Made by a program: the position numbers and the translations under genes | Shown here: positions 1 to 64,000 of the stretch, one piece after another | Layout of the letters: the number at the start of each line of letters is the position of its first letter | Position numbering within the stretch: the first letter of the stretch is position 1 | Origin: Patiria pectinifera | Taxonomy: Eukaryota > Echinodermata > Asteroidea > Valvatida > Asterinidae | Assembly (NCBI GenBank): GCA_029964075.1 | Contig: CM057141.1 | Span: forward strand, 12,028,001 to 12,092,000 | Length of the DNA stretch: 64,000 nucleotides | Direction of reading: 5' to 3' | The notes under the pieces: generated by a model | Database searches by the model: none | What the model was told of the DNA's origin: nothing | What the model saw: the letters and a program-made list of their open reading frames with translations, nothing else

Positions 1-2
1 AC

Positions 3-3000
3 CTTTTTGAACTTCTTGAAGTTGTTGACTCCTTTCCTTGCAGCTGTTGAGTGAGTTCCATTTACCGCAGGTCTCCTGATAGCCAAGGCTACCTGTTCAA
101 CCACAGCAACGTCGACGGGCAGGCTGGGGTCTTGAGGACTTGTCGGTTCCGACTGTATTTTGAAAAATAACAAATTTAATGCTGAAAACTTGCATATCTT
201 GTTTAAGTATCCCCATTAACCCTCCCTTTCTGGCTGATCAAACCCTCCCTCTCAGCAGTTAAAATCAATCGAGCGACTTTTTTTAAGATTTGAATGCTCT
301 CTGCCTCCATCAAACTAGCCTTTTGCCAAGGCCATCATGGCTTAAAGCTGCGAACGACAGGAGCGAAGACTAATTCAGCGCGCACGAGTGGTGACTCACA
401 TTTTTTTTGTTTTTAAATTTTGTGCGACCATCTGGGGCGCACGCACGCGTCCGGGTAGAAGCAACGCGCACCCTAAAATTCTAATGATTGGTTGGAACTT
501 TGCTACTGTTTTGAAAAACATAAGAAATTTTTGACAAGTTGGAAAAGGCCTTGTGGCTTCGCCACTCGCGTGTGTCGTCTCCGGCTCCAGTTGCTTCGCG
601 GCTTCACCGCTTTGTCTAATGCCGGCAAGTTAAGCCACGATGGACTTGCCGAAAGGCTACCATCAAGCAGGATTGACTAGCTGTGACTGTTTTGTTACTT
701 GACACAGCTATGCTTCGACCAGTGATGTAGTGCCTTGATGCTGGGCCTTGGCCTTAAGGCTGCCTTAAGGCTGGATTTTAGGGCCTTGGCCTCAAGGCTT
801 GAGGGCAAAAGCCTTGGCCTTAGCCTTGGCCTTGAGGGTTCAGGGCCTTGCAATTTTGAGTCAAGGCTCTTCAAGGCCCATAGATTTTTGCATTTTCCAG
901 ATAAATCTGTTCGAAATTTTGCTGTTACCATTTTAATCGTATTACCATGGAGGAGGGAAGCACCCTATAGATTTGTGTGTTGGGCACACTTCCACTTTTG
1001 TAGCAACACATTTTGTTACCATTGTAGTAGATTTGCTGCAAAAATATTCCGTACACTTGTGGGGCTAATGACATGATCACTTTAATTGCATATAACTATG
1101 GAATAGATCTGATTGGTTGTATATGTCCCCCTGATAAGTGCTAAAGATTTGCATGTATCTGTTTTAGATAATGCTGATATTTCTGACCATGTTGGGCCAG
1201 CAAATAAAAATTTCCCAAATCAGTTTCTTGGATCCCCCTTTTGTTACACTTGGGAGAACTGTGTGTCAATATAGAAGTAAATCATTATTTTGTTTAGTTA
1301 AACCATATTCAAGACCTCAACTTATACTTTAATAGATACAGTGCAGTCATAAAACGGTGTAGGCCTATGCGAGCATGTTGATTGCAATTAAAGAAATGTT
1401 GTTCTTCGTAACGAGCAATTCGTGATGATAAGGGCGGATCCACAGGGGCCAAAAGGGGCCATGCCCCCCCCCCCAAAAAAAACCCACGAAATCATTTTTT
1501 TTATGTGACGTCATAATAAAGGCAGGCAATGAGTACACCACCATCTTTTCCTAAAAAAACATCGGTTAAAATGGTCAGAAATTGCCTCAAATCGCACCAC
1601 AGAGCATCTCGAATCCAAATTTTTTCCCAAGCCGTAATTTTTTGACCCACTTTTTTTGGGGGGGACCAAAATTTCTTTGCCCCCCCCCCCCAAATTGTGT
1701 TCTGGATCCGCCCTTGCGTGATGATGTGTCACTCATGTGACTATAATTAGTTCTATATCAGTGGTCATTTCATAAAACAAGGCCTTGGCCTTGGCCTTGA
1801 GGGTCAAAGCCTTGGCCTTGAGGGTCAAAGCCTTGGCCTTGGCCTTGAGGGTCAAAGCCTTTGCTCCAACACTGGCTTCGACTGTAGGAGATTGATAAAC
1901 CTATTATCTGAGCACACACGCCCGTCATTCCACTTTGATATCTACTGACCTTGATTGTCTTGTTAGCGGTGATGTAACCTGTAGGTATGACCTGGGCTGG
2001 GTATGTACTCCTAGAGCTGGAATCAGCATTCATCTCATCATTCACCTGGTCATCCTAGTGTTCAACAATGAAATTAAGATTTGGTCTTAATTTTGTTTCA
2101 ATTCTTTTGATTTCATGAAAATTGCTCCATGCAGATTGCCACTTCCAGTATTAGCTGCAATTTCTTACATACAGGGCGAGTAAAAAAACAAAACCCAAAT
2201 GTCAGGACTAATGTTTTAATGAAGTTCTGCATGTAGCACTTTCAAAATCTAGGACATGAAAGCCCAATCCATAAGCTTTCTTTTAGTACAAGAATCATTC
2301 AAATCACCAAAAAAGGTGTGCGTTCTTTCAGGCAAAGCGAAAACAAATCACACACATATCTATGTGATTTGTTTTCGTTTTCTTGAAAGAACACTTACTT
2401 TTTTTGTGATCCGTGGACAGAACTTTAAAACGGTGGTTGTGTTTAAAATTTTGTAACTTAAAAATTACATGAGTGATTTGAATGATTCTTGTACTAAAAG
2501 GAAGCTTATGAATTGGGCTTTCATATCCTAGATTTTGAAAGTGCTACACGCAGAACTTCAATAATACAATGCTTCCCGACATTTGGGTTTCATTTTTTTT
2601 ACTCACCCTGTATAATGACTTTTACTAACAAGAATAGGTTTTCTTTGTTGAATGCCTCAGTTTGGAACATAAGTAATATTCAGTGAGTCAGTCAGTCAGT
2701 CAGTTAGTGATTCACGCAGTCGGGGAGTGGGGGAGTTGGGGAGTTAGTCAGTCACTGACTTGGTCAGTCTGAAGACAATAGGCTGATCCTTCGGGTCAAC
2801 CAAAAACAGAAAATGATATCTCTAGAGAAGATATTTGAAAGTGCTGCTTATCGTGATGTCCTGTAAAACAAAAAAATGAGAAATGTTTCGTCCTAAAGTC
2901 TTCCAGTTTTGAGTGTCATTTATGATACACAGACGACAGGCAATGATGAAACATTACTGAAATTGACTTTATCTACCTCCTCTGTGTGTCTTGACTTCTT

Positions 3001-6000
3001 GGTTCTCTTCTTCCACATCCCCTGCTCCGCTCCTCTATTCTCATCCTCTCTGACTTCATCGGTTTCCATGACAACCAAATCCTGTACTCTACTGCCAAAC
3101 CTTCTGCCTCTCACACTGACCCCTGATGGAGGGATCACACTATCCTCAGTCTCGTCAACAGTGGACTTGGCAGTCTCCTTGACTGGGTCAAGGTCGGTAC
3201 ATGCTGGGTCCCACCGATGCGATTGAGGACTTTCAATCTCTTTCTTGATCTTCGATCTACTCTCACTTATCCTCTCTGAGGGTGAGATAATGTCATCATC
3301 TATAGAAGACCCAGGGTATGCCGAGTCGTCTATGCCAGCTGTTCTGTCTCTCTTCCTACCCTTCAGAGGATTTCTGCTCAGCCAATTTCGAGTAGTTACA
3401 GCTACGTTGTCTTGTTTCTTTGCATCAGGCGAGACTTTGCTACTCTCTTGTGCTTTGTCTTTGCAGTCCACAAACCCACCGGGCCGTTGTTCCCTGGGTC
3501 GCGATGCTGGCTTGCCTATGTACGGCAGCTCTGGAGATGTTCCAGGGACAGGACCGCTGTTGGTTCCTGCTGTCTGTGGCACAGTCTCTGGTGTTGAGGG
3601 AGGTTTGCTTGACTTGCCTGGTTCCCTCCTAAGGACTTTGGCTGGCGAGGCAAAGTTGGCTGTGTCATCATCTCGCAACCTTTGAAAGTAGAAAATAGAA
3701 AAGAAGTTGATTGGAACTTGTCCACTATGGACTCTGTGCACAAGGACCCCCTCAATGGTTAGAACGGGAGAGTTGGAGAGACCAATGGGAAGGACATTCA
3801 AAGGCATTAACAATGATGAGTGACACACACACGAAGATGTTATGGCTTTGTGCACATGCAGATTAAAATTAGTCATGCGTACCTCTATACGCATGCGAAT
3901 CAGTGCACGCACATGGTGTTGCCTGTCCACTGGGCTCCCAAAAGTGGTCAAAAAGCACCATCTACTATTGGTGCACTGAGTCCATAGCTACTGTCCACCT
4001 AGGTGTTTGAACAACTATGTATTCACTTATTATGTGATTAAAATTTCATGAAACCTGCTGTATTTTACCTTTTCTTTGATGGGGTCTGCTCCGATCTGTC
4101 TGGTTTCTCCTTCTGGTCAATTGACTCTAGAGCACTCTTTGATGCATGTGGCTTGCTTCTTGTGGCAGGGTGGGGCCTAACCATCTCAGACAGCTGAGTC
4201 TGGGAGGCTAACACGTCTTGAGTTGTGAGCGAGGGAGCGGCCACTGGATGAATGAGGGTCAGGCCAGCTGAAACATGAAAGGATATCAGATACACAATGT
4301 CTAAGGATGTGAATCTACGTTTAATTTGATAAACGTTTAGCAAAATTTTCCCGTAGCGTTTAAACGTTTAAACGTTTAGTCAAGACTTCAAAAAGACTGC
4401 CGCCTGCGTCCCAGTATAATGTGCCATAACTGCGGTCACATTTATATACACTTGTACACACTTTAACCACCTTTTTTCCCCATGTTCTTTTGAAGTCTGC
4501 AGGCTAAATAAATTAAGAAGAAAAGAATCGTCTGCATTCTGCAAGTGTTGCCGAATCAAATGAACATACACTCAAGAAATGTCAAGGCCTGAGGAAGATC
4601 GTTTATTTATATTTTTTAAGCCCCGAATTTCGTTAAAAAAAACCCACACCTTTTATTTAACGGAATGCAAACTGCATCCAAATTCCAAAATATGAAAAAC
4701 TTTGCCTGCACAAATTTTCCAAAAGCGGCAGCATTCTTGAGCTGCTAGTTATCTGCAGGCTGCCAGAAAAATAGTCACATTATGATTTCTTGCTACGCAA
4801 CCGGCAGTCCCAGCCCAGGCATCACACAGGGGAGCCTCCTCCTAGCAACATTATTTCTAGGCAACCTGAAGTTGCGCTTGGTGGAAGGAACGTCATATTC
4901 ATGAAAGCAGACGGACCCGTGATGAAAGCAACCAATGGCGTATTTATTTGCCAGGAACCGGCTCATTTCATTGGCTGAGATACTATCATCGCTGTTTATC
5001 ATCTAAGAATCTTCCAACTACTGGCGGCAAGTCATCAAAGGATTTAAAGTTCGATGGCCTACAGCTGAACCCAACCGCATATACTTTGTAACAACGAGAG
5101 CGGCATTGTATCAATTTGAACAATGCCGCTGTCAATCATTCTCTGGAAGGGCTTTTTCGGAGCTGGATTTTATTTGGGCATTTATTTTTCAAAGGCCCGG
5201 GGAAAAGTTTATACGAAAAGTGAGGGAAACTGAAATAAACATGGAATTTCACCCCTGTAAAGGCCTGTATCGTATACATGTACATGAATAAATGATAAAT
5301 AAATGTATTTTCTTTTCTTTTTTTGGTTTTTATTCGGGGGGTTGATATTCCAAATAATTAATTGAATGCACGTCTTTTTAAAAACTGGACTGAAGAACAG
5401 TAAGGCCAGTATTGCTTGTCCAGATTTTATTCTAAACCAACTTGACAGGGGCCTTTTTTTTGACGACTGCGTTACCATTACTTGCCGTTGGGGAAAATGT
5501 TAACTGACAAGAATGTTACAAAAGGGCCCTTACCCATGGGTCTGTATTTTACGTTCTACATGCATCCTTTGGTCGTCAGGCAACCAAATTTAAATGTTAA
5601 AAAAATATATATATATCCAACAATTTTATTTTTCGATGTAATTTTTATAAACAGGAAGGTTTTTCTGCCAATGATAGCAACATTTAATAATGTTCCTACA
5701 GAGGTGAGAGGTACATTTTTTTTACTTATCACAATATATTTTCATGGGGGAGGGGTGCACTTTTGCGTAAAACGAGCAAATAATCTATGTTGATATCGCT
5801 CTTTAAAAAAACGCAATTATCTTCCTATAATAGATCCCGTAATATGCCACCGCCCCTAAGATCATCAGCTCCCGCCCTAAGATAAAAAACCCAGTTTTTA
5901 TTTTACCCCCGCCAACACCAAACACATTCTGGATCATCGTCATCGATTTCCTTGTTACGGAAGCGGCAGTAATTTTTTTTAAGGGAGCGGCGGACCTTAC

Positions 6001-9000
6001 AGCACTTGGGGAGGGGGGGAATAATCCCAATGCATCAAAATACATCGTTTTAAATAACGCCTTCACTTGAGTAGCTTACGGGGGAGCAGGGTAAACTTTT
6101 TTTCCTCGCCGGTTTTAAAATCATTATGAAAGTGCTAGCCATTGGTTTGATTACTGCACACACCAAGTGATGGTTTCAGCAAATACAAGCACATTCAGAG
6201 AAAAATACAGAAAAAAGACAGACTCGGAATTGTTTTAAAATTCAGTATTTTTATCAGAATAACCTTAGGAGAGGCGACATCCCCGCCCGGCATCAATCTC
6301 GGCCCAGCGGCGTATTGAAAAAATCAAACACAACCAATTGTATACACTGTGTATCAATTTGACACAAAACAGTTACTGATCATGGAACAATGTATTAATA
6401 AAACTTCTTGGAACGTGATCAACTATAAAATGCGTTTCTAATTCTTTATTAGTTAAACACAATAAACATCGTAGATTCTTTGTAAATAAAACTGGAGGGT
6501 AGATTGCGCAAAATACAAGGTCCCATTTTCGAAATTTGAGTTCCGTTTAAACGTTTGGGAAAATTTCTAAACGGATTTGATTTTTTTTTTCGTTTACACG
6601 TGTACACGTGTAAACGTCACATCCTTAACAATGTCATAGTTGCTACTAAAAGTCACTCGCTTGTTTTTGTCTTTAAAATTTCCTTTTATCTTATCATTTA
6701 CATCCACATGTTAGCCAATCGATCCCGCAAGCTTGGTGGTCGAGTGGTAAGACGTCTGCACTGGAAAGCAGGATGTCGTGGGTTCGAGTCCCACTGGAGT
6801 GATTTTTTTCCCAACTTTCACTCGGGAGGTAACACACTGAGTATACAGTGTTTATACGTCAGTGAAGGACAAAACCTAACACTGATTTTAATTCATAAGA
6901 TTGAATTTGCATCGAGGTGATGTAATACATCACCTCGATGCAGATTCCATCTTATGAATAGTACTTGTACCTTCTTTCTTGTCGTACCTTGTAAAAGTAC
7001 CAAGTTGACACTACACAAACAAGAGAGGGTGCTTTTTTACCACTTTGGAGAACCCAGTGGATGGGACACACTACGTACGCGCACTGGTTCGCACGCATTT
7101 AGCCGAAAATATGCACAACCAATTTTTAATTTTTTTTTAAGAAGCCATGATGTCTTCGCATTCAGAGCATCAGGCATCGTCGGCAATGCGTTAGAATGTC
7201 TTTCCCAGTGGCCTCCCCATCTCTCCCTTTCTAATACCGTTGAGGGGATACTTTGTGCACAGAGCCCATACTTATACATGAATAAATTAACATTGTCAAT
7301 CCAACATTGATATTAACGGGAATGTCCTTTACCTTGAGCCACTCTGGGATTACAGTGGACCTTGGTGGATGCATACAGCACAGCCAGGCCAAACTCAGAC
7401 TGTGGGATAGGACGTAGGCCATTCCTGATATTTCATGGAGGGAACAAAGGAAAGTGAATTTAAACATGAAGAAATTCATTTGCCTTTTTCACTGACTGTT
7501 AGTTTTTCTGATAGAAATTATAAAAAAAAATTCTGAGCAGCAGGCACAGACATGATCTGAATGAGTGACTAGAGCAACCATATGACACACACTTGTGAAT
7601 ATATATATGCAAGCAGGTTTTTTTTTTGGGGGGGGTGTCTTAAGCAATGCTTGACCTCCATTGGTATCACCGTCAAAGTTGGCTATTTCAGAAATGTATT
7701 TATTGCAAAATTACGTGCCATCTGCAACAATAAGTACGAACAAAACTCTCACAACTTGAATGAAGGTGTGACTAGTAAACTTGATGTTAAAGGGAATGTA
7801 CTACATTTGCTTTTGCTGCACTTTTCAGAAATAAATGGGGGATTGACTTTGGGGAATTGAAAGGTCAGAGAATGAGTCTAGCAGGCTTGTACTCCTTCAC
7901 AGGTATGTAATCAATTGCAAAGAAAATGCAGAATAACTAATTATGAAAAATTAGGAGCAGTTTTTGAAAAAAGCCAGTTTTCTTGAAAATGTCAGCACAC
8001 CAGGAGCCACGATTTTACAGGATGCTTAAAACTGTCATTCCTTAACAATCCAGTAAGGTATTTTGTGATAATTTGATCATTTCATTTTGTGATGTTTGCA
8101 AATATTGTATCTTCCCTTTAAGCTCCAAAGCACATAAAAAAAAACTCCCATTCTTAAAAACCTGATAACAGACCAACATTCAATTTGTGAAACCACCACG
8201 ATTCCGAGTTATATTAGACCGTATCTGAATTACTTGGCTACAGCTTGTCAAGTAATTCAGGTACACAGGTCCATAAGAATTGGATTCGACTGCTTCCATA
8301 GGCTCATGTGTAATAGCCAACCACGATTTAGTTCGTGGTAACAGATGTCTAAGAACAAGGTCCAATTTCATGGCTCTGCTTACCATTAGCGTAAAATCCC
8401 TGCTTACTGTAGCATTCAATTCTGTGCTTATGGTCATCATATTTCATGGGTTAGCAAGGATTCTGTGCTTACAGGGTTAGCACAGAATTGTTTTTGCTGG
8501 CGCTGTTAGCACAGAATATGTCGTACTCATAAAACTTCTGTGGTCAACAGAGCCATTGAATTGGGACCAGTTTTCTTTCTTTTTTAAACTTCTATTCATA
8601 AATACTTAAGACAGTTTACGCATTCCTATTGGTCGAGAGCCCGTCACGTGGCCGGTCTTAAACGGATGATAAAGACATGGCTAGCTGGTCTTAAACACTT
8701 TTCCAGTGTCACAATAAAATGTGGACTCCTAAAAATCCAGTGCCTCTTATCGTTTCATTGGTTGAACGTTCACAATCCTCACGTAGGCATGCCCAACACT
8801 ACCAGGGAGTCAGAATTTTAAAGTTCTAAATTCAAAACGCAACGCGCCAGGTGCGTTCTGCGCGACATCGCGCAGAACATGATCTGTGGCAGCGTCAATC
8901 TCCATAAAAGGGTTGTTTACATCTTACTCGCCAGCTGAACACTCCATTATTTTGCAAGAGGGATGTTTCAAAAAGCATAAAGTGAATTTGTTGAACAAAA

Positions 9001-12000
9001 TCGGGTAATTATCAGCACCCAGACTCTAAGTGGTCTTAAACAGAGTGATAAAAACCTCCGAAGCACACATTTATTCCCTTATTATAAGAAGCCTGACCTT
9101 TTTAGGAGCTCCATGACCTCTGTGACCCATTCCTGACCTGCCTGGGTCATGACCTGACTCTGATCCTGAGGATCCGCATACATGACGAGGGTGTTAGGAT
9201 CTACCAGGAGATCCTCTTCTCTGCTTGTCACTCCCTCCTCTACCAGCAGCGCCTTACCTCCAGCGAGCTTCACAGTCTGAGCCAGCTGCTTGAACTAGAC
9301 CAAGAAAAACCAAAAGATTAAAATAGCAATCTCAACCCTTACCAGTCATGCTGTCTATCACAAGTTCGGCCAAAAGTACATTGCAAGTCAATTCAAAAGT
9401 CTTGTCACTGATGTGCAGGGTATGCATGATCATATTTCCATCTAAATGGGCAGATATTCATGAAGTCTTGGCTAAGGAATGCACTACATGTAATGCTGGA
9501 TGTACAGCTGCAATAGACTGAACCACTGACCCCCGCCTCCTAACATCTGGACCAATCACAGCCATGAATGAACAAGCAAACTTAACCAGTATTACAGTTC
9601 AGTCCAGTGCAGTCCAGTCCAGTGCAGTCCAGTCTAGTCACTAGTCCGCTCCCAACTTACACCCAAGTTAATAAGTCCAGTCACAAGTAACAAGGAATGA
9701 GTAATAATAAAAGAATGCCTTCGTCCCAGTTTACTTGAATAGTTTGTGACTTGACTTAAGACTGGATGGCTTGTCAGAGACTTGTGATGGGTTTTTAGCT
9801 AGGGCTTGTGATAGGCTGGTGAGGGCTTGTGATAGGCTGGTGAGGGCTTGTGATAGGCTGGTGAGGGCTTGTGATAGGCAGGTGAGGGCTTGTGATGGGA
9901 TATGATAGGCTGGTGAGGGCTTGTGATGGGCCTGTGATAGGCTGGTGAGGGCTTGTCTGGTGAGAGCTAGTGACAGGCTGGTGAGGGCTTGTGATGGGCT
10001 TATGATAGGCTGGTGAGGGCTTGTGATGGGCTTGTGATAGGCTGAAGAGCGCTTGCAATGGGCTTGGGATAGGCTGGTGAGCGCTTGTGATGGGCATGTG
10101 AAAGGCTGGTGAGGGCTTGTGATTGGCTTGTGATAGGCTGGTGAGGGCTTGCAATGGGCTTGTGATAGGCTGGTGAGGGCTTGTGATTGGCTTGTGATAG
10201 GCTGGCGAGAGCTTGTGATGGGTTTGTGATGGGCTGTTGAGGGCTTGTGATGGGTTTGTGATAGGCTGGCGAGGGCTTGTGATGGGCATGTGAAAGGCTG
10301 GTGAGTGTTTGCGATGGGTTTGTGATGGGCTAATGACAGGCTGGCGAGGGCTAATGACAGGCTGGCGAGGGCTTGTGACAGGCTGGTGAGGGCTTGTGAC
10401 AGGCTGGTGAGGGCTTGTGACAGGCTGGCGAGGGCTTGTGATGGGCTTGTGACAGGCTGGCGAGAGCTTGTGATAGGCTTATGAAGGCTTGTTATGAATT
10501 TGACTTCAACCCTGACCCTTCTGCATCAGCATTTCTGCTAGAATTCTTCCACAATATTGCAAAATTATTAATTCTGCTAGGTACTACCAATGGCATATTC
10601 TTTGTTATTCAATTTCAAGCAGGTGAAAGCCCTATGTGACATACATGTAATGGCGAGTTTACAAAATCCCAAAACCTCCGATTGGGTCTTTGAAAGACCC
10701 CAGATGATTATAAAAATTTATCTCATTTGTATAAAGAGAATCAGTCAAAGGTAAAAAAAGAAGGAAAATTGTTTTTCAACACCACTGTGAGTGTTGCAAA
10801 ACCCATACTGTATGTTATTCATTTCTGTTTTATTGTAAGGCCAAATAAAAAAAACCATATTTAGCGTCCTGCCTTTAAAAAAAAAGGAAGGAGGCCTTTT
10901 TTTTTTCAAAATGGCTGCCCGACCCATTTTCCAAAACGACCGGCTGGGACTATTTTTCAAGATGGCCGCCAGCTTTTTCTTAAAATGGCCGCCATAGATG
11001 CAACAGACAAAGAGGCCAAAATGATGTCACTGTTTAAAATTGATCAATTATCAAAAAAAAGAAGAAGAAAAACAAGGAGGCCAGCAGGGACGCTAAACAT
11101 TTTTTTAATTTTGCTTAAATTTGCAAAAATAAGTGCAATGCTGTTTTTCCTTTCATCAGAAGCTTTACCTGTTTTTGAGCAAGGAACATCATTGTTTTTC
11201 CTTGGAAGAGTGTCTTGCGATCCGTGTTCGCCTGGAATGATACATCATCCTCTTTGATAGCCGTTTCTGCTATAACTGGCTGAAAGCTGAACAAAAAGGA
11301 CTCAACAACATCAGAGAGTTACATTACTTGTTAAATATCTCTACATCAGCTGAAGCACCAAACAGCTTCGTGTAGTATTTCAAATAATTCACAATGCAGG
11401 ACAGAACCAAGCCTCTGTAAGCAAATTTGCTAACTCAACACTCTTCAATTCACCCATTTTATCCCTCCTGCTGTTGTAAGCAGTCACAGTCAAAAAATCA
11501 ATCCTCTTCCCTTGCCATGCCTTTAATGCAGGCTAGTCAACAATAGTGAAACCATATGTCTATAAACAAGCACTATGACTTGAGTCAAATTCATTCAACA
11601 TACGTATATAGCAGGCAAGTTGTGGGCACAGTTGGTTTATCAATCAACTACAGTCATAGCATAGCTGTATCAAGTAAAGGGCCTGTCACATTATATGCGC
11701 TTTCATAGGAGACCTTACGGCGACCAAAAATATCAAATAAATTTTAACAATCGCAGCGAGGACGCAAGAACATGAAAATTTTCTGTCCCAAGTGGCCAGA
11801 AAATAGCTCAAGCTACGCTCATACTGTGCTCATCTCACGCTTACGATGAGCTCAACTTGCTCTCTATGCACCCCTGTCAAGCCCAATTACTCGATCTATT
11901 CGCTGCCGCTGTGCTGTCACTGCGCTCACACTACGCTCTGCTCGCTGTTGATACGTCCTAGTAGCTCGCGTCGCGCTCTCTATTCGACCAGAATACGCTC

Positions 12001-15000
12001 ACGTGACGTCACTTGTGCTGTTCAAATACCACAACAAAATGGTCAATCCGCAGTCCAGTTTCAAATTTATTCTAGAAGTTCATCGCAGTGGAGTTACTTT
12101 CTCATGGAGACTACGTCGACTGCCTTGCGCCTAAGCTGCCTCAATGCCACTTCAACGTCGCATGATTCACGCTCGCACAGCGCCCAAGTTGCGTCATTAC
12201 GGCGCTCTGGCCAGAGCGCAGAGGTGTTGCGATTGTTTTGAGCATGCTCAAAAACTTTGGCGCTCATCGGAGACCATTAAGACCCTCCGGCGCCCATAAG
12301 ACGACCTATGTACATGTAGTTGTCGCTGCGATCTAGTAGTTGTTGTTGCGCCCTAGCCATTTTTCAAGGACGCAGTGGGAGCGCATATATGATCGCAGAC
12401 ATTGTGACAGGCCCTTTACATAAATAGTCACAGCCAGTCAATCCTGCTTGATGCAGGATAAAACAGTCACTTGATTGATTTTGACTGAAAGGACAACTTT
12501 GCACATAATGTATAGTACTGTGTACAGCAGCTTTCTTTTACGACTTGCATTATTTTATAATAAATCCTTAGCTGGACTTCGATTTCATCATCTTTCATAT
12601 TTGTCTTAACTTAACATGTTGTTTTTGTAACGGCAAATTTACTTGTGGGGTTAGTTTTGATTCAGATTTTATATGTTCCTTTTGTTTTTTAATTGCACTG
12701 AACCATTTTTCCTCTCTTTTTTGTTTTAATTCCCACAGCATGTAGAGTTGCATCAAAGGAAATGGATCAATTTGAAATAAATGGGAAGTAAACACAATTT
12801 CAAAATGAAGATGTCCTTACTCAGAAGGATCAGGCATCGGTGTGTTGTTGCAGGCTGCTCCTTCCAACTTGCGTAAATACTCTGGAGTGACAATGGGTCG
12901 ACACGTCACCAAGGCACCAATAACCTGCAACAGAAAACAACGTACGGTGTAAGATCACAAAATCGTAGGGTCCGAAAATAGCAAAATCTGAGAGCATCAG
13001 GTGAAGAATCAGGGGCATTGACCGCGTACGTAAGCTGTCAACTCGTACGCCGCATAGCTTAACATGACAGTGACAGCTCGCGCATTCGAACATGGCGTTC
13101 GTGCGTGGTTCTTTGCCCTCTTATCCTGCCCATAATGCTTTGCGCACTATTGTACTTTGCTATTTGCGATAAGGCAAATGAGACAAGCCATATTTACAAT
13201 GGCTGCTGCACGTTTTCTATTTGGAAAGGAAATGGTTGTACAGACAATTTTTCAAGGCTGAAGAAGAAGAAATTAGCGATAAAATATTACGAAAAACAGA
13301 CTACAAGTGAAAACCTGCCGCAAACTTTGTACAAAAAGTGACGTAAAATGTACATATATCATAAAAGTTCAAAAATTTGACGTTTTGATCCTGACAGAGA
13401 CACACAAGCCAAACTAGTATAAACATATTTTGAGTGCCTGAGGTCGAACATTGCCAGGCCGAAAAGAGATCTCACAATACTGCCACATGATCCAAAAAAT
13501 TTAGTTTCAACTTAAAGTAAATTGAAAACAAAATGTTGCCATAACTTTGAAACGAAATGATGTCATACCTTGATGGTGACAGTCAGCTGAGTCATGATGA
13601 GGTGTGTGCATTCTTTACTCCACTCAGGAACCACATGCCCTCCCAATTTACGGATCAGCGACTTCAAAGACCTCTTGTCGGCAGAGGGCAGAGATGAGAA
13701 AGCTACGACCAGTGGTTTATACGTCACTCTAGGAGAAGGAAAAAAGGACAACTAGATCTACGTTTGTTTGAGGATCAGAAAATAGGGCTTTTCCACATTA
13801 CATGTATGATCTGTTACACGGTACCCTCTGGAGACATGTGCACAATAGGGAACAAAAAATTGTATACGTCTCCACAGGGTAATTTCTATAGGTAAATTAT
13901 ACGTCTCCACAAAGTTATCACAAAATAAATATATGGATTTTACTCAATAACTAGGAATTTCCAAGGTGTGTTGATCCGTCGCAAATTGAAGTATTTTACG
14001 TAAGGGATATTAAGTCCAAATTTCAGCCCAGGAAATTCATTCTGGTTAAAATAGGAGCATTTTGAAAGTACACTTTCAAACTCGAATACTTTAGTACACG
14101 AGAACAAAGAAATGACTCCACAAGACACACATTTCAGTATGGGGTTTTGTTATGAGTTTATGCTTTTTATAAATTGACAAACCAGTAGTTCCATGACTTA
14201 TTTAGCTGTTCTTCTCCAGGTATCCATGATCCACGATGACATCATCTTGATGTCACCCACTTTTTATCTGTAACATGTCGCTGTCTATGTCATACGGTAC
14301 CAAGTTCCAACCATACAGTAATCTCGATATAAAATCTGGAAATACCGGGTACCGTACGCCTTTACAGTGACGTCATAAGACCAAAGATGATACCATCATG
14401 TCATCACTTGTCTAGGGCCAACCTAACCTTCGGGTCTTTGTCCTTACCTAGTTTGAAGTCAATCTGTTTGTATTTTATGTAAAAATTTTATGTAAAGGTT
14501 TACAAATTGGTAACACAATTTTGGGGATACAAACAGATGTGAATATTAGGTTTTATTGGCATATGTTCCACTTTGCTGTTATTCTATATTAAATACTTAT
14601 AATGTGTAGATCGAAATGAAAGAACCAAGATCAACAATTTGTTTACCTGCCTTGAATAAACAGTAACAGATGTTATTATTTACATGTATATCAGGCCTCC
14701 AGCATATTGTATGTTTTTGGAAAATGTACCTGGATGGCTGTACAATATCATTTTTTGATATTGTATAGACACCCGGGCATTTTATGGTTTCGCAGGTTCC
14801 AAATCAATCAAGAGTGTAGAAAGTCACAGTTGTCAATCAGTCAAAAGAACTTAGGGTGCAATGTGGATGTACAAGTTTGTTCTACATAACCCCCAAGGAC
14901 AGACACACAAAGGGAGAACAACAGATCCTTTCAGTCCTCGGGAGTTGGGTCTTTTGTTCAAAACGGTCCTCTGTAGTAGGTTCGTGTGCTTAGTCTATGG

Positions 15001-18000
15001 GAGAGTGCTATATTACAGGGACAAAGGAAAGCACAATGTATTGTCCTCGGGAGTATAGTAAACAAGAGTGTGTGCACGCACATGTGCATGCGGGGTATGT
15101 CCCGGTACGCACTGTTTGTCATCAGCTAAACTAAGGCAGCATCGAGCGGTGGGAGATTTGCAAAGAATAATTCAACAGAAGCTGAGAACTAGAAAGGTTG
15201 TAAATACCTTGCAAGCAACCAAGATGCCATTAAAATTCTGCGAGCGTATCATCCGGACTAGAAGAATCTACCGACAGATTTTGAGACACTGGAAAAGCTT
15301 ACACTGGCTGGCATTTTGTCAAAGTTTTAAATTAACGTTATGTGGAGGTGATGAAAGCAGATGGCGATTATTACTAGACAGCGTTGTGTAATTTCTTTCT
15401 TTCAGATCATGTCAGCCTGATAAATAATAATACAGGATGGCTGTATTGGAGGGATACATGTACATTTCAGGAATATATTGCACTTATTATAACAATATTG
15501 TTATAGGCATAGCTCGTGCAATATATTCTTGTATCCCCCTCGAAGCCTTCAAAATTATATCATTATTTAAGTAGGTTAAAAAACAATCATTTTTCTTTTC
15601 TAGTTCAAGCTCCTTTTATTAAAGCCATTTGACATCGGTATGTCATGCGTACATATGTACTGTATAAAACAATAAAGTTTCGCTTCTCGCAAAAATCCAG
15701 CAAACAGGTTAATTAATATATCATTTCATCTATAATGACCGCGTCGATTGTTCAAACAGAGACAGCTTGGTACAATTACATTGTAAACATGTACATTCTC
15801 ACGAAAACATCCAGTTCTTGGACTTGAAACAGCGTTCTATATTGGTATGCTGTTTAACTTTATAATTTGTCACTGTTGGCATCTGTTACCTATTTCCCTA
15901 GATTGAGAGTCTGACTAACATGTACACATGTACTTGAACAGTGCAGTCATCTGAGAACTGAAGAAAGGGAAGTTTCCAAAAATGTTTGTAAAAACAAGCA
16001 TGGCAGACCTGAACTCCTCATCAGTTGATGTGTGTGAGGCAGACGCAGACACAGTGTATAAAGGCACGGTGCTGGAGATCACATGGATGAGTATACTGGC
16101 GGCATTTGGGATTCCAGGTAACGCGCTTATCCTTCGAGTGTATTGGATGAAGAAGCACAAAACCACTACGCACATCTTGATAATGGGGCTGGCAGTAGCC
16201 GACCTCATGGCCAGCATCACATTAATTGGCTTCATCATGAGAATCGGCCTGATTCTCGCCGGCAAACAAGTTCCTGAAAAATGGTCCTACATTCCAATAG
16301 GACTGAATGACGCTTTGATGGGAGTCACTGTCGGAATCACTGCATGTATCGCGGCGGATCGCTACGACTGCGTATGCCGTCCACAAAAGCGCTGGTTCAA
16401 CCCTCGTCGCGCTAAGATAATTCTTCTTGTAGTGGTGGTTACAGCTGTTGCTGCTGAGGCTCCTCATTTAGTTTGCATTATCATCCAGTCTTGTGCAGTG
16501 ACAACAATATACAGCATGGCCATCCAAGGTGCAGGCTTTGTGTTGGCACTGCTGATGATAGGTCTCTGTTACGGCAAGGTTTACGCGACCATCCGGCGCC
16601 ATGTTCGAGTTGGCATCTCCAATTCAACTCACCGAGCATCTCATGATTGCCCTGCAGGCGCAAATGCTACCAGTCGGTTACGGATCGAGGAAATGACGCC
16701 GAGGAGACTTCAGAAAAGAATAGTCTGGACTGCTTCAGATTCAAATTTGGATTCTTCTAATTGTGGGGCACTTTCTGCGTGTTCTTCAACCCAACCTCAT
16801 CCTCGGCCCAAAGCTTGTAAGACTATTTCAGGAGAATGCTCAGCGCGGGATATTGCCCATAAGCGACCAACAAACACCAAACTGCATCGAAAGACAACAA
16901 GAATGCTGTTTGTCACCAGTTTGGTGTTCATACTTACATGGCTGCCATCTTGGATCGCCCTGGCAATCCTTTATTCTGGCTCCATACAAGACAAGAATGT
17001 TGCATGTGTGCTGTTGAATTTGGTGTCATATACCTATCTCACGAATAACGTGTTAAATCCTCTGATTTATGGGCTTGCAAACAGATGCTTTAGGGATGAC
17101 TGCAAGAGGGAACTGCACAAACTATACACTCTCTGCCGCTGTTGAATAGTACTGTATGAACGTTGTGATCATTTTGAATCCCTTAATCAGAAATATTGTT
17201 TTCCTCTGTATATTTATTTTTATCTTCAAGCAAAATTGAATCCTTGATCCTGATTGGTCGATCCATGGCAACAAACTGTGCTGCATTATCCAGTATACAA
17301 GGTTCATACCGCACTCCGCTTATCGCGTTATTCAAAGATGCACACGCCATTCCCGCTGCACGCATGTGTAATAGGATAATCATTGAGAAGTTCATGTACA
17401 GCCGCTACTACAGCGTGCTTGTCCATTAATTCAAGTCAAGTTTGCTTGAAAAAAAACTTGTTATGCCACTCGTGCTCGTGAAATATGGAAAAAGTAGTGC
17501 GTCTGCGTACTACATTCGGCCTTTGGCCTCTTGGCATGTGGGACATAAACACACTGCATCATTCCATGTTCCACTTGTGCTTGTGAGATAAATAGTATTA
17601 TATAACCGACACACAGGTCCTTGTTATTTGATTGGTGGAACTCACATCACATGACATTCACCCCATTCACGCCAGGGCTCAAAAAGTCCCATTCGCCTAT
17701 GGGGAATGGGAAATACTATTGAACAATTAGGATCGATGCTTGTTCCATGACGGGGTACTTGTGTACAAATGCATGCTGGTGTGCGCGTTCAGCGTTGCAC
17801 GTAGCGTTCCAAAGAGCCAGCGCTACAGAGTTGGGTTCAAACATTTTCGCGAAGGGGTGGTTTGGAAGAAAGAAACACATTTTCCACCAATTTTGTATTG
17901 AAATAAAAGATCAAGTATATCAAATGACAAGGAATATATATGTCAGTTACATGTATATAAAACAAATATTGAGTGGCTTTAAATTGTGAAATGGGAGGAA

Positions 18001-21000
18001 TATTATCGCTTGGTAAAATCTGGACTTTTCCAGTTCACTCGGCGAGACCAGATCTTACTCAATGTTTGTATAATAACAGGTACATGTACCTACATGTACC
18101 ATATAGCGCTTTTAACTAATGTTGTATTGGTCGCAAGCGTCGCTTGCCTAGCTGGCGGCGCGTTGAGTCTCGTACACAGGACAGAGGCTCATACACAGGA
18201 CAGAATAACATCTTCACTCAAGTGTGCTATTTTTCAGACTGCCCTTGTGTCTGTGTGGGCGAGCCGCACAGCCAAGGACACGTCTGAGTGGTTTATTGCG
18301 TAATATACTACACTAAGATCAAAGCACTCTACATTACCCCCTGGGCCCAATTTCATAGAGCTGCTTAAGCAGAAAATTTGCTTAAGAACGAAAAAACATT
18401 GCTTAGTAAAATTAGGTTACCAGCCAAAACTCCATGTGATGTACATTGCTTGTGACTGGTATTTAGCTGTTGTTTACTTAGCATAACAATCGCATGGAGT
18501 TTTGGCCGGTAACCTGATTTTATTAAGCAAGACGTTTTTGTGCTTAAGCACATTTTGTGCTTAAGCAGCTCTATGAAATTGGCCCAAGCCTTATCATTTC
18601 AAATACACTCTTGGCTCCTTGGCCAGGGGAATGTACAGCTCGATGATGTCATTTCAGCGCAGTGAAGGATTATTAAAGCCATTCTTCTTCATTTACTCCA
18701 CAGATATGTCACTTTGTACTTCTATTTCTGCTCTTCATCAATCACCACATTAAAAACTGAAATTAGAGCAGATCCTGCCCAGTCTGCACGGTATTTGATA
18801 ATCAATAAGATTATTGGGGACCTCTCGGGAATTGGGGACCCTATTGTTCAACGTCCCCTATTGAATGCTGAAACAAACTCACACACATCCCTGTAATCTC
18901 TTTGTACTTAACTTTTTAGCAACAGCTATCATTGGTTTTGTACATGAATTTCAAGTGTGGACATATTGTTTGTGCCCCAACAGCTCTCTTTTGTCCTAGG
19001 TCCACGATTGCCGGTGTTTACATACATGTACTCACACACACACACATTTGTTTATGATGTAAATCGAGTATTTTCTTTTGTTCCTCTTCCTTTTTCCTTT
19101 GTTTGTACTTGAACTTTTTCGCAAAAGCTCTCATTGGGTTTGTACACGTTTTCCATCCGAGCAGTCCTCGATTCAGTTTCTGTCCTCGATTCATCGATGA
19201 TGTTGCACATGTGTGTCCTCGATTTACATGTATACCATAAACACGCACACGCATGTACACTTGTGTTAAAAAAAAAAAAATTCTTATTCATATTTGCTTT
19301 TTATTATCAGTTCAGTAATGTATCATCCAAATCCAAACTGAAACTACTGTAATCCAGAGTCAATTTGACAAAGTACAGTGTACAGATCAAGTTGAAGTAA
19401 ATTAAGTCCTAGGCCGACCGAAATGGGACAATGAAGCGACATGTCCTTTATTCATTAACTCTAATAACTCCAAGGGGAGGTCAATCCATTATGTTTGTCC
19501 ACTGAAGTGCGTCGGAATCACATGTGCTTGCCAAGAGGTGATTTATTCTCATGAAGTGGAGTGGATGTGTACATGTACTTAACTCAGTTTACTCAGTCAC
19601 CATCAGTTAGAAGAGCCCACATTTCAAGCAAACGAAGGGGCTAGGCACACTTGACTGTACTTTGTATCATTCAAAGTGAAACAGGTGGAACAGCACTGTG
19701 TGGTTCACATGTTCTCTTCCCTTCGTGACGACTTGTCTGATATGACATATCTGCTTGTTTTGTTAGAATAAACATTTGTACAGGTAGCAACAATATCGAT
19801 ACTTGAATTCATTCCTTTTCTTTTAAATGCAGCCTACAATGATGTATGGATTACAATACTTATATAGTTTTGGTTTGTAGTAACTCTGTGCGGTAATAAC
19901 TACTGTTGCTCAGTAGATTTAGTTCTGGAACTGTTTTGCTTAGTTCAAAAAGAACTTGTCCTGCTTATTTCTACTTTCGCTAAGTACATTGGAAGGTGGT
20001 GGGACTTCTTGCAATTATCTTCACTGAGGCTGAGTGAGACAAGATTAGTCTCCACGTTTTGACCAGCCTGCTCTAGTCATCATCAGGAGACTAAGGAGAT
20101 GCTGCTCCTTAAGTAGGCTGTGCTAGGATCAGACATGCAACTGGGAAGTCACCCCCAAAAAAGAAGAAATTCACATCTTTCCAAGACTTTGTACAATGTT
20201 TTTCTATTTTCAATGGCACACATGGGAAATGAAAAAAAGAGGAAATCAGCTGATCCGAGGAAAAGTTGCATGTCCGTAGGATTGGGAGTGTGAATGGGAA
20301 GTGATGTGATTGGTGCTCGTGTTTGCTGGATTCTGATTGGTTGTCTGCTGGGCATTGTGTTTGAGTGGAATGCCCGTTGTGTGTGGCTGTGAGTGTCCTG
20401 CTGGCTTAGGTGTGTCAGTTGGCTGTGAGCCCTGAGTGTTGCGACAAGGTAGTAGTGAACGCCATATGTTGCTTATAAAATAGCACATATTGCCTATTTA
20501 AAAACAATAACTCTGAACTTCCAATTTGGAAAAGGTGCAGATCGTTAAAATGAAGGAACATTTCTTTATATGAGCTTGGATTTGGAATGGGAACCAACAC
20601 TTATTTGAGCAGCACATTCCTGATTATCCGCGTAGATGTCAACTTCATTTTTACAATGTAGGCCCAGGGATTGACTTCACATTTTGCTGCAATATCCCTA
20701 CCAGTGTACAGAGTGAAGACAACGGGAACTACATGTAATCATGGAGAATTCAACTATGGACAACGACAACTTCAAATACAATTTCTCTGATATGAATGAG
20801 GAGGAAGACGCCTGGGTAAACATAAATCCATACTTGGTGATGGAAATAGTTCTCTGTGCCGTAGTGTTTGTGTTTGGAACTCTTGGTAATAGTCTAATCC
20901 TGCGCGTGTACTGGATGAAGAGATGTAAGACCACTACCCACATCCTGATCATGGCACTGGCCTCAGCTGATTTAATGGTCTGCCTGACCCAGCCATTCTA

Positions 21001-24000
21001 CATCACCGAAGCCAGTTTCGCTCTCGCCGGAAAACAATTCTATTCGGAAAAGGTGTACATAGTCGTCAATGTAACCAATATGTTGGCCGCTGTGTCTGTA
21101 GAAATCACGGCCGTCATTGCAGTCGATCGATATGACTGCGTGTGCCGTCCGCAAAAGCGCTGGTTCAACCCTCGTCGGGTTAGAAAAGTGATTGTCACTG
21201 TGGCCGTTCTTTCAATGTTTTCTGAGGTTCCAGACATGTTGCGTAATATTTTCAACATAGAAGTGACTGAGATATTAGCACGGATAATCCAAATTGGAGG
21301 ATTTGCTACGGCTTTGTTACTGATCACCGTATGCTACAGCATGGTTTACATGAGGATTCGGCGACATGTTAAAGTCGGTATTTGGTCCAGACAGGACCAA
21401 GGCACTTTCGGAACAGACAGAAATACCAAACCCTCCCCTGGCAATACTCCCGCCATTAAAATGAATGACATCGTTCATCAACCAGCTCTTCCTGTGCCCG
21501 TAACAGAAAGAACTCTTTCTGGTGAGTCGACAAACAGCTCAGCAGTGAGACCAACAAACAAACATGTGGGATGGAACAACCGAGCAAGCACGCTGCTATC
21601 ACACACATCTGCTGGGAAGTCGCCAAACAACGCATTGCTTCAGAGAAAGACGACACGAATGCTCTTTGTCACGAGCCTAGTGTTCATACTAACATGGTTG
21701 CCGTCTTGGACCAGTATAGCCTTAGGTCTGACTGTGTTCAGTGAGTCAAAGGACAAGAACCTCTCAGACATCCTCAATTATTATATACCTACAACCTGCT
21801 ACATCAATAACGCAGTCAATCCCCTGATTTACAGTCTGTCAAACAGACGATTCAGAGACGAGTGTAAGAAAGAACTGCATAAGATGTCAAATCTTTGTTC
21901 AGTTTAAACAGAACGAAGATAAGTTCCTCCATTTTCAGTATTGGGTCATACCCTTCACGGACGTAATTTATAAGCACTGTTTGAAGGGAAAATACAACAT
22001 TTGCAAACATCAAAAAATAAAACTACCAAATCATTTTGAATACCTTGCTGGACTGTAAGTGAATGACAGTGTAAAGCATCCTGTAAAATCATGGCACCTG
22101 GTATACTGTCATTTTCAAGAAAAGTGGTATTTTTGTATCAATTTCCAACGCTGATCGGCCGATCAGCAATATTGGCCCCAATTGACCATCGCACTTGTTT
22201 GCAATCGATTACAAACCTATGAACGGGTACGAGCCAGCTAGACTGGTTCCCTGACCTTACAATTCCCCAATGTATGTAAACTGCTCTGTTTCTTCTTATA
22301 TGGAGTCAGGGAACCAGACAACAGGAAAATGATTGTTTTTCTTGGTTTTTATAGCATTTTCGAACCCAAAACCTCAAAAAAGACAGCGTAACTCTATTTG
22401 CTATATATTTCCAACCCCCAATTCCATCCATTTCTGAAAATTACAGCAAAAGCAAATGATGTATATTCCCTTTAACATAATTTTATAGGCCGATACTCTG
22501 TGCTTAAAAAAAATTACATCTTTTTAACATGTTTAAGTAAACTTTCTTCAATTACATAAGATTTGAAACTTTGCATGGTGTTAGTGTATACTATTGCTAG
22601 TGAGCTTGCAGTAGCACCATGTGGAATAGTCTCTTTTGAGAAGAAGTCTGGTTCTGAAAAGAACCGGTTGGTTGTACTTTTTTGAAAGTTGGGGCTTACT
22701 TGTTTCATGAAACAACTCAATTTCATGTCCTGTATATATTTTCTGTAGAGAAGAGAGTAGATTTATAATGTAAATTTATGCTGAGAGTGTACATGTATTA
22801 TACATGTGCTATTTGAACACCATTGTCACTTAAACTATGTCCTATTAGTATTAGAGGATTACTTTAATAATCTTACTTAAAGCTATAGTCCATCATTTGC
22901 AGCCATCTGAAAAAGTAACTGGCGTATTATTGTTGAAAAACATACTTGGTTGAAAGATAGTAAGTGGACTAAACTCCCTGTGAAATTAATCTTTCTGGAA
23001 AGCTATCATTTTGAAGTAATCAACGATAGAAGGCCTTTCCAACGGTGCGTCTTAAGACGCACCGTAGGAAAATTTTTATTAGTTTCGTTTTCTTATTCGG
23101 CGCAGCGCGCGCAAGCATTGGCACAACGCGCGGTTGCTATAATTCGTCGGATCAGTGCGCGACATCGCGTATAGCTGCAATTTAAAACAATTCAAAACAT
23201 GATTCAGCAACTTTTGATTAGAAATTGAGATCCTAGAATGCTGTTTTTCTCGGAATATACAGCTGAAGCTGAGCTGAAACTTCATCAGGTTAGTTGTTCA
23301 GTATCCTTCATTAGATTTTGAACACTTTTGTTGCTTCAAACGAACAAAATGCACAAATTACAAATGATGGGACTATATCTTTAATTCATCCTTTTTAGTG
23401 TTTAACTGTAGTGTTCATCCCAAAATGAACAAGTATACTTTACCGTTAGATTGTGATTATTATCATTTAAGAGTAAACTGCAAGTAGTCTGGGGTATAGG
23501 TTGTACCCTGGGAAAGATACTGTATATGACTTGCTTCTCACTATCTGGATGGGAAAACAGTGTTCAGGAACACATGTACATATAGATTATAGACGCTGCC
23601 TGCATGTACATGTACACTGTAATCAAATGTAATTAAACCTAGCGAAATTAAGCATGGGATAGGCTTTCATCTTCAAACAAGAAATACTGGGAAATCCACA
23701 TGGTCCAATATTAATCTTAAATTAAGCAAAGAAAAGTAACAGCACCCGATTTCATCAAACTCTTCGTAATTTAAGATGCATCGCAGCGATGCGACGCGTC
23801 GTATCTCTACGATGCGTCGCAGCTGCAAAGCATCCTGCGATCCATTTCACAAAACACGTCGTAAATGCGACGCATCGTAGGTGTATTTATAGCACAACTC
23901 GGTGACTGTTTTATGTATTTAGTCAGCGTACAGTAAATAGTCGTCTGATATTCAACAAAGAGTCGTCGGATCTCAGCTCGAAATTTGTTAAAACGTAAAA

Positions 24001-27000
24001 CAAAATGGCGGCCATGCGATGCAATTTTGATGGAAAACAAGCTCTCATTGGACTGTATAGCTACTTTGAAATTTCAACTCTAATATTCCGGTCAAATTCA
24101 TAATTATTCAATGAATTTTCTATTTACAACTTTACACACGTTGCCTCGGTATTATAATCTCGTTAATGTAATGTTTATGGCATAAAACTCGCTTAGAAAT
24201 GACTCTTCTTATTTTGCGACGACCACTAGACACGTCTTAACTTGCAGCGTGTTTTAAGCCGTCGTCAAGGAACTTACGACGCATTCAACACATCGCAACT
24301 TTCGTGAAACGGAAGATACGACGCGTCGTGAGCTGCGACGTGTTACACGTCGTAATTCGAGTTGCGACGCGTCGCAGCGCTTCGTGAAATCGGGTGCAGG
24401 AACGTGACTCAAAATCTGTAACTTGTGGTATATCTTACATACACTCCTCTGACCAAGCTAACCAGCCTTTTTTAAGGGAATGTACAACATTTCCTTTTGC
24501 TGTAATATTCAGAAATAATTGGATTTGGAGGAATAGTATGTTAAAGCAAATATTGTTACACTGCCTTGTTTCACGTTTTTGGTTCGTAGATGGTGCAAAA
24601 ACCAAGAAAACCAATCCTGTTCTTGAAGTCTGGTTCCCTGACCCCATTTAAGATGAAACAAACCAATTTATAGACGTTGGGAAATTATAAGGTCAGAGAA
24701 TCAGTCTAGCTGGCTTGTACCCCTTCACAGGTGTGTAATCAATTGCAAAGAAAATGGGAAATAATAAATATGAAAAATTAGGAGCAGATTTTGAAAAAAA
24801 AAGCCAGTTTTCTCCATTGCTGGTCAGCCGACCAGCGTTAGAAATCGATACAAAAATACCACTTTACTTAAAAATTTCAGTACACCAGGAGCCATGATTG
24901 TACGGGATGCTTTAGACTGTCATACCCTAACAGTCCAGTAAAGAATTTCGTTGCAATTTGATCATTTTGTTTTTTAGTGTTTGCAAATGTTGTATCTTAA
25001 TTTAGCCTCTGGCTACAAACACAATGATTAGTAAACCAGAATAATGATAATAATAATAATAATCTTCCCTTTAAAAAGATTATTTTATTAAAAAGAATAC
25101 ACCTAGCACAAATAGAAACTAGGCATTTTTACAATCATCCTTGTCTGGATGTTTCGTGGTAAACAAAAAATATCCAAAATGAACACTTCATCACGGAAAC
25201 TTTCCAGTTCAATATGATACCTCACTTTGGAACACTGTGTAAGAAATAATGAGAGCGCAAGCGCTGAAGCTCCTGAAACCCCAAAACTAAAAGTTGCACT
25301 TAGCGAGATTTTCAACGGGCATTGCAACATACAAATGGATGCAATGCTGCAGGCCCCGCATTCAATTGTGTGTTGCAATGCCTATTGAAAATCTCGCTAG
25401 GTGCAACTTTTAGTTCTGCGGTTTCAGGTGCTTCAGCGCTTGCACTCTCGTTATTTCTAATACACAATGTTCCCAACTGAGGAATCGATTTGAACCGGAA
25501 AGTTCTGTGACAAAACATGTATTTCAAATTCACCGAGAAATGTCCAAACGAGGGTAATTATGAAAACCGCTTAGTTTCTTTGAAAGGCAAATAAAATAAA
25601 AGAAACTGTACTAACTTCCACTGATTGGAGTTCATAGCACCAAACACGATAAGGTCCCCATCTTCAAGGTTTGTGTCGCTGCCAATGCCCATCTTCCTCC
25701 CATTTCTCAATGAGCCAAACTTGGAGGAGTCAATCAAGGTAAGGACAGGCTTTATTTCAGGTTTACTCTAAGAAGAAAAAGGAAATAAAAAAAAACCAAC
25801 AAAGAAATATCATCACAGGACCATATTTATCTCTCGGTTTGAGTCAACACCTTTTTCTGAATCAACATTTTGAAATTGGAGTTTTAAATTTGACGGTAAA
25901 TTTAAACAAGCAAGCAAAACATGGAGGAGAATATTATTTGGCCAATGCTCAAAGTCCAGAAATGGGTTGTGGAATGGACAGTCGCTTTGTTTTGGAAAGG
26001 AATTGATAAACTTGTGCAAGAAAATCAAACTGCCCAACAGTGACAAAAAGGGGGCACCAAAACAGAGCAAATGATAAGCCAGTTTGGTATTCCAAAATAG
26101 TCTGGTGCACAACAAGTTTCGACATTTTTTTTCAGGATAACCGCGACGGATAAATGCACACAAAGCTATGGGGAATTTGGAACCAAATCTGCCCTCTGTG
26201 TAATTTTTCGTGCAATCGAAAAGAAACTTTGGTTCGCACAAACGCTTTGACACACAAGACACCTACATTATGTAAAAACACTTCGCTGTCCAAACGTGTT
26301 TTTTGCAAAATGTTACTTCAAAACAAGACGGTCTCTTCAGTTTTGCTGGTACCCCACTATGCTTTTGCATGCATACCATGAAATGTGATGCGATCAAGTT
26401 ACATGAGTCGTTTGTCGACCCTGGTCAAAAAAAAAAAAAAATTATTACAGATTTCAAAAGAGCACAATCTCAACATTACTGCTGTGACAACCGCATGCTG
26501 ATACCATCTTTAGCTCAAAAATTATGAAAAGTCGGAACACCAAGAGATGTGATGAAGTGATGCGATGAAGTGGCCCTATTTTGGCCTGTATCTCCACATA
26601 AAAATTCCCGACAAACGACTCATTTAGCTTGATCGCATCACAGATGTTTATCCTGAAAAAAAAAATTCCTCAAATGTTGACGTGCACATGCGCAGTTGGA
26701 ATACCGAACAGGCTTATTGTTTGTCTCAATTAAATTACAGGCCTGCAAGCAGTAGCTGTGGCATATACTTCTGGGTTGGGTAGAAGGAGACAACATTTGT
26801 TTCTAATTTGTCTATAAAAAAGTGACCTCAATTTGTTTGTATCTTGAAAAAAGTGTTAGAAATGGAGTGTGCTACTGCTGGTTGTGAGTCGGAGCTTTGA
26901 ATTCTTAAAAAGAAATGACAACATGTTGAGAAGGTACAAGTTCTCCCATCCTGCCATGAAGGAATGAACCTGCTGGCTCCTTGACACAATGTTCCCTCTC

Positions 27001-30000
27001 TAAGATGATGAGACACAAACATAAGCAGCCAAACCAGCTACATAGCACTGACAGGCAGAAAACAAGCAGGCCACATGGGTTACAGAAACTCATCAATGTT
27101 TACCAAACCTGAGCAAACTCGATCGGAAATCTCTTGGAAGCTGCGGGCCAACAAATTCGTGTTCATGCACGAGTCACGTGATTGTGCCATGTAATTTGTG
27201 GAAGGTGTAGTGTTTTGAGTAAAACAAGTAGATTTTTTACCCCATGGTGACCTTTGACCCCAGTTTGGTCATGTGACATGTTGGGGCTGAGCCACTGATA
27301 CTTTTTAAAAAGTTTGGTTGAAATCGGTCAAAATATGTAGCAGCAATAGACAATGTCAATGTCTGTTACTAACTAACTACCCGTACATGTAACTAGCGGA
27401 CTAACGGAGAGACATGATGATTTGTTGAGCTGCTATCCAGCAGTTTAAAAAAAGGTTTCATTTCTGCAACATACCAGGCTGGCATCGGAATACGTCACAG
27501 TCAGCGTTGCATGTTTACGACTCACGGAGCTATCGTTTAGAACCAGAATCTTACAATCTGAAGAAAAAATAATCAATTTGAATTAATCTTCTACTAGAAA
27601 TTACACGGTTGGAAGGGGGGATTTACCCAACACAATTTGGGAAGAAGTCTATACATGGACATTACTAATTTTTCCCTGCAGTGACGTATCAGCCTGAAAG
27701 TCAAATTTAGCAGGGAAAATATTGAAGCATCTACCGAGAAAACAATTAGAATTTTTCAGACCAGTCTCATAGGGTTTTTTGCACACAGGGTGTCAAGTGA
27801 TGTCCAGGTGTGGAACTCTTTCCAACAAATTTACCGTTGATGCATGGTTTTAACCAGGTCCGCATAGTGTGTGCCACATGCAAGCAGGCTGTGTGCTAAG
27901 AGCACATTCAGCACGTTGATCATTATGCGTGGCTAACCCCCTCCCTTTCCCCCCTCCCTTTTTGTTGTCATCATGGGGGGGGGGGGATGGGGGTGCCTCG
28001 CCCGTAGTAATGGCAAGATATTTAAACTTTCCCCGTATTACTCACCAAATAATTTGAAAATGCATATATTCCTGCATTGTTAGAGAAATCCGGACTAAGT
28101 TGTGGGGACTTTCTTCTCCCTTCACGGCATCTTTCATCCCCACAATAACTATCGCTCAGCATGTGTGAGTAGGTGTCTTTGGCTGAAGAGAAACTGCCAT
28201 TATCAGTAATGCCAGATAGGCAAATCGTCACACCTACGTACCTTTACGACCAACTGTGTAATTCTGTCCCTCCAGGAGGTAGAAACTATCACCTGCAGCA
28301 ACATATCAGAGAGAGTAAAAAAAACAAAATTTTGAACAGACTTTCTTTTCATATTTTCAGAGTTGTTTGACTGTGAAGCCATACTGCGAGGGTTTAATCT
28401 TTGCTTGGTGGGACAGTCTGCACTTGATGCACAAAGAAATTCTGAGATTTAAATGTCTGAGCCTGATCACTGCAAGGCTAGTGATCACCCTAACCATGCT
28501 CAATGCAACAAGATTCTTCATAATTCAAAGGATCAAAATCAGCAAGCAGGCACGACCCAAAAATTACACGCACGACATGATAAAGAATAGTGAAGAGTAT
28601 GTTTGTTTTGTAATGTTTTGTAATGCCTTATTAATGCTTTTGACATGATCTGTTTGTCTTCATGTCCGAATGAATGTTAAAGCTAAACTGAAACAAAGTA
28701 TTTCGATTCAGGTTCAACAATACCACACCCACAATAACCACAGTAGGATTATAAATGCCTAAGAAAACCTGAGAAAACGTTAATCAATTCTGGTTCTGAA
28801 TATAAGCTACTTTGGCATTACAACCATGATAGCTGCGAGTGTGCACATCAGTTGACAACGATTAGAGTCTGTGGATGAACAGCTTGCCACACGCGTTTAA
28901 AATCATAGCACGGTAACAACCAAATCAAAGAAAAGTTCGTGTTTTGAAGTAGATGCAAAATGTTGATTCCACTTTTGTACATTTCAAACAAAAACATGAA
29001 AACTTTCACCATGTTCATGCCTTAAAGCATGTTAAATTATAAAGGCATGAAAGGACACGTTTTGTTCATATCATTTGTTAGCTTGAGTAACTACAGCTCA
29101 TATAGTCATTGGGAATTTGACATGTCAAATTCCCGATGAGCATATGATGAGAGCTGAGTGAAGTGCATTTTTTTTGGTTTGAAGCAACAAAAGTGGGGAT
29201 TACAGTCGTTTTACTAGTTCTGGATAGCAAACATCGTTCAGGCTGCTTTCGGCTCAACTACTCCACGAATTCAAGACATTGGTAAGCAAGTTGACCTTGA
29301 GTGATGGAGATACTACACATTTTTTTTTCAAATTAAAACTCTTTTTATTTGACTTTACGATGTCAAAAGTACCAATGCCATTTTTCCTAGTTCCAGATCG
29401 GTTAATCAGTTCTAAATCAATCAAAAACTGCTTCGCACGAAAACAAAATCACGGGAGAAAATACATTTTTCAGCCAGAACCACCCGAATCAAGCACATTT
29501 TCTGATAAATTATTATTTAATTTTCCAAAAATAGTTCATTCAAGAGACTTTCCAGCAAATTTTTAAAAGAGAATTAACGTAAATGATTTTGAAACCAGCC
29601 AATTGCAGACGCCTAGTTCTGATAGTTGTAGAGATCCTTGGCAGGTTGCCATAGAGCACCTCATTCCTGACTTTGTCTAGTCCAACTCACGTCTAGAGCC
29701 ATCCTCAGCATGCGAGTATAAGAGGCATCGAGTTGAGCCTCTTGCCTTGTTGTTAGGGTCCATGCCTCAGAGCCGTAGAGTAGGATGGACTCCACAGATG
29801 CACGGAATAGAGCTCGTTTGAGTTCATCCAGCATCATAGACCCCCAGATCTTCTTGAGGCTTTGGCAAGCCTTCTAAGCCTGTGCTTTCCATACTCAGAT
29901 GTCCTTGTCTGTTGAGCTGATGTAGGAGCCCAGGTATATGAATTCTTCTCTCACTGCTAGGGTAGTGCTGTCATTGGTGTTGATTTTCACATCCCCAGTG

Positions 30001-32183
30001 TCGATGTTAAAGCACATGACTTCCGTCTTCTTGGCAATGATCTGCAGGCCAATCTTTTTTGCACTCTCCTTCCACGCTGAGAAGCAGAGCTTGTGCCTAC
30101 TGCACCGAATCTGAGACCAGAGCGATGTCATCAGCAAAGTCAAAGTCGGTCTCTACAACAGCACTCACCTGTCAGCTTTGCCTTGGTGAGAGAATGAAAC
30201 CCAGCTCCTTCTCCCTCCCCGCGATTGCTCGCCTCAGAGCAGTGACATGTAATTTCTCTACAATTTCTCTCCTAATGTTAGACTAACATTAGACCTAATA
30301 GAGACTTTTTCAACATATTACACAGTTTTCACATGAAGTATCTCTGAGGTACAACTACAAGAACAACTTCAACAAGGTACGCCCTAAGCTAAAAAGTAAA
30401 AAACGTCTTTTTTCTGATTTCAAAAGTAGCATCAGGATGCAACAAAGCAAAAAAAACCTACAAAATAAGCCTAAATGTGAAAATCAAAATTTGGCAAAGT
30501 GCGACACGTTTTTGTACATGTGGATATGTGGCCTATGTTTACGGAGGCAGTCCAGTAAATAGGCCACATTTATGGGGCTGTTGTGCCCATTCTTGAAAAT
30601 CACGCATTCTTAAGAATGTGCATGCACATTCTTAAGAATGTGCAACTGGATCCTTGCGCAATCTTCGCAAAAAATAACTCTTCCAGATTGAGCGCACATT
30701 CTTAAGAATGCGCGACAAGATAACGGTCTTGTCGATGCCGAGCACCGGCTGCGCTTGGCAAGTCTAGCTGCATCCTCGTTCACTGATTCTCAATAATTAT
30801 ACTGTTGCAACGCAAGGCGCTGAAATGTAGAGTGGATATGATATGGGGGGGGGGACCGGGAAAAAATAAGAGACATAATAATACTAGTGGAAAGAATTCT
30901 GATTTAATTTTGGGATAATAAAAGCGGGGGACGTAAGAATGAAGAATGTGAAGAATGAGAATGAATACTGCGACATCCCATAGTGCTAATGCTTTTTCCC
31001 ATTTAAATTGCCACCAATTTATTGTTCACACCCCACCATTACGTCTGGATTCTATCAAGTCAAAAGAGCAATTTTGGCAGCTTCTGGACATCGTTTTTTT
31101 TCGTGGCATGCATATGATACATACAGGGACTTGTAACTTGTCTAGCCTAAACAAAGCACTTCCCAGACTAGTTCCCAGTCCTCCGTTATTACAAAACTTC
31201 CCATAGTGGGCAGAAAAAAGCAATAATAACAGGTTTAATTTGATTCAAATTATCGTAGTTATACGAGTACAGAAGCATAGAACATTTTCTTTCCTCTTTA
31301 TATAAAGATAGTGGATATTTTGCCGGAGGTAATGACGGCAAACTAACGTTTACTCAAGGTTTGCCGGCGGCAATCCATATCAACAGAGGGCGCTGTACTC
31401 TTTAAGATAGGGCTGAATTATAAGATGTTTTAAATTCCCACCAAAAGATGAGTAGCACGTTTGGTGTAGTGGTTAAGCAAAGGCTCTAGTAAGCGGGATG
31501 ACTCGGGTTCAATTCCGACCGTAGCACATTTTTAAGTTGTTTTTTTTCTAATCCCCAAATAAATAAGAATATTCTTCTTTTATTATTTTAACATGTCTCA
31601 AACATTTTTTTGCAGAGTAGTACATTTTCTTTTTCAGATTTGTGGCTCTGGAGGATTTTTTTTAAAAGGGAAATAAAGTCCGAAATTATAAAATGGTCTG
31701 AATCCCATCTTGTGAATACGAGGTTACAACGATAATTTTGGCATGGAGCCAGACTAAAATTTGTCACCGGAAAATGTGTAAGTACAAAATAACAGTAACT
31801 GCGCATGTTCAGTGCATATCCGGCAAACTAACGTTTACTAAATGTTTGCCGTCTCCCATGTCTCCGGCATGCAAAATATACACTGCCTTTAAATTGTTTC
31901 CCTTTTAACCGCTATACATTCTTAAGAACGCGTGCTCGTTCTTAAGAATGGGCGCTCATTCTTAAGAATGCGCGCTCATTCTTAAGAATGCGCGCACATT
32001 CTTAAGATTGCGTGATTTTCAAGAATGGGCACAACAGGCATGACAGGGCCAGTCAGTGTGCTGTTGCTGTTGCCGGGTTTCATTACTTCCAATTCCATCC
32101 ATTAATCCCATTATTAATCCCATGATTTACACAACAACATTGAAATACATACCTGGCACACGTATGTTTTCTAAAAGCCACAT
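3..32183 (-). CDS. NBN: Nibrin (NBN), MRN complex subunit; 12 exons, C-terminus outside the window
   Basis: Exons (minus, 5' to 3'): 32183-32153, 28292-28242, 27557-27475, 25767-25616, 13728-13569, 12924-12821, 11286-11169, 9294-9098, 7424-7333, 4267-4069, 3679-2977, 152-3. All borders are GT/AG and phases are continuous, giving 680 codons before the window edge. The start is MWLLENIRVPG, matching the MW(K)LL start of nibrins and their phase-1 first intron. The FHA domain fills residues 1-104, with the phosphopeptide-binding pattern G25-R26 and S40-R41-K42-H43 at nearly human positions. BRCT1 is about 105-193 and BRCT2 about 195-330. Residues 330-630 are low-complexity and include an SQTQ site, a plausible ATM target. 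The last exon ends in NNFKKFKK, the MRE11-binding motif. The C-terminal ATM-binding tail should lie beyond base 1. Nibrin is the nuclear adaptor of MRE11-RAD50-NBN in break repair and checkpoint signalling. Introns are loaded with transposons, and intron 4 hosts two GPCR genes. Confidence 0.93.
720..1874. mobile_element. hAT-type non-autonomous element with GGCCTT-rich subtermini
   Basis: The ends CAGTGATGTAG and CTCCAACACTG are imperfect terminal inverted repeats that fit the hAT YARNG rule. The element is bordered by an exact 8-bp target duplication, GCTTCGAC (712-719 and 1875-1882). Both subterminal regions (about 735-870 and 1778-1865) are arrays of GGCCTT/AAGGCC-type repeats. It has no transposase frame. 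A second hAT MITE is inserted inside (1429-1716). It sits in the last NBN intron visible here. Confidence 0.85.
1429..1716. mobile_element. 288-bp hAT MITE nested in the larger hAT element
   Basis: Terminal inverted repeats AAGGGCGGATCCA / TGGATCCGCCCTTG, with an 8-bp duplication CGTGATGA (1421-1428, 1717-1724). Internal poly-C tracts lie near each end. It is younger than the 720-1874 element that it interrupts. Confidence 0.85.
2172..2610. mobile_element. Mariner-like hairpin MITE (TA duplication), arms about 200 bp
   Basis: The element starts CAGGGCGAGT and ends ACTCACCCTG, each flanked by TA. Nearly the whole length folds back: the block with AAACCCAAATGTC, GAAGTTCTGC and CTTTTAGTACAAGAATCATT on the left recurs inverted on the right. 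A related 176-bp copy is at 35095-35270. Located in an NBN intron. Confidence 0.85.
4302..6627. mobile_element. 2.3-kb hAT-type element 34 bp upstream of an NBN splice acceptor
   Basis: The ends TAAGGATGTGA and TCACATCCTTA are inverted repeats obeying YARNG, with an exact 8-bp duplication ACAATGTC (4294-4301 and 6628-6635). Subterminal sequence is rich in palindromic boxes (AAACGTTT at 4330-4380 and 6546-6580; ACGTGTACACGT at 6598-6610). No convincing transposase frame was found. On the transcribed minus strand only 34 bases separate it from NBN exon 10 (4267). Confidence 0.85.
6727..6803 (+). other. tRNA-like sequence (SINE-head type, Ser-like)
   Basis: It has an A-box-like TGGTCGAGTGG and a perfect B box GGTTCGAGTCC within a 5-bp T stem (GTGGG/CCCAC), followed by a T run. 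The anticodon stem TCTGC/GCAGG closes an 8-base loop and the acceptor strands do not pair, so it is not a functional tRNA. It is best read as a tRNA-derived SINE head or a tRNA pseudogene. Confidence 0.5.
7787..8121 (+). repeat. Dispersed TTAAAGGGAA-ended repeat, copy 1
   Basis: Short inverted ends TTAAAGGGAA...TTCCCTTTAA. The interior (ATCAATTGCAAAGAAAATG, ATTAGGAGCAG, CACCAGGAGCCA) recurs at 24470-25075 in the same orientation and at 21982-22476 inverted. Likely a MITE family; all three copies lie within NBN introns. Confidence 0.75.
8600..9070. repeat. Dispersed repeat with CTTAAAC/GGTCTTAAAC boxes
   Basis: Contains TCATAAATACTTAAGACAG, GGTCTTAAAC boxes, TTCACAATCCTCACGTAGGC and GGTAATTATCAGCACCCAGA. 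The same blocks occur in opposite orientation around 61560-62125, showing one repeat family in the NBN and DHX35 introns. No coding content. Confidence 0.65.
9795..10490 (+). repeat. Minisatellite, GGGCTTGTGATAGGCTGGTGA-like 21-bp unit
   Basis: About 700 bp of imperfect 21-bp units (AGGGCTTGTGATAGGCTGGTG), with 32-bp variants carrying a second GATGGGCTTGT. Lies in the NBN intron between exons 7 and 8. The long minus-strand open frame across it is an artefact of the repeat period. Confidence 0.9.
11677..12416. mobile_element. TIR element AAGGGCCTGTCACA, about 740 bp
   Basis: The ends AAGGGCCTGTCACA and TGTGACAGGCCCTT are inverted repeats with TA-rich borders (TAA left, TTA right), suggestive of a Harbinger-like or other short-TSD element. 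The interior is rich in CGCTC/GAGCG words and has no conserved frame. It interrupts a copy of the repeat seen uninterrupted at 42807-42875. Confidence 0.75.
15982..17145 (+). CDS. Intronless class A (rhodopsin-like) GPCR, 387 aa, nested in NBN intron 4
   Basis: One uninterrupted frame encodes a seven-helix receptor. Landmarks: an N-terminal NSS glycosylation site near residue 11, GN (N47) in TM1, LAVAD (D74) in TM2, DRY at 126-128, a long polar third intracellular loop (about 205-305), TWLP around W320 in TM6, NPLIY at 359-363, and a Cys-containing C-tail suited to palmitoylation. The usual TM3 cysteine (3.25) is absent between AGKQ (93-96) and the helix, although a cysteine remains in the short ECL2 (C171), so the canonical disulfide is probably missing. 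I cannot name a ligand; similarity is general to peptide/amine-type receptors of invertebrate lineage-specific expansions. The start at 15982 is the first Met; a second in-frame Met lies 6 codons on. It shares long identical stretches (DRYDCVCRPQKRWFNPRR; RKTTRMLFVTSLVFILTWLP) with the receptor at 20741, so the two arose by duplication. Confidence 0.9.
   Translation: MFVKTSMADLNSSSVDVCEADADTVYKGTVLEITWMSILAAFGIPGNALILRVYWMKKHKTTTHILIMGLAVADLMASITLIGFIMRIGLILAGKQVPEKWSYIPIGLNDALMGVTVGITACIAADRYDCVCRPQKRWFNPRRAKIILLVVVVTAVAAEAPHLVCIIIQSCAVTTIYSMAIQGAGFVLALLMIGLCYGKVYATIRRHVRVGISNSTHRASHDCPAGANATSRLRIEEMTPRRLQKRIVWTASDSNLDSSNCGALSACSSTQPHPRPKACKTISGECSARDIAHKRPTNTKLHRKTTRMLFVTSLVFILTWLPSWIALAILYSGSIQDKNVACVLLNLVSYTYLTNNVLNPLIYGLANRCFRDDCKRELHKLYTLCRC
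18349..18597. mobile_element. Foldback MITE with GGGCCAATTTCATAGAGCTG ends
   Basis: The left end GCCCAATTTCATAGAGCTGC and the right end CAGCTCTATGAAATTGGCCC are inverted. Further inward, AACTCCATG and GGTTACCAGCC also recur inverted, with many GCTTAAGC words. A degenerate relative begins at 49379 (CAATCTTATAGCGCTGCTTA). Confidence 0.8.
20741..21907 (+). CDS. Intronless class A GPCR paralogue, 388 aa, nested in NBN intron 4
   Basis: This is an intact single-exon receptor. The N-terminus carries NST and NFS glycosylation sites (residues 3 and 14). TM1 has LGN (N50), TM2 has SAD (D77), DRY is at 129-131, TM6 contains TWLPSW, and the TM7 NPLIY is followed by a basic helix-8 segment RRFRDECKKELHK. 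The TM3 entry (AGKQFYSEKVYIV) has no cysteine, and the very short ECL2 (about 170-180) has none either, so the canonical TM3-ECL2 disulfide is entirely absent. The paralogue at 15982 retains only the ECL2 cysteine. The third intracellular loop is long and rich in Ser/Thr/Asn. The first ATG is used; an upstream untranslated exon cannot be excluded. An AATAAA lies at 22016-22021, about 110 bases after the stop, inside a dispersed repeat copy. Ligand unknown. Confidence 0.9.
   Translation: MENSTMDNDNFKYNFSDMNEEEDAWVNINPYLVMEIVLCAVVFVFGTLGNSLILRVYWMKRCKTTTHILIMALASADLMVCLTQPFYITEASFALAGKQFYSEKVYIVVNVTNMLAAVSVEITAVIAVDRYDCVCRPQKRWFNPRRVRKVIVTVAVLSMFSEVPDMLRNIFNIEVTEILARIIQIGGFATALLLITVCYSMVYMRIRRHVKVGIWSRQDQGTFGTDRNTKPSPGNTPAIKMNDIVHQPALPVPVTERTLSGESTNSSAVRPTNKHVGWNNRASTLLSHTSAGKSPNNALLQRKTTRMLFVTSLVFILTWLPSWTSIALGLTVFSESKDKNLSDILNYYIPTTCYINNAVNPLIYSLSNRRFRDECKKELHKMSNLCSV
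21982..22476 (-). repeat. Dispersed TTAAAGGGAA-ended repeat, copy 2 (inverted)
   Basis: Inverted relative to the copies at 7787 and 24470. It begins 75 bases after the stop codon of the second GPCR and contains the AATAAA at 22016-22021, so a mobile repeat may supply that gene's polyadenylation signal. Confidence 0.7.
23742..24396. mobile_element. TIR element CACCCGATTTCAT..., GACGCGTCG-rich
   Basis: The ends GCACCCGATTTCATCAAAC and CTTCGTGAAATCGGGTGC form inverted repeats. Both ends carry many GCGACGCGTCG and TACGACG palindromic words. No frame of note. It shares its terminal core with the element at 54574-55287. Confidence 0.8.
24470..25075 (+). repeat. Dispersed TTAAAGGGAA-ended repeat, copy 3
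   Basis: Same family as 7787-8121. It carries an extra block with GGTCAGCCGACCAGCG, a palindromic core also seen in altered form in copy 2 (GATCGGCCGATC). Lies between NBN exons 4 and 5. Confidence 0.7.
25130..25556. mobile_element. Long foldback MITE, arms about 180 bp
   Basis: The left arm words GAAACTTTCC, AAGCGCTGAAG, AAAAGTTGCAC and GCGAGATTTTCAA recur inverted on the right up to about 25550, with a loop near 25330-25370. It lies 60 bases downstream of NBN exon 4 within the following intron. Confidence 0.75.
26384..26643. mobile_element. 260-bp MITE with 34-bp TIRs
   Basis: TGTGATGCGATCAAG...GAGTCGTTTGTCG at the left end is matched by CGACAAACGACTC...CTTGATCGCATCACA at the right end. 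The interior is poly-A containing and non-coding. NBN intron 3. Confidence 0.8.
29640..30290 (-). pseudogene. Non-LTR retrotransposon reverse-transcriptase remnant
   Basis: The minus strand reads FDFADDIALVSD, the RT catalytic (F/Y)ADD box. After a stop and frame shifts it continues KKIGLQIIAKKTEVMCF, FIYLGSYISSTDKDI, then ALFRASVESILLYGSEAWTL. This is the fingers/palm-to-thumb part of a LINE-type RT. Stops and frameshifts show it is dead. It is inserted in NBN intron 1, in the same sense as NBN. Confidence 0.8.
31310..31885 (+). mobile_element. MITE with GGATATTTTGCCGG TIRs and internal tRNA-like block, copy 1
   Basis: The ends AGTGGATATTTTGCCGGA and the inverse TCCGGCATGCAAAATATACACT, each followed inward by CGGCAAACTAACGTTTACT. 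Inside are AACAGAGGGCGCTGTACTC, a tRNA-like block (31451-31527), and AAATAAAGTCCGAAATTATA. Copy 2 at 46627-47192 is collinear and similar over most of its length. Confidence 0.85.
31451..31527 (+). other. tRNA-like sequence inside MITE copy 1
   Basis: The A-box-like TTGGTGTAGTGGTTAAGC and B-box-like GGGTTCAATTCCGACC have tRNA spacing. Acceptor strands do not pair; instead GTAGCAC occurs directly at both ends. The homologous block in copy 2 is 46770-46846. Confidence 0.5.
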
Positions 32184-32816
32184 AGTTTGGTATGATTAGA
32201 TAACGTAAAACTATCTAATCATTAGCCCCAAAACTGAAAAGTTTGCATTTGATTTTGACTGAAGTGTTCATGATTTCCGCGCGCATCGAACAGCGCCACC
32301 AAGCGTTGCCGATTAAAAAAAAACCCAAACTGGCCAAAAAATCTTTGAAGACCGTCTTATATTGGCCGGGACTTTTTAATCCCTATCGTGCTCTGAGCTG
32401 AGAAAAGGCTATACTGTTAATGTAAAACAGAAAAACAAAACGACTGAGGGTACTGATAATAATTCACGGCAAATAGGCACCACCGCAAAATTCTGCTCAC
32501 GAAAATTGAATTTCATGAAACTAGACCATTAGACCCAGTCATAGTCGGCCTAGTGGACGCCCATTTAAGTTGAAGACGACTCATTTTTTTCGAATACCAT
32601 ACAATGTATTTGGATTTGGTATGTCATAGTCATGGGGCTATATAAAAGCTCCCGTCCGTGGTCTGTCGTAACGTACGACAAACCAATCCAAACAAATGGG
32701 GGGCCGGGGGGGGGGGTTGAGGAATTAAGGAGTTCTATAGGGCGTGTCCCAGTATATATATTGTGCTCAATTTGCGCTGTCTCACTGAAGTCGTGCTAGA
32801 TGAATTTAGGCCCTCC

Positions 32817-33172
32817 AAAAAGGTCTCCGGTTTCTGGTATGCGCGCGCGTCGCCGTAGCCATGCGCGTCGGAAAAATGACAAAAAGTTTTTTTGTTATGA
32901 AAGATGATGTCTCAAAACCGCCAAACTCACTGGTTTGACTGGAATCCTGCTGCTGCACAATTTTAACGTGTTTTTAGATGGGGTTACGGTCGAGAATAAG
33001 CTTTATGTGGCCTCTCTGGACTCTCATATATTTGTACTAAGTTTAGTCGGGCACCATTTGCAGTCATCAGCCGACATTTGAAGCAAAAAAGTCAGGTAAA
33101 AAAAAAAAAAAGCCGCGTCGCCGCACCACTTTTTGGACAAGCTCCATACCAGAAACCGGAGACTTTTTTTTG
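32817..33172. mobile_element. MITE family GTCTCCGGTTTCTGGTATG, copy 1
   Basis: The ends GGTCTCCGGTTTCTGGTATG and CATACCAGAAACCGGAGACT are inverted. Internal landmarks are CGTCGCCGTAGCC, AAACCGCCAAACTCAC and TGCTGCTGCACAATTTTAAC. Copy 2 is at 43350-43711 in the same orientation. Confidence 0.85.
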
Positions 33173-35094
33173 CCTTATGAACACATAACTTATTTTCGTG
33201 GCAGGCAGAAAGTGGCGCCAAATAGGTTGCTTTTATTTCAAACGGTAACGTAATGTGCGGGTTTGGCGGGTAAAAAAGGCATGTTAATTATAATTGAACA
33301 TATGATTGGGCTATTACCGTCCCTTTTGGTGCACAACTGAGTAATCAAATTGGTGAATGGTCAGATCATCTCATCGATGCTGGATGACGGCGTGTATTCT
33401 TTGCAGCCAATTAATACACCAAAAAAATTAAACCGCAGCCTCCTCCCCGGCCGCGGCTCCCCCAGGGTACCCCCCCCCCCCGAAAAAAACCCACAAGAAT
33501 GGCATACTTCCACTGCCCCGAGAATCAAACCACATGCATGGATAATCTTTTTAGAAGCCTAAATCAAACCAACATTGCCCGATTCGGTCGAGTAGTTTTT
33601 GTTCTAGAGCCTATTTTATAGAGCAAGGTGGGAGTCATTTTTGCCCGATGAATTACTAAACCGCGCCCGGGAATTCGACTTGCATTGTAATTGAGGGATT
33701 GTCAAGTATATCCACATGAAAGAAATGTGCTTCACAAAATAGTCTTGGCAGCAAATGGACCTACTCGGGATGTTTTGGTACACTCTTCTTATTAAAAGGA
33801 CTCTCTATCAATGGGTGGTTTGAGTCTCAATTGTGGCAGAAGTATACGTTTGCCGTTCCGGGGTTGTTTTTTTTGACCACCCTGCGCGCCCGCGTAGGCC
33901 AAGTCGGCAAAGTGGTCGGCAAACCCACCCTTCTTTTCCTGAAATCTAGATCACCTGGTACAGACATCCTTTAGACGATCGTTGGGTAGTCATTTATCAT
34001 TATAACGAATCGTGAAGAAATAAAACAGTATCAACAGGTATGGTACAATGATTTAATAAATTGTTCCAAGTAAGTTGTAATCCTGCGCCCTATTAACACT
34101 AGTGGAATAGATATTTTATAGAAAGAAGTGGACTTCTCATGATTGTTGAATAGCTTCGTAAAAAACAAGGAATTTCTTTAATGGCCTTCTCTCGGGAACT
34201 CCGATTCATTGAAAGGTGGCCGGTCAGAAACGCTCAGAAGGCACCATTTTGATTGGTCTATCCATGTTTGTTGAAATTGCACCCCAAAATCCACATTTTT
34301 TGTTACAGCCGTCATTTGTTATGCGAAGTAATAATAACTAAATGGTATTTCCAAGGACCATTGTCAATAGTGTTTCAAGTGATATATCTACACAGCTGAA
34401 TTTGTTACACTTATCCTTCATTACATCTGAAGTTTACTTCCAAAAAGCGACATACGCCATTTTGTTCACTTTTGCAATCCTGCTTTCTCCTAGCTGCCCA
34501 AAAGCAATTTTGACTGCTGCTATATTCTTAAACACAATTTAAAAATACAATAAAGCGGGGGACAAATAACTTTAGAAACAGTTGTTGTACTGTTTAATTC
34601 ATTCATGTTTCATAACCGTGCAAACTGTTGCCTTTTTTAAAACGGATTATGTCGCGTTTTGGAAAGAACTCTTCATCTGCTTCTGCTGAGTTTGAGGAGT
34701 GCCATATATCTTTATCATTATGATCAGGTCGGTGTCTCTTGTTACAAAAAGTTAAATTTCAAACTCTCAAAAATCAAAGCAATGTTAAAATATCAAGTCG
34801 GCTTAGTATTCGCTATTACCATGAAACCACATTTTCGATTACTTTCTCATCAGCTGTGCATATACTTTTCCAAACACAAATACAAAAACAAAATTACACC
34901 ATTGTATCACAATGTCCTTAAAAAGAGACAAAGAATTAAAATGCTAGCTTATCTACAGAGTTCAGTTTTACACAAAATCTACAAAAATGTTCTAATGGTT
35001 TTGTTTGCAATATCAAAATGATAAGTATTATAAAAACTTAAGTCTAATTACAAACGTGAGGGGATTGACCTATGTCAACTTTTTAATACATGTA

Positions 35095-35270
35095 CAGGGT
35101 GAGTCAAAAAAAGCGAAACCCAAATGTCGGGACCATTGTTTTAGTGAAGTTCTGGATGTAGCCCTTTCAAAATCTAGGATACAAAAGCACAATTCACAGG
35201 CTTTCTTTTTAAGAACTTCACTGAAACAATGGTCGTGACATTTGGGTTTCGCTTTTTTTGACTCACCCTG
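35095..35270. mobile_element. 176-bp mariner-like MITE (TA duplication)
   Basis: The ends CAGGGTGAGTCAAAAAAAGC and the inverse, TA on both sides, with internal AAACCCAAATGTCG repeated inverted. It is a compact relative of the element at 2172-2610. Confidence 0.85.
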
Positions 35271-36659
35271 TATACTTGACTATAAGGCATAACGCCACAG
35301 GTAACGTACACTATGTACAGTTTTGTTAAAGGATCCATCAGATTAAGTTTTCTCAGGAACACATTTCGTGCATCTTTTTACTCCTCTGAAATGTATGCAA
35401 ACTATTTGACATCCCTTTTTGGTGAATTTTATTGAAAGGTGCACTCCTTTCAACATTTAAAATTGTCCATTGTCCTTTCAGATTGTGAACCCAAAAATTT
35501 GCTCATTGAAAACACTGTAAGAAAAGTTTGCTCATTGGCTTTTTAATACTACTATGTACTGACACAACAAATAACCATAGAAAAGAATATTTAGGACAAC
35601 AAAATGTCCAAAATTCTGGCAACTTTTGGTGCTGAAAAATTAAACATTGAGGTTTCTGCCTGAAATGACATCACACTTTAGCTTTATGAACATGGAAATT
35701 CGTATTAGTATAACCAAAGAGGCACAAAAATATCCCTGAAAATAGCAAAACGAAAATTGAATATAAGGTTCAATGGGATTACAAAGGAGCATTTTCAAGG
35801 GTTGCATTAAAAAATTACACCTATGCATGGAGCCCTTTAATGTAATAGGGCAAAGCAGGCCTTTTGGATTGCGAGGGGACTAAAAAGTCGTCTACATGTC
35901 GGGATGTAATTGAGTCCATCGCAAGTCCCTCACAAATCCAGTCACAAGTAAAATCAAAAGTCCATTCTCAAGTCCAGTCACGCGAGTAACAGTGGATGAA
36001 CTATAACAAAGGAAAGCCTTTGTCAAAGCTGATTTGAATAGCTTGTGAGTTGAATTGGGACTGGAGGACCTGTGACGGACTTGCAGGGACTTGTCATAGA
36101 CTCGACTACATCCCTGCTACATCTTGTGTTTTTTCTCATCCTTTTCCTTCCGGGGAAGGGGAGGGGGAGAGGTTGTTAATGAAATTTGACAAGACCAGTC
36201 TTTCACCTTTTTACCTCTGATCCACGACAGAAAATTCTACTGGTAGTATAATTCTGCACGTAAGATTCATACTTTTCAACACTGCAAATTTTGATTACCA
36301 TTTTATAAAAAGTGTGCCATACTTTCCAGGACTTTTCCATTTTACTTCTTTCCTTTTTTGTGTGCATAGCTCCCTCATAATCGGGAGTATCTGATACTGG
36401 GTACCGAAAGCTACGTCTACCCCTGTCGTCAGCATTATGTAGTTGTGACTGTCAAAGACCTAAGACAGTAGCTTTAGACAAGAGCCTGACATGGCCTAAG
36501 GAAGACTACAGAAAATGTTTTCGAATAAAGTTTCAAGTCCTTCCCACAACTTTTCCAATAGATTCATTTGACTGTTAGCCAGGCCAGATAACTTTTTTAT
36601 CATTGTTAGACTCGGTGACGTGTTTTTCACAGAAAAGCACTCAAATTTTCCTGCAATTT

Positions 36660-39600
36660 CTAGCTTTCTCCCTGGACTGGACACCTCTTGAGGATCTTAG
36701 CCAGGTTACTCTGCAGTAGGAGGATGTTCCTGCGTGCGGTTTCGTCCATTGTCAAGTCAACTTGGGGAGACGAGGTACCAACCGTCAGGGCCTGGGGGAG
36801 AGGAGAGAAAACCAAACCTAAAATTTGGACTTGTATGAAATCTGGTCTCTTTCTACTTACCTTACAATTACAAGGACTGACTCTAATCACGGATCCTCTA
36901 TACAAGGATAAACGACTCATTTGAGCTTGTGTACAAAATGTACGGAACGGTTTGTCTAGGGGCGTGATATGCCGCGTCCGCGCAGAGAACATACATAGAA
37001 CTTGTAGAACAATGCGCACGCCATGATCGCTGACAGTGGCGTCCTGACAGAAATTTGACCACTGAAAGACTGCAGTTGCGCGCCAAGTCTAGTGCATGTG
37101 CACGCAAGTGCCATATCATGCCTCTAACATGTCTAACCAGAAATTTGGGGAAGTTGTTTATCCTTGTGTAGTGTATTTTTTTTTTCCCATGACTCCTTGG
37201 AAAAAATATACTGCAAACTAAACTTGCGTGATGCCCTGGCATGCTGGCAGTATTTACACAGTAAGTTAGTAAGCACACTTTTCTGTTGACCTAACCAAAG
37301 TCAACGATGACCTTATAAGACCCCTAGATGACCTTTGACCTTAAATGCCTCAAGTCATCTGAAGTCCCCCTACCCAAAGATTATTGTTACCAAGTTTGGT
37401 TGAAAGTGAAGTCTGACTTTTCACATGACAGCACTAAACAGGCATACAACTGGAAATTAAAAAAAAAAACAAACAAGGAAACTCCAAACCATACAAGACT
37501 TTGTGGAGTATTAATTTTTCAATTTGTAACAGCATTCATGAGAAGTAAAAAACAAGGAAATCAACAGATCCGAGAAAAAATTGCACGCCTGACTAAATGC
37601 TTTATAACCTAACCAAAATGGAACACACACACAGACTAGCATTCTTGTTCCATACTTTTGGGGATATACACTTGTCTGTACGAGGAATTTGTGGGGACCG
37701 CCAGCAGAAAGTCCCCATAACTTGGTCTTAATTTGCCTGACAATAAAAAAGTTCCCAATTACGCGGTATAGGCCTACCCACCCATACACAAGGACACACA
37801 TACAGAATACACTATCCTAATATCCCACTTTCTTGGGGGATAATAATCAAACTTCCATGACTTTTCCGGGATAGCTTTAAACTCCAGTTTTTTCCATGAC
37901 AAGGGGAACCCTGTGCTGCAGTGCGTAACTTACCGTGCCGTCTGCCAACGGAATCACAACCTCTGGTTTGGACAGATCTCTCTTGGGTGGCATGATGATG
38001 GGACTGCCTGACAGAGAGATGATTGTCTCTGCTCGTTTAGCTTCTCGCATCACGCAGGTAGCCGGCGTCACCGGTAACCTACAACAAAAAATGTAACACA
38101 CGATTCAAAAAGACGAGCTTGCACAAGGCAGTATTTTAAACGAGCTCATTTGAAAGTAGCATGGGATGTTTTGTCATAGTTGTGACGACTTACGGGAATG
38201 CCGATATCTGCTGTAATTTTACGACTTACATGAATAGTCTTTTGCACTCATGATGCATTGCACTAATTGGCTTCGATTTACCCTGGATTATCTCCTTAAT
38301 GCTTGAGTTGAATCCAGCAAAATAATCCTCGAATTGTATCATCACGTTTGGGGTATTGATAGTGGAGATCACGATACATTATGTACACGCGCACAGTAAT
38401 GAATTAAATGCGTGCGTGGTCCGGTATATATACTGTACCACGCACGCATTGACTGCAGCAATAGCAGTCATTCAATAAGACGACCCCCAAAATGGACAGA
38501 GCACATGCGTACAGCCTAGAGGGGGTAGGCTACTGGTATTGATATGCTCACGAGGCATATGCGATGTATGCAGTAGGACACCCTTTTTCGACACCAGGGA
38601 TGCAGCGATCACCGGCCGTGCGAAACCACTTTTCAATCGACACTTTGCCAACCGCAGTACAGGAAGTTGATGTCAATGCGTGATTTGTTGAATGCCGACT
38701 TACACAAAGGATTTTGTAATGCTTTTTATGGAAAGGGGACCGAGAGTAACACGACGACTTGAGCGAAATGGCGACTTATAAAAGCCGACTTAGAATAAAA
38801 AAATTCAATGGAAATGCATTACGGACAATCAGGACTTTAGTCAGACGGCCGACTTGAGTGATTTGACGAGTTGTACGATGTCTGTTTAGCCGGAGCTTAC
38901 TGTAGTTTGAGAATGGACTTGAGACTCCATGACTTGTGATTGACTTGTGAGGATTTTGTGAGGAAAATTGCAATGATAATATGTGACAAAAAGAAACTTT
39001 GTGAGCTAGGTATCGTTTGTGAGAGAGTACACAGTTTCAAACTTGGGATTTAAATGGCCCATGAAATGTAATTTTTTTTAAATGCAGTCCCAGTAAATGA
39101 CCCTTTGTGTTCCATTTCACATTATTTTCAATTTTCATTTTGCCATTTTTTAGGACATATTGTTGCCTTTTTTATTGTTTATATTTCCATATTCATGAGC
39201 AAAAGTGTGATGTCATTTCAGGCAGAAAACTCAAATTTTACACCTATTTCAGCACCAACATTTGCCAGATTTTTAAGCAAATTTAATGTTATCAATAATT
39301 CGTGCTACAAGTAAATATAATTTCAAGAGAACATCTAAAATGCTCTTGAATATGGAGAGGGATAGACACAGTAGGGACTGGGGAAAGAGGGGCACAAAAT
39401 GTACCTTGGATCAAATTTGGGCGTGACCATGGGTGTGTCCCAGCCTGATGACAGTGCCCCTGATTTGCCCGTCCTGGTCGCAGGCGTCACAAACTGATTC
39501 CGCGTGGTTTTCCTGCAAACATAGAAGGAAGTAAGAAATGATTGGCGTTGGGAGAATTGCCATTCAAAAGAGAAACTAGAATTGTGTCTATTTTGAAACA

Positions 39601-42600
39601 GAATACAGGCATTTCTGGATGTAGGGATTGATTTTCTGTGCCATCTGACATTGTTGTATTAAATTGAGTACGTTCTGTAATTCTGTTGTTACAATATGCC
39701 AGTGTTGTAGGACTGGAGTCCAGTCTCGGACTTGAGTCGGACTCGAGTCACATTTTTTGTGACTCGGACTCGACTCGAGTCACATTGGAAAATGACCTGG
39801 ACTCGGACTCGACCATGATGACTCGGACTCGAGCTTGGTGACTCGTGACTCGAGTCATGTATTTTCATCAATAGAAAAAAACATAATGCATTCTAAGGTA
39901 TACTCAGTGTCACAGATTACAAAACAATCGAAAAGTGGAACAAAGTGGGACGTCAAGAGAAGGGGTAGGGATGGGAAAGGATCATTGAGGATTAATGTTT
40001 TGATGAAAAAACATGAAGGGAAGGGATGGAGGATTTTTTTTAGGGATGGGAATTAAAAGGAAAACACATTGGGTCTAAACAACATGTACACACACAAGGT
40101 AAACTATATACATTGGGATTTACTTAAAAGACAGAATGGATGATTGAAATACAATTTTAAAGAAAATTAGATTAGTTTGGTGAACAAATGACTCGTGACT
40201 CGGACTCGGACTCAAGGCTTGTGACTTGAGACTCGAACTTGGACTCGAGGCTTGTGACTCGAGACTCGGACTTGGACTCGAGGCTTGTGACTCGAGACTC
40301 GGACTCAAGGCTTGTGACTCGAGACTCGGACTCGGACTCGAGGCTTGTGACTCGAGACTCGGACTTGGACTCGAGGCTTGTGACTCGAGACTCGGACTTG
40401 GACTCGAGGCTTGTGACTCGAGACTCGGACTTGGACTCGAGGCTTGTGACTCGAGGCTTGTGACTCGAGACTCGGACTCGAGGCTTGTGACTCGAGACTC
40501 GGACTTGGACTCGAGGCTTGTGACTCGGGACTCGGACCCAGCATTGGTGACTTGACTACAACACTGCAATATGCTGCAAAAACTTGAAAAATTCATAACA
40601 AAATCACATGATGTAACATCATCATCATCACGACATCCCAAGTTTTATACACTGAGGATGACAGACATACCTTCTGGTGGACCTACGGACTGTCTGTGGC
40701 TCTGTGTTGTCCTGCGTGTTCATATTCTGATTGGCTGTCAGTACACTCTGTGTCCTTGTCGAACGTTTAGACGTTGTCGCCGTGGTTGTCTTTTTCCTGC
40801 CCTTTGCTCCTTTCTAAAAAACAGAATAATATAACACTGAGTTATATGACACAAATTCAGTCATATTGTGAAATGATCCTTACTTGGCAAGACCGTGGCA
40901 TCAGAGCATGATAAATAATTGGAGTTATGCTGAACAGAAGTAGGGTGCATACCTATGTTCCCCAGTACCTATGTTCCCCAAAATCCTTAGGGTTAGGGTT
41001 AGGGTTAGGGTTACATGGTTACGGATAGCTTAGGGTTAACCTACCCGTACCAATCTAACCCTAAGTATTTTGGGGAACATAGGTATTGGGGAACATCGGG
41101 TAGCCCCCCACAAGTAATGTGACTTTATTTGAAGTGAAATGACGCACACCAATTTGTACATTTCCTTGAATGTATAGAACAAAATTCTGTAAACGTTTGA
41201 TAATTCTACAACAGATTTTTTTATTAGAACAGCCTCAAATCATCCCATAATTGTTGTTCTTCTTCTTCTTCTTCCAAGCTCTGCGCCAACTTTATAATGT
41301 TGAAGACTTGGGCACATTGTTGGGTTCGCAACAATGTTGTACTGGAATTGTGGATGTCTCGCTTGTTATAAGATCAGCAGATTGTTCTGATTTTTTTTTG
41401 GTTTTTAAGGGAATTTTTGCGGCACGTAAAATACTCAAACAGCTTAGACTATTGCAGGAGGACCTACCTTCTTTGCAGTCGTTGCAGTCTTAGATGTAAT
41501 CTCCTCTACGCCGCTTTGCGCTTCAGACGCTGATGATTCCACGGACGATGGGGTCACCTTGCGTTTCTTGGATGCAGGCATCAAGGTCTGGGTGGTGATG
41601 GAGGATGCGAGTGAGTCCGTTATCTCTGTGATATGCTGCAAGGCGTTGTTGTTGATGCTGCCTCCGCGAGCTGTTGAGAGGGAAAAAGCAAAAACCACCA
41701 GGTCAAAGAGGTGAAGGACGAAGGTACAACTATGCCAACCTGACTCCACACATGCTGGCTTTAGGGACTCGACATAATAAGGAACTGATGCTGATTCTGA
41801 ACTGGTAATGATTCTGCTTGGCATTGACTTGAAATACAATCGACCAAAAAAGAAAGTCCCCCCTTAATACTTTTTTGTCTAACTCAAAAACTACTGGGCA
41901 CATCTTGCTCAAATTACGACTGATCAGTGCAGAAATTCCTTAGCAATCCAGCCATACTTTTTATTTGGCTGAAAACAGTGGTAATATGTACAAAATGATG
42001 CAATTTATGACAAGTGGTACTGAAAAAAAAAGTTGCACTTTTGTACACTTGCAAGGTGAGCTGAACCGCAACATGCACGTATACAAAAGTCCAACTGTTT
42101 TCGGTATCATTTGTCATAAATTGCATAATTTCGCACACATTATTACCGTTTTGGGCCAAATAAAGAGTATGGCTGGATTGCTAATGAATTTCTGTACTGA
42201 TTAGTCGTTGCTTGAGCGAGAGGTGCTCAGTAGTTTTTCAGTTACACAAAAAAGTATTAGAAGGGGGGACTTTCTTTTTTGGTTGAGTGTATTTCCTGAC
42301 ATAAAAAGGACAAACCTGGACAACATACAAGTCATTAACTACATATGAAGTTGTGAATCACTGGGGTTTGTAAAAAGTGTAGTCACTGTCTTTACAATGA
42401 ACAGTGACCAAAGCCGCAGTTTTTCTCAAATATTCTAGAGAATCATTCCTCCCTTTTTTCTGTACTAATTCAGGAGGCGGTATGTGATCAGAATTGTTGA
42501 GTGCTATCTGGAATCAATTCTTAAGGTGTTAGAATCAGCTAAAATCAGAGCTTTGATTCCATCAAAACAAATGTTGAGTTGTGATGGCGATTGACCAATT

Positions 42601-44393
42601 GCCTGGGTTACCCACACGAAGTCGAAAAAAAGTTATACATTGAAACAAGGGCAAAATTGCATTTTCAGGGAGTTGGGTTGTTAAGGTCAACAAACTGAGA
42701 AGTTCAAAACCTTCCTTTGCAAACATACATTCTGTGCCAAGTTGTCCTTTCAGTCAACATCAATCAAGTGACTGTTTTCAACAGTTAAGAGCTCCCAGCC
42801 CACGTAAAGCAGGATTGACTGGCTGCGACTGTTTATGTAACTTGAAACAGCTATGCTTTGACTGTAGTTGATTGATAAAACGGCTGTTCACCCAGATTCC
42901 TGCTTTTGTCTGATGACTGAATTTGACTTGTCACAGTGCTTGCTTAATGACCTGACCATCTGTGACTAGCCTGTGTAAAAGGTATGGCAGGGGAAGCGGA
43001 TGGAATTTTTGACTGTCTGTGACTGTTTAAACAGTAGGAGGATAAATTAGGATATTCCATGCAATAGAACACTTTCAAATTTTTAAGGCACACATAGAAA
43101 GTCAGAACAGGAAAATAACCAGATGTTCGAAAAAACGTTGCCTGCTTTACTTACCCATAAAGTCTGCTTTGGTCATCTCTCGGATGCTTTTGGGCAGTTT
43201 AAATAACTCCATGGTGAATGCGCTATTGATGGCGTTACACATCGTCTTGGCCTCACTGCGAGCTTGAGCAATGATGTTGGCAACTAACAAGTTTTAACAT
43301 GAAAATAAATAACAAAACAATTTAATGAGCAAATCCACCAAAGACCAAAACAAAAAAGTCTCTGGTTTTTGGTATGCGTGCGCATCGCCGTAGCCATGTG
43401 CGTCGGCAAAATGTAAAAAGTTTTTTTTTAATGAAAGATGATGTCTCAAAACCGCCAAACTCACAGGTTTGACTGGAATCCTGCTGCTGCACAATTTTAA
43501 CGTGTTTTTAGATGGGATACGATAGAGTATAAGCTTTATGTGGCCTCTCTGGACTCCCATATATTTGCACTTAAGTTTAGTCGGACACCATTTGCAGTCA
43601 TCAGCCGACCTTTGAAGAAAAAAAGAAAAGAAAAAAGAAAAGAAAAAAAAAAGCCACGTCGCCGCACCACTTTTGGCGCAAGCTCCATACCAGAAACGGG
43701 AGACTTTTTTTAAGAACCAAAGAGGGATCTTTTTTGCCAACGTTTTACAACAGTGAAATCAGTTTTTGAAATATTCAGTCATGAAACATCTGTATAACTT
43801 ATTCCATTTTATTATCATTTTGGGTTTCTCCAAATGTTAAATACCTAGAAATGTTTTTTTGACATTCGGAGACTTGAAACCAACCCATTATGGTAGATTT
43901 CTTTTTAAATTCCTTTTTCAATTTTCAGGATAATGAAAAGGGGGGGGGGGGGTGGGTCACACCCCTAAACTCCCCCTTGGCAATGGCCATGTACATGTAT
44001 ACACCATGTGAAGCTACTATCTCCAATAAAGATGTGGTTTTGGGGCAAAAAGTGTTGCCTTGACATTCTAGTATTTCCAATGCTTTATGCACTATGATGC
44101 AGTACATTTTACTGACGACAGGACTAAAATATGAAGTAAACATCTGTTATTTTGTATTTGGAACCATCCTTCTATTTATCCTAAACATTCACTTCACACA
44201 GTGTGTCCAAAAAGGTCTTCCAAGAATAAGTGCCCGATGGAAAGGATCGGTTGTTCTAACCTTTCATGTCAAAATCCTTGAGGTAGGTCTCTATCTTCTG
44301 TTGTCTCTCCTCGTTGCTAGAGTTGCCGCTCTCATCTCCTGACACAGTCTTGGCAGCCGACGCCACCACCTTGGTCCGACGCTTCTTTGGCAT
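36660..44393 (-). CDS. CDCA8: Borealin (CDCA8), chromosomal passenger complex subunit; complete, 330 aa
   Basis: Seven coding exons (minus): 44393-44261, 43283-43155, 41670-41468, 40813-40671, 39512-39405, 38078-37934, 36791-36660. They total 993 nt including the stop, with GT/AG borders and continuous phase. The start gives MPKKRRTK, a basic N-terminus like other borealins. The segment RQQKIETYLKDFDMK and then FKLPKSIREMTKADFMG matches the N-terminal helices that bundle with INCENP and survivin. Exons 3-4 are basic and disordered (KKRKV, RRSTR). Exon 5 carries the Thr-Pro-rich stretch (WDTPMVTPKFDPR) that resembles the phosphorylated TP motifs of vertebrate borealin, and exon 6 has ISLSGSPI. 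Exon 7 (RNILLLQSNLAKILKR) is the C-terminal dimerisation helix. At 330 residues it is longer than human (280), mainly in the linker. The complex directs Aurora B to centromeres and the midzone. The gene is head-to-head with AIRIM. Confidence 0.92.
39700..40566. mobile_element. hAT-type element with GACTCG-array subtermini, copy 1
   Basis: The ends CAGTGTTGTAGGACT and GACTACAACACTG fit YARNG. An exact 8-bp duplication CAATATGC flanks it (39692-39699, 40567-40574). Subterminal arrays of GACTCGGACTCGAG-type repeats occupy 39717-39860 and 40190-40550; the right array has 33-bp higher-order units (GACTTGGACTCGAGGCTTGT...). The interior (39860-40185) is unique and non-coding. Located in CDCA8 intron 4. 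Confidence 0.9.
40190..40550 (+). repeat. Tandem array of GACTCGGACTTGGACTCGAG units
   Basis: About ten imperfect copies of a 33-bp unit built from GACTCG, GACTTG and GGCTTGT words. Open frames on both strands across it are artefacts of the period. It forms the right subterminal part of the hAT element at 39700-40566. Confidence 0.9.
40950..41100. repeat. Small inverted-repeat element containing (TTAGGG)4
   Basis: CCTATGTTCCCCAAAAT on the left is matched by ATTTTGGGGAACATAGG on the right, each partly duplicated. Four perfect TTAGGG units lie at 40987-41010 and AACCCTAA at 41060-41070. Best read as a MITE with telomere-like sequence in CDCA8 intron 3. Confidence 0.65.
41830..42297. mobile_element. 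Foldback MITE with AAAGAAAGTCCCCCC arms
   Basis: GAAATACAATCGACCAAAAA/AAAGAAAGTCCCCCCTTAATA at the left recurs inverted at the right end, and the whole 468 bp is nearly self-complementary. Located in CDCA8 intron 2. Confidence 0.8.
42807..42875 (+). repeat. Uninterrupted copy of the host repeat hit by two other elements
   Basis: Reads AGCAGGATTGACTGGCTG, GACTGTTTATGTAACTTG, AAACAGCTATGCTTTGACTG and TAGTTGATTGATAAA. The same sequence is split by the hAT element at 720-1874 (within GCTTCGAC) and, on the other strand, by the element at 11677-12416 (within GTAACTTG). Confidence 0.75.
43350..43711. mobile_element. MITE family GTCTCCGGTTTCTGGTATG, copy 2
   Basis: Collinear with 32817-33172, including AAACCGCCAAACTCAC and GTCGCCGCACCAC. 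Lies in CDCA8 intron 1, about 66 bases upstream of the exon 2 acceptor on the minus strand. Confidence 0.85.
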
Positions 44394-44977
44394 GATGCTA
44401 TCTTACGTTTCCTTCACCCACTAAATGCACAAACTAACTAGAAAGTAAATTTCATGACACATTACCTGTAGGTGACAGTAGGCTTACTCAAATACTATAT
44501 GAAATAACAGAAAGAACGTACTTTCCATATGCCACTTTGTTGGTTGTGTACAAAGTCTATGGACAGTCGAGTGTAATTTTCAAAGTATTTTCTAACAAAA
44601 TTGGAAATGTTTCCCAGTCCCAGATTCATGTCTTTTCAACACGTTTGCAATGACTGACCTCTACTGAGATGATATGATGAAAAAAGCGGCATCATGAGGA
44701 TGCAACATCCTTTCCATAAAGCCGTTTATTAGGCCTATCGATTCGAAATAGGCCTAGGCCTATAAATAATCATAGGCTCCTACAAGGCTACAGTGCAATT
44801 TTAATTTGGCAGTGGATATTTGACTGTGAACTGGTCCCATCTGCTAATTTTTTTTCGTTATTAAAACGTTATTGCACTGAACACGCGCACTTATGGCAGC
44901 GAGTAGTTTTTGGACTTGGAAATTCTTATCGTGACGTGTCTTTGCCTTGCATGTCTGGTTCCATGCTTTCATCCCAT

Positions 44978-45229
44978 TAGTCTGTAGATTATTTTTGCTG
45001 TAGAAGCATACTCACCCTCTTTATACTAGGCTAATCAGAAAGCGCTGCCTTTTTCAGATGTCTAATTTTCGTGAAATTTCGTGTTGAAATTTTGATATGC
45101 AAACGTATGCAAGCGAATCTGGAAATTTCACGACAAATAGACATCTGAAAAAGGCAGCACTTTCTGATTAAGCCTATCAGTATAAAGAGGGTGAGTATGC
45201 TTCTACAGCAAAAATAAACTACAAACTAC
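44978..45229. mobile_element. Foldback MITE with TTTATTTTTGCTGTAGAAGC arms
   Basis: The left arm TTTTTGCTGTAGAAGCATAC...CTCACCCTCTTTATACT is matched inverted by AGTATAAAGAGGGTGAG...GTATGCTTCTACAGCAAAAA. AAAGGCAGC and GACATCTG also pair. The arms are about 100 bp. Confidence 0.85.
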
Positions 45230-45347
45230 TAAGCCTAAATGTGAAAAGCAAAATTTTACAAAGTTCGTCATGTTTTTTGTACATGGTGGAAGTGTTGCCT
45301 TTATTTACGGAGGTAGTCCAGTAAATTGGCCACATTAAATTATGGGG

Positions 45348-47366
45348 CTGTCGAGCGCAATTTGAGTCCTCCGCGCAGGTTTAAACTTGCACGCACAAGT
45401 TTAAACTTGCGCGTGCATTAATTTCCTTACTACAAATTGCGCACGCAAGTTTAAACTTGCGCGCTACATAGATTTTTCCCATGCATGCAAAGCCGCCAAA
45501 CTAATTTTTTTCCTGGTAAACTCATGCAGATATGTAACATTATTTTTAAAAGCAGATTTTTCTCCAATTAATAGCACCACTGTGCTTCGTGAGACAGTGC
45601 CTTACTGCCTTTTTTGAAACATTTTATTAAAGGTATTATGCTAATGAGGTTGACTGTGTGGGTGGTGGTAATGCAAACAATTTATGCACTTTCATGATGT
45701 GTATGATTGTTTATGGCTCGTTAGGATTTTTGTTAAATAAACAACATATTTATTCATTAAGTCGAATCAATTAATTAAATTAATAAATTTAATTTATTAA
45801 TTAAATCATTAATCGATTTATTTACTTTTTAAAATAATTTCCATTTTATATGCATAGCGTGTTTTAAGTTAGAGCATGTAAACATTAGTATGAATTATTG
45901 AGCCTGCAAGTAAAACAATTGTTTAAAGTAATAAATACAATTAATTAATTAAATTAGTAATGAGTTCATTAATTTTTTTTTTCAAATTAGGGGGCCTATG
46001 CATTTTTGAAGTGTACACAGCGCTCGAAATGTTATGCAAAGTATTTTTAAAAACAAAATGAAATATTGTACCGTCCAATTAATTAATTGCTAAATTAATA
46101 AAATTAGTATTTTTTTAAGAATAAGTACTTTTTTAATTGTACAGTACATGTGATATAATTTAAAGCATTAAAAAAAAATGTAAATGATTACTATAACGTT
46201 AAAAATCTTGAACGATTGAAGGGATGATATTCATTCTTTAATAACGGGCTACCCTTAGGAAATTATGATTTATTTACATTTAAGAATATAAATAACACGC
46301 TAATTAGTTTTACATATGAAAGGCAAAAAACCTTGAAGTTTGTCTCCATTTTCGAACAACTTCAGTACCGTACTCTCTCCAAGCAATCACCGTGCTTATT
46401 GATTGCTTGCCTGGTCCCCTTCCCGCCCCCGCCCCCTAAAAACCGTCTCTGATAAGCACTGCTAAATCTCAATGTTTCTTTTCATTGACGCTAATTGAAT
46501 TCCACTTTTTATTTCTTTCTTTGTTCATTAATTTATTCCATTATTTATTAATTTATTTCTCCATGACCATGTAGCCTAGGGCTAGGCCCCTACTTGTCAT
46601 GCTTGTGTTTCGAACATTTATTTTTGGTAGTGTATATTTTGCCGGAGGTAACGCCGGCAAACTAATGTTTACTAAAGGTTTGCCGGCGGCAATCCATATC
46701 AACAGAGGGCGCTGTACTCTTTAAGATAGGGCTGAATTATAACATGTATTGAATTCCCACCAAAGTTGTGTAGCACAGTCGGTGCAGTGGTTAAGCAATA
46801 GCTCTAGTGAGTGGGATGTCCCGAGTTCAAATCCTGACCCCGCCACAATTTTAAGTTGTTTTTTTCCAATCCCCAAATAAATAAGAATATTCTTCTTTTA
46901 TTATTTAATAATATGTCTCAAACATTTTATTGCAGAGTATTGATTTTTCTTTTTCAGATTTGTGGCTCTGGAGGATTTTTTTTAAAGGGAAATAAAGTCC
47001 GAAATTATAAAATGGTCTGATTCCCATCTTGTTAATACAAAAATACAACGATAATATTGGCATGGAGCCAGACTAAAATTTGTCACCGGTACAAAAAAAG
47101 TACAAAAAAACAGTAACTGCGCATGTTCAGTGCATATCCGGCAAACTAACGTTTACTGAAGGTTTGCCGGCTCCGGCAAAATATCCACTGCCTTTATTTT
47201 TCTTCATCAATGAAAATCCCGCCCGCAAGGTTCTCAAATTGCGATCGCCTTTGCGCAAGTTGTAACGTGCGCACGCAAATTAAAATGGCGCGGTGTGATT
47301 TGCGTGCTTCGGGAGTCCCTCGCGCAAGTTTAAACTTGCGCGGGGGATTCAAACTGCGCTCGACAG
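45348..47366. mobile_element. Composite TIR element with GTTTAAAC palindrome clusters
   Basis: The ends CTGTCGAGCGCAATTTGAGT and the inverse (CAAACTGCGCTCGACAG) are inverted repeats. CAAGTTTAAACTTG boxes cluster inside both ends. It contains the nested MITE copy at 46627-47192. Its left flank (45225-45347) matches the left flank of the 30578 element, so the two are paralogous insertions or parts of a larger repeat. Confidence 0.8.
46627..47192 (+). mobile_element. MITE with GGATATTTTGCCGG TIRs and tRNA-like block, copy 2
   Basis: Collinear with 31310-31885. The ends TAGTGTATATTTTGCCGGA / CCGGCAAAATATCCACT, each followed inward by CCGGCAAACTAACGTTTACT. The tRNA-like block is at 46770-46846, with B box GAGTTCAAATCCTG. 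Confidence 0.85.
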
Positions 47367-47620
47367 CGCTAACATTAGTAACAAGTGACATGTCTGAATT
47401 TTACATTTCTTCCGAAATATTTCACATCGATATCTCTTACCTTAGAATCACGTAATAGAAAGGAATAAATTCGGTGTACATCAACACGAAAAACTCGAAA
47501 AAATGATCTCATTAAAATAATTAAAACGGAAATTAACAACATCAACAATGCAAAATCGATCCTAACATGCCTAATAAATCTTGTCGATTGAAAACCGCCA
47601 ACAAATCAAAAATATGTTAG

Positions 47621-47965
47621 CGCGCCCTCTCGTGACATAACTGTTCAGGACATAAGAAAAAGCGCCCTCTTGTGAAAAATGATAGGGCGCCCTCTTGTGA
47701 ATCAAGTTTTAAAAATTAGACAGGGCGCCCTCTTGTGAAATAAATCGTTGACGAAAAATTCAATAGGGCGCCCTCTCGTGGGCACAAAGCAGTTACAGTT
47801 TTGAACGTCATATGAAGGGCTCCCTCTTGGTGTGACAAGCGTTTTAAAAAATTATATGGAGGGCTCCCTCTTGTGACATAATTAGTTTTATCCAATAAAG
47901 TAGGGCGCCCTCTCGTAACAATATATTTTTACACAAATATGTGAAGGGCTCCCTCTTGTGGAAGA
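47621..47965 (+). promoter_or_regulatory. Array of nine same-orientation GCGCCCTCTTGTG (CTCF-like) motifs
   Basis: Motif starts: 47622, 47662, 47687, 47725, 47768, 47820, 47864, 47906, 47948 (spacing 25-52 bp, mostly about 42). Consensus AGGGC(G/T)CCCTCT(T/C)GTG(A); spacers are dissimilar. The reverse complement TCACAAGAGGGCGCCCT resembles the CTCF core CCACNAGRGGGCGC at most positions. It lies 590-935 bp upstream of the AIRIM start in the divergent region. CTCF binding is inferred, not shown. Confidence 0.6.
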
Positions 47966-48555
47966 AACATTGTCAGTGCAAATGTAAGTGTGTACATTGT
48001 CAGACTGTAGCTGCTTCCGAAAACCTGTACTAGACTAGGCCTATTGAAATTTGTGCTAAATATTGTCTGGACTTAATTATAATAATGCAGTATTATATGT
48101 TCACATTGGTAGGACTGCTCATTCCTTGCAATTCTTTTCTATTAACATAGCTTGAGGAACCCTAGGCATGCTAGGGCTAGGCTAAAGCTCCTTCACTGTG
48201 CACTGTATGCCATGTGTGGGGAACAGCTCTAACCCTGGGGCGGGAACAATTCAATATTCACACGTGGAAAGGGAAACTCTAAAGCTTGGATCATTTATGT
48301 CTTGGTTATTAAATGCTAAATGAAATTGTGCCCCGTGAAACATGCTGAAAAGTGCATCTCCCCAATTTAAAATTTACATTTCCCCCTTCCCTAATTCCCA
48401 ATGAGCATTAGAGCTGGGGTAAAGTTTTTATTCTTGTATTGGCTGAAGAGCTAGTAAAATTTTGTGATTTGGTTTGCATTTTATTTTCTGCAGTAGGCCT
48501 AGTCTCAGCCCAAAGATAAGCCCATCTACCTTCAGTCTCTCCATGAAATTTGAGA

Positions 48556-50855
48556 ATGTCACCAGTTCGCAAGACAACCACCAGCGCTGGAGGTGAAGAG
48601 ACAATTCATAAACAGCTGAGGAGATCCTTCAAGATGGTGGGCCAGCAAGTGACAGTCTGGCAGGAGGCATCGGAACGCTCCTTGTCGGTGGTGCAGTCGC
48701 TGGTCAACCACGCGGAGCAGCTGCAGTGCTGTCGCCGCGCTGCCAAGGACGGTTGCTCGGACGTCTTGCAGCGGTTTCCTGATCTGAAGGACAGGCTGGA
48801 ATTCAAGTTGTTGGGGTCCATGGAGGTGATCCTTGCCAGGTTAAAATCTCAGCTGTAAGTTAAGGGTGGAGCCCCATACTTTCACTGTCGCCTCTTGAGA
48901 CAAATGATTTGTGAAGCTGAACACCAATAGAGATGTTTCTTTTATTAACCCCCGTCCCAAATCCTCTTTGCGAATGGGGGATTTTGCAGTACTGAGGCTT
49001 TATGGCAAAAATGTGTGGCTGATTTGGGAGGATGCACTGTGTCATGGTCTGGGGCCGAACCTTGTGTTGTGCATAAAATTAGGCCTACATTATACTTCAA
49101 ATCCTCCGCACTGCTCCAGGATGTCACTGGCTCTGCCTCAACATTCTGACAGTGATTGCTGAAGGATTTTGCTGGATTGAGGCTGCCCCACGGTATGCTA
49201 TTTTTACATGGAGGCAGTTGGAGGATTTTGAAGGATTGAGGTTGCATCCTAGCAAAAACGCCTAGGGAATTAGGGTGAATAAAACTAATACATGTACCAA
49301 CGTTTGAAGAACAGGTCAAGGTCTGTTCTCAGAACAGTAACCGGGTTGGTTCATCATCCCCCAGCATACTAGCCTGTAGGGCCCAATCTTATAGCGCTGC
49401 TTAAGCCAATTTGTGCTAAGTTGAGCCTCCGTCTATCGAGACTGTAACCAATAAGCACATTGAAAGCACGCTTAACCCCAGAGGAAAAAGTTGCTTAAAT
49501 CAGTCACGTAACAATAGAAATCTCCAAGCGCGCGCAACTGTTAGCACATCCACGCCATGAAATAGCGCCTAAGCAGCAGCATGAATTTCAGCTATAGTAA
49601 GCGCAACTTTTCTGCTAACTGTTACGCAGCCTATGAAAGTGTCAGATTATCAATAATTTCTGATTTATTTCTGAATAAGCAGATAAGTCTAAACTCTTGG
49701 TTGTAGAGCGTACATTTAACAAACATCACGTGAGCAATTCAAATAGAAACTACTGATTCTGAAGTCTGTGTTACTTTGTTGTTTGGATAATTGTTGTTGC
49801 AGGCTGACTATGGAGGGAGTGTGTAAAAAACACACACAGCACAGTGCCTACTCGCTCAATGCATATCACATCCACTACAGGGAGGTGGGCGTGGCCAAGG
49901 GGTTGGAGGGATCTGCAACATGGCCGTCAATAGCAGACATGCTTCAGTGGCTTGCTAATGTGGATCTACTTTATCGAAGATTGTATCCTTTTCATTGTTT
50001 TCTATATTGTGTCCTTTTTTTTTTCCCCAAAGGTGGTGGGATTTAAATTGAAATGTTAAGTTCATTCCTTGACAAGTAAATATTGTCCAGATATGCTGAA
50101 AAGCAGTGGCTGTATGACACAATCTCTTACGATAATTTGGACGAGTTCCCAAGTTTGGTTAGCAGGTGGAAAAGATATGACGGGGAACTGACCGCTGTGA
50201 AAAGTAAGAGTAATTAATGTGACTGGCTCCGAGCTAACTCAAGCCCCAATTATTTTGAAAACAAGATTTTGCTCTAAATGTTAGGCCTATAACTCCCAAC
50301 TTTTTTTCTTTAACCAGTTTGCGTTGCAGGACGTGATAACACGCACTGGCTGATGGGTTAAAACGTCAAGATTGCCTCGACTCGCCTCCGGGTGAAGTCT
50401 TAACACGCTAATCCCTTGTGTCCTTTGTACACACACACAAAGTCCATGAAGTCTGTGGAGGCAGACCGTGTGTTGATCTTGAATTGGCCCTTTGTGCACG
50501 CCTTTTGTACAATTTACGCTCCAGTGCACACCCTAGAGTTTTAAAACATGAGGTTTCGGAAAGAAATATCATACAAATACTGTTCAAATACAAGTATCAG
50601 GACAATTTTGCCTTTTGCGAAAATCTAAATTTTTCGGCAAAAATAATCCCGGCACAAAGTGGTTAAAGCATTATGGCTTTATAAAATAATCTGTTTAGAC
50701 AGTAGGCTGCAAGGTCTACTTTTTTGTTCAAGTTGTTAGATTAATTTATATGGAATTTATCTTTCATTTCTACATTTTTTTCCAATTTTAGTATCTTGGT
50801 TTGTTTCTTGGCAGATGTTTTGGCTCACGTGGCATTCTTCATGGAGGATGGCTGA
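48556..50855 (+). CDS. AIRIM: AIRIM (C1orf109-like), ribosome maturation factor; complete, 210 aa
   Basis: Coding exons: 48556-48854, 49803-49982, 50091-50203, 50815-50855. They total 633 nt with the stop; borders are GT/AG and phases join. The ATG is preceded by an in-frame TGA within the same exon, which fixes the start. Recognisable family blocks: an N-terminal amphipathic helix with HAEQLQC, then FPDLKDRLEFK (human AEQLQ and FPDLKERL), PSIADMLQWLANVDLLYRR (human PSVADMLEWLQDIERHYRK), and the C-terminal NVLAHVAFFMEDG (human ILLNVSFFLEE). Length matches the human protein (about 203). In human, AIRIM links the AAA+ ATPases AFG2A/AFG2B to pre-60S particles during cytoplasmic recycling of RSL24D1. 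A consensus acceptor (ttttctgcag, ending 48493) just upstream suggests an untranslated first exon nearer CDCA8. A candidate AATAAA is at 51893-51898. Confidence 0.91.
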
Positions 50856-53361
50856 GGAGATTTTGGACCAAGGAAAAACCCAGCAGCTCAGCAAAACATC
50901 CGTTGGATTTCTGAGGCCAGTCAATAGACGCATTTCAGGGTGGCTGTTATCAGGGTCCAATTTCCTGGACGTGGACAGCAAACACGAGAGCCTGTCAGCA
51001 GCAAGCACAGCAACGAGTATATCCTCAGTCACTGTACCGCCCAAAACTGCCCTGCCTACTACTCCCTGTAGCACCCCAAACTTGTCTGAACACTGTGTGG
51101 TTTGGGGGATTCTTCAGTGCATAAACACTATGTACTATACATGAAGTAGTTGCTAATGGGATAAAAGGCAAAGCTTGTGTAAACTAAATAACACAGTGAT
51201 GCAGAAACATCCATGTGTGCGTGAGCTTCATGAGTTATCCTGCTAAAGTTTGGACAAGTTTTCTGCTGTTAACAAGCAGTGCTACTAACATGGCCTGGGC
51301 TCTTGTAGTTGGAGAACGATGTACAATTTGCAGCTTTTTTTCATAAAGCTGACGGTTCTGACGATTGTGTTTGAACAATCTAGCCACAATTTCATGGAGC
51401 GGAGCTTAGAAAGTTGTTTATTAAAAGTGCAGAAAATATTTGGTTAGCAAAGAACAGGTTACCAACCAACACGTTATGCACTGTATTATTGGTTTTGACT
51501 GGTTCACGGAAGATCTTTACATATTTTCTGGGTGCTCAAGGATTTGAAATCGGACATCGGACATCGGAATCTTTCAGGATTTCATTGTGCAATGATGTTA
51601 TCAAAATGTGGCAGTTTTGCACATGGACATCACAAAATTACATCAATTACATTATTTTCAAAAGATTTTTTAATCACATTATTTTGGAAGTTTGAGGGGT
51701 TCATGGACGCATGTTTCGTTAATCTTTAAACAGAGTTTAAGCAGAAACTGGTTTGTCTATTAAGACAAGAATTCAACGAGTTTAAATGATCAATCTGTGT
51801 TTTCCTCATGTTGCAAGTCGGTACAGTCATCTAGGCAAGACCCTTCACTTTCCTCCCTCGAGAATCTTAAATACAATTGTACAAATCGGGTAAATAAAAG
51901 TCTATGATGTCCAAGAAGAACTCATCATAGGTTGTCATACAGTTGTATGATATCTCCAGCTGTGGCATATGGACAAACTATTCTTTGATGTGAGATTGGG
52001 GGGGGGGGAGGATGTTGGAGACAAAGACGGAGATTGGGTTTGGGAAACGGCCCGAGACTGATGGTTTAAGTCACTTCTGCATACAGCGTGCCACATGCAA
52101 GTGAGTTGTGTGCAGAGAGTGCATTCAGATGCGCGGCTACCCTTCCTTCTTTTAAGAATCTCTTGCTGTCCTCTGAGGTCAGACATGGGTCATGGTGGTA
52201 GCCAGTGTTGTAGGACTCGGACTCGGGACTCGGACTCGAGTCCGGACTCGAGTCCTTTTTTCAAGGACTCGGACTTGGACTCGAGTCCTTTGTTCAAGGA
52301 CTCGGACTCGGACTCGGACCCCAAGGACTCGAGGACTCGGCTTCGAGTCCGGCTCGAGTCCGGCAAAATCGGGTCTTTTTTAGGTGTTTTATTTCAATTA
52401 TTTTATGTCTTTCACCTTGATTTGGTTTTGCTGTGGAACCGAATTCCGCAGTTCTGCCGCTCGCAAAAATAACTTGCCGATTGATCAATGATCAATTGAT
52501 TCATTCCAACCTAACCTAGCCAATTGCCCACCAAATAAATCGATTCATCAGTTATTCAGTTGCTTGCCGATGTGTTGGACTTTTTGTTCAATATTACTAA
52601 CATGGTTGACACAATGACAAGGAGCTATCTCAGCCGCATGGAATCAACGCCATACAATTGGGCTCGAGTTCATACCCATTTAGCGCACGTGGGTGCTTTT
52701 TACTGTAGTATCTGCGTCAATATCTGTAGGCTTCTACGCATACTAAGGTAAAAGTTAATGCAAGTTTTTTTTAATGTACATTATAAACATAATGAATGCA
52801 TTGCATAGTGCATACAGCCAAAACCATTACCCCTTCTCTATCACCTGACATTTGATAGTGACATTTTGAAAACGTTAATATAGTATTGGTGAACCGCGAC
52901 TTGAATTTGATACATAAGGACTCGGACTCGGACTCGAGTCCTTTTTCAAGGACTCGGACTCGGACTCGGACTCGGACATCAAAAATTGACAAGGACTCGG
53001 ACTCGGACTCGAGTCCTTTGCTCAAGGACTCGGACTCGGACTCGGATGAGGAGGACTCGACTACAACACTGGTGGTAGCGCAAGGCGCCTACATGCCTGT
53101 GGCTTGACCACGTTCTAGCCGCATCCTTCGCAATTCAGCTTCTCAGATACGAGTAAGGAGGATAAGAAGCCCCCCCCCCAAAAAAAAACCTTATTTAATC
53201 TGTTGTATATGAGGAATCGAAGATCACAGTTCACAGGGGCCTCTTCAGGTACAACCTTCTCTCCAGATGGCAACTTGAGTCCGTAATCTTGGCTTTGCGA
53301 TCCGCCAGCTTGGAGTATGCTGCTAATTCTCATATGAAGATACATGAGACTTGTAGTAATG
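50856..53361. other. Tail-to-tail intergenic region between AIRIM and DHX35
   Basis: Contains the probable AIRIM 3'UTR (candidate AATAAA 51893-51898) and the hAT element at 52203-53071. No coding gene recognised. A poly-G/C run is near 52000. Confidence 0.65.
52203..53071. mobile_element. hAT-type element with GACTCG-array subtermini, copy 2
   Basis: The ends CAGTGTTGTAGGACTCGG and CGACTACAACACTG, with an exact 8-bp duplication GTGGTAGC (52195-52202, 53072-53079). Arrays of GGACTCGGACTCGAGTCC occupy 52215-52345 and 52917-53062. The interior (52350-52910) differs from copy 1 at 39700 although total length is almost equal (869 versus 867 bp). Confidence 0.9.
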
Positions 53362-56300
53362 TCACCTCGGTGTGGCTTCTGTCCTGGCACGCTTCGTTGC
53401 AATCTCCATATCCTGAACAAGACAATGAAAAGAAAAGAAAAATCAAATATTGATTTTGTCCATTTAATTATTTTTGTATTATTTTATTTAGAGAAATATT
53501 GAAACCTTTTCATACCTTCTCTGATGCCAAAAAAGCATCAGCAATAGCCTCCAGATTGGTAACCAACTAGCACTTCATTTTATATTTCGACAAAGCAACC
53601 CATTAGGCCGTATACTGCCCTTAAGCACACTGCAGGCTACTTTTATACCACCTCAAACCCCCCCCCCAGCACTCTATGGTTTCATGAAGGAGTGAATACA
53701 ATGTAGTACAATGTAAGGCCAAAAAAAAAAAAATACTCGGTCTCTGGTCAGCGCGCGCGTCGATTTTAATCATGCGCGTCAACCTTTTTTTTTCTTCAAA
53801 TTAACACGGAAGCTACAATAGTGCCCTCTATTGCCGCACCTCCTCAAATTTTTGTACCAAGGAGCACCAAGGAATGGGGAAATTGCACCAAGGCAAATGA
53901 TAAAGGGCACCAAGGCAAATTATGGACGACACCAATGTATAATGAGGACACAAAAAAGTAAAATAGTACCCACCTTGTCTGTACAATTCAAGCTTGAAAA
54001 AAAAAAGCCACCAAAAAACCCCCCAAAAAACGCATCGCCGCATCAATTCCGGAACTTCGGTCTGACCAGAGACCGACTATTTTTTTTTTGGGGGGGGGGC
54101 CTAATACACGTGTTTATGGGTTGAACCTCCCATTCCATCCAGCACAAATGCACAATAGGATCGCACAAACCCCACTCCAGCAGGAGAACAAATAATTGAA
54201 ACACTTAGAAGTGGCCAGGTGTGGATAGGCCTACACCGCGTTTTGGGGATGTTTTTTACTGTTAGACAAATTAGGACCGAGTTATGGGGACTTTCTGCTG
54301 TCCCCACAGCATTTTCGGTCCCCACAAATACCTCGTGGCGACGAGTGTATGTCCCCACAATTACAGAGCAAGAATGTGTGTACACATAAGGGATTATGAA
54401 GCACGTAAGCATTCTATAACACAACATTTTTAGGTCATCTGATTTGCACGCGACTTTTGATTGATTTGCTTCCTTTACAAATACCAAACAAACTTCAACC
54501 CTGCTTCTTTTCATCTCACATGCTTTGTCAAATCAGGCTAACATTAAAACCTGGGTGAAAATATATCAAACTTGGGGCCGATTTCACGAAACTCTAAGAT
54601 GCGTCTCAGGAAGGGTTACTCGTCTTAACTCGTGACTCCTCCCAGGATCGTTTTCACCAAACTTAAGACGCGTTTAACACATCCTAACTTCCTTATCAAC
54701 ACGGCTGAACTCGTCTTAACTTAAGATCGGTCTGAGGGTCGTCTTATCTCATAAATGCGTGCTTTAATTTGTATGTCGTCCTGGAATCATTGCCGTTTAA
54801 GACGAGTGTCGGCCTAGAGTTATAGTTTGGAGGAAGAAAACCCCTGTAGAAACAGATTTGACAAGATTTCTGATGCGTGGGTAGTTTTAATACATGATAA
54901 CTTATTTACAAAATTATACGGCAACAACAATCGACTTTTTAAAACAAGAGTGTTAAAACAGGGAGCAAGAATGACATCATATCTTGTGTAAAACTACCTT
55001 GCCTGTGAAATTTATTGAGTAGAGTAATTTTTTTCTGGCTAAAGTTCGTGTTCAATGCACGCACGAGGGAAATAGGTTTTGCGCGTTTCTTGTCAATGAC
55101 TGTTTCGTTAACTGGTAAAAACGAACATGAAACAGCCATCGAATTGGTAGTTTTGATACGTCTTGCTTAAGATGAGTTTAGTGAAATCTGTCTTAGGATG
55201 CATCATAGCTAAATCGATCTTAAAGCGACTCGTCTTAAGTCCTAAGATGAGTCGCAAGATAAGATGAGTCTCGTGAAATCGGCCCCAGCTCCCAGAGTAG
55301 GGGTTGAATGATGGCAGGGGTTGGGCCTGTGTGGAAGCTTTCAACAACAAATTCATTAATGCTGTTTGGCCCGGGACATCAGTTCTCAACCCTGCAATTT
55401 TTTATCAATTGCAAAAAGCAAAAGATGTATTGACATCATGATTTTGTTTATTAAAATGTGAGTAAGATTTGAGGCTTTGCATGGTGGAGATACTAAATAA
55501 TGAAAGGTTTGCGGAAACACCATGTGTGAATAATTTCTCAACTAAGAGAATGGTTCTGAAAATCAGACATCTGGCTCCTATAGGAACGCACACATGTAAA
55601 TAAAGGATGACGTCATTCCGTATCGGAGCTTTGAGCATGCTTCATCTGTACTGACCGTTCCATATTGATAGTAGTGAGGAGCCAGCTCATACAGCCAGGT
55701 AGGGTCTACAACGGTCACGTCCCTCATGTAGTCCTTGTTGGTTTGAAGAACCTCACGGAACACCACCCTGGATAAAATTGTAAATTAGTAGGCTGCATTG
55801 ATGAATATGAACTCTAAACCGAGTCCAACACAATACCATTCGTCAAGTGAGAATTAAGTCTGCCCAGTGTAGTAAGATCCATCAGGTCAAACATCCCAAG
55901 GCCAGACTGCCTCAGAGTCTGTGGTCACCAACTGCAGCATGATACAACCGTGGCATTGTTCAATGGGACTAGCTTCCGTTGTCTCAAAATTGGCTGTTTA
56001 TGCACCGATGATGATGGCTCAATGCAGCAAGGTCCCACGTACTTTGACACAGTTGGTGTGATATTCTTGAGCGAATTTTACCGACTCAACCAGAACCAGG
56101 ATTAGGTTTAACCGTAACAGTTCTTAATCCTCCAATTTTCAATATGATTTGAGACAGAGCCTTGGTAGTTTTTAAAAGGACCTGACATGAGTTTTACTTA
56201 TGTTAGGCCCCCCCCCAAAAAAATATTCGGTCTCTGGTCAGACCAAAGTTCCGGAATTGACGCGGCCACGTGGCTTTTTTTTTTTTTTTCTTCTTTTTTT

Positions 56301-59300
56301 TTCTTCTTCAAGCTTGATTGTACAGACAAGGTGGGGTACTATTTTGCTTTTTTGGTGTCCTCATATACATTGGTGTCCTCCATAATTTGCCTTGGTGCTT
56401 TCGATCATTTGCCTTGGTGCAATTTCCCATTCCCTGGTGCTCTTTGGTAAAAAAATTGAGGAGGGGCGGAAATAGAGGGCGCTGTTGGAGCTACCGCGGA
56501 ACATTTTGGAAACAAAAAAGATCGACGCGCATGATTAAAATCGACGCGCGCGCTGACCAGAGACCGACTTATTTTTTTTTGGGCCTTACACTATTTTACG
56601 TATTACATATTTTGTGCAACTTTCTACTCCTCTTAAATGTATGAAAACTGTTTCACATCCCTTTTTTGGTTAATTTTTTTTTGAAAAGTGCACTTCTTTA
56701 AACATTAAAAATGTTCAAAACTTTTCCTGACTAATGAGGGCGCTGTTGCTGTGATGTCATTTCAGGAAGACACAGTTCAGTTTAGGGGTTTTCTGTTCAA
56801 ATTGTGAACCAAAAAACTTTGCTCAGTGAAAACAATTGTGGGCAAACTTTACTCACTGGCCTACTGCCATGTACTGAAACAATGAATGACAACAGAAAAG
56901 ACAGCAAAATATGCAAAATTCTGGCAACTTGTACTGAAAAAGCTGCAACACTAAGCTTTCTGCCTCAAATGATATCACACTTTTGCTCACGAATATGGAA
57001 ATTCGCATTTCCATAAAAACCCTTGAAAATGGCAAAATAATGCAAATTAAAAACAAAAGTTTAATGGGACAAACAGACGCATATTAAGGATTCCATTAAA
57101 AAAAATTACATTACTTCTGCCTTTAATAAAAATCTATGGAAAAAAAGGCGAAAGGGCAAAAGATATCTCCAAAACTTGGAACAAAATCAATGAAAATCTT
57201 TTAAGAAAAAAACAACATTGGAGATGGGCACATACCACTGTGGAGGTTTTTCTGTGTACAGAACTGAGGTAGGATGAATATGGATTGGATGGTCATCATG
57301 AATTGTACGGTACTCTCCGGTGGAATGTAACCTGGCAGCGTTGGCAAAGAACCCCGCCGTGATACAGCGACAGATGATATCAACATCGCCCTCGCTTGAA
57401 ACCATCTTCACCTTGAATTTCTTGAGTAATCTCCTGAGCTGTCCCCGGATGGTGAGCGCTCGACAGAGACCTGGGAGATATGACAAGTGCTTGCTAAAAA
57501 AAAAATTCTTGCAAATGGGGAGTTTTTTTGATTTTTGGTCTTAACTTTATACATTAACTGACACTCTGAAAAAAGGATTCTCCTTGCCTATCAGACTAAA
57601 TCTTGGTAAATCAGTCAAAACTCATACAATCACACAGTATGGGTGGTATTATGCTTGTTGCTTGAATTGGTGTTAACATTGTGCACCTGTTCCAAATTGA
57701 TTTAGACCAATATGTTTTATGAAAAAGAACAGGTAACTCCTGTCCTGATAAATTAGTTTAATTTTAAAGTTGAGCACAGAAATTGACTGGAGCGGGGTTT
57801 GAACCTGCGACCTTCGGATTGCTGTTCTGGTACTCTACCAACTGAGCTATCGAGCCCTGTGTTGGCAGTTCCCCATTTTGTCAATGTCTTTGTTCAAGGT
57901 GCGCTAATCAGTAGGCCATAAACCAGTACATCCCATGAAGCCAGGGGATCGCACCCAAAAGTTACGATGCAACTTTAGCAATGCCGCAAACGCGGAAATA
58001 GCAAACAGGGATCACTCGGAGAGCATACAGCTAAATAATCATTCAAATTGTCAATTTATCTTTTGCCGAAAATGAACAAGTTTTCCCTCTATATATTTCC
58101 TGTTGTCCAAAATGAAAAGACAATCACTTGTTTGCTCACCTTTATAGTTCAGATAGTTCTCATGGCACCATTTTGAATTCTTGCCAAACTAAAAACAAAA
58201 GACAAAGAAGAAAAACACTCAACGGCTTTGGCATGAGTCAATTCAATTGTAAACTGATAATTGGAGTTGAATGGTTATGAAGATTAATGAATATGTACAT
58301 GTAGTCAAAATGGAAAAACAAATTCTCCCAGAATGAAGAAGTAAAAAATATTAAAGTTTTTGTTGGAAGATGTAAATTTTAGAACAGATTTTAGCTTTTA
58401 ACAATGCAATATCATAAGCAGTGTGTACTCAATGCTGGCCAAGAACTTGTAAAAAATAAAATCACAAGCTGAAATACAGTATACAGTTCAGAAATTATGT
58501 CATTGAATGGTAAAGCTCAATGCGAAACGAAACAGATAGGCCTATCCATTTTCAAATAATGTAGTATTCAATTATTCGAAACTGCAATGGACCAAATATT
58601 TAAATATTTGAAATCACTGATCAAGTTTTACATGTGACACACCAGCTGCAACTGCGTGAAGCATCGTTCAAAAGTTACACGTAAAGCGCACTGGTTTAAA
58701 ACGCGTGTGCGGCGATCGATATTATGGGCCACAGATGAATACCATTAGCTAATTGATTACTCTGTAAACCTGACAGACAAACTGGCAGGTGTAATGTTTG
58801 GGTAACTACAGACCAACTCCAGCTTGAAGTGTTTTATAGTAAGTATTTCATAACTGTCAACAGGCATGCAACTGGGAATCTAGAAAAATGAGGAAACTCC
58901 AAACCTCACCAGACTTTGTACAGTATTTTTTAACTTGTAATGGCATTCATGAGAAGTAAAGAACAAGGAAATCAGCGGATCTGAGGAAAAGTTGCATGCC
59001 TGTGTCACGGGCTTTAACCTGCTGAAAGCAAAGGCACAATGACCCGTCGTCAACAAAAAAGAGACCGTCGACAAAAAAGTGTGGCGTTTGACAATAAAGC
59101 GCTGCAACTTTATGTTTAAAATAATATCAGAGTCGTGTGTGTACGTGCATATTTTTTTTCTAACATTCAAAGTGACAAAGTGCTATTTGAATATTCAGAT
59201 GATAATTGAATCTTCGATATAATCGGGACAGCCCTACAGAAACAGATTCTTGGTACCTTGATGAAAGCTTCGTAGACATTCAACAGAGTGATGGGGTCTC

Positions 59301-62300
59301 CCTCCGCAACAGAAAACCTCCTCTTGGCTTGCTCCTACATACAGACAAAACAATATGATGCAATTATGCAACATTATTAAGCATGTCTCTTTGGAAGTGG
59401 CAGAAGCCATTTCCATAGAGACATGTGTGTTACTGCAGGCCATCACCAATTGATTTTTCAAAGCCAGTTAATCTTCTCAAACAAACTATTGTTTCATAGT
59501 TTGAAAGTAAGGCTTCTTTAAGAAATCTCCAAGCGAGCTTTATTGTTCAGATATCACATTACTCAACACCTACCGCTTTGCCCTTTTGGTTGGAAGGTGC
59601 CTGGAAGATGTTCTGTAGCTGCAGCAGAGCGGCTATACTCAGAATCTCCTCAGAGCAACCAAACTCGCCTACAATGGAATAAGAAGAAGATAGACCAATC
59701 AAGAAATTACAGGAGCTTAGGGGCCACTATGTCCTCCTGTCCAGGAACAGATGGGCCAAGTCAGTGTATTCTATTTGCAAACTGAGGGGCGTGGCCAATA
59801 GAGAGTGTAGGGGTAGATGTGACATCCCCAATAATTTTCAGTCGACATTTGGAGCTTCAGTCGGCAAATGAACCATAAATTCACCAGGTCCAGGATTCCC
59901 CTTATATGGTGTAGTTTTCAGGCAAATAACCAGCCATGAATAGCACCACCTTGTGTCAGATGTTGTCCAGTAATGCGGCATTGAAGAGCGCCCCCATTGG
60001 TCACATGGTGTCCAGCCCAGCACGTCTAGCCCAGTGCGTGCTCACAAAAAAAAACATCAAATTTACATATCCAATTCCTGTTAGAACCACAATTCACTTG
60101 TACAGTGAATCACTCCATGTGGTTCTACCAAATGTTTACAATAATGTACACTGTACTTGAAACCTGAGCCATGCTGCAGGCTTGAAAAGAAATTAAATCC
60201 TTAACCCATACTGCCCTGCCTGCTACTTTGTGTACCGCCCAAAACAGTCCAGAGCACTGTACGGTAAAAGGATCCATCAGGGATTAAATACAATGTTACT
60301 GAACGTAGTACAGGTGCTAGTTGGTTCAATAGGTACCTGAGACAAGCAACATCTTAGCAAACATTGGCTCCAGGGGAAACTCAGCCATGCGGACACCCAG
60401 TGGCTGGGCCAACTTGGCATGATCGTCGATGCCTCCCAGGGCGTAGAGCAGCTCCAGACCCCTGCGCATGGCACGGGAGGAAGGCGGAGACAGGAAATTG
60501 AAGCGTAGGACGTTGTCCACGCCGAGACACTTGAGCTGGAGGATCACGGTGCTCAGGTCAGTTCTGAAAACAGAAGTTACAGTTTTAACAACAGCTTCAT
60601 GTTTTTTTTCTTCTTCTTTTAAGACAGCACTATAACAAATCTAAAGGTCAATAATTGTTTCAGTAGATGCTGTATAAATGGCTGTCTATGGAACAGCCGC
60701 TTACATACCAGCGTGTATGATATTCGCGCAGATTCGGGGATTAATTATGCAAAACAAGACTGCGTCTTCAACTCCAGATTCTGACCATTCAGCGGGCACC
60801 TTCTATCAAGTGTTCCGTAACCCAATGTTTTTTTTCAAAAACATGGCAGCTAAAGTGACCAATCAACAGCTGAATCCACATTTCAGATCGGAGTTTCTAA
60901 AGTTGACTCCGATTGGCCAAATTCAAATTTGCATGCTAGGATATATCAGACGTTCTTTCGTGTGGCTCTGCACACATGAATGTCTGCTCCTCAGACTATA
61001 TAAACGGTGGACTGGGTGGAATTTCACAAAGCATCGCTGTAAAAAACAAGGGACGTATTAAGCACATTTGGTTACCACCATCCCCATTATTTAATTATCT
61101 GCTGTACTTTTCCTGAAGTGTAAACTTGACTAGATCCACCAAAGTGGGAGACATTCCAACTTTTTGCTTATTAGTAATACATGCAGTAGAAAGCACACAA
61201 GTATGCTCTTCATGTTGAGAAATCACTCAGTTTGACATCTTCGTAAGTGTGTGCAGAGTAATTCGGCAACAACCATTTTCTGCGGTGGCATCAGGCTCGC
61301 GGGTGAATCGCGTTCAGGTAGTACACATGTACTCCGGACTCCTTCGACCAACAGGGTTATCAAAATGCGTGCGCGCCTCGTCTTTGAAAACACCTGCAGC
61401 ATGCACGCAAGCGTGACACCTTCGCAATAACAGCTTCTAATTCCAGTCACCGGATTCCGCTATACAGATGTTAACTTGGTGAAAAAAAGGTATTGATTTG
61501 CACTGTGTAGGATTCTGTTACAAGGCCTATTACTAAGAGAATAATTATGTGCTTGGCCTGTTTTAAACACTATGTTTAAGACCGGTTGGAGTCTGGATGC
61601 TGATAATTACCCGAGCCGGTAATTATCAGCATCCAGACTCCAACCAGTCTTAAACATACTTTTTAATACCCGCCAAGCACATATTCATTCCCATTCATAA
61701 ATACCTCTTCGGTCAAAAATCAAAACTTTTGGTCCAAAAGTCAAAACAAGTCAAAAATTATAAATTTCCAACAAATTTACTTCATGTTTTTCGGAACATC
61801 CCTCAAGCTACATGATGGTACCGGTATGTCCCTCTCGCGAGAACACTGTAAACAACTCATTACTGCGTGATGTGGCACAGAACGCAGCTGTACCAGTGTA
61901 GTGTGAATTGAGGACCATGAAATACCGACTCACTGGTAGTATTACGCATGCCTACGTGAGGATTGTGAACGTTCAACCAATAAAAGGGTAAAAGGCACCG
62001 AATTTCATATAGCAGTCCAAATTTCATATGACACTGGAAAAGCATTTTAGACCAGCCAGCCGGTCTTTATCAACCAGCCCCAATAGAAATGGGTCAACTG
62101 TCTGAGGTATTTATGAATCAAAGGTAACTCTGCCAACTTGCGACTCATCTTGTTAGGACACAGAATAAAATAAGCAATGTGTACCTCGCTCCATACGAGA
62201 ACCAATACGCACAAGCGGTGTATCCCTCCTGCCAGAGCCTCAAAAATGGTGAAACGCAACAACTACTGTTCGTGCACAGAGGCCATTACCACATACAGCT

Positions 62301-62515
62301 CATTCCATCATACCTCTGCATCTCTGGCACGGTAGTCGTCTTAAGATTCTGATAGTCCTCCTCCGTATACAGCCTGTAAGCCTTGCCGGACCTGATACGG
62401 CCAGCTCGCCCCGCCCTCTGCTGGGCGGAGGCTTGAGAGACGGGCACGACGACTAGCCCGGACAGACCCGTCTTGGAGTTATAGGCCCGCAGCTTGACAA
62501 AGCCACTGTCGATCA
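53362..62515 (-). CDS. DHX35: DHX35, DEAH-box RNA helicase; C-terminal half (8 exons), 5' part outside the window
   Basis: Exons (minus): 62515-62314, 60563-60337, 59668-59574, 59334-59257, 58188-58140, 57470-57236, 55767-55656, 53412-53362. Phases are continuous and give 348 residues plus a stop. The first exon here begins in RecA2 at VIDSGF and includes motif [10 protein letters not shown], followed by [12 protein letters not shown]. The winged-helix/ratchet (HA2) region follows ([46 protein letters not shown]), then the OB-fold with [17 protein letters not shown] and IHPTSVLY, and the DHX35-type end [14 protein letters not shown]. The short last exon adds a basic KRAR tail before TGA. Blocks agree with DHX35 rather than DHX8/15/16, for example [16 protein letters not shown]35 is associated with the catalytic spliceosome. 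Motifs I-V must lie beyond base 64000. Confidence 0.95.
53715..54103 (+). mobile_element. MITE family CGGTCTCTGGTCAG, copy 1
   Basis: The ends AGGCC plus poly-A with CGGTCTCTGGTCAG and the inverse CTGACCAGAGACCG. Internal CGCGCGTCGATTTTAATCAT and ACCAAGGAGCACCAAGGAAT. Located in the last DHX35 intron. The inverted copy is at 56205. Confidence 0.85.
54574..55287. mobile_element. TIR element GGGGCCGATTTCACGAAAC, TAAGACGAGT-rich
   Basis: The ends GGGGCCGATTTCACGAAACT and CTCGTGAAATCGGCCCC are inverted repeats. Both subtermini carry repeated GACTCGTCTTAA/TTAAGACGAG words. Same terminal core as the element at 23742-24396. Located in the last DHX35 intron. Confidence 0.8.
56205..56587 (-). mobile_element. 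MITE family CGGTCTCTGGTCAG, copy 2 (inverted)
   Basis: Reverse orientation of 53715-54103: CGGTCTCTGGTCAGACCAAA at the left, then CAAGCTTGATTGTACAGAC, TTGCCTTGGTG, ATTAAAATCGACGCGCGCG and CTGACCAGAGACCGAC. Located in the DHX35 intron on the other side of exon 55656-55767. Confidence 0.85.
57785..57860 (-). other. tRNA-like sequence (degenerate, Ala-like anticodon)
   Basis: The minus strand reads GGGCTCGATAGCTCAGTTGG, then CAGGTTCAAACCCCGCTCC. A box TAGCTCAGTTGG and B box GGTTCAAACC are good. The anticodon stem has two mismatches, position 33 is C rather than T, and the acceptor strands do not pair. Probably a tRNA-derived SINE head or pseudogene in a DHX35 intron. Confidence 0.5.
61560..62125. 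repeat. Dispersed repeat with GGTAATTATCAGCATCCAGA hairpin
   Basis: The left part is a hairpin: TAAGACCGGTTGGAGTCTGG and ATGCTGATAATTACC pair with GGTAATTATCAGCAT and CCAGACTCCAACCAGTCTTA. The rest (CTCACGTAGGC inverted partner, GACCAGCCAGCCGG) is the reverse-orientation relative of 8600-9070. DHX35 intron. Confidence 0.7.
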
Positions 62516-64000
62516 CTGAATAGCAAGGATGAAGAAAAAAGATTGTTACTGTGAGACTGGCATGGCTTTATTTGCTTTCTACTTTTGTTACGCCCAGTTT
62601 ATAGACCTAATTTTCATGTCACAATGGATGCGCCTTAATTGTACGGCAAATTGAGTGGTTAACGCAGCAAATGAAAAGGAATATGTACCTCTATGGGTCA
62701 ATCCGTAAATTTGGGGTCGAAAAGTGTGACATTTTATGTATCCCTGTTACACCTGACCTGGGCAATTCCACTTATGAAAGGCAGTGTAATGTCCGTAACA
62801 GAGCCAATTACCTATGATATCTAATTAATAAATACCTTGGAGAGTTGATGGTTTCTGATTGGTCGAGACTCGATCACGTGGTCGGTCATTAACGGTGATA
62901 ATGGACCGGCTTCAAAGATCATGCGAATAAATGGCCCCTGAACCAGCATTGATCAAGCCCGTTCAACCCCATGCAAGCCAATGATTGGTCAAAATATAGT
63001 AACAGTCCTGCGGTAGCTTTTAACAATTGAGCACTGCACATGCGCTAAACCCCCATCGCGTGAGACTGACGCGCGCGTACGCAACACAGTTGCTAGGCAT
63101 GCGTGCGTGCGCGCGCGTGAGGAAGTTTTGAAACGACATCGTACAGCAGTGCAGTATATGCTGAGGATGTTTACGACGAAAGCGTAGATCTACGATTTAT
63201 TTTCTTTGAAACACTTCACCCACCGACATATTTACCTTTCCTTAACCAAGCATCTTTGTAATTCCGGACACAAGGAATGTGTAAACGAGATTTCAGCTTC
63301 CTCCATCAGGTAAAGATATGAAAACATTGTTGTAATTTGTTTCGCTACGGCAGCAGTTTCTGTTGAGTTTACGTCGTTATAGCTGTTAAGCTAAAATATG
63401 GCCCATGAACATGAACACAAAAAAGTCTGGAAATATCGCCGGAAAAAAGTCACAAAATTGGAGCATTTTAACTGTTTATTTCGTTATAAAGGTATTTATT
63501 AATGGGAATAACAGTGTGAGGATCCGGTCTTCACTGCGTGATAATGACCGGGTGTGGGGGTGACCGCTGTTAATGGACCTCGACTTCGTCTCGGTCCATT
63601 AACAGCGGTCACCCCCACACCCGGTCATTATCACGCAGTGAAGACCGGCTCCTCGCACTGTTATTCCCTTATTAATGATTCAGAGAAATGATCCAAAACT
63701 CCTAGTCTGTAATTCCTTGACCATTACTGGTTAATGGATGTAGAAGATTTGTAAAATGCATTTTCCAGTTTATTCACTGAGCTCTTACATGTAAAAGCTC
63801 TGTTATTGACATTACATAACAATGGAGTTGCCCGCCTGTGAAATTTGCCATGTGGGCATCATTCAAATTGACCTCAAACTTGTTTTGAATTTGTTTGGCA
63901 GGTACTTTGCTATGCATAATCACTCTTGGAGATAGAAGGCATTAAAGAAAGTGTTCAGAATTTAAAAAAAGAAATCTTATATCAGCTGTAACAGGAGCAC
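62516..64000. other. Probable DHX35 intron, no exon recognised
   Basis: The DHX35 exon at 62515 begins with an acceptor, so this stretch is intronic up to an exon beyond 64000. Apart from the hairpin at 63495-63676 and CG/GC-alternating sequence near 63070-63120 (GCGCGCGT words), I see no coding block of a DEAH helicase on the minus strand. Confidence 0.6.
63495..63676. repeat. Near-perfect 180-bp hairpin
   Basis: The arms (about 85 bp) include ATAACAGTG, CACTGCGTGATAATGACCGG, GTGTGGGGGTGACC and GCTGTTAATGGACC and are mirrored around the centre near 63585. Related words (GTCATTAACGGTGATAATGG) occur at 62885-62910, so it may be one end of a larger element. It lies in the probable DHX35 intron upstream of exon 62515. 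Confidence 0.8.

Follow-up and report, generated by a model that had tools for sequence, protein, structure and literature searches.

A decayed tandem array of nine CTCF-like motifs at the likely 5' end of AIRIM in the sea star Patiria pectinifera

The window analysed here, a stretch of 64,000 nucleotides from the sea star Patiria pectinifera (contig CM057141.1, positions 12,028,001 to 12,092,000; C13 in our numbering of contigs), carries the genes CDCA8 and AIRIM head to head, as the first-pass annotation of this DNA had it, with CDCA8 on the minus and AIRIM on the plus strand. That annotation had also called both of them housekeeping genes, which does not suit CDCA8, a mitotic gene. CDCA8 (borealin) was recognised by a PF10444 match at about 43156-43281 (25.3 bits against a cut-off of 24.4) and by a PF10512 fragment at about 39386-39508 that stays below its cut-off (16.5 against 19.5 bits). 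An exon reading MPKKRRTK...KDFDMK starts at 44393 on the minus strand and is followed by a donor-like site; we take it to belong to CDCA8 from its KDFD ending and an apparent likeness to human borealin. AIRIM (C1orf109) has its ATG at 48556 on the plus strand and matches PF15011 with E-values of 1.3e-15 and 1.1e-20. In human, the accessible part of PMC7817982 describes the same C1orf109-CDCA8 pair (printed there as C1orf109-CDCA) as head to head; here, the distance from ATG to ATG is 4.2 kb. Between the two genes lies a motif array, which starts 3.2 kb from the CDCA8 ATG and ends 0.6 kb ahead of the AIRIM ATG. The features are:

43156..44393, minus strand: 5' coding part of CDCA8, comprising the exon with ATG 44393 and the exon with Nbl1_Borealin_N
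47200..47599, no strand: CpG-rich stretch, CpG observed/expected 1.55 and 2.27
47620..47964, no strand: whole array, judged by its sequence a decayed tandem repeat with a unit of about 42 bp and AT-rich, weakly related spacers
47620..47638, minus strand: copy 1, CTCF-like, 19-bp matrix match of 12.9 bits
47660..47678, minus strand: copy 2, CTCF-like, 13.4 bits
47685..47703, minus strand: copy 3, CTCF-like, 13.5 bits
47723..47741, minus strand: copy 4, CTCF-like, 13.4 bits
47766..47784, minus strand: copy 5, CTCF-like, the top-scoring copy, 20.9 bits, GTGG present
47817..47835, minus strand: copy 6, degenerate, 6.2 bits, 3' end altered
47861..47879, minus strand: copy 7, CTCF-like, 12.3 bits, GGGCTCCC form
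47903..47921, minus strand: copy 8, CTCF-like, 8.5 bits
47946..47964, minus strand: copy 9, CTCF-like, 17.3 bits, GTGG present
47984..47989, plus strand: donor-like GTAAGT, candidate end (47983) of a putative non-coding AIRIM exon
48494..48855, plus strand: region of the first coding exon of AIRIM (C1orf109), acceptor-like TTTTCTGCAG before 48494

Since the donor-like site at 47984 could pair with the acceptor-like site before 48494, the 5' end of AIRIM probably lies where the array is. The array spans a step from CpG-rich to CpG-poor DNA, with CpG observed/expected ratios of 1.08 at 47600-47799, 0.53 at 47800-47999 and 0.13 at 48000-48199.

In the window, a 15-bp motif recurs nine times between 47620 and 47964, in one direction throughout, as the first-pass annotation had noted (motif on the plus strand, matrix match on the minus strand), with the prevailing form GGGC(G/T)CCCTCT(T/C)GTG. 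The copies, whose starts are the first coordinates listed above, follow each other at steps of 40, 25, 38, 43, 51, 44, 42 and 43 bp; the spacing, given before as about 42 bp, is thus no constant step, the mean being about 41 bp and the range 25-51 bp. When up to three mismatches were allowed, the window gave 11 motif matches, against a mean of 0.99 and a maximum of 4 in 100 shuffles: the nine array copies and two minus-strand matches, both inside the array, that stem from the palindromic half GGGCGCCC. The 3' end is altered in copy 6 (47817), and GGGCTCCC is read in copies 6, 7 and 9.

The complement of the motif resembles the core of the CTCF site. With a vertebrate CTCF matrix of approximate counts, seven of nine copies reach at least 12 bits and two of nine at least 17 bits within 345 bp, whereas 200 kb of background DNA, taken as 20 samples at regular steps along contigs C5, C6 and C7, contain 26 matches of at least 12 bits on either strand, and 7 for the reversed matrix. 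The array therefore scores above background in the kind of position-matrix scan that had been proposed, albeit with this vertebrate matrix in place of one from the same phylum, and the CTCF-like nature of the motif, already noted from its complement, is well supported by its sequence. The chief departure from the vertebrate consensus is a T instead of C at matrix position 4 (six of nine copies); position 8 is A or G. The form CACAAGAGGGCG stands here against the vertebrate CCACTAGGGGGCG. The mitotic role of CDCA8 had also suggested E2F or CHR elements, which we considered but do not favour, as the conserved part extends into CTCTTGTG, unexplained by E2F.

The word behind these copies is found throughout the genome. 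In 613.5 Mb on 1020 contigs, CGCCCTCTNGYG occurs 6,027 times, evenly split between the strands (3012 and 3015), and its reversed form 345 times; of the first 100 matches listed, all on C1, 41 end in TTGTG. For the exact 16-mer GGGCGCCCTCTYGTGA the genome holds 17 matches, against 0 for its reversed form; on reading all of them, we placed two in the window array and the other 15 in 12 distinct contexts, with a three-copy repeat family and a near-identical pair each counted once. In the flanks of these 12 contexts only an A at -2 and at -1 recurs (9 of 12 each), and no further position reaches two thirds, so that no longer conserved context emerges from them. Such a word, present genome-wide in mostly unrelated surroundings, is what would be expected of a protein site. 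A comparison with permuted words gave a mixed picture in 264 kb, made up of the 200 kb of background and the window with the array masked, where only GCGCCCTCT exceeds all 60 of its controls. There, GCGCCCTCT occurs 14 times, two of these being copies of one repeat, against a mean of 0.6 and a maximum of 2 for 60 permuted words, and CGCCCTCT occurs 20 times against a permuted mean of 4.0, a count reached by 1 of 60; CCCTCTYGTG, with 2 occurrences in the same 264 kb, shows no excess, as permuted words average 0.55 and 6 of 60 attain its count. Among the literature matches listed for GCGCCCTCT, no related use was apparent.

Several repeats carry the same word. In the window, one 19-mer with a CTCF-like core of 13.1 bits lies at 31377-31395 and at 46696-46714 on the plus strand, in two copies of one dispersed repeat, the second of which is accompanied by inverted arms at 46626-46647 and 47171-47192. 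In a dispersed repeat on C7 (L003, L004, L005), some 280 bp hold four or five motifs of the CCCTCTTG type, which point both ways, and two further places on C7, near 32.04 and 32.06 Mb, resemble it by eye. Sites of the CGCCCTCTAGCG type recur at steps of 0.5-1.4 kb in L028 (2895, 3448, 4233) and likewise at C1:6912353-6914114 and C1:7112437-7115274; from this spacing, repeats with longer units, too, may carry the CTCF-like word.

The genome encodes a CTCF ortholog. The top match to the human CTCF fingers lies at C13:11122254-11123069 with an E-value of 1.2e-89, while the next gene reaches 4.1e-45, and forms one open frame of 733 amino acids, whose best PDB match is CTCF (7w1m, E 1.3e-90) and whose nine fingers align to human ZF2-ZF10. 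This agrees with the available portion of PMC13317027, according to which echinoderm CTCF has lost two fingers; the echinoderms described there combine, as here, a CTCF motif with a CTCF that is two fingers shorter. Fingers 2-5 are the same as in human at helix positions -1, 2, 3 and 6, whereas finger 6 reads QSSE (human QGTM) and finger 7 RADT (human RSDV), with changes at helix positions 2 and 6 and, in ZF6, also at 3; fingers 8-10 likewise differ from human at contact positions of the helix. The AGAGGGCG part of the motif, opposite the unchanged fingers, is vertebrate-like, and the part opposite fingers 6-7 departs. In the accessible text of PMC10094706, simulations show contacts of R339 (ZF3) and K365 (ZF4) with the G29-C30-G31 end, of Q418 (ZF6) with the central A and of R448 (ZF7) with a conserved C, and the equivalents of all four residues are kept in the ortholog. 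Because the residues that the simulations name for fingers 6-7 are among those kept, the agreement between fingers and motif, which would fit a native CTCF site, is suggestive only. The finger query gave 297 matches in total, many of them clustered on C17, C14 and C19; among the matches listed, clusters of C2H2 open frames lie at C17:13.07-13.22 Mb, C14:53.3-54.1 Mb and C19:22.2-28.1 Mb.

How did nine copies come to stand in a row? The first-pass annotation had regarded the spacers as unrelated and had counted their diversity against tandem decay. We found instead that they are weakly alike. Nine spacers were scored, the ninth being the flank after copy 9, and their summed alignment score of 284 was reached by 0 of 1000 shuffles (149 ± 25) and by 0 of 1000 first-order Markov sequences (127 ± 40). 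The seven longer spacers between motifs gave 277 against 165 (shuffles) and 154 (Markov), again with 0 of 1000 reaching each. Plain aligned identity gives a weaker signal, namely 0.69 compared with 0.66 ± 0.02, the top shuffle of 100 being higher at 0.70; with a 12-bp motif boundary it is 0.72 against 0.64 ± 0.02, reached by 0 of 100 shuffles. For the array, TRF reports periods of 43 and 44, and the motif copies are mutually 85-86% alike. Copies and spacers are thus kin by duplication, as in a minisatellite, and the argument from spacer diversity fails because the spacers are related. For the same reason, we read the array from its sequence as the product of a tandem duplication that has since decayed, with the motif better preserved than the spacers.

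Is such an array peculiar to this locus? A strict pattern for same-direction pairs was found seven times at three places in the genome, four of the seven pairs lying in the window array, and the spacers at the two other places are visibly different. A mass satellite, with the same unit at thousands of places, had been raised before as the ordinary alternative and is ruled out by this count and by the 17 occurrences of GGGCGCCCTCTYGTGA. A wider pattern (CGCCCTCTNGYG with a gap of 12-42) gave 32 same-direction pairs at 16 places, while about 0.92 pairs would be expected by chance from 6,027 single sites and the reversed control gave 0. By-eye merging of the C7 repeat family (five places) and of a duplicated place on C10 reduces the 16 places to 11; at six of the 16 the pairs are chained. 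The two opposite-direction patterns, the second of which starts with degenerate letters and may be less reliable for it, gave 0 and 0 pairs, which carries little weight at 0.46 expected for each. We read the five other arrays with their degenerate copies included:

C10 array: 5 copies, 35-48 bp
C16 array: 9 copies, 35-51 bp
C11 array: 6 copies of GCCCTCT, 38-41 bp
C4 array: 6 copies, 44-55 bp
C8 array: 8 copies, 25-31 bp, a ninth with two mismatches omitted

In all six arrays, the window array included, the motif is more alike than the spacers, a comparison that favours preserved motifs since intact motif pairs served to find the arrays. Between arrays, spacer scores are at or near the control for 12 of 15 pairs. 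Mild likeness was seen for the window array (C13) with C11 (score reached by 2 of 500 Markov sets), C13 with C4 (3 of 500) and C10 with C16 (5 of 500), followed by C10 with C8 (26 of 500) and C16 with C8 (49 of 500), counts that are not probabilities because copies inside an array are kin; plain shuffles give a stronger signal than the Markov control. This likeness could reflect remote common descent, or a second element in common, among C13, C11 and C4 and between C10 and C16, and the arrays may not all have arisen independently. The L049 and L050 arrays, on different contigs, have a TTTGGCCAA-like stretch in their spacers in common, possibly the site of a second factor or a mark of common ancestry, and in both the window array and that of C4 (L052) the spacers tend to be T-rich and then A-rich ahead of the next motif. 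Degenerate arrays may be more frequent than the strict search shows, as one of the 20 background samples (L023) holds a looser four-copy cluster.

The surroundings of the five other arrays received a partial look, covering their open reading frames, with Pfam run on two of six frames for C16, on three of six for C8 and on three peptides. The C16 array has an NDK match (PF00334) at a distance of about 1.2 kb, and near the C11 array there is a DUF4659 exon below cut-off; within this look, no rule of gene context and no clear promoter was seen in the 3.2-3.5 kb around them. As a control for the word itself, the YY1-like word AAGATGGCG, with about 4,600 copies estimated from 2 in 264 kb, gave 23 same-direction close pairs (about 0.5 expected; reversed control 2). 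They occupy 21 places, compared with 16 for the CTCF word, and are chained at two of them. Tandem multiplication of words is therefore not special to CTCF, and the YY1-like word shows it at more places. Tandem AAGATGGCG with units of 17-38 bp was seen at C4:9364117, C5:5758575, C5:6016491, C9:1197560 and C21:37203045.

The reading we prefer, with chances that we put at about even, is that the tandem CTCF-type array at the likely 5' end of AIRIM would act as a multivalent platform, opening the DNA locally and separating the regulation of CDCA8 and AIRIM. A unit of about 42 bp with one native CTCF-type site would have been duplicated in tandem, and later decay would have retained the core better than the spacers. 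We infer that several nine-finger CTCF molecules would bind adjacently in one direction and that, once bound, they could hold the DNA accessible and free of methylation at the start of the CpG-depleted AIRIM body. As a promoter-proximal insulator or tether, the array might then keep the regulation of the two genes apart. By vertebrate convention its sites would, as we assume, point toward CDCA8. A directional anchor is not claimed, because the accessible part of PMC13317027 reports for sea star and sea urchin neither a CTCF orientation pattern at boundaries nor an enrichment at loop anchors, and because CTCF sites are missing, according to PMC3784565, from the two insulators that have been characterised in sea urchins; the former source also puts the boundary enrichment of CTCF in its two echinoderms much below that in zebrafish. 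A bolder extension, to which we give a small chance, is that this lineage builds and retains dense one-way minisatellites of CTCF sites (5-9 sites at a pitch of 25-55 bp), in which avidity would replace single-site affinity after the loss of two fingers and insulation would be set by how many sites there are, not by the way they point.

Several of the same observations would also suit an array of no consequence. A neutral minisatellite, grown from a unit that happened to contain a common genomic word, might be bound by CTCF and still have no selected role, and the retention of its motif would then reflect GC content, youth or ascertainment; the related spacers, and hence the origin by tandem duplication, speak for it, as do the 21 places with YY1-like pairs and the rather homogeneous 25-bp units of the C8 array. 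Against it stands the excess of motif over spacer likeness in six of six arrays, weakened by the use of the motif in finding them, and the C10 array, whose spacers are at the shuffle level (0.57 against 0.60) while its motifs are 0.93 alike. We regard this explanation as possible, on the doubtful side. We would say much the same of a promoter element that serves AIRIM, or both genes, and that would bind CTCF or some other factor and act by local activation without insulation or looping; it overlaps with the platform proposed above, so that the two are not exclusive. The probable 5' end of AIRIM, marked by the splice-like sites at 47984 and before 48494, and the fall of CpG observed/expected across the array agree with a promoter element, whereas the partial look at the five other arrays revealed no clear promoter beside them.

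Two further explanations appear improbable. The copies could be sites of another zinc-finger protein, whose word would resemble that of CTCF by chance, and the clustered matches among the 297 of the finger query offer candidates; yet the word is genome-wide and even between strands, and its AGAGGGCG part suits those fingers of the sea star's own CTCF whose contact residues are unchanged, so that we give this little credence. Less credible still is a relic of a dispersed transposable element with several such motifs. The word does occur in the C7 family and in the 31377/46696 element, and the window spacers are mildly like those of C11 and C4, but strict pairs were found at just two other places, with visibly different spacers, and 12 of 15 comparisons between arrays stay close to the control level; on these grounds a transposon origin is disfavoured, though some repeats carry the word.

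Clustered CTCF sites and tandem repeats that bear them are already known. The known tandem CTCF sites in mammals are spread over kilobases, against nine copies in 345 bp, 25-51 bp apart, at the present locus. The mammalian Pcdh, Igh and beta-globin clusters are like the window array in that CTCF-type sites stand together, and according to the available sections of PMC7087399 such clusters may insulate and set promoter choice. The DXZ4 macrosatellite, as far as the accessible text of PMC3218863 and PMC3491370 goes, shares with the array a tandem unit carrying a CTCF site, the human unit being 3 kb long compared with about 42 bp here. The available portion of the main text of PMC13317027 gives no description of dense CTCF arrays under words such as 'tandem' or 'homotypic', and among the matches listed from the open-licence literature we found no description of dense one-way arrays of short units together with a nine-finger CTCF.

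On whether CTCF acts directionally outside vertebrates, PMC13317027 holds in its accessible part that more data are needed to tell a derived vertebrate mechanism from an independent loss. The six arrays, each with 5-9 sites in the same direction, allow a direct test. If the number or the direction of sites matters, one would expect the arrays to rank with the genome's strongest insulators, whereas an unremarkable Hi-C profile would mean that neither number nor direction is read. One half of the motif has been kept in vertebrate-like form while the other half and fingers 6-10 have changed, which makes a co-change of factor and site checkable. The window contains two other short repeats, an interstitial telomere-type repeat at 40987-41013 (TTAGGG, 4.5 copies) and a 0.7-kb array of CTTGTGATGGG-like units of 21-32 bp at 9781-10496.
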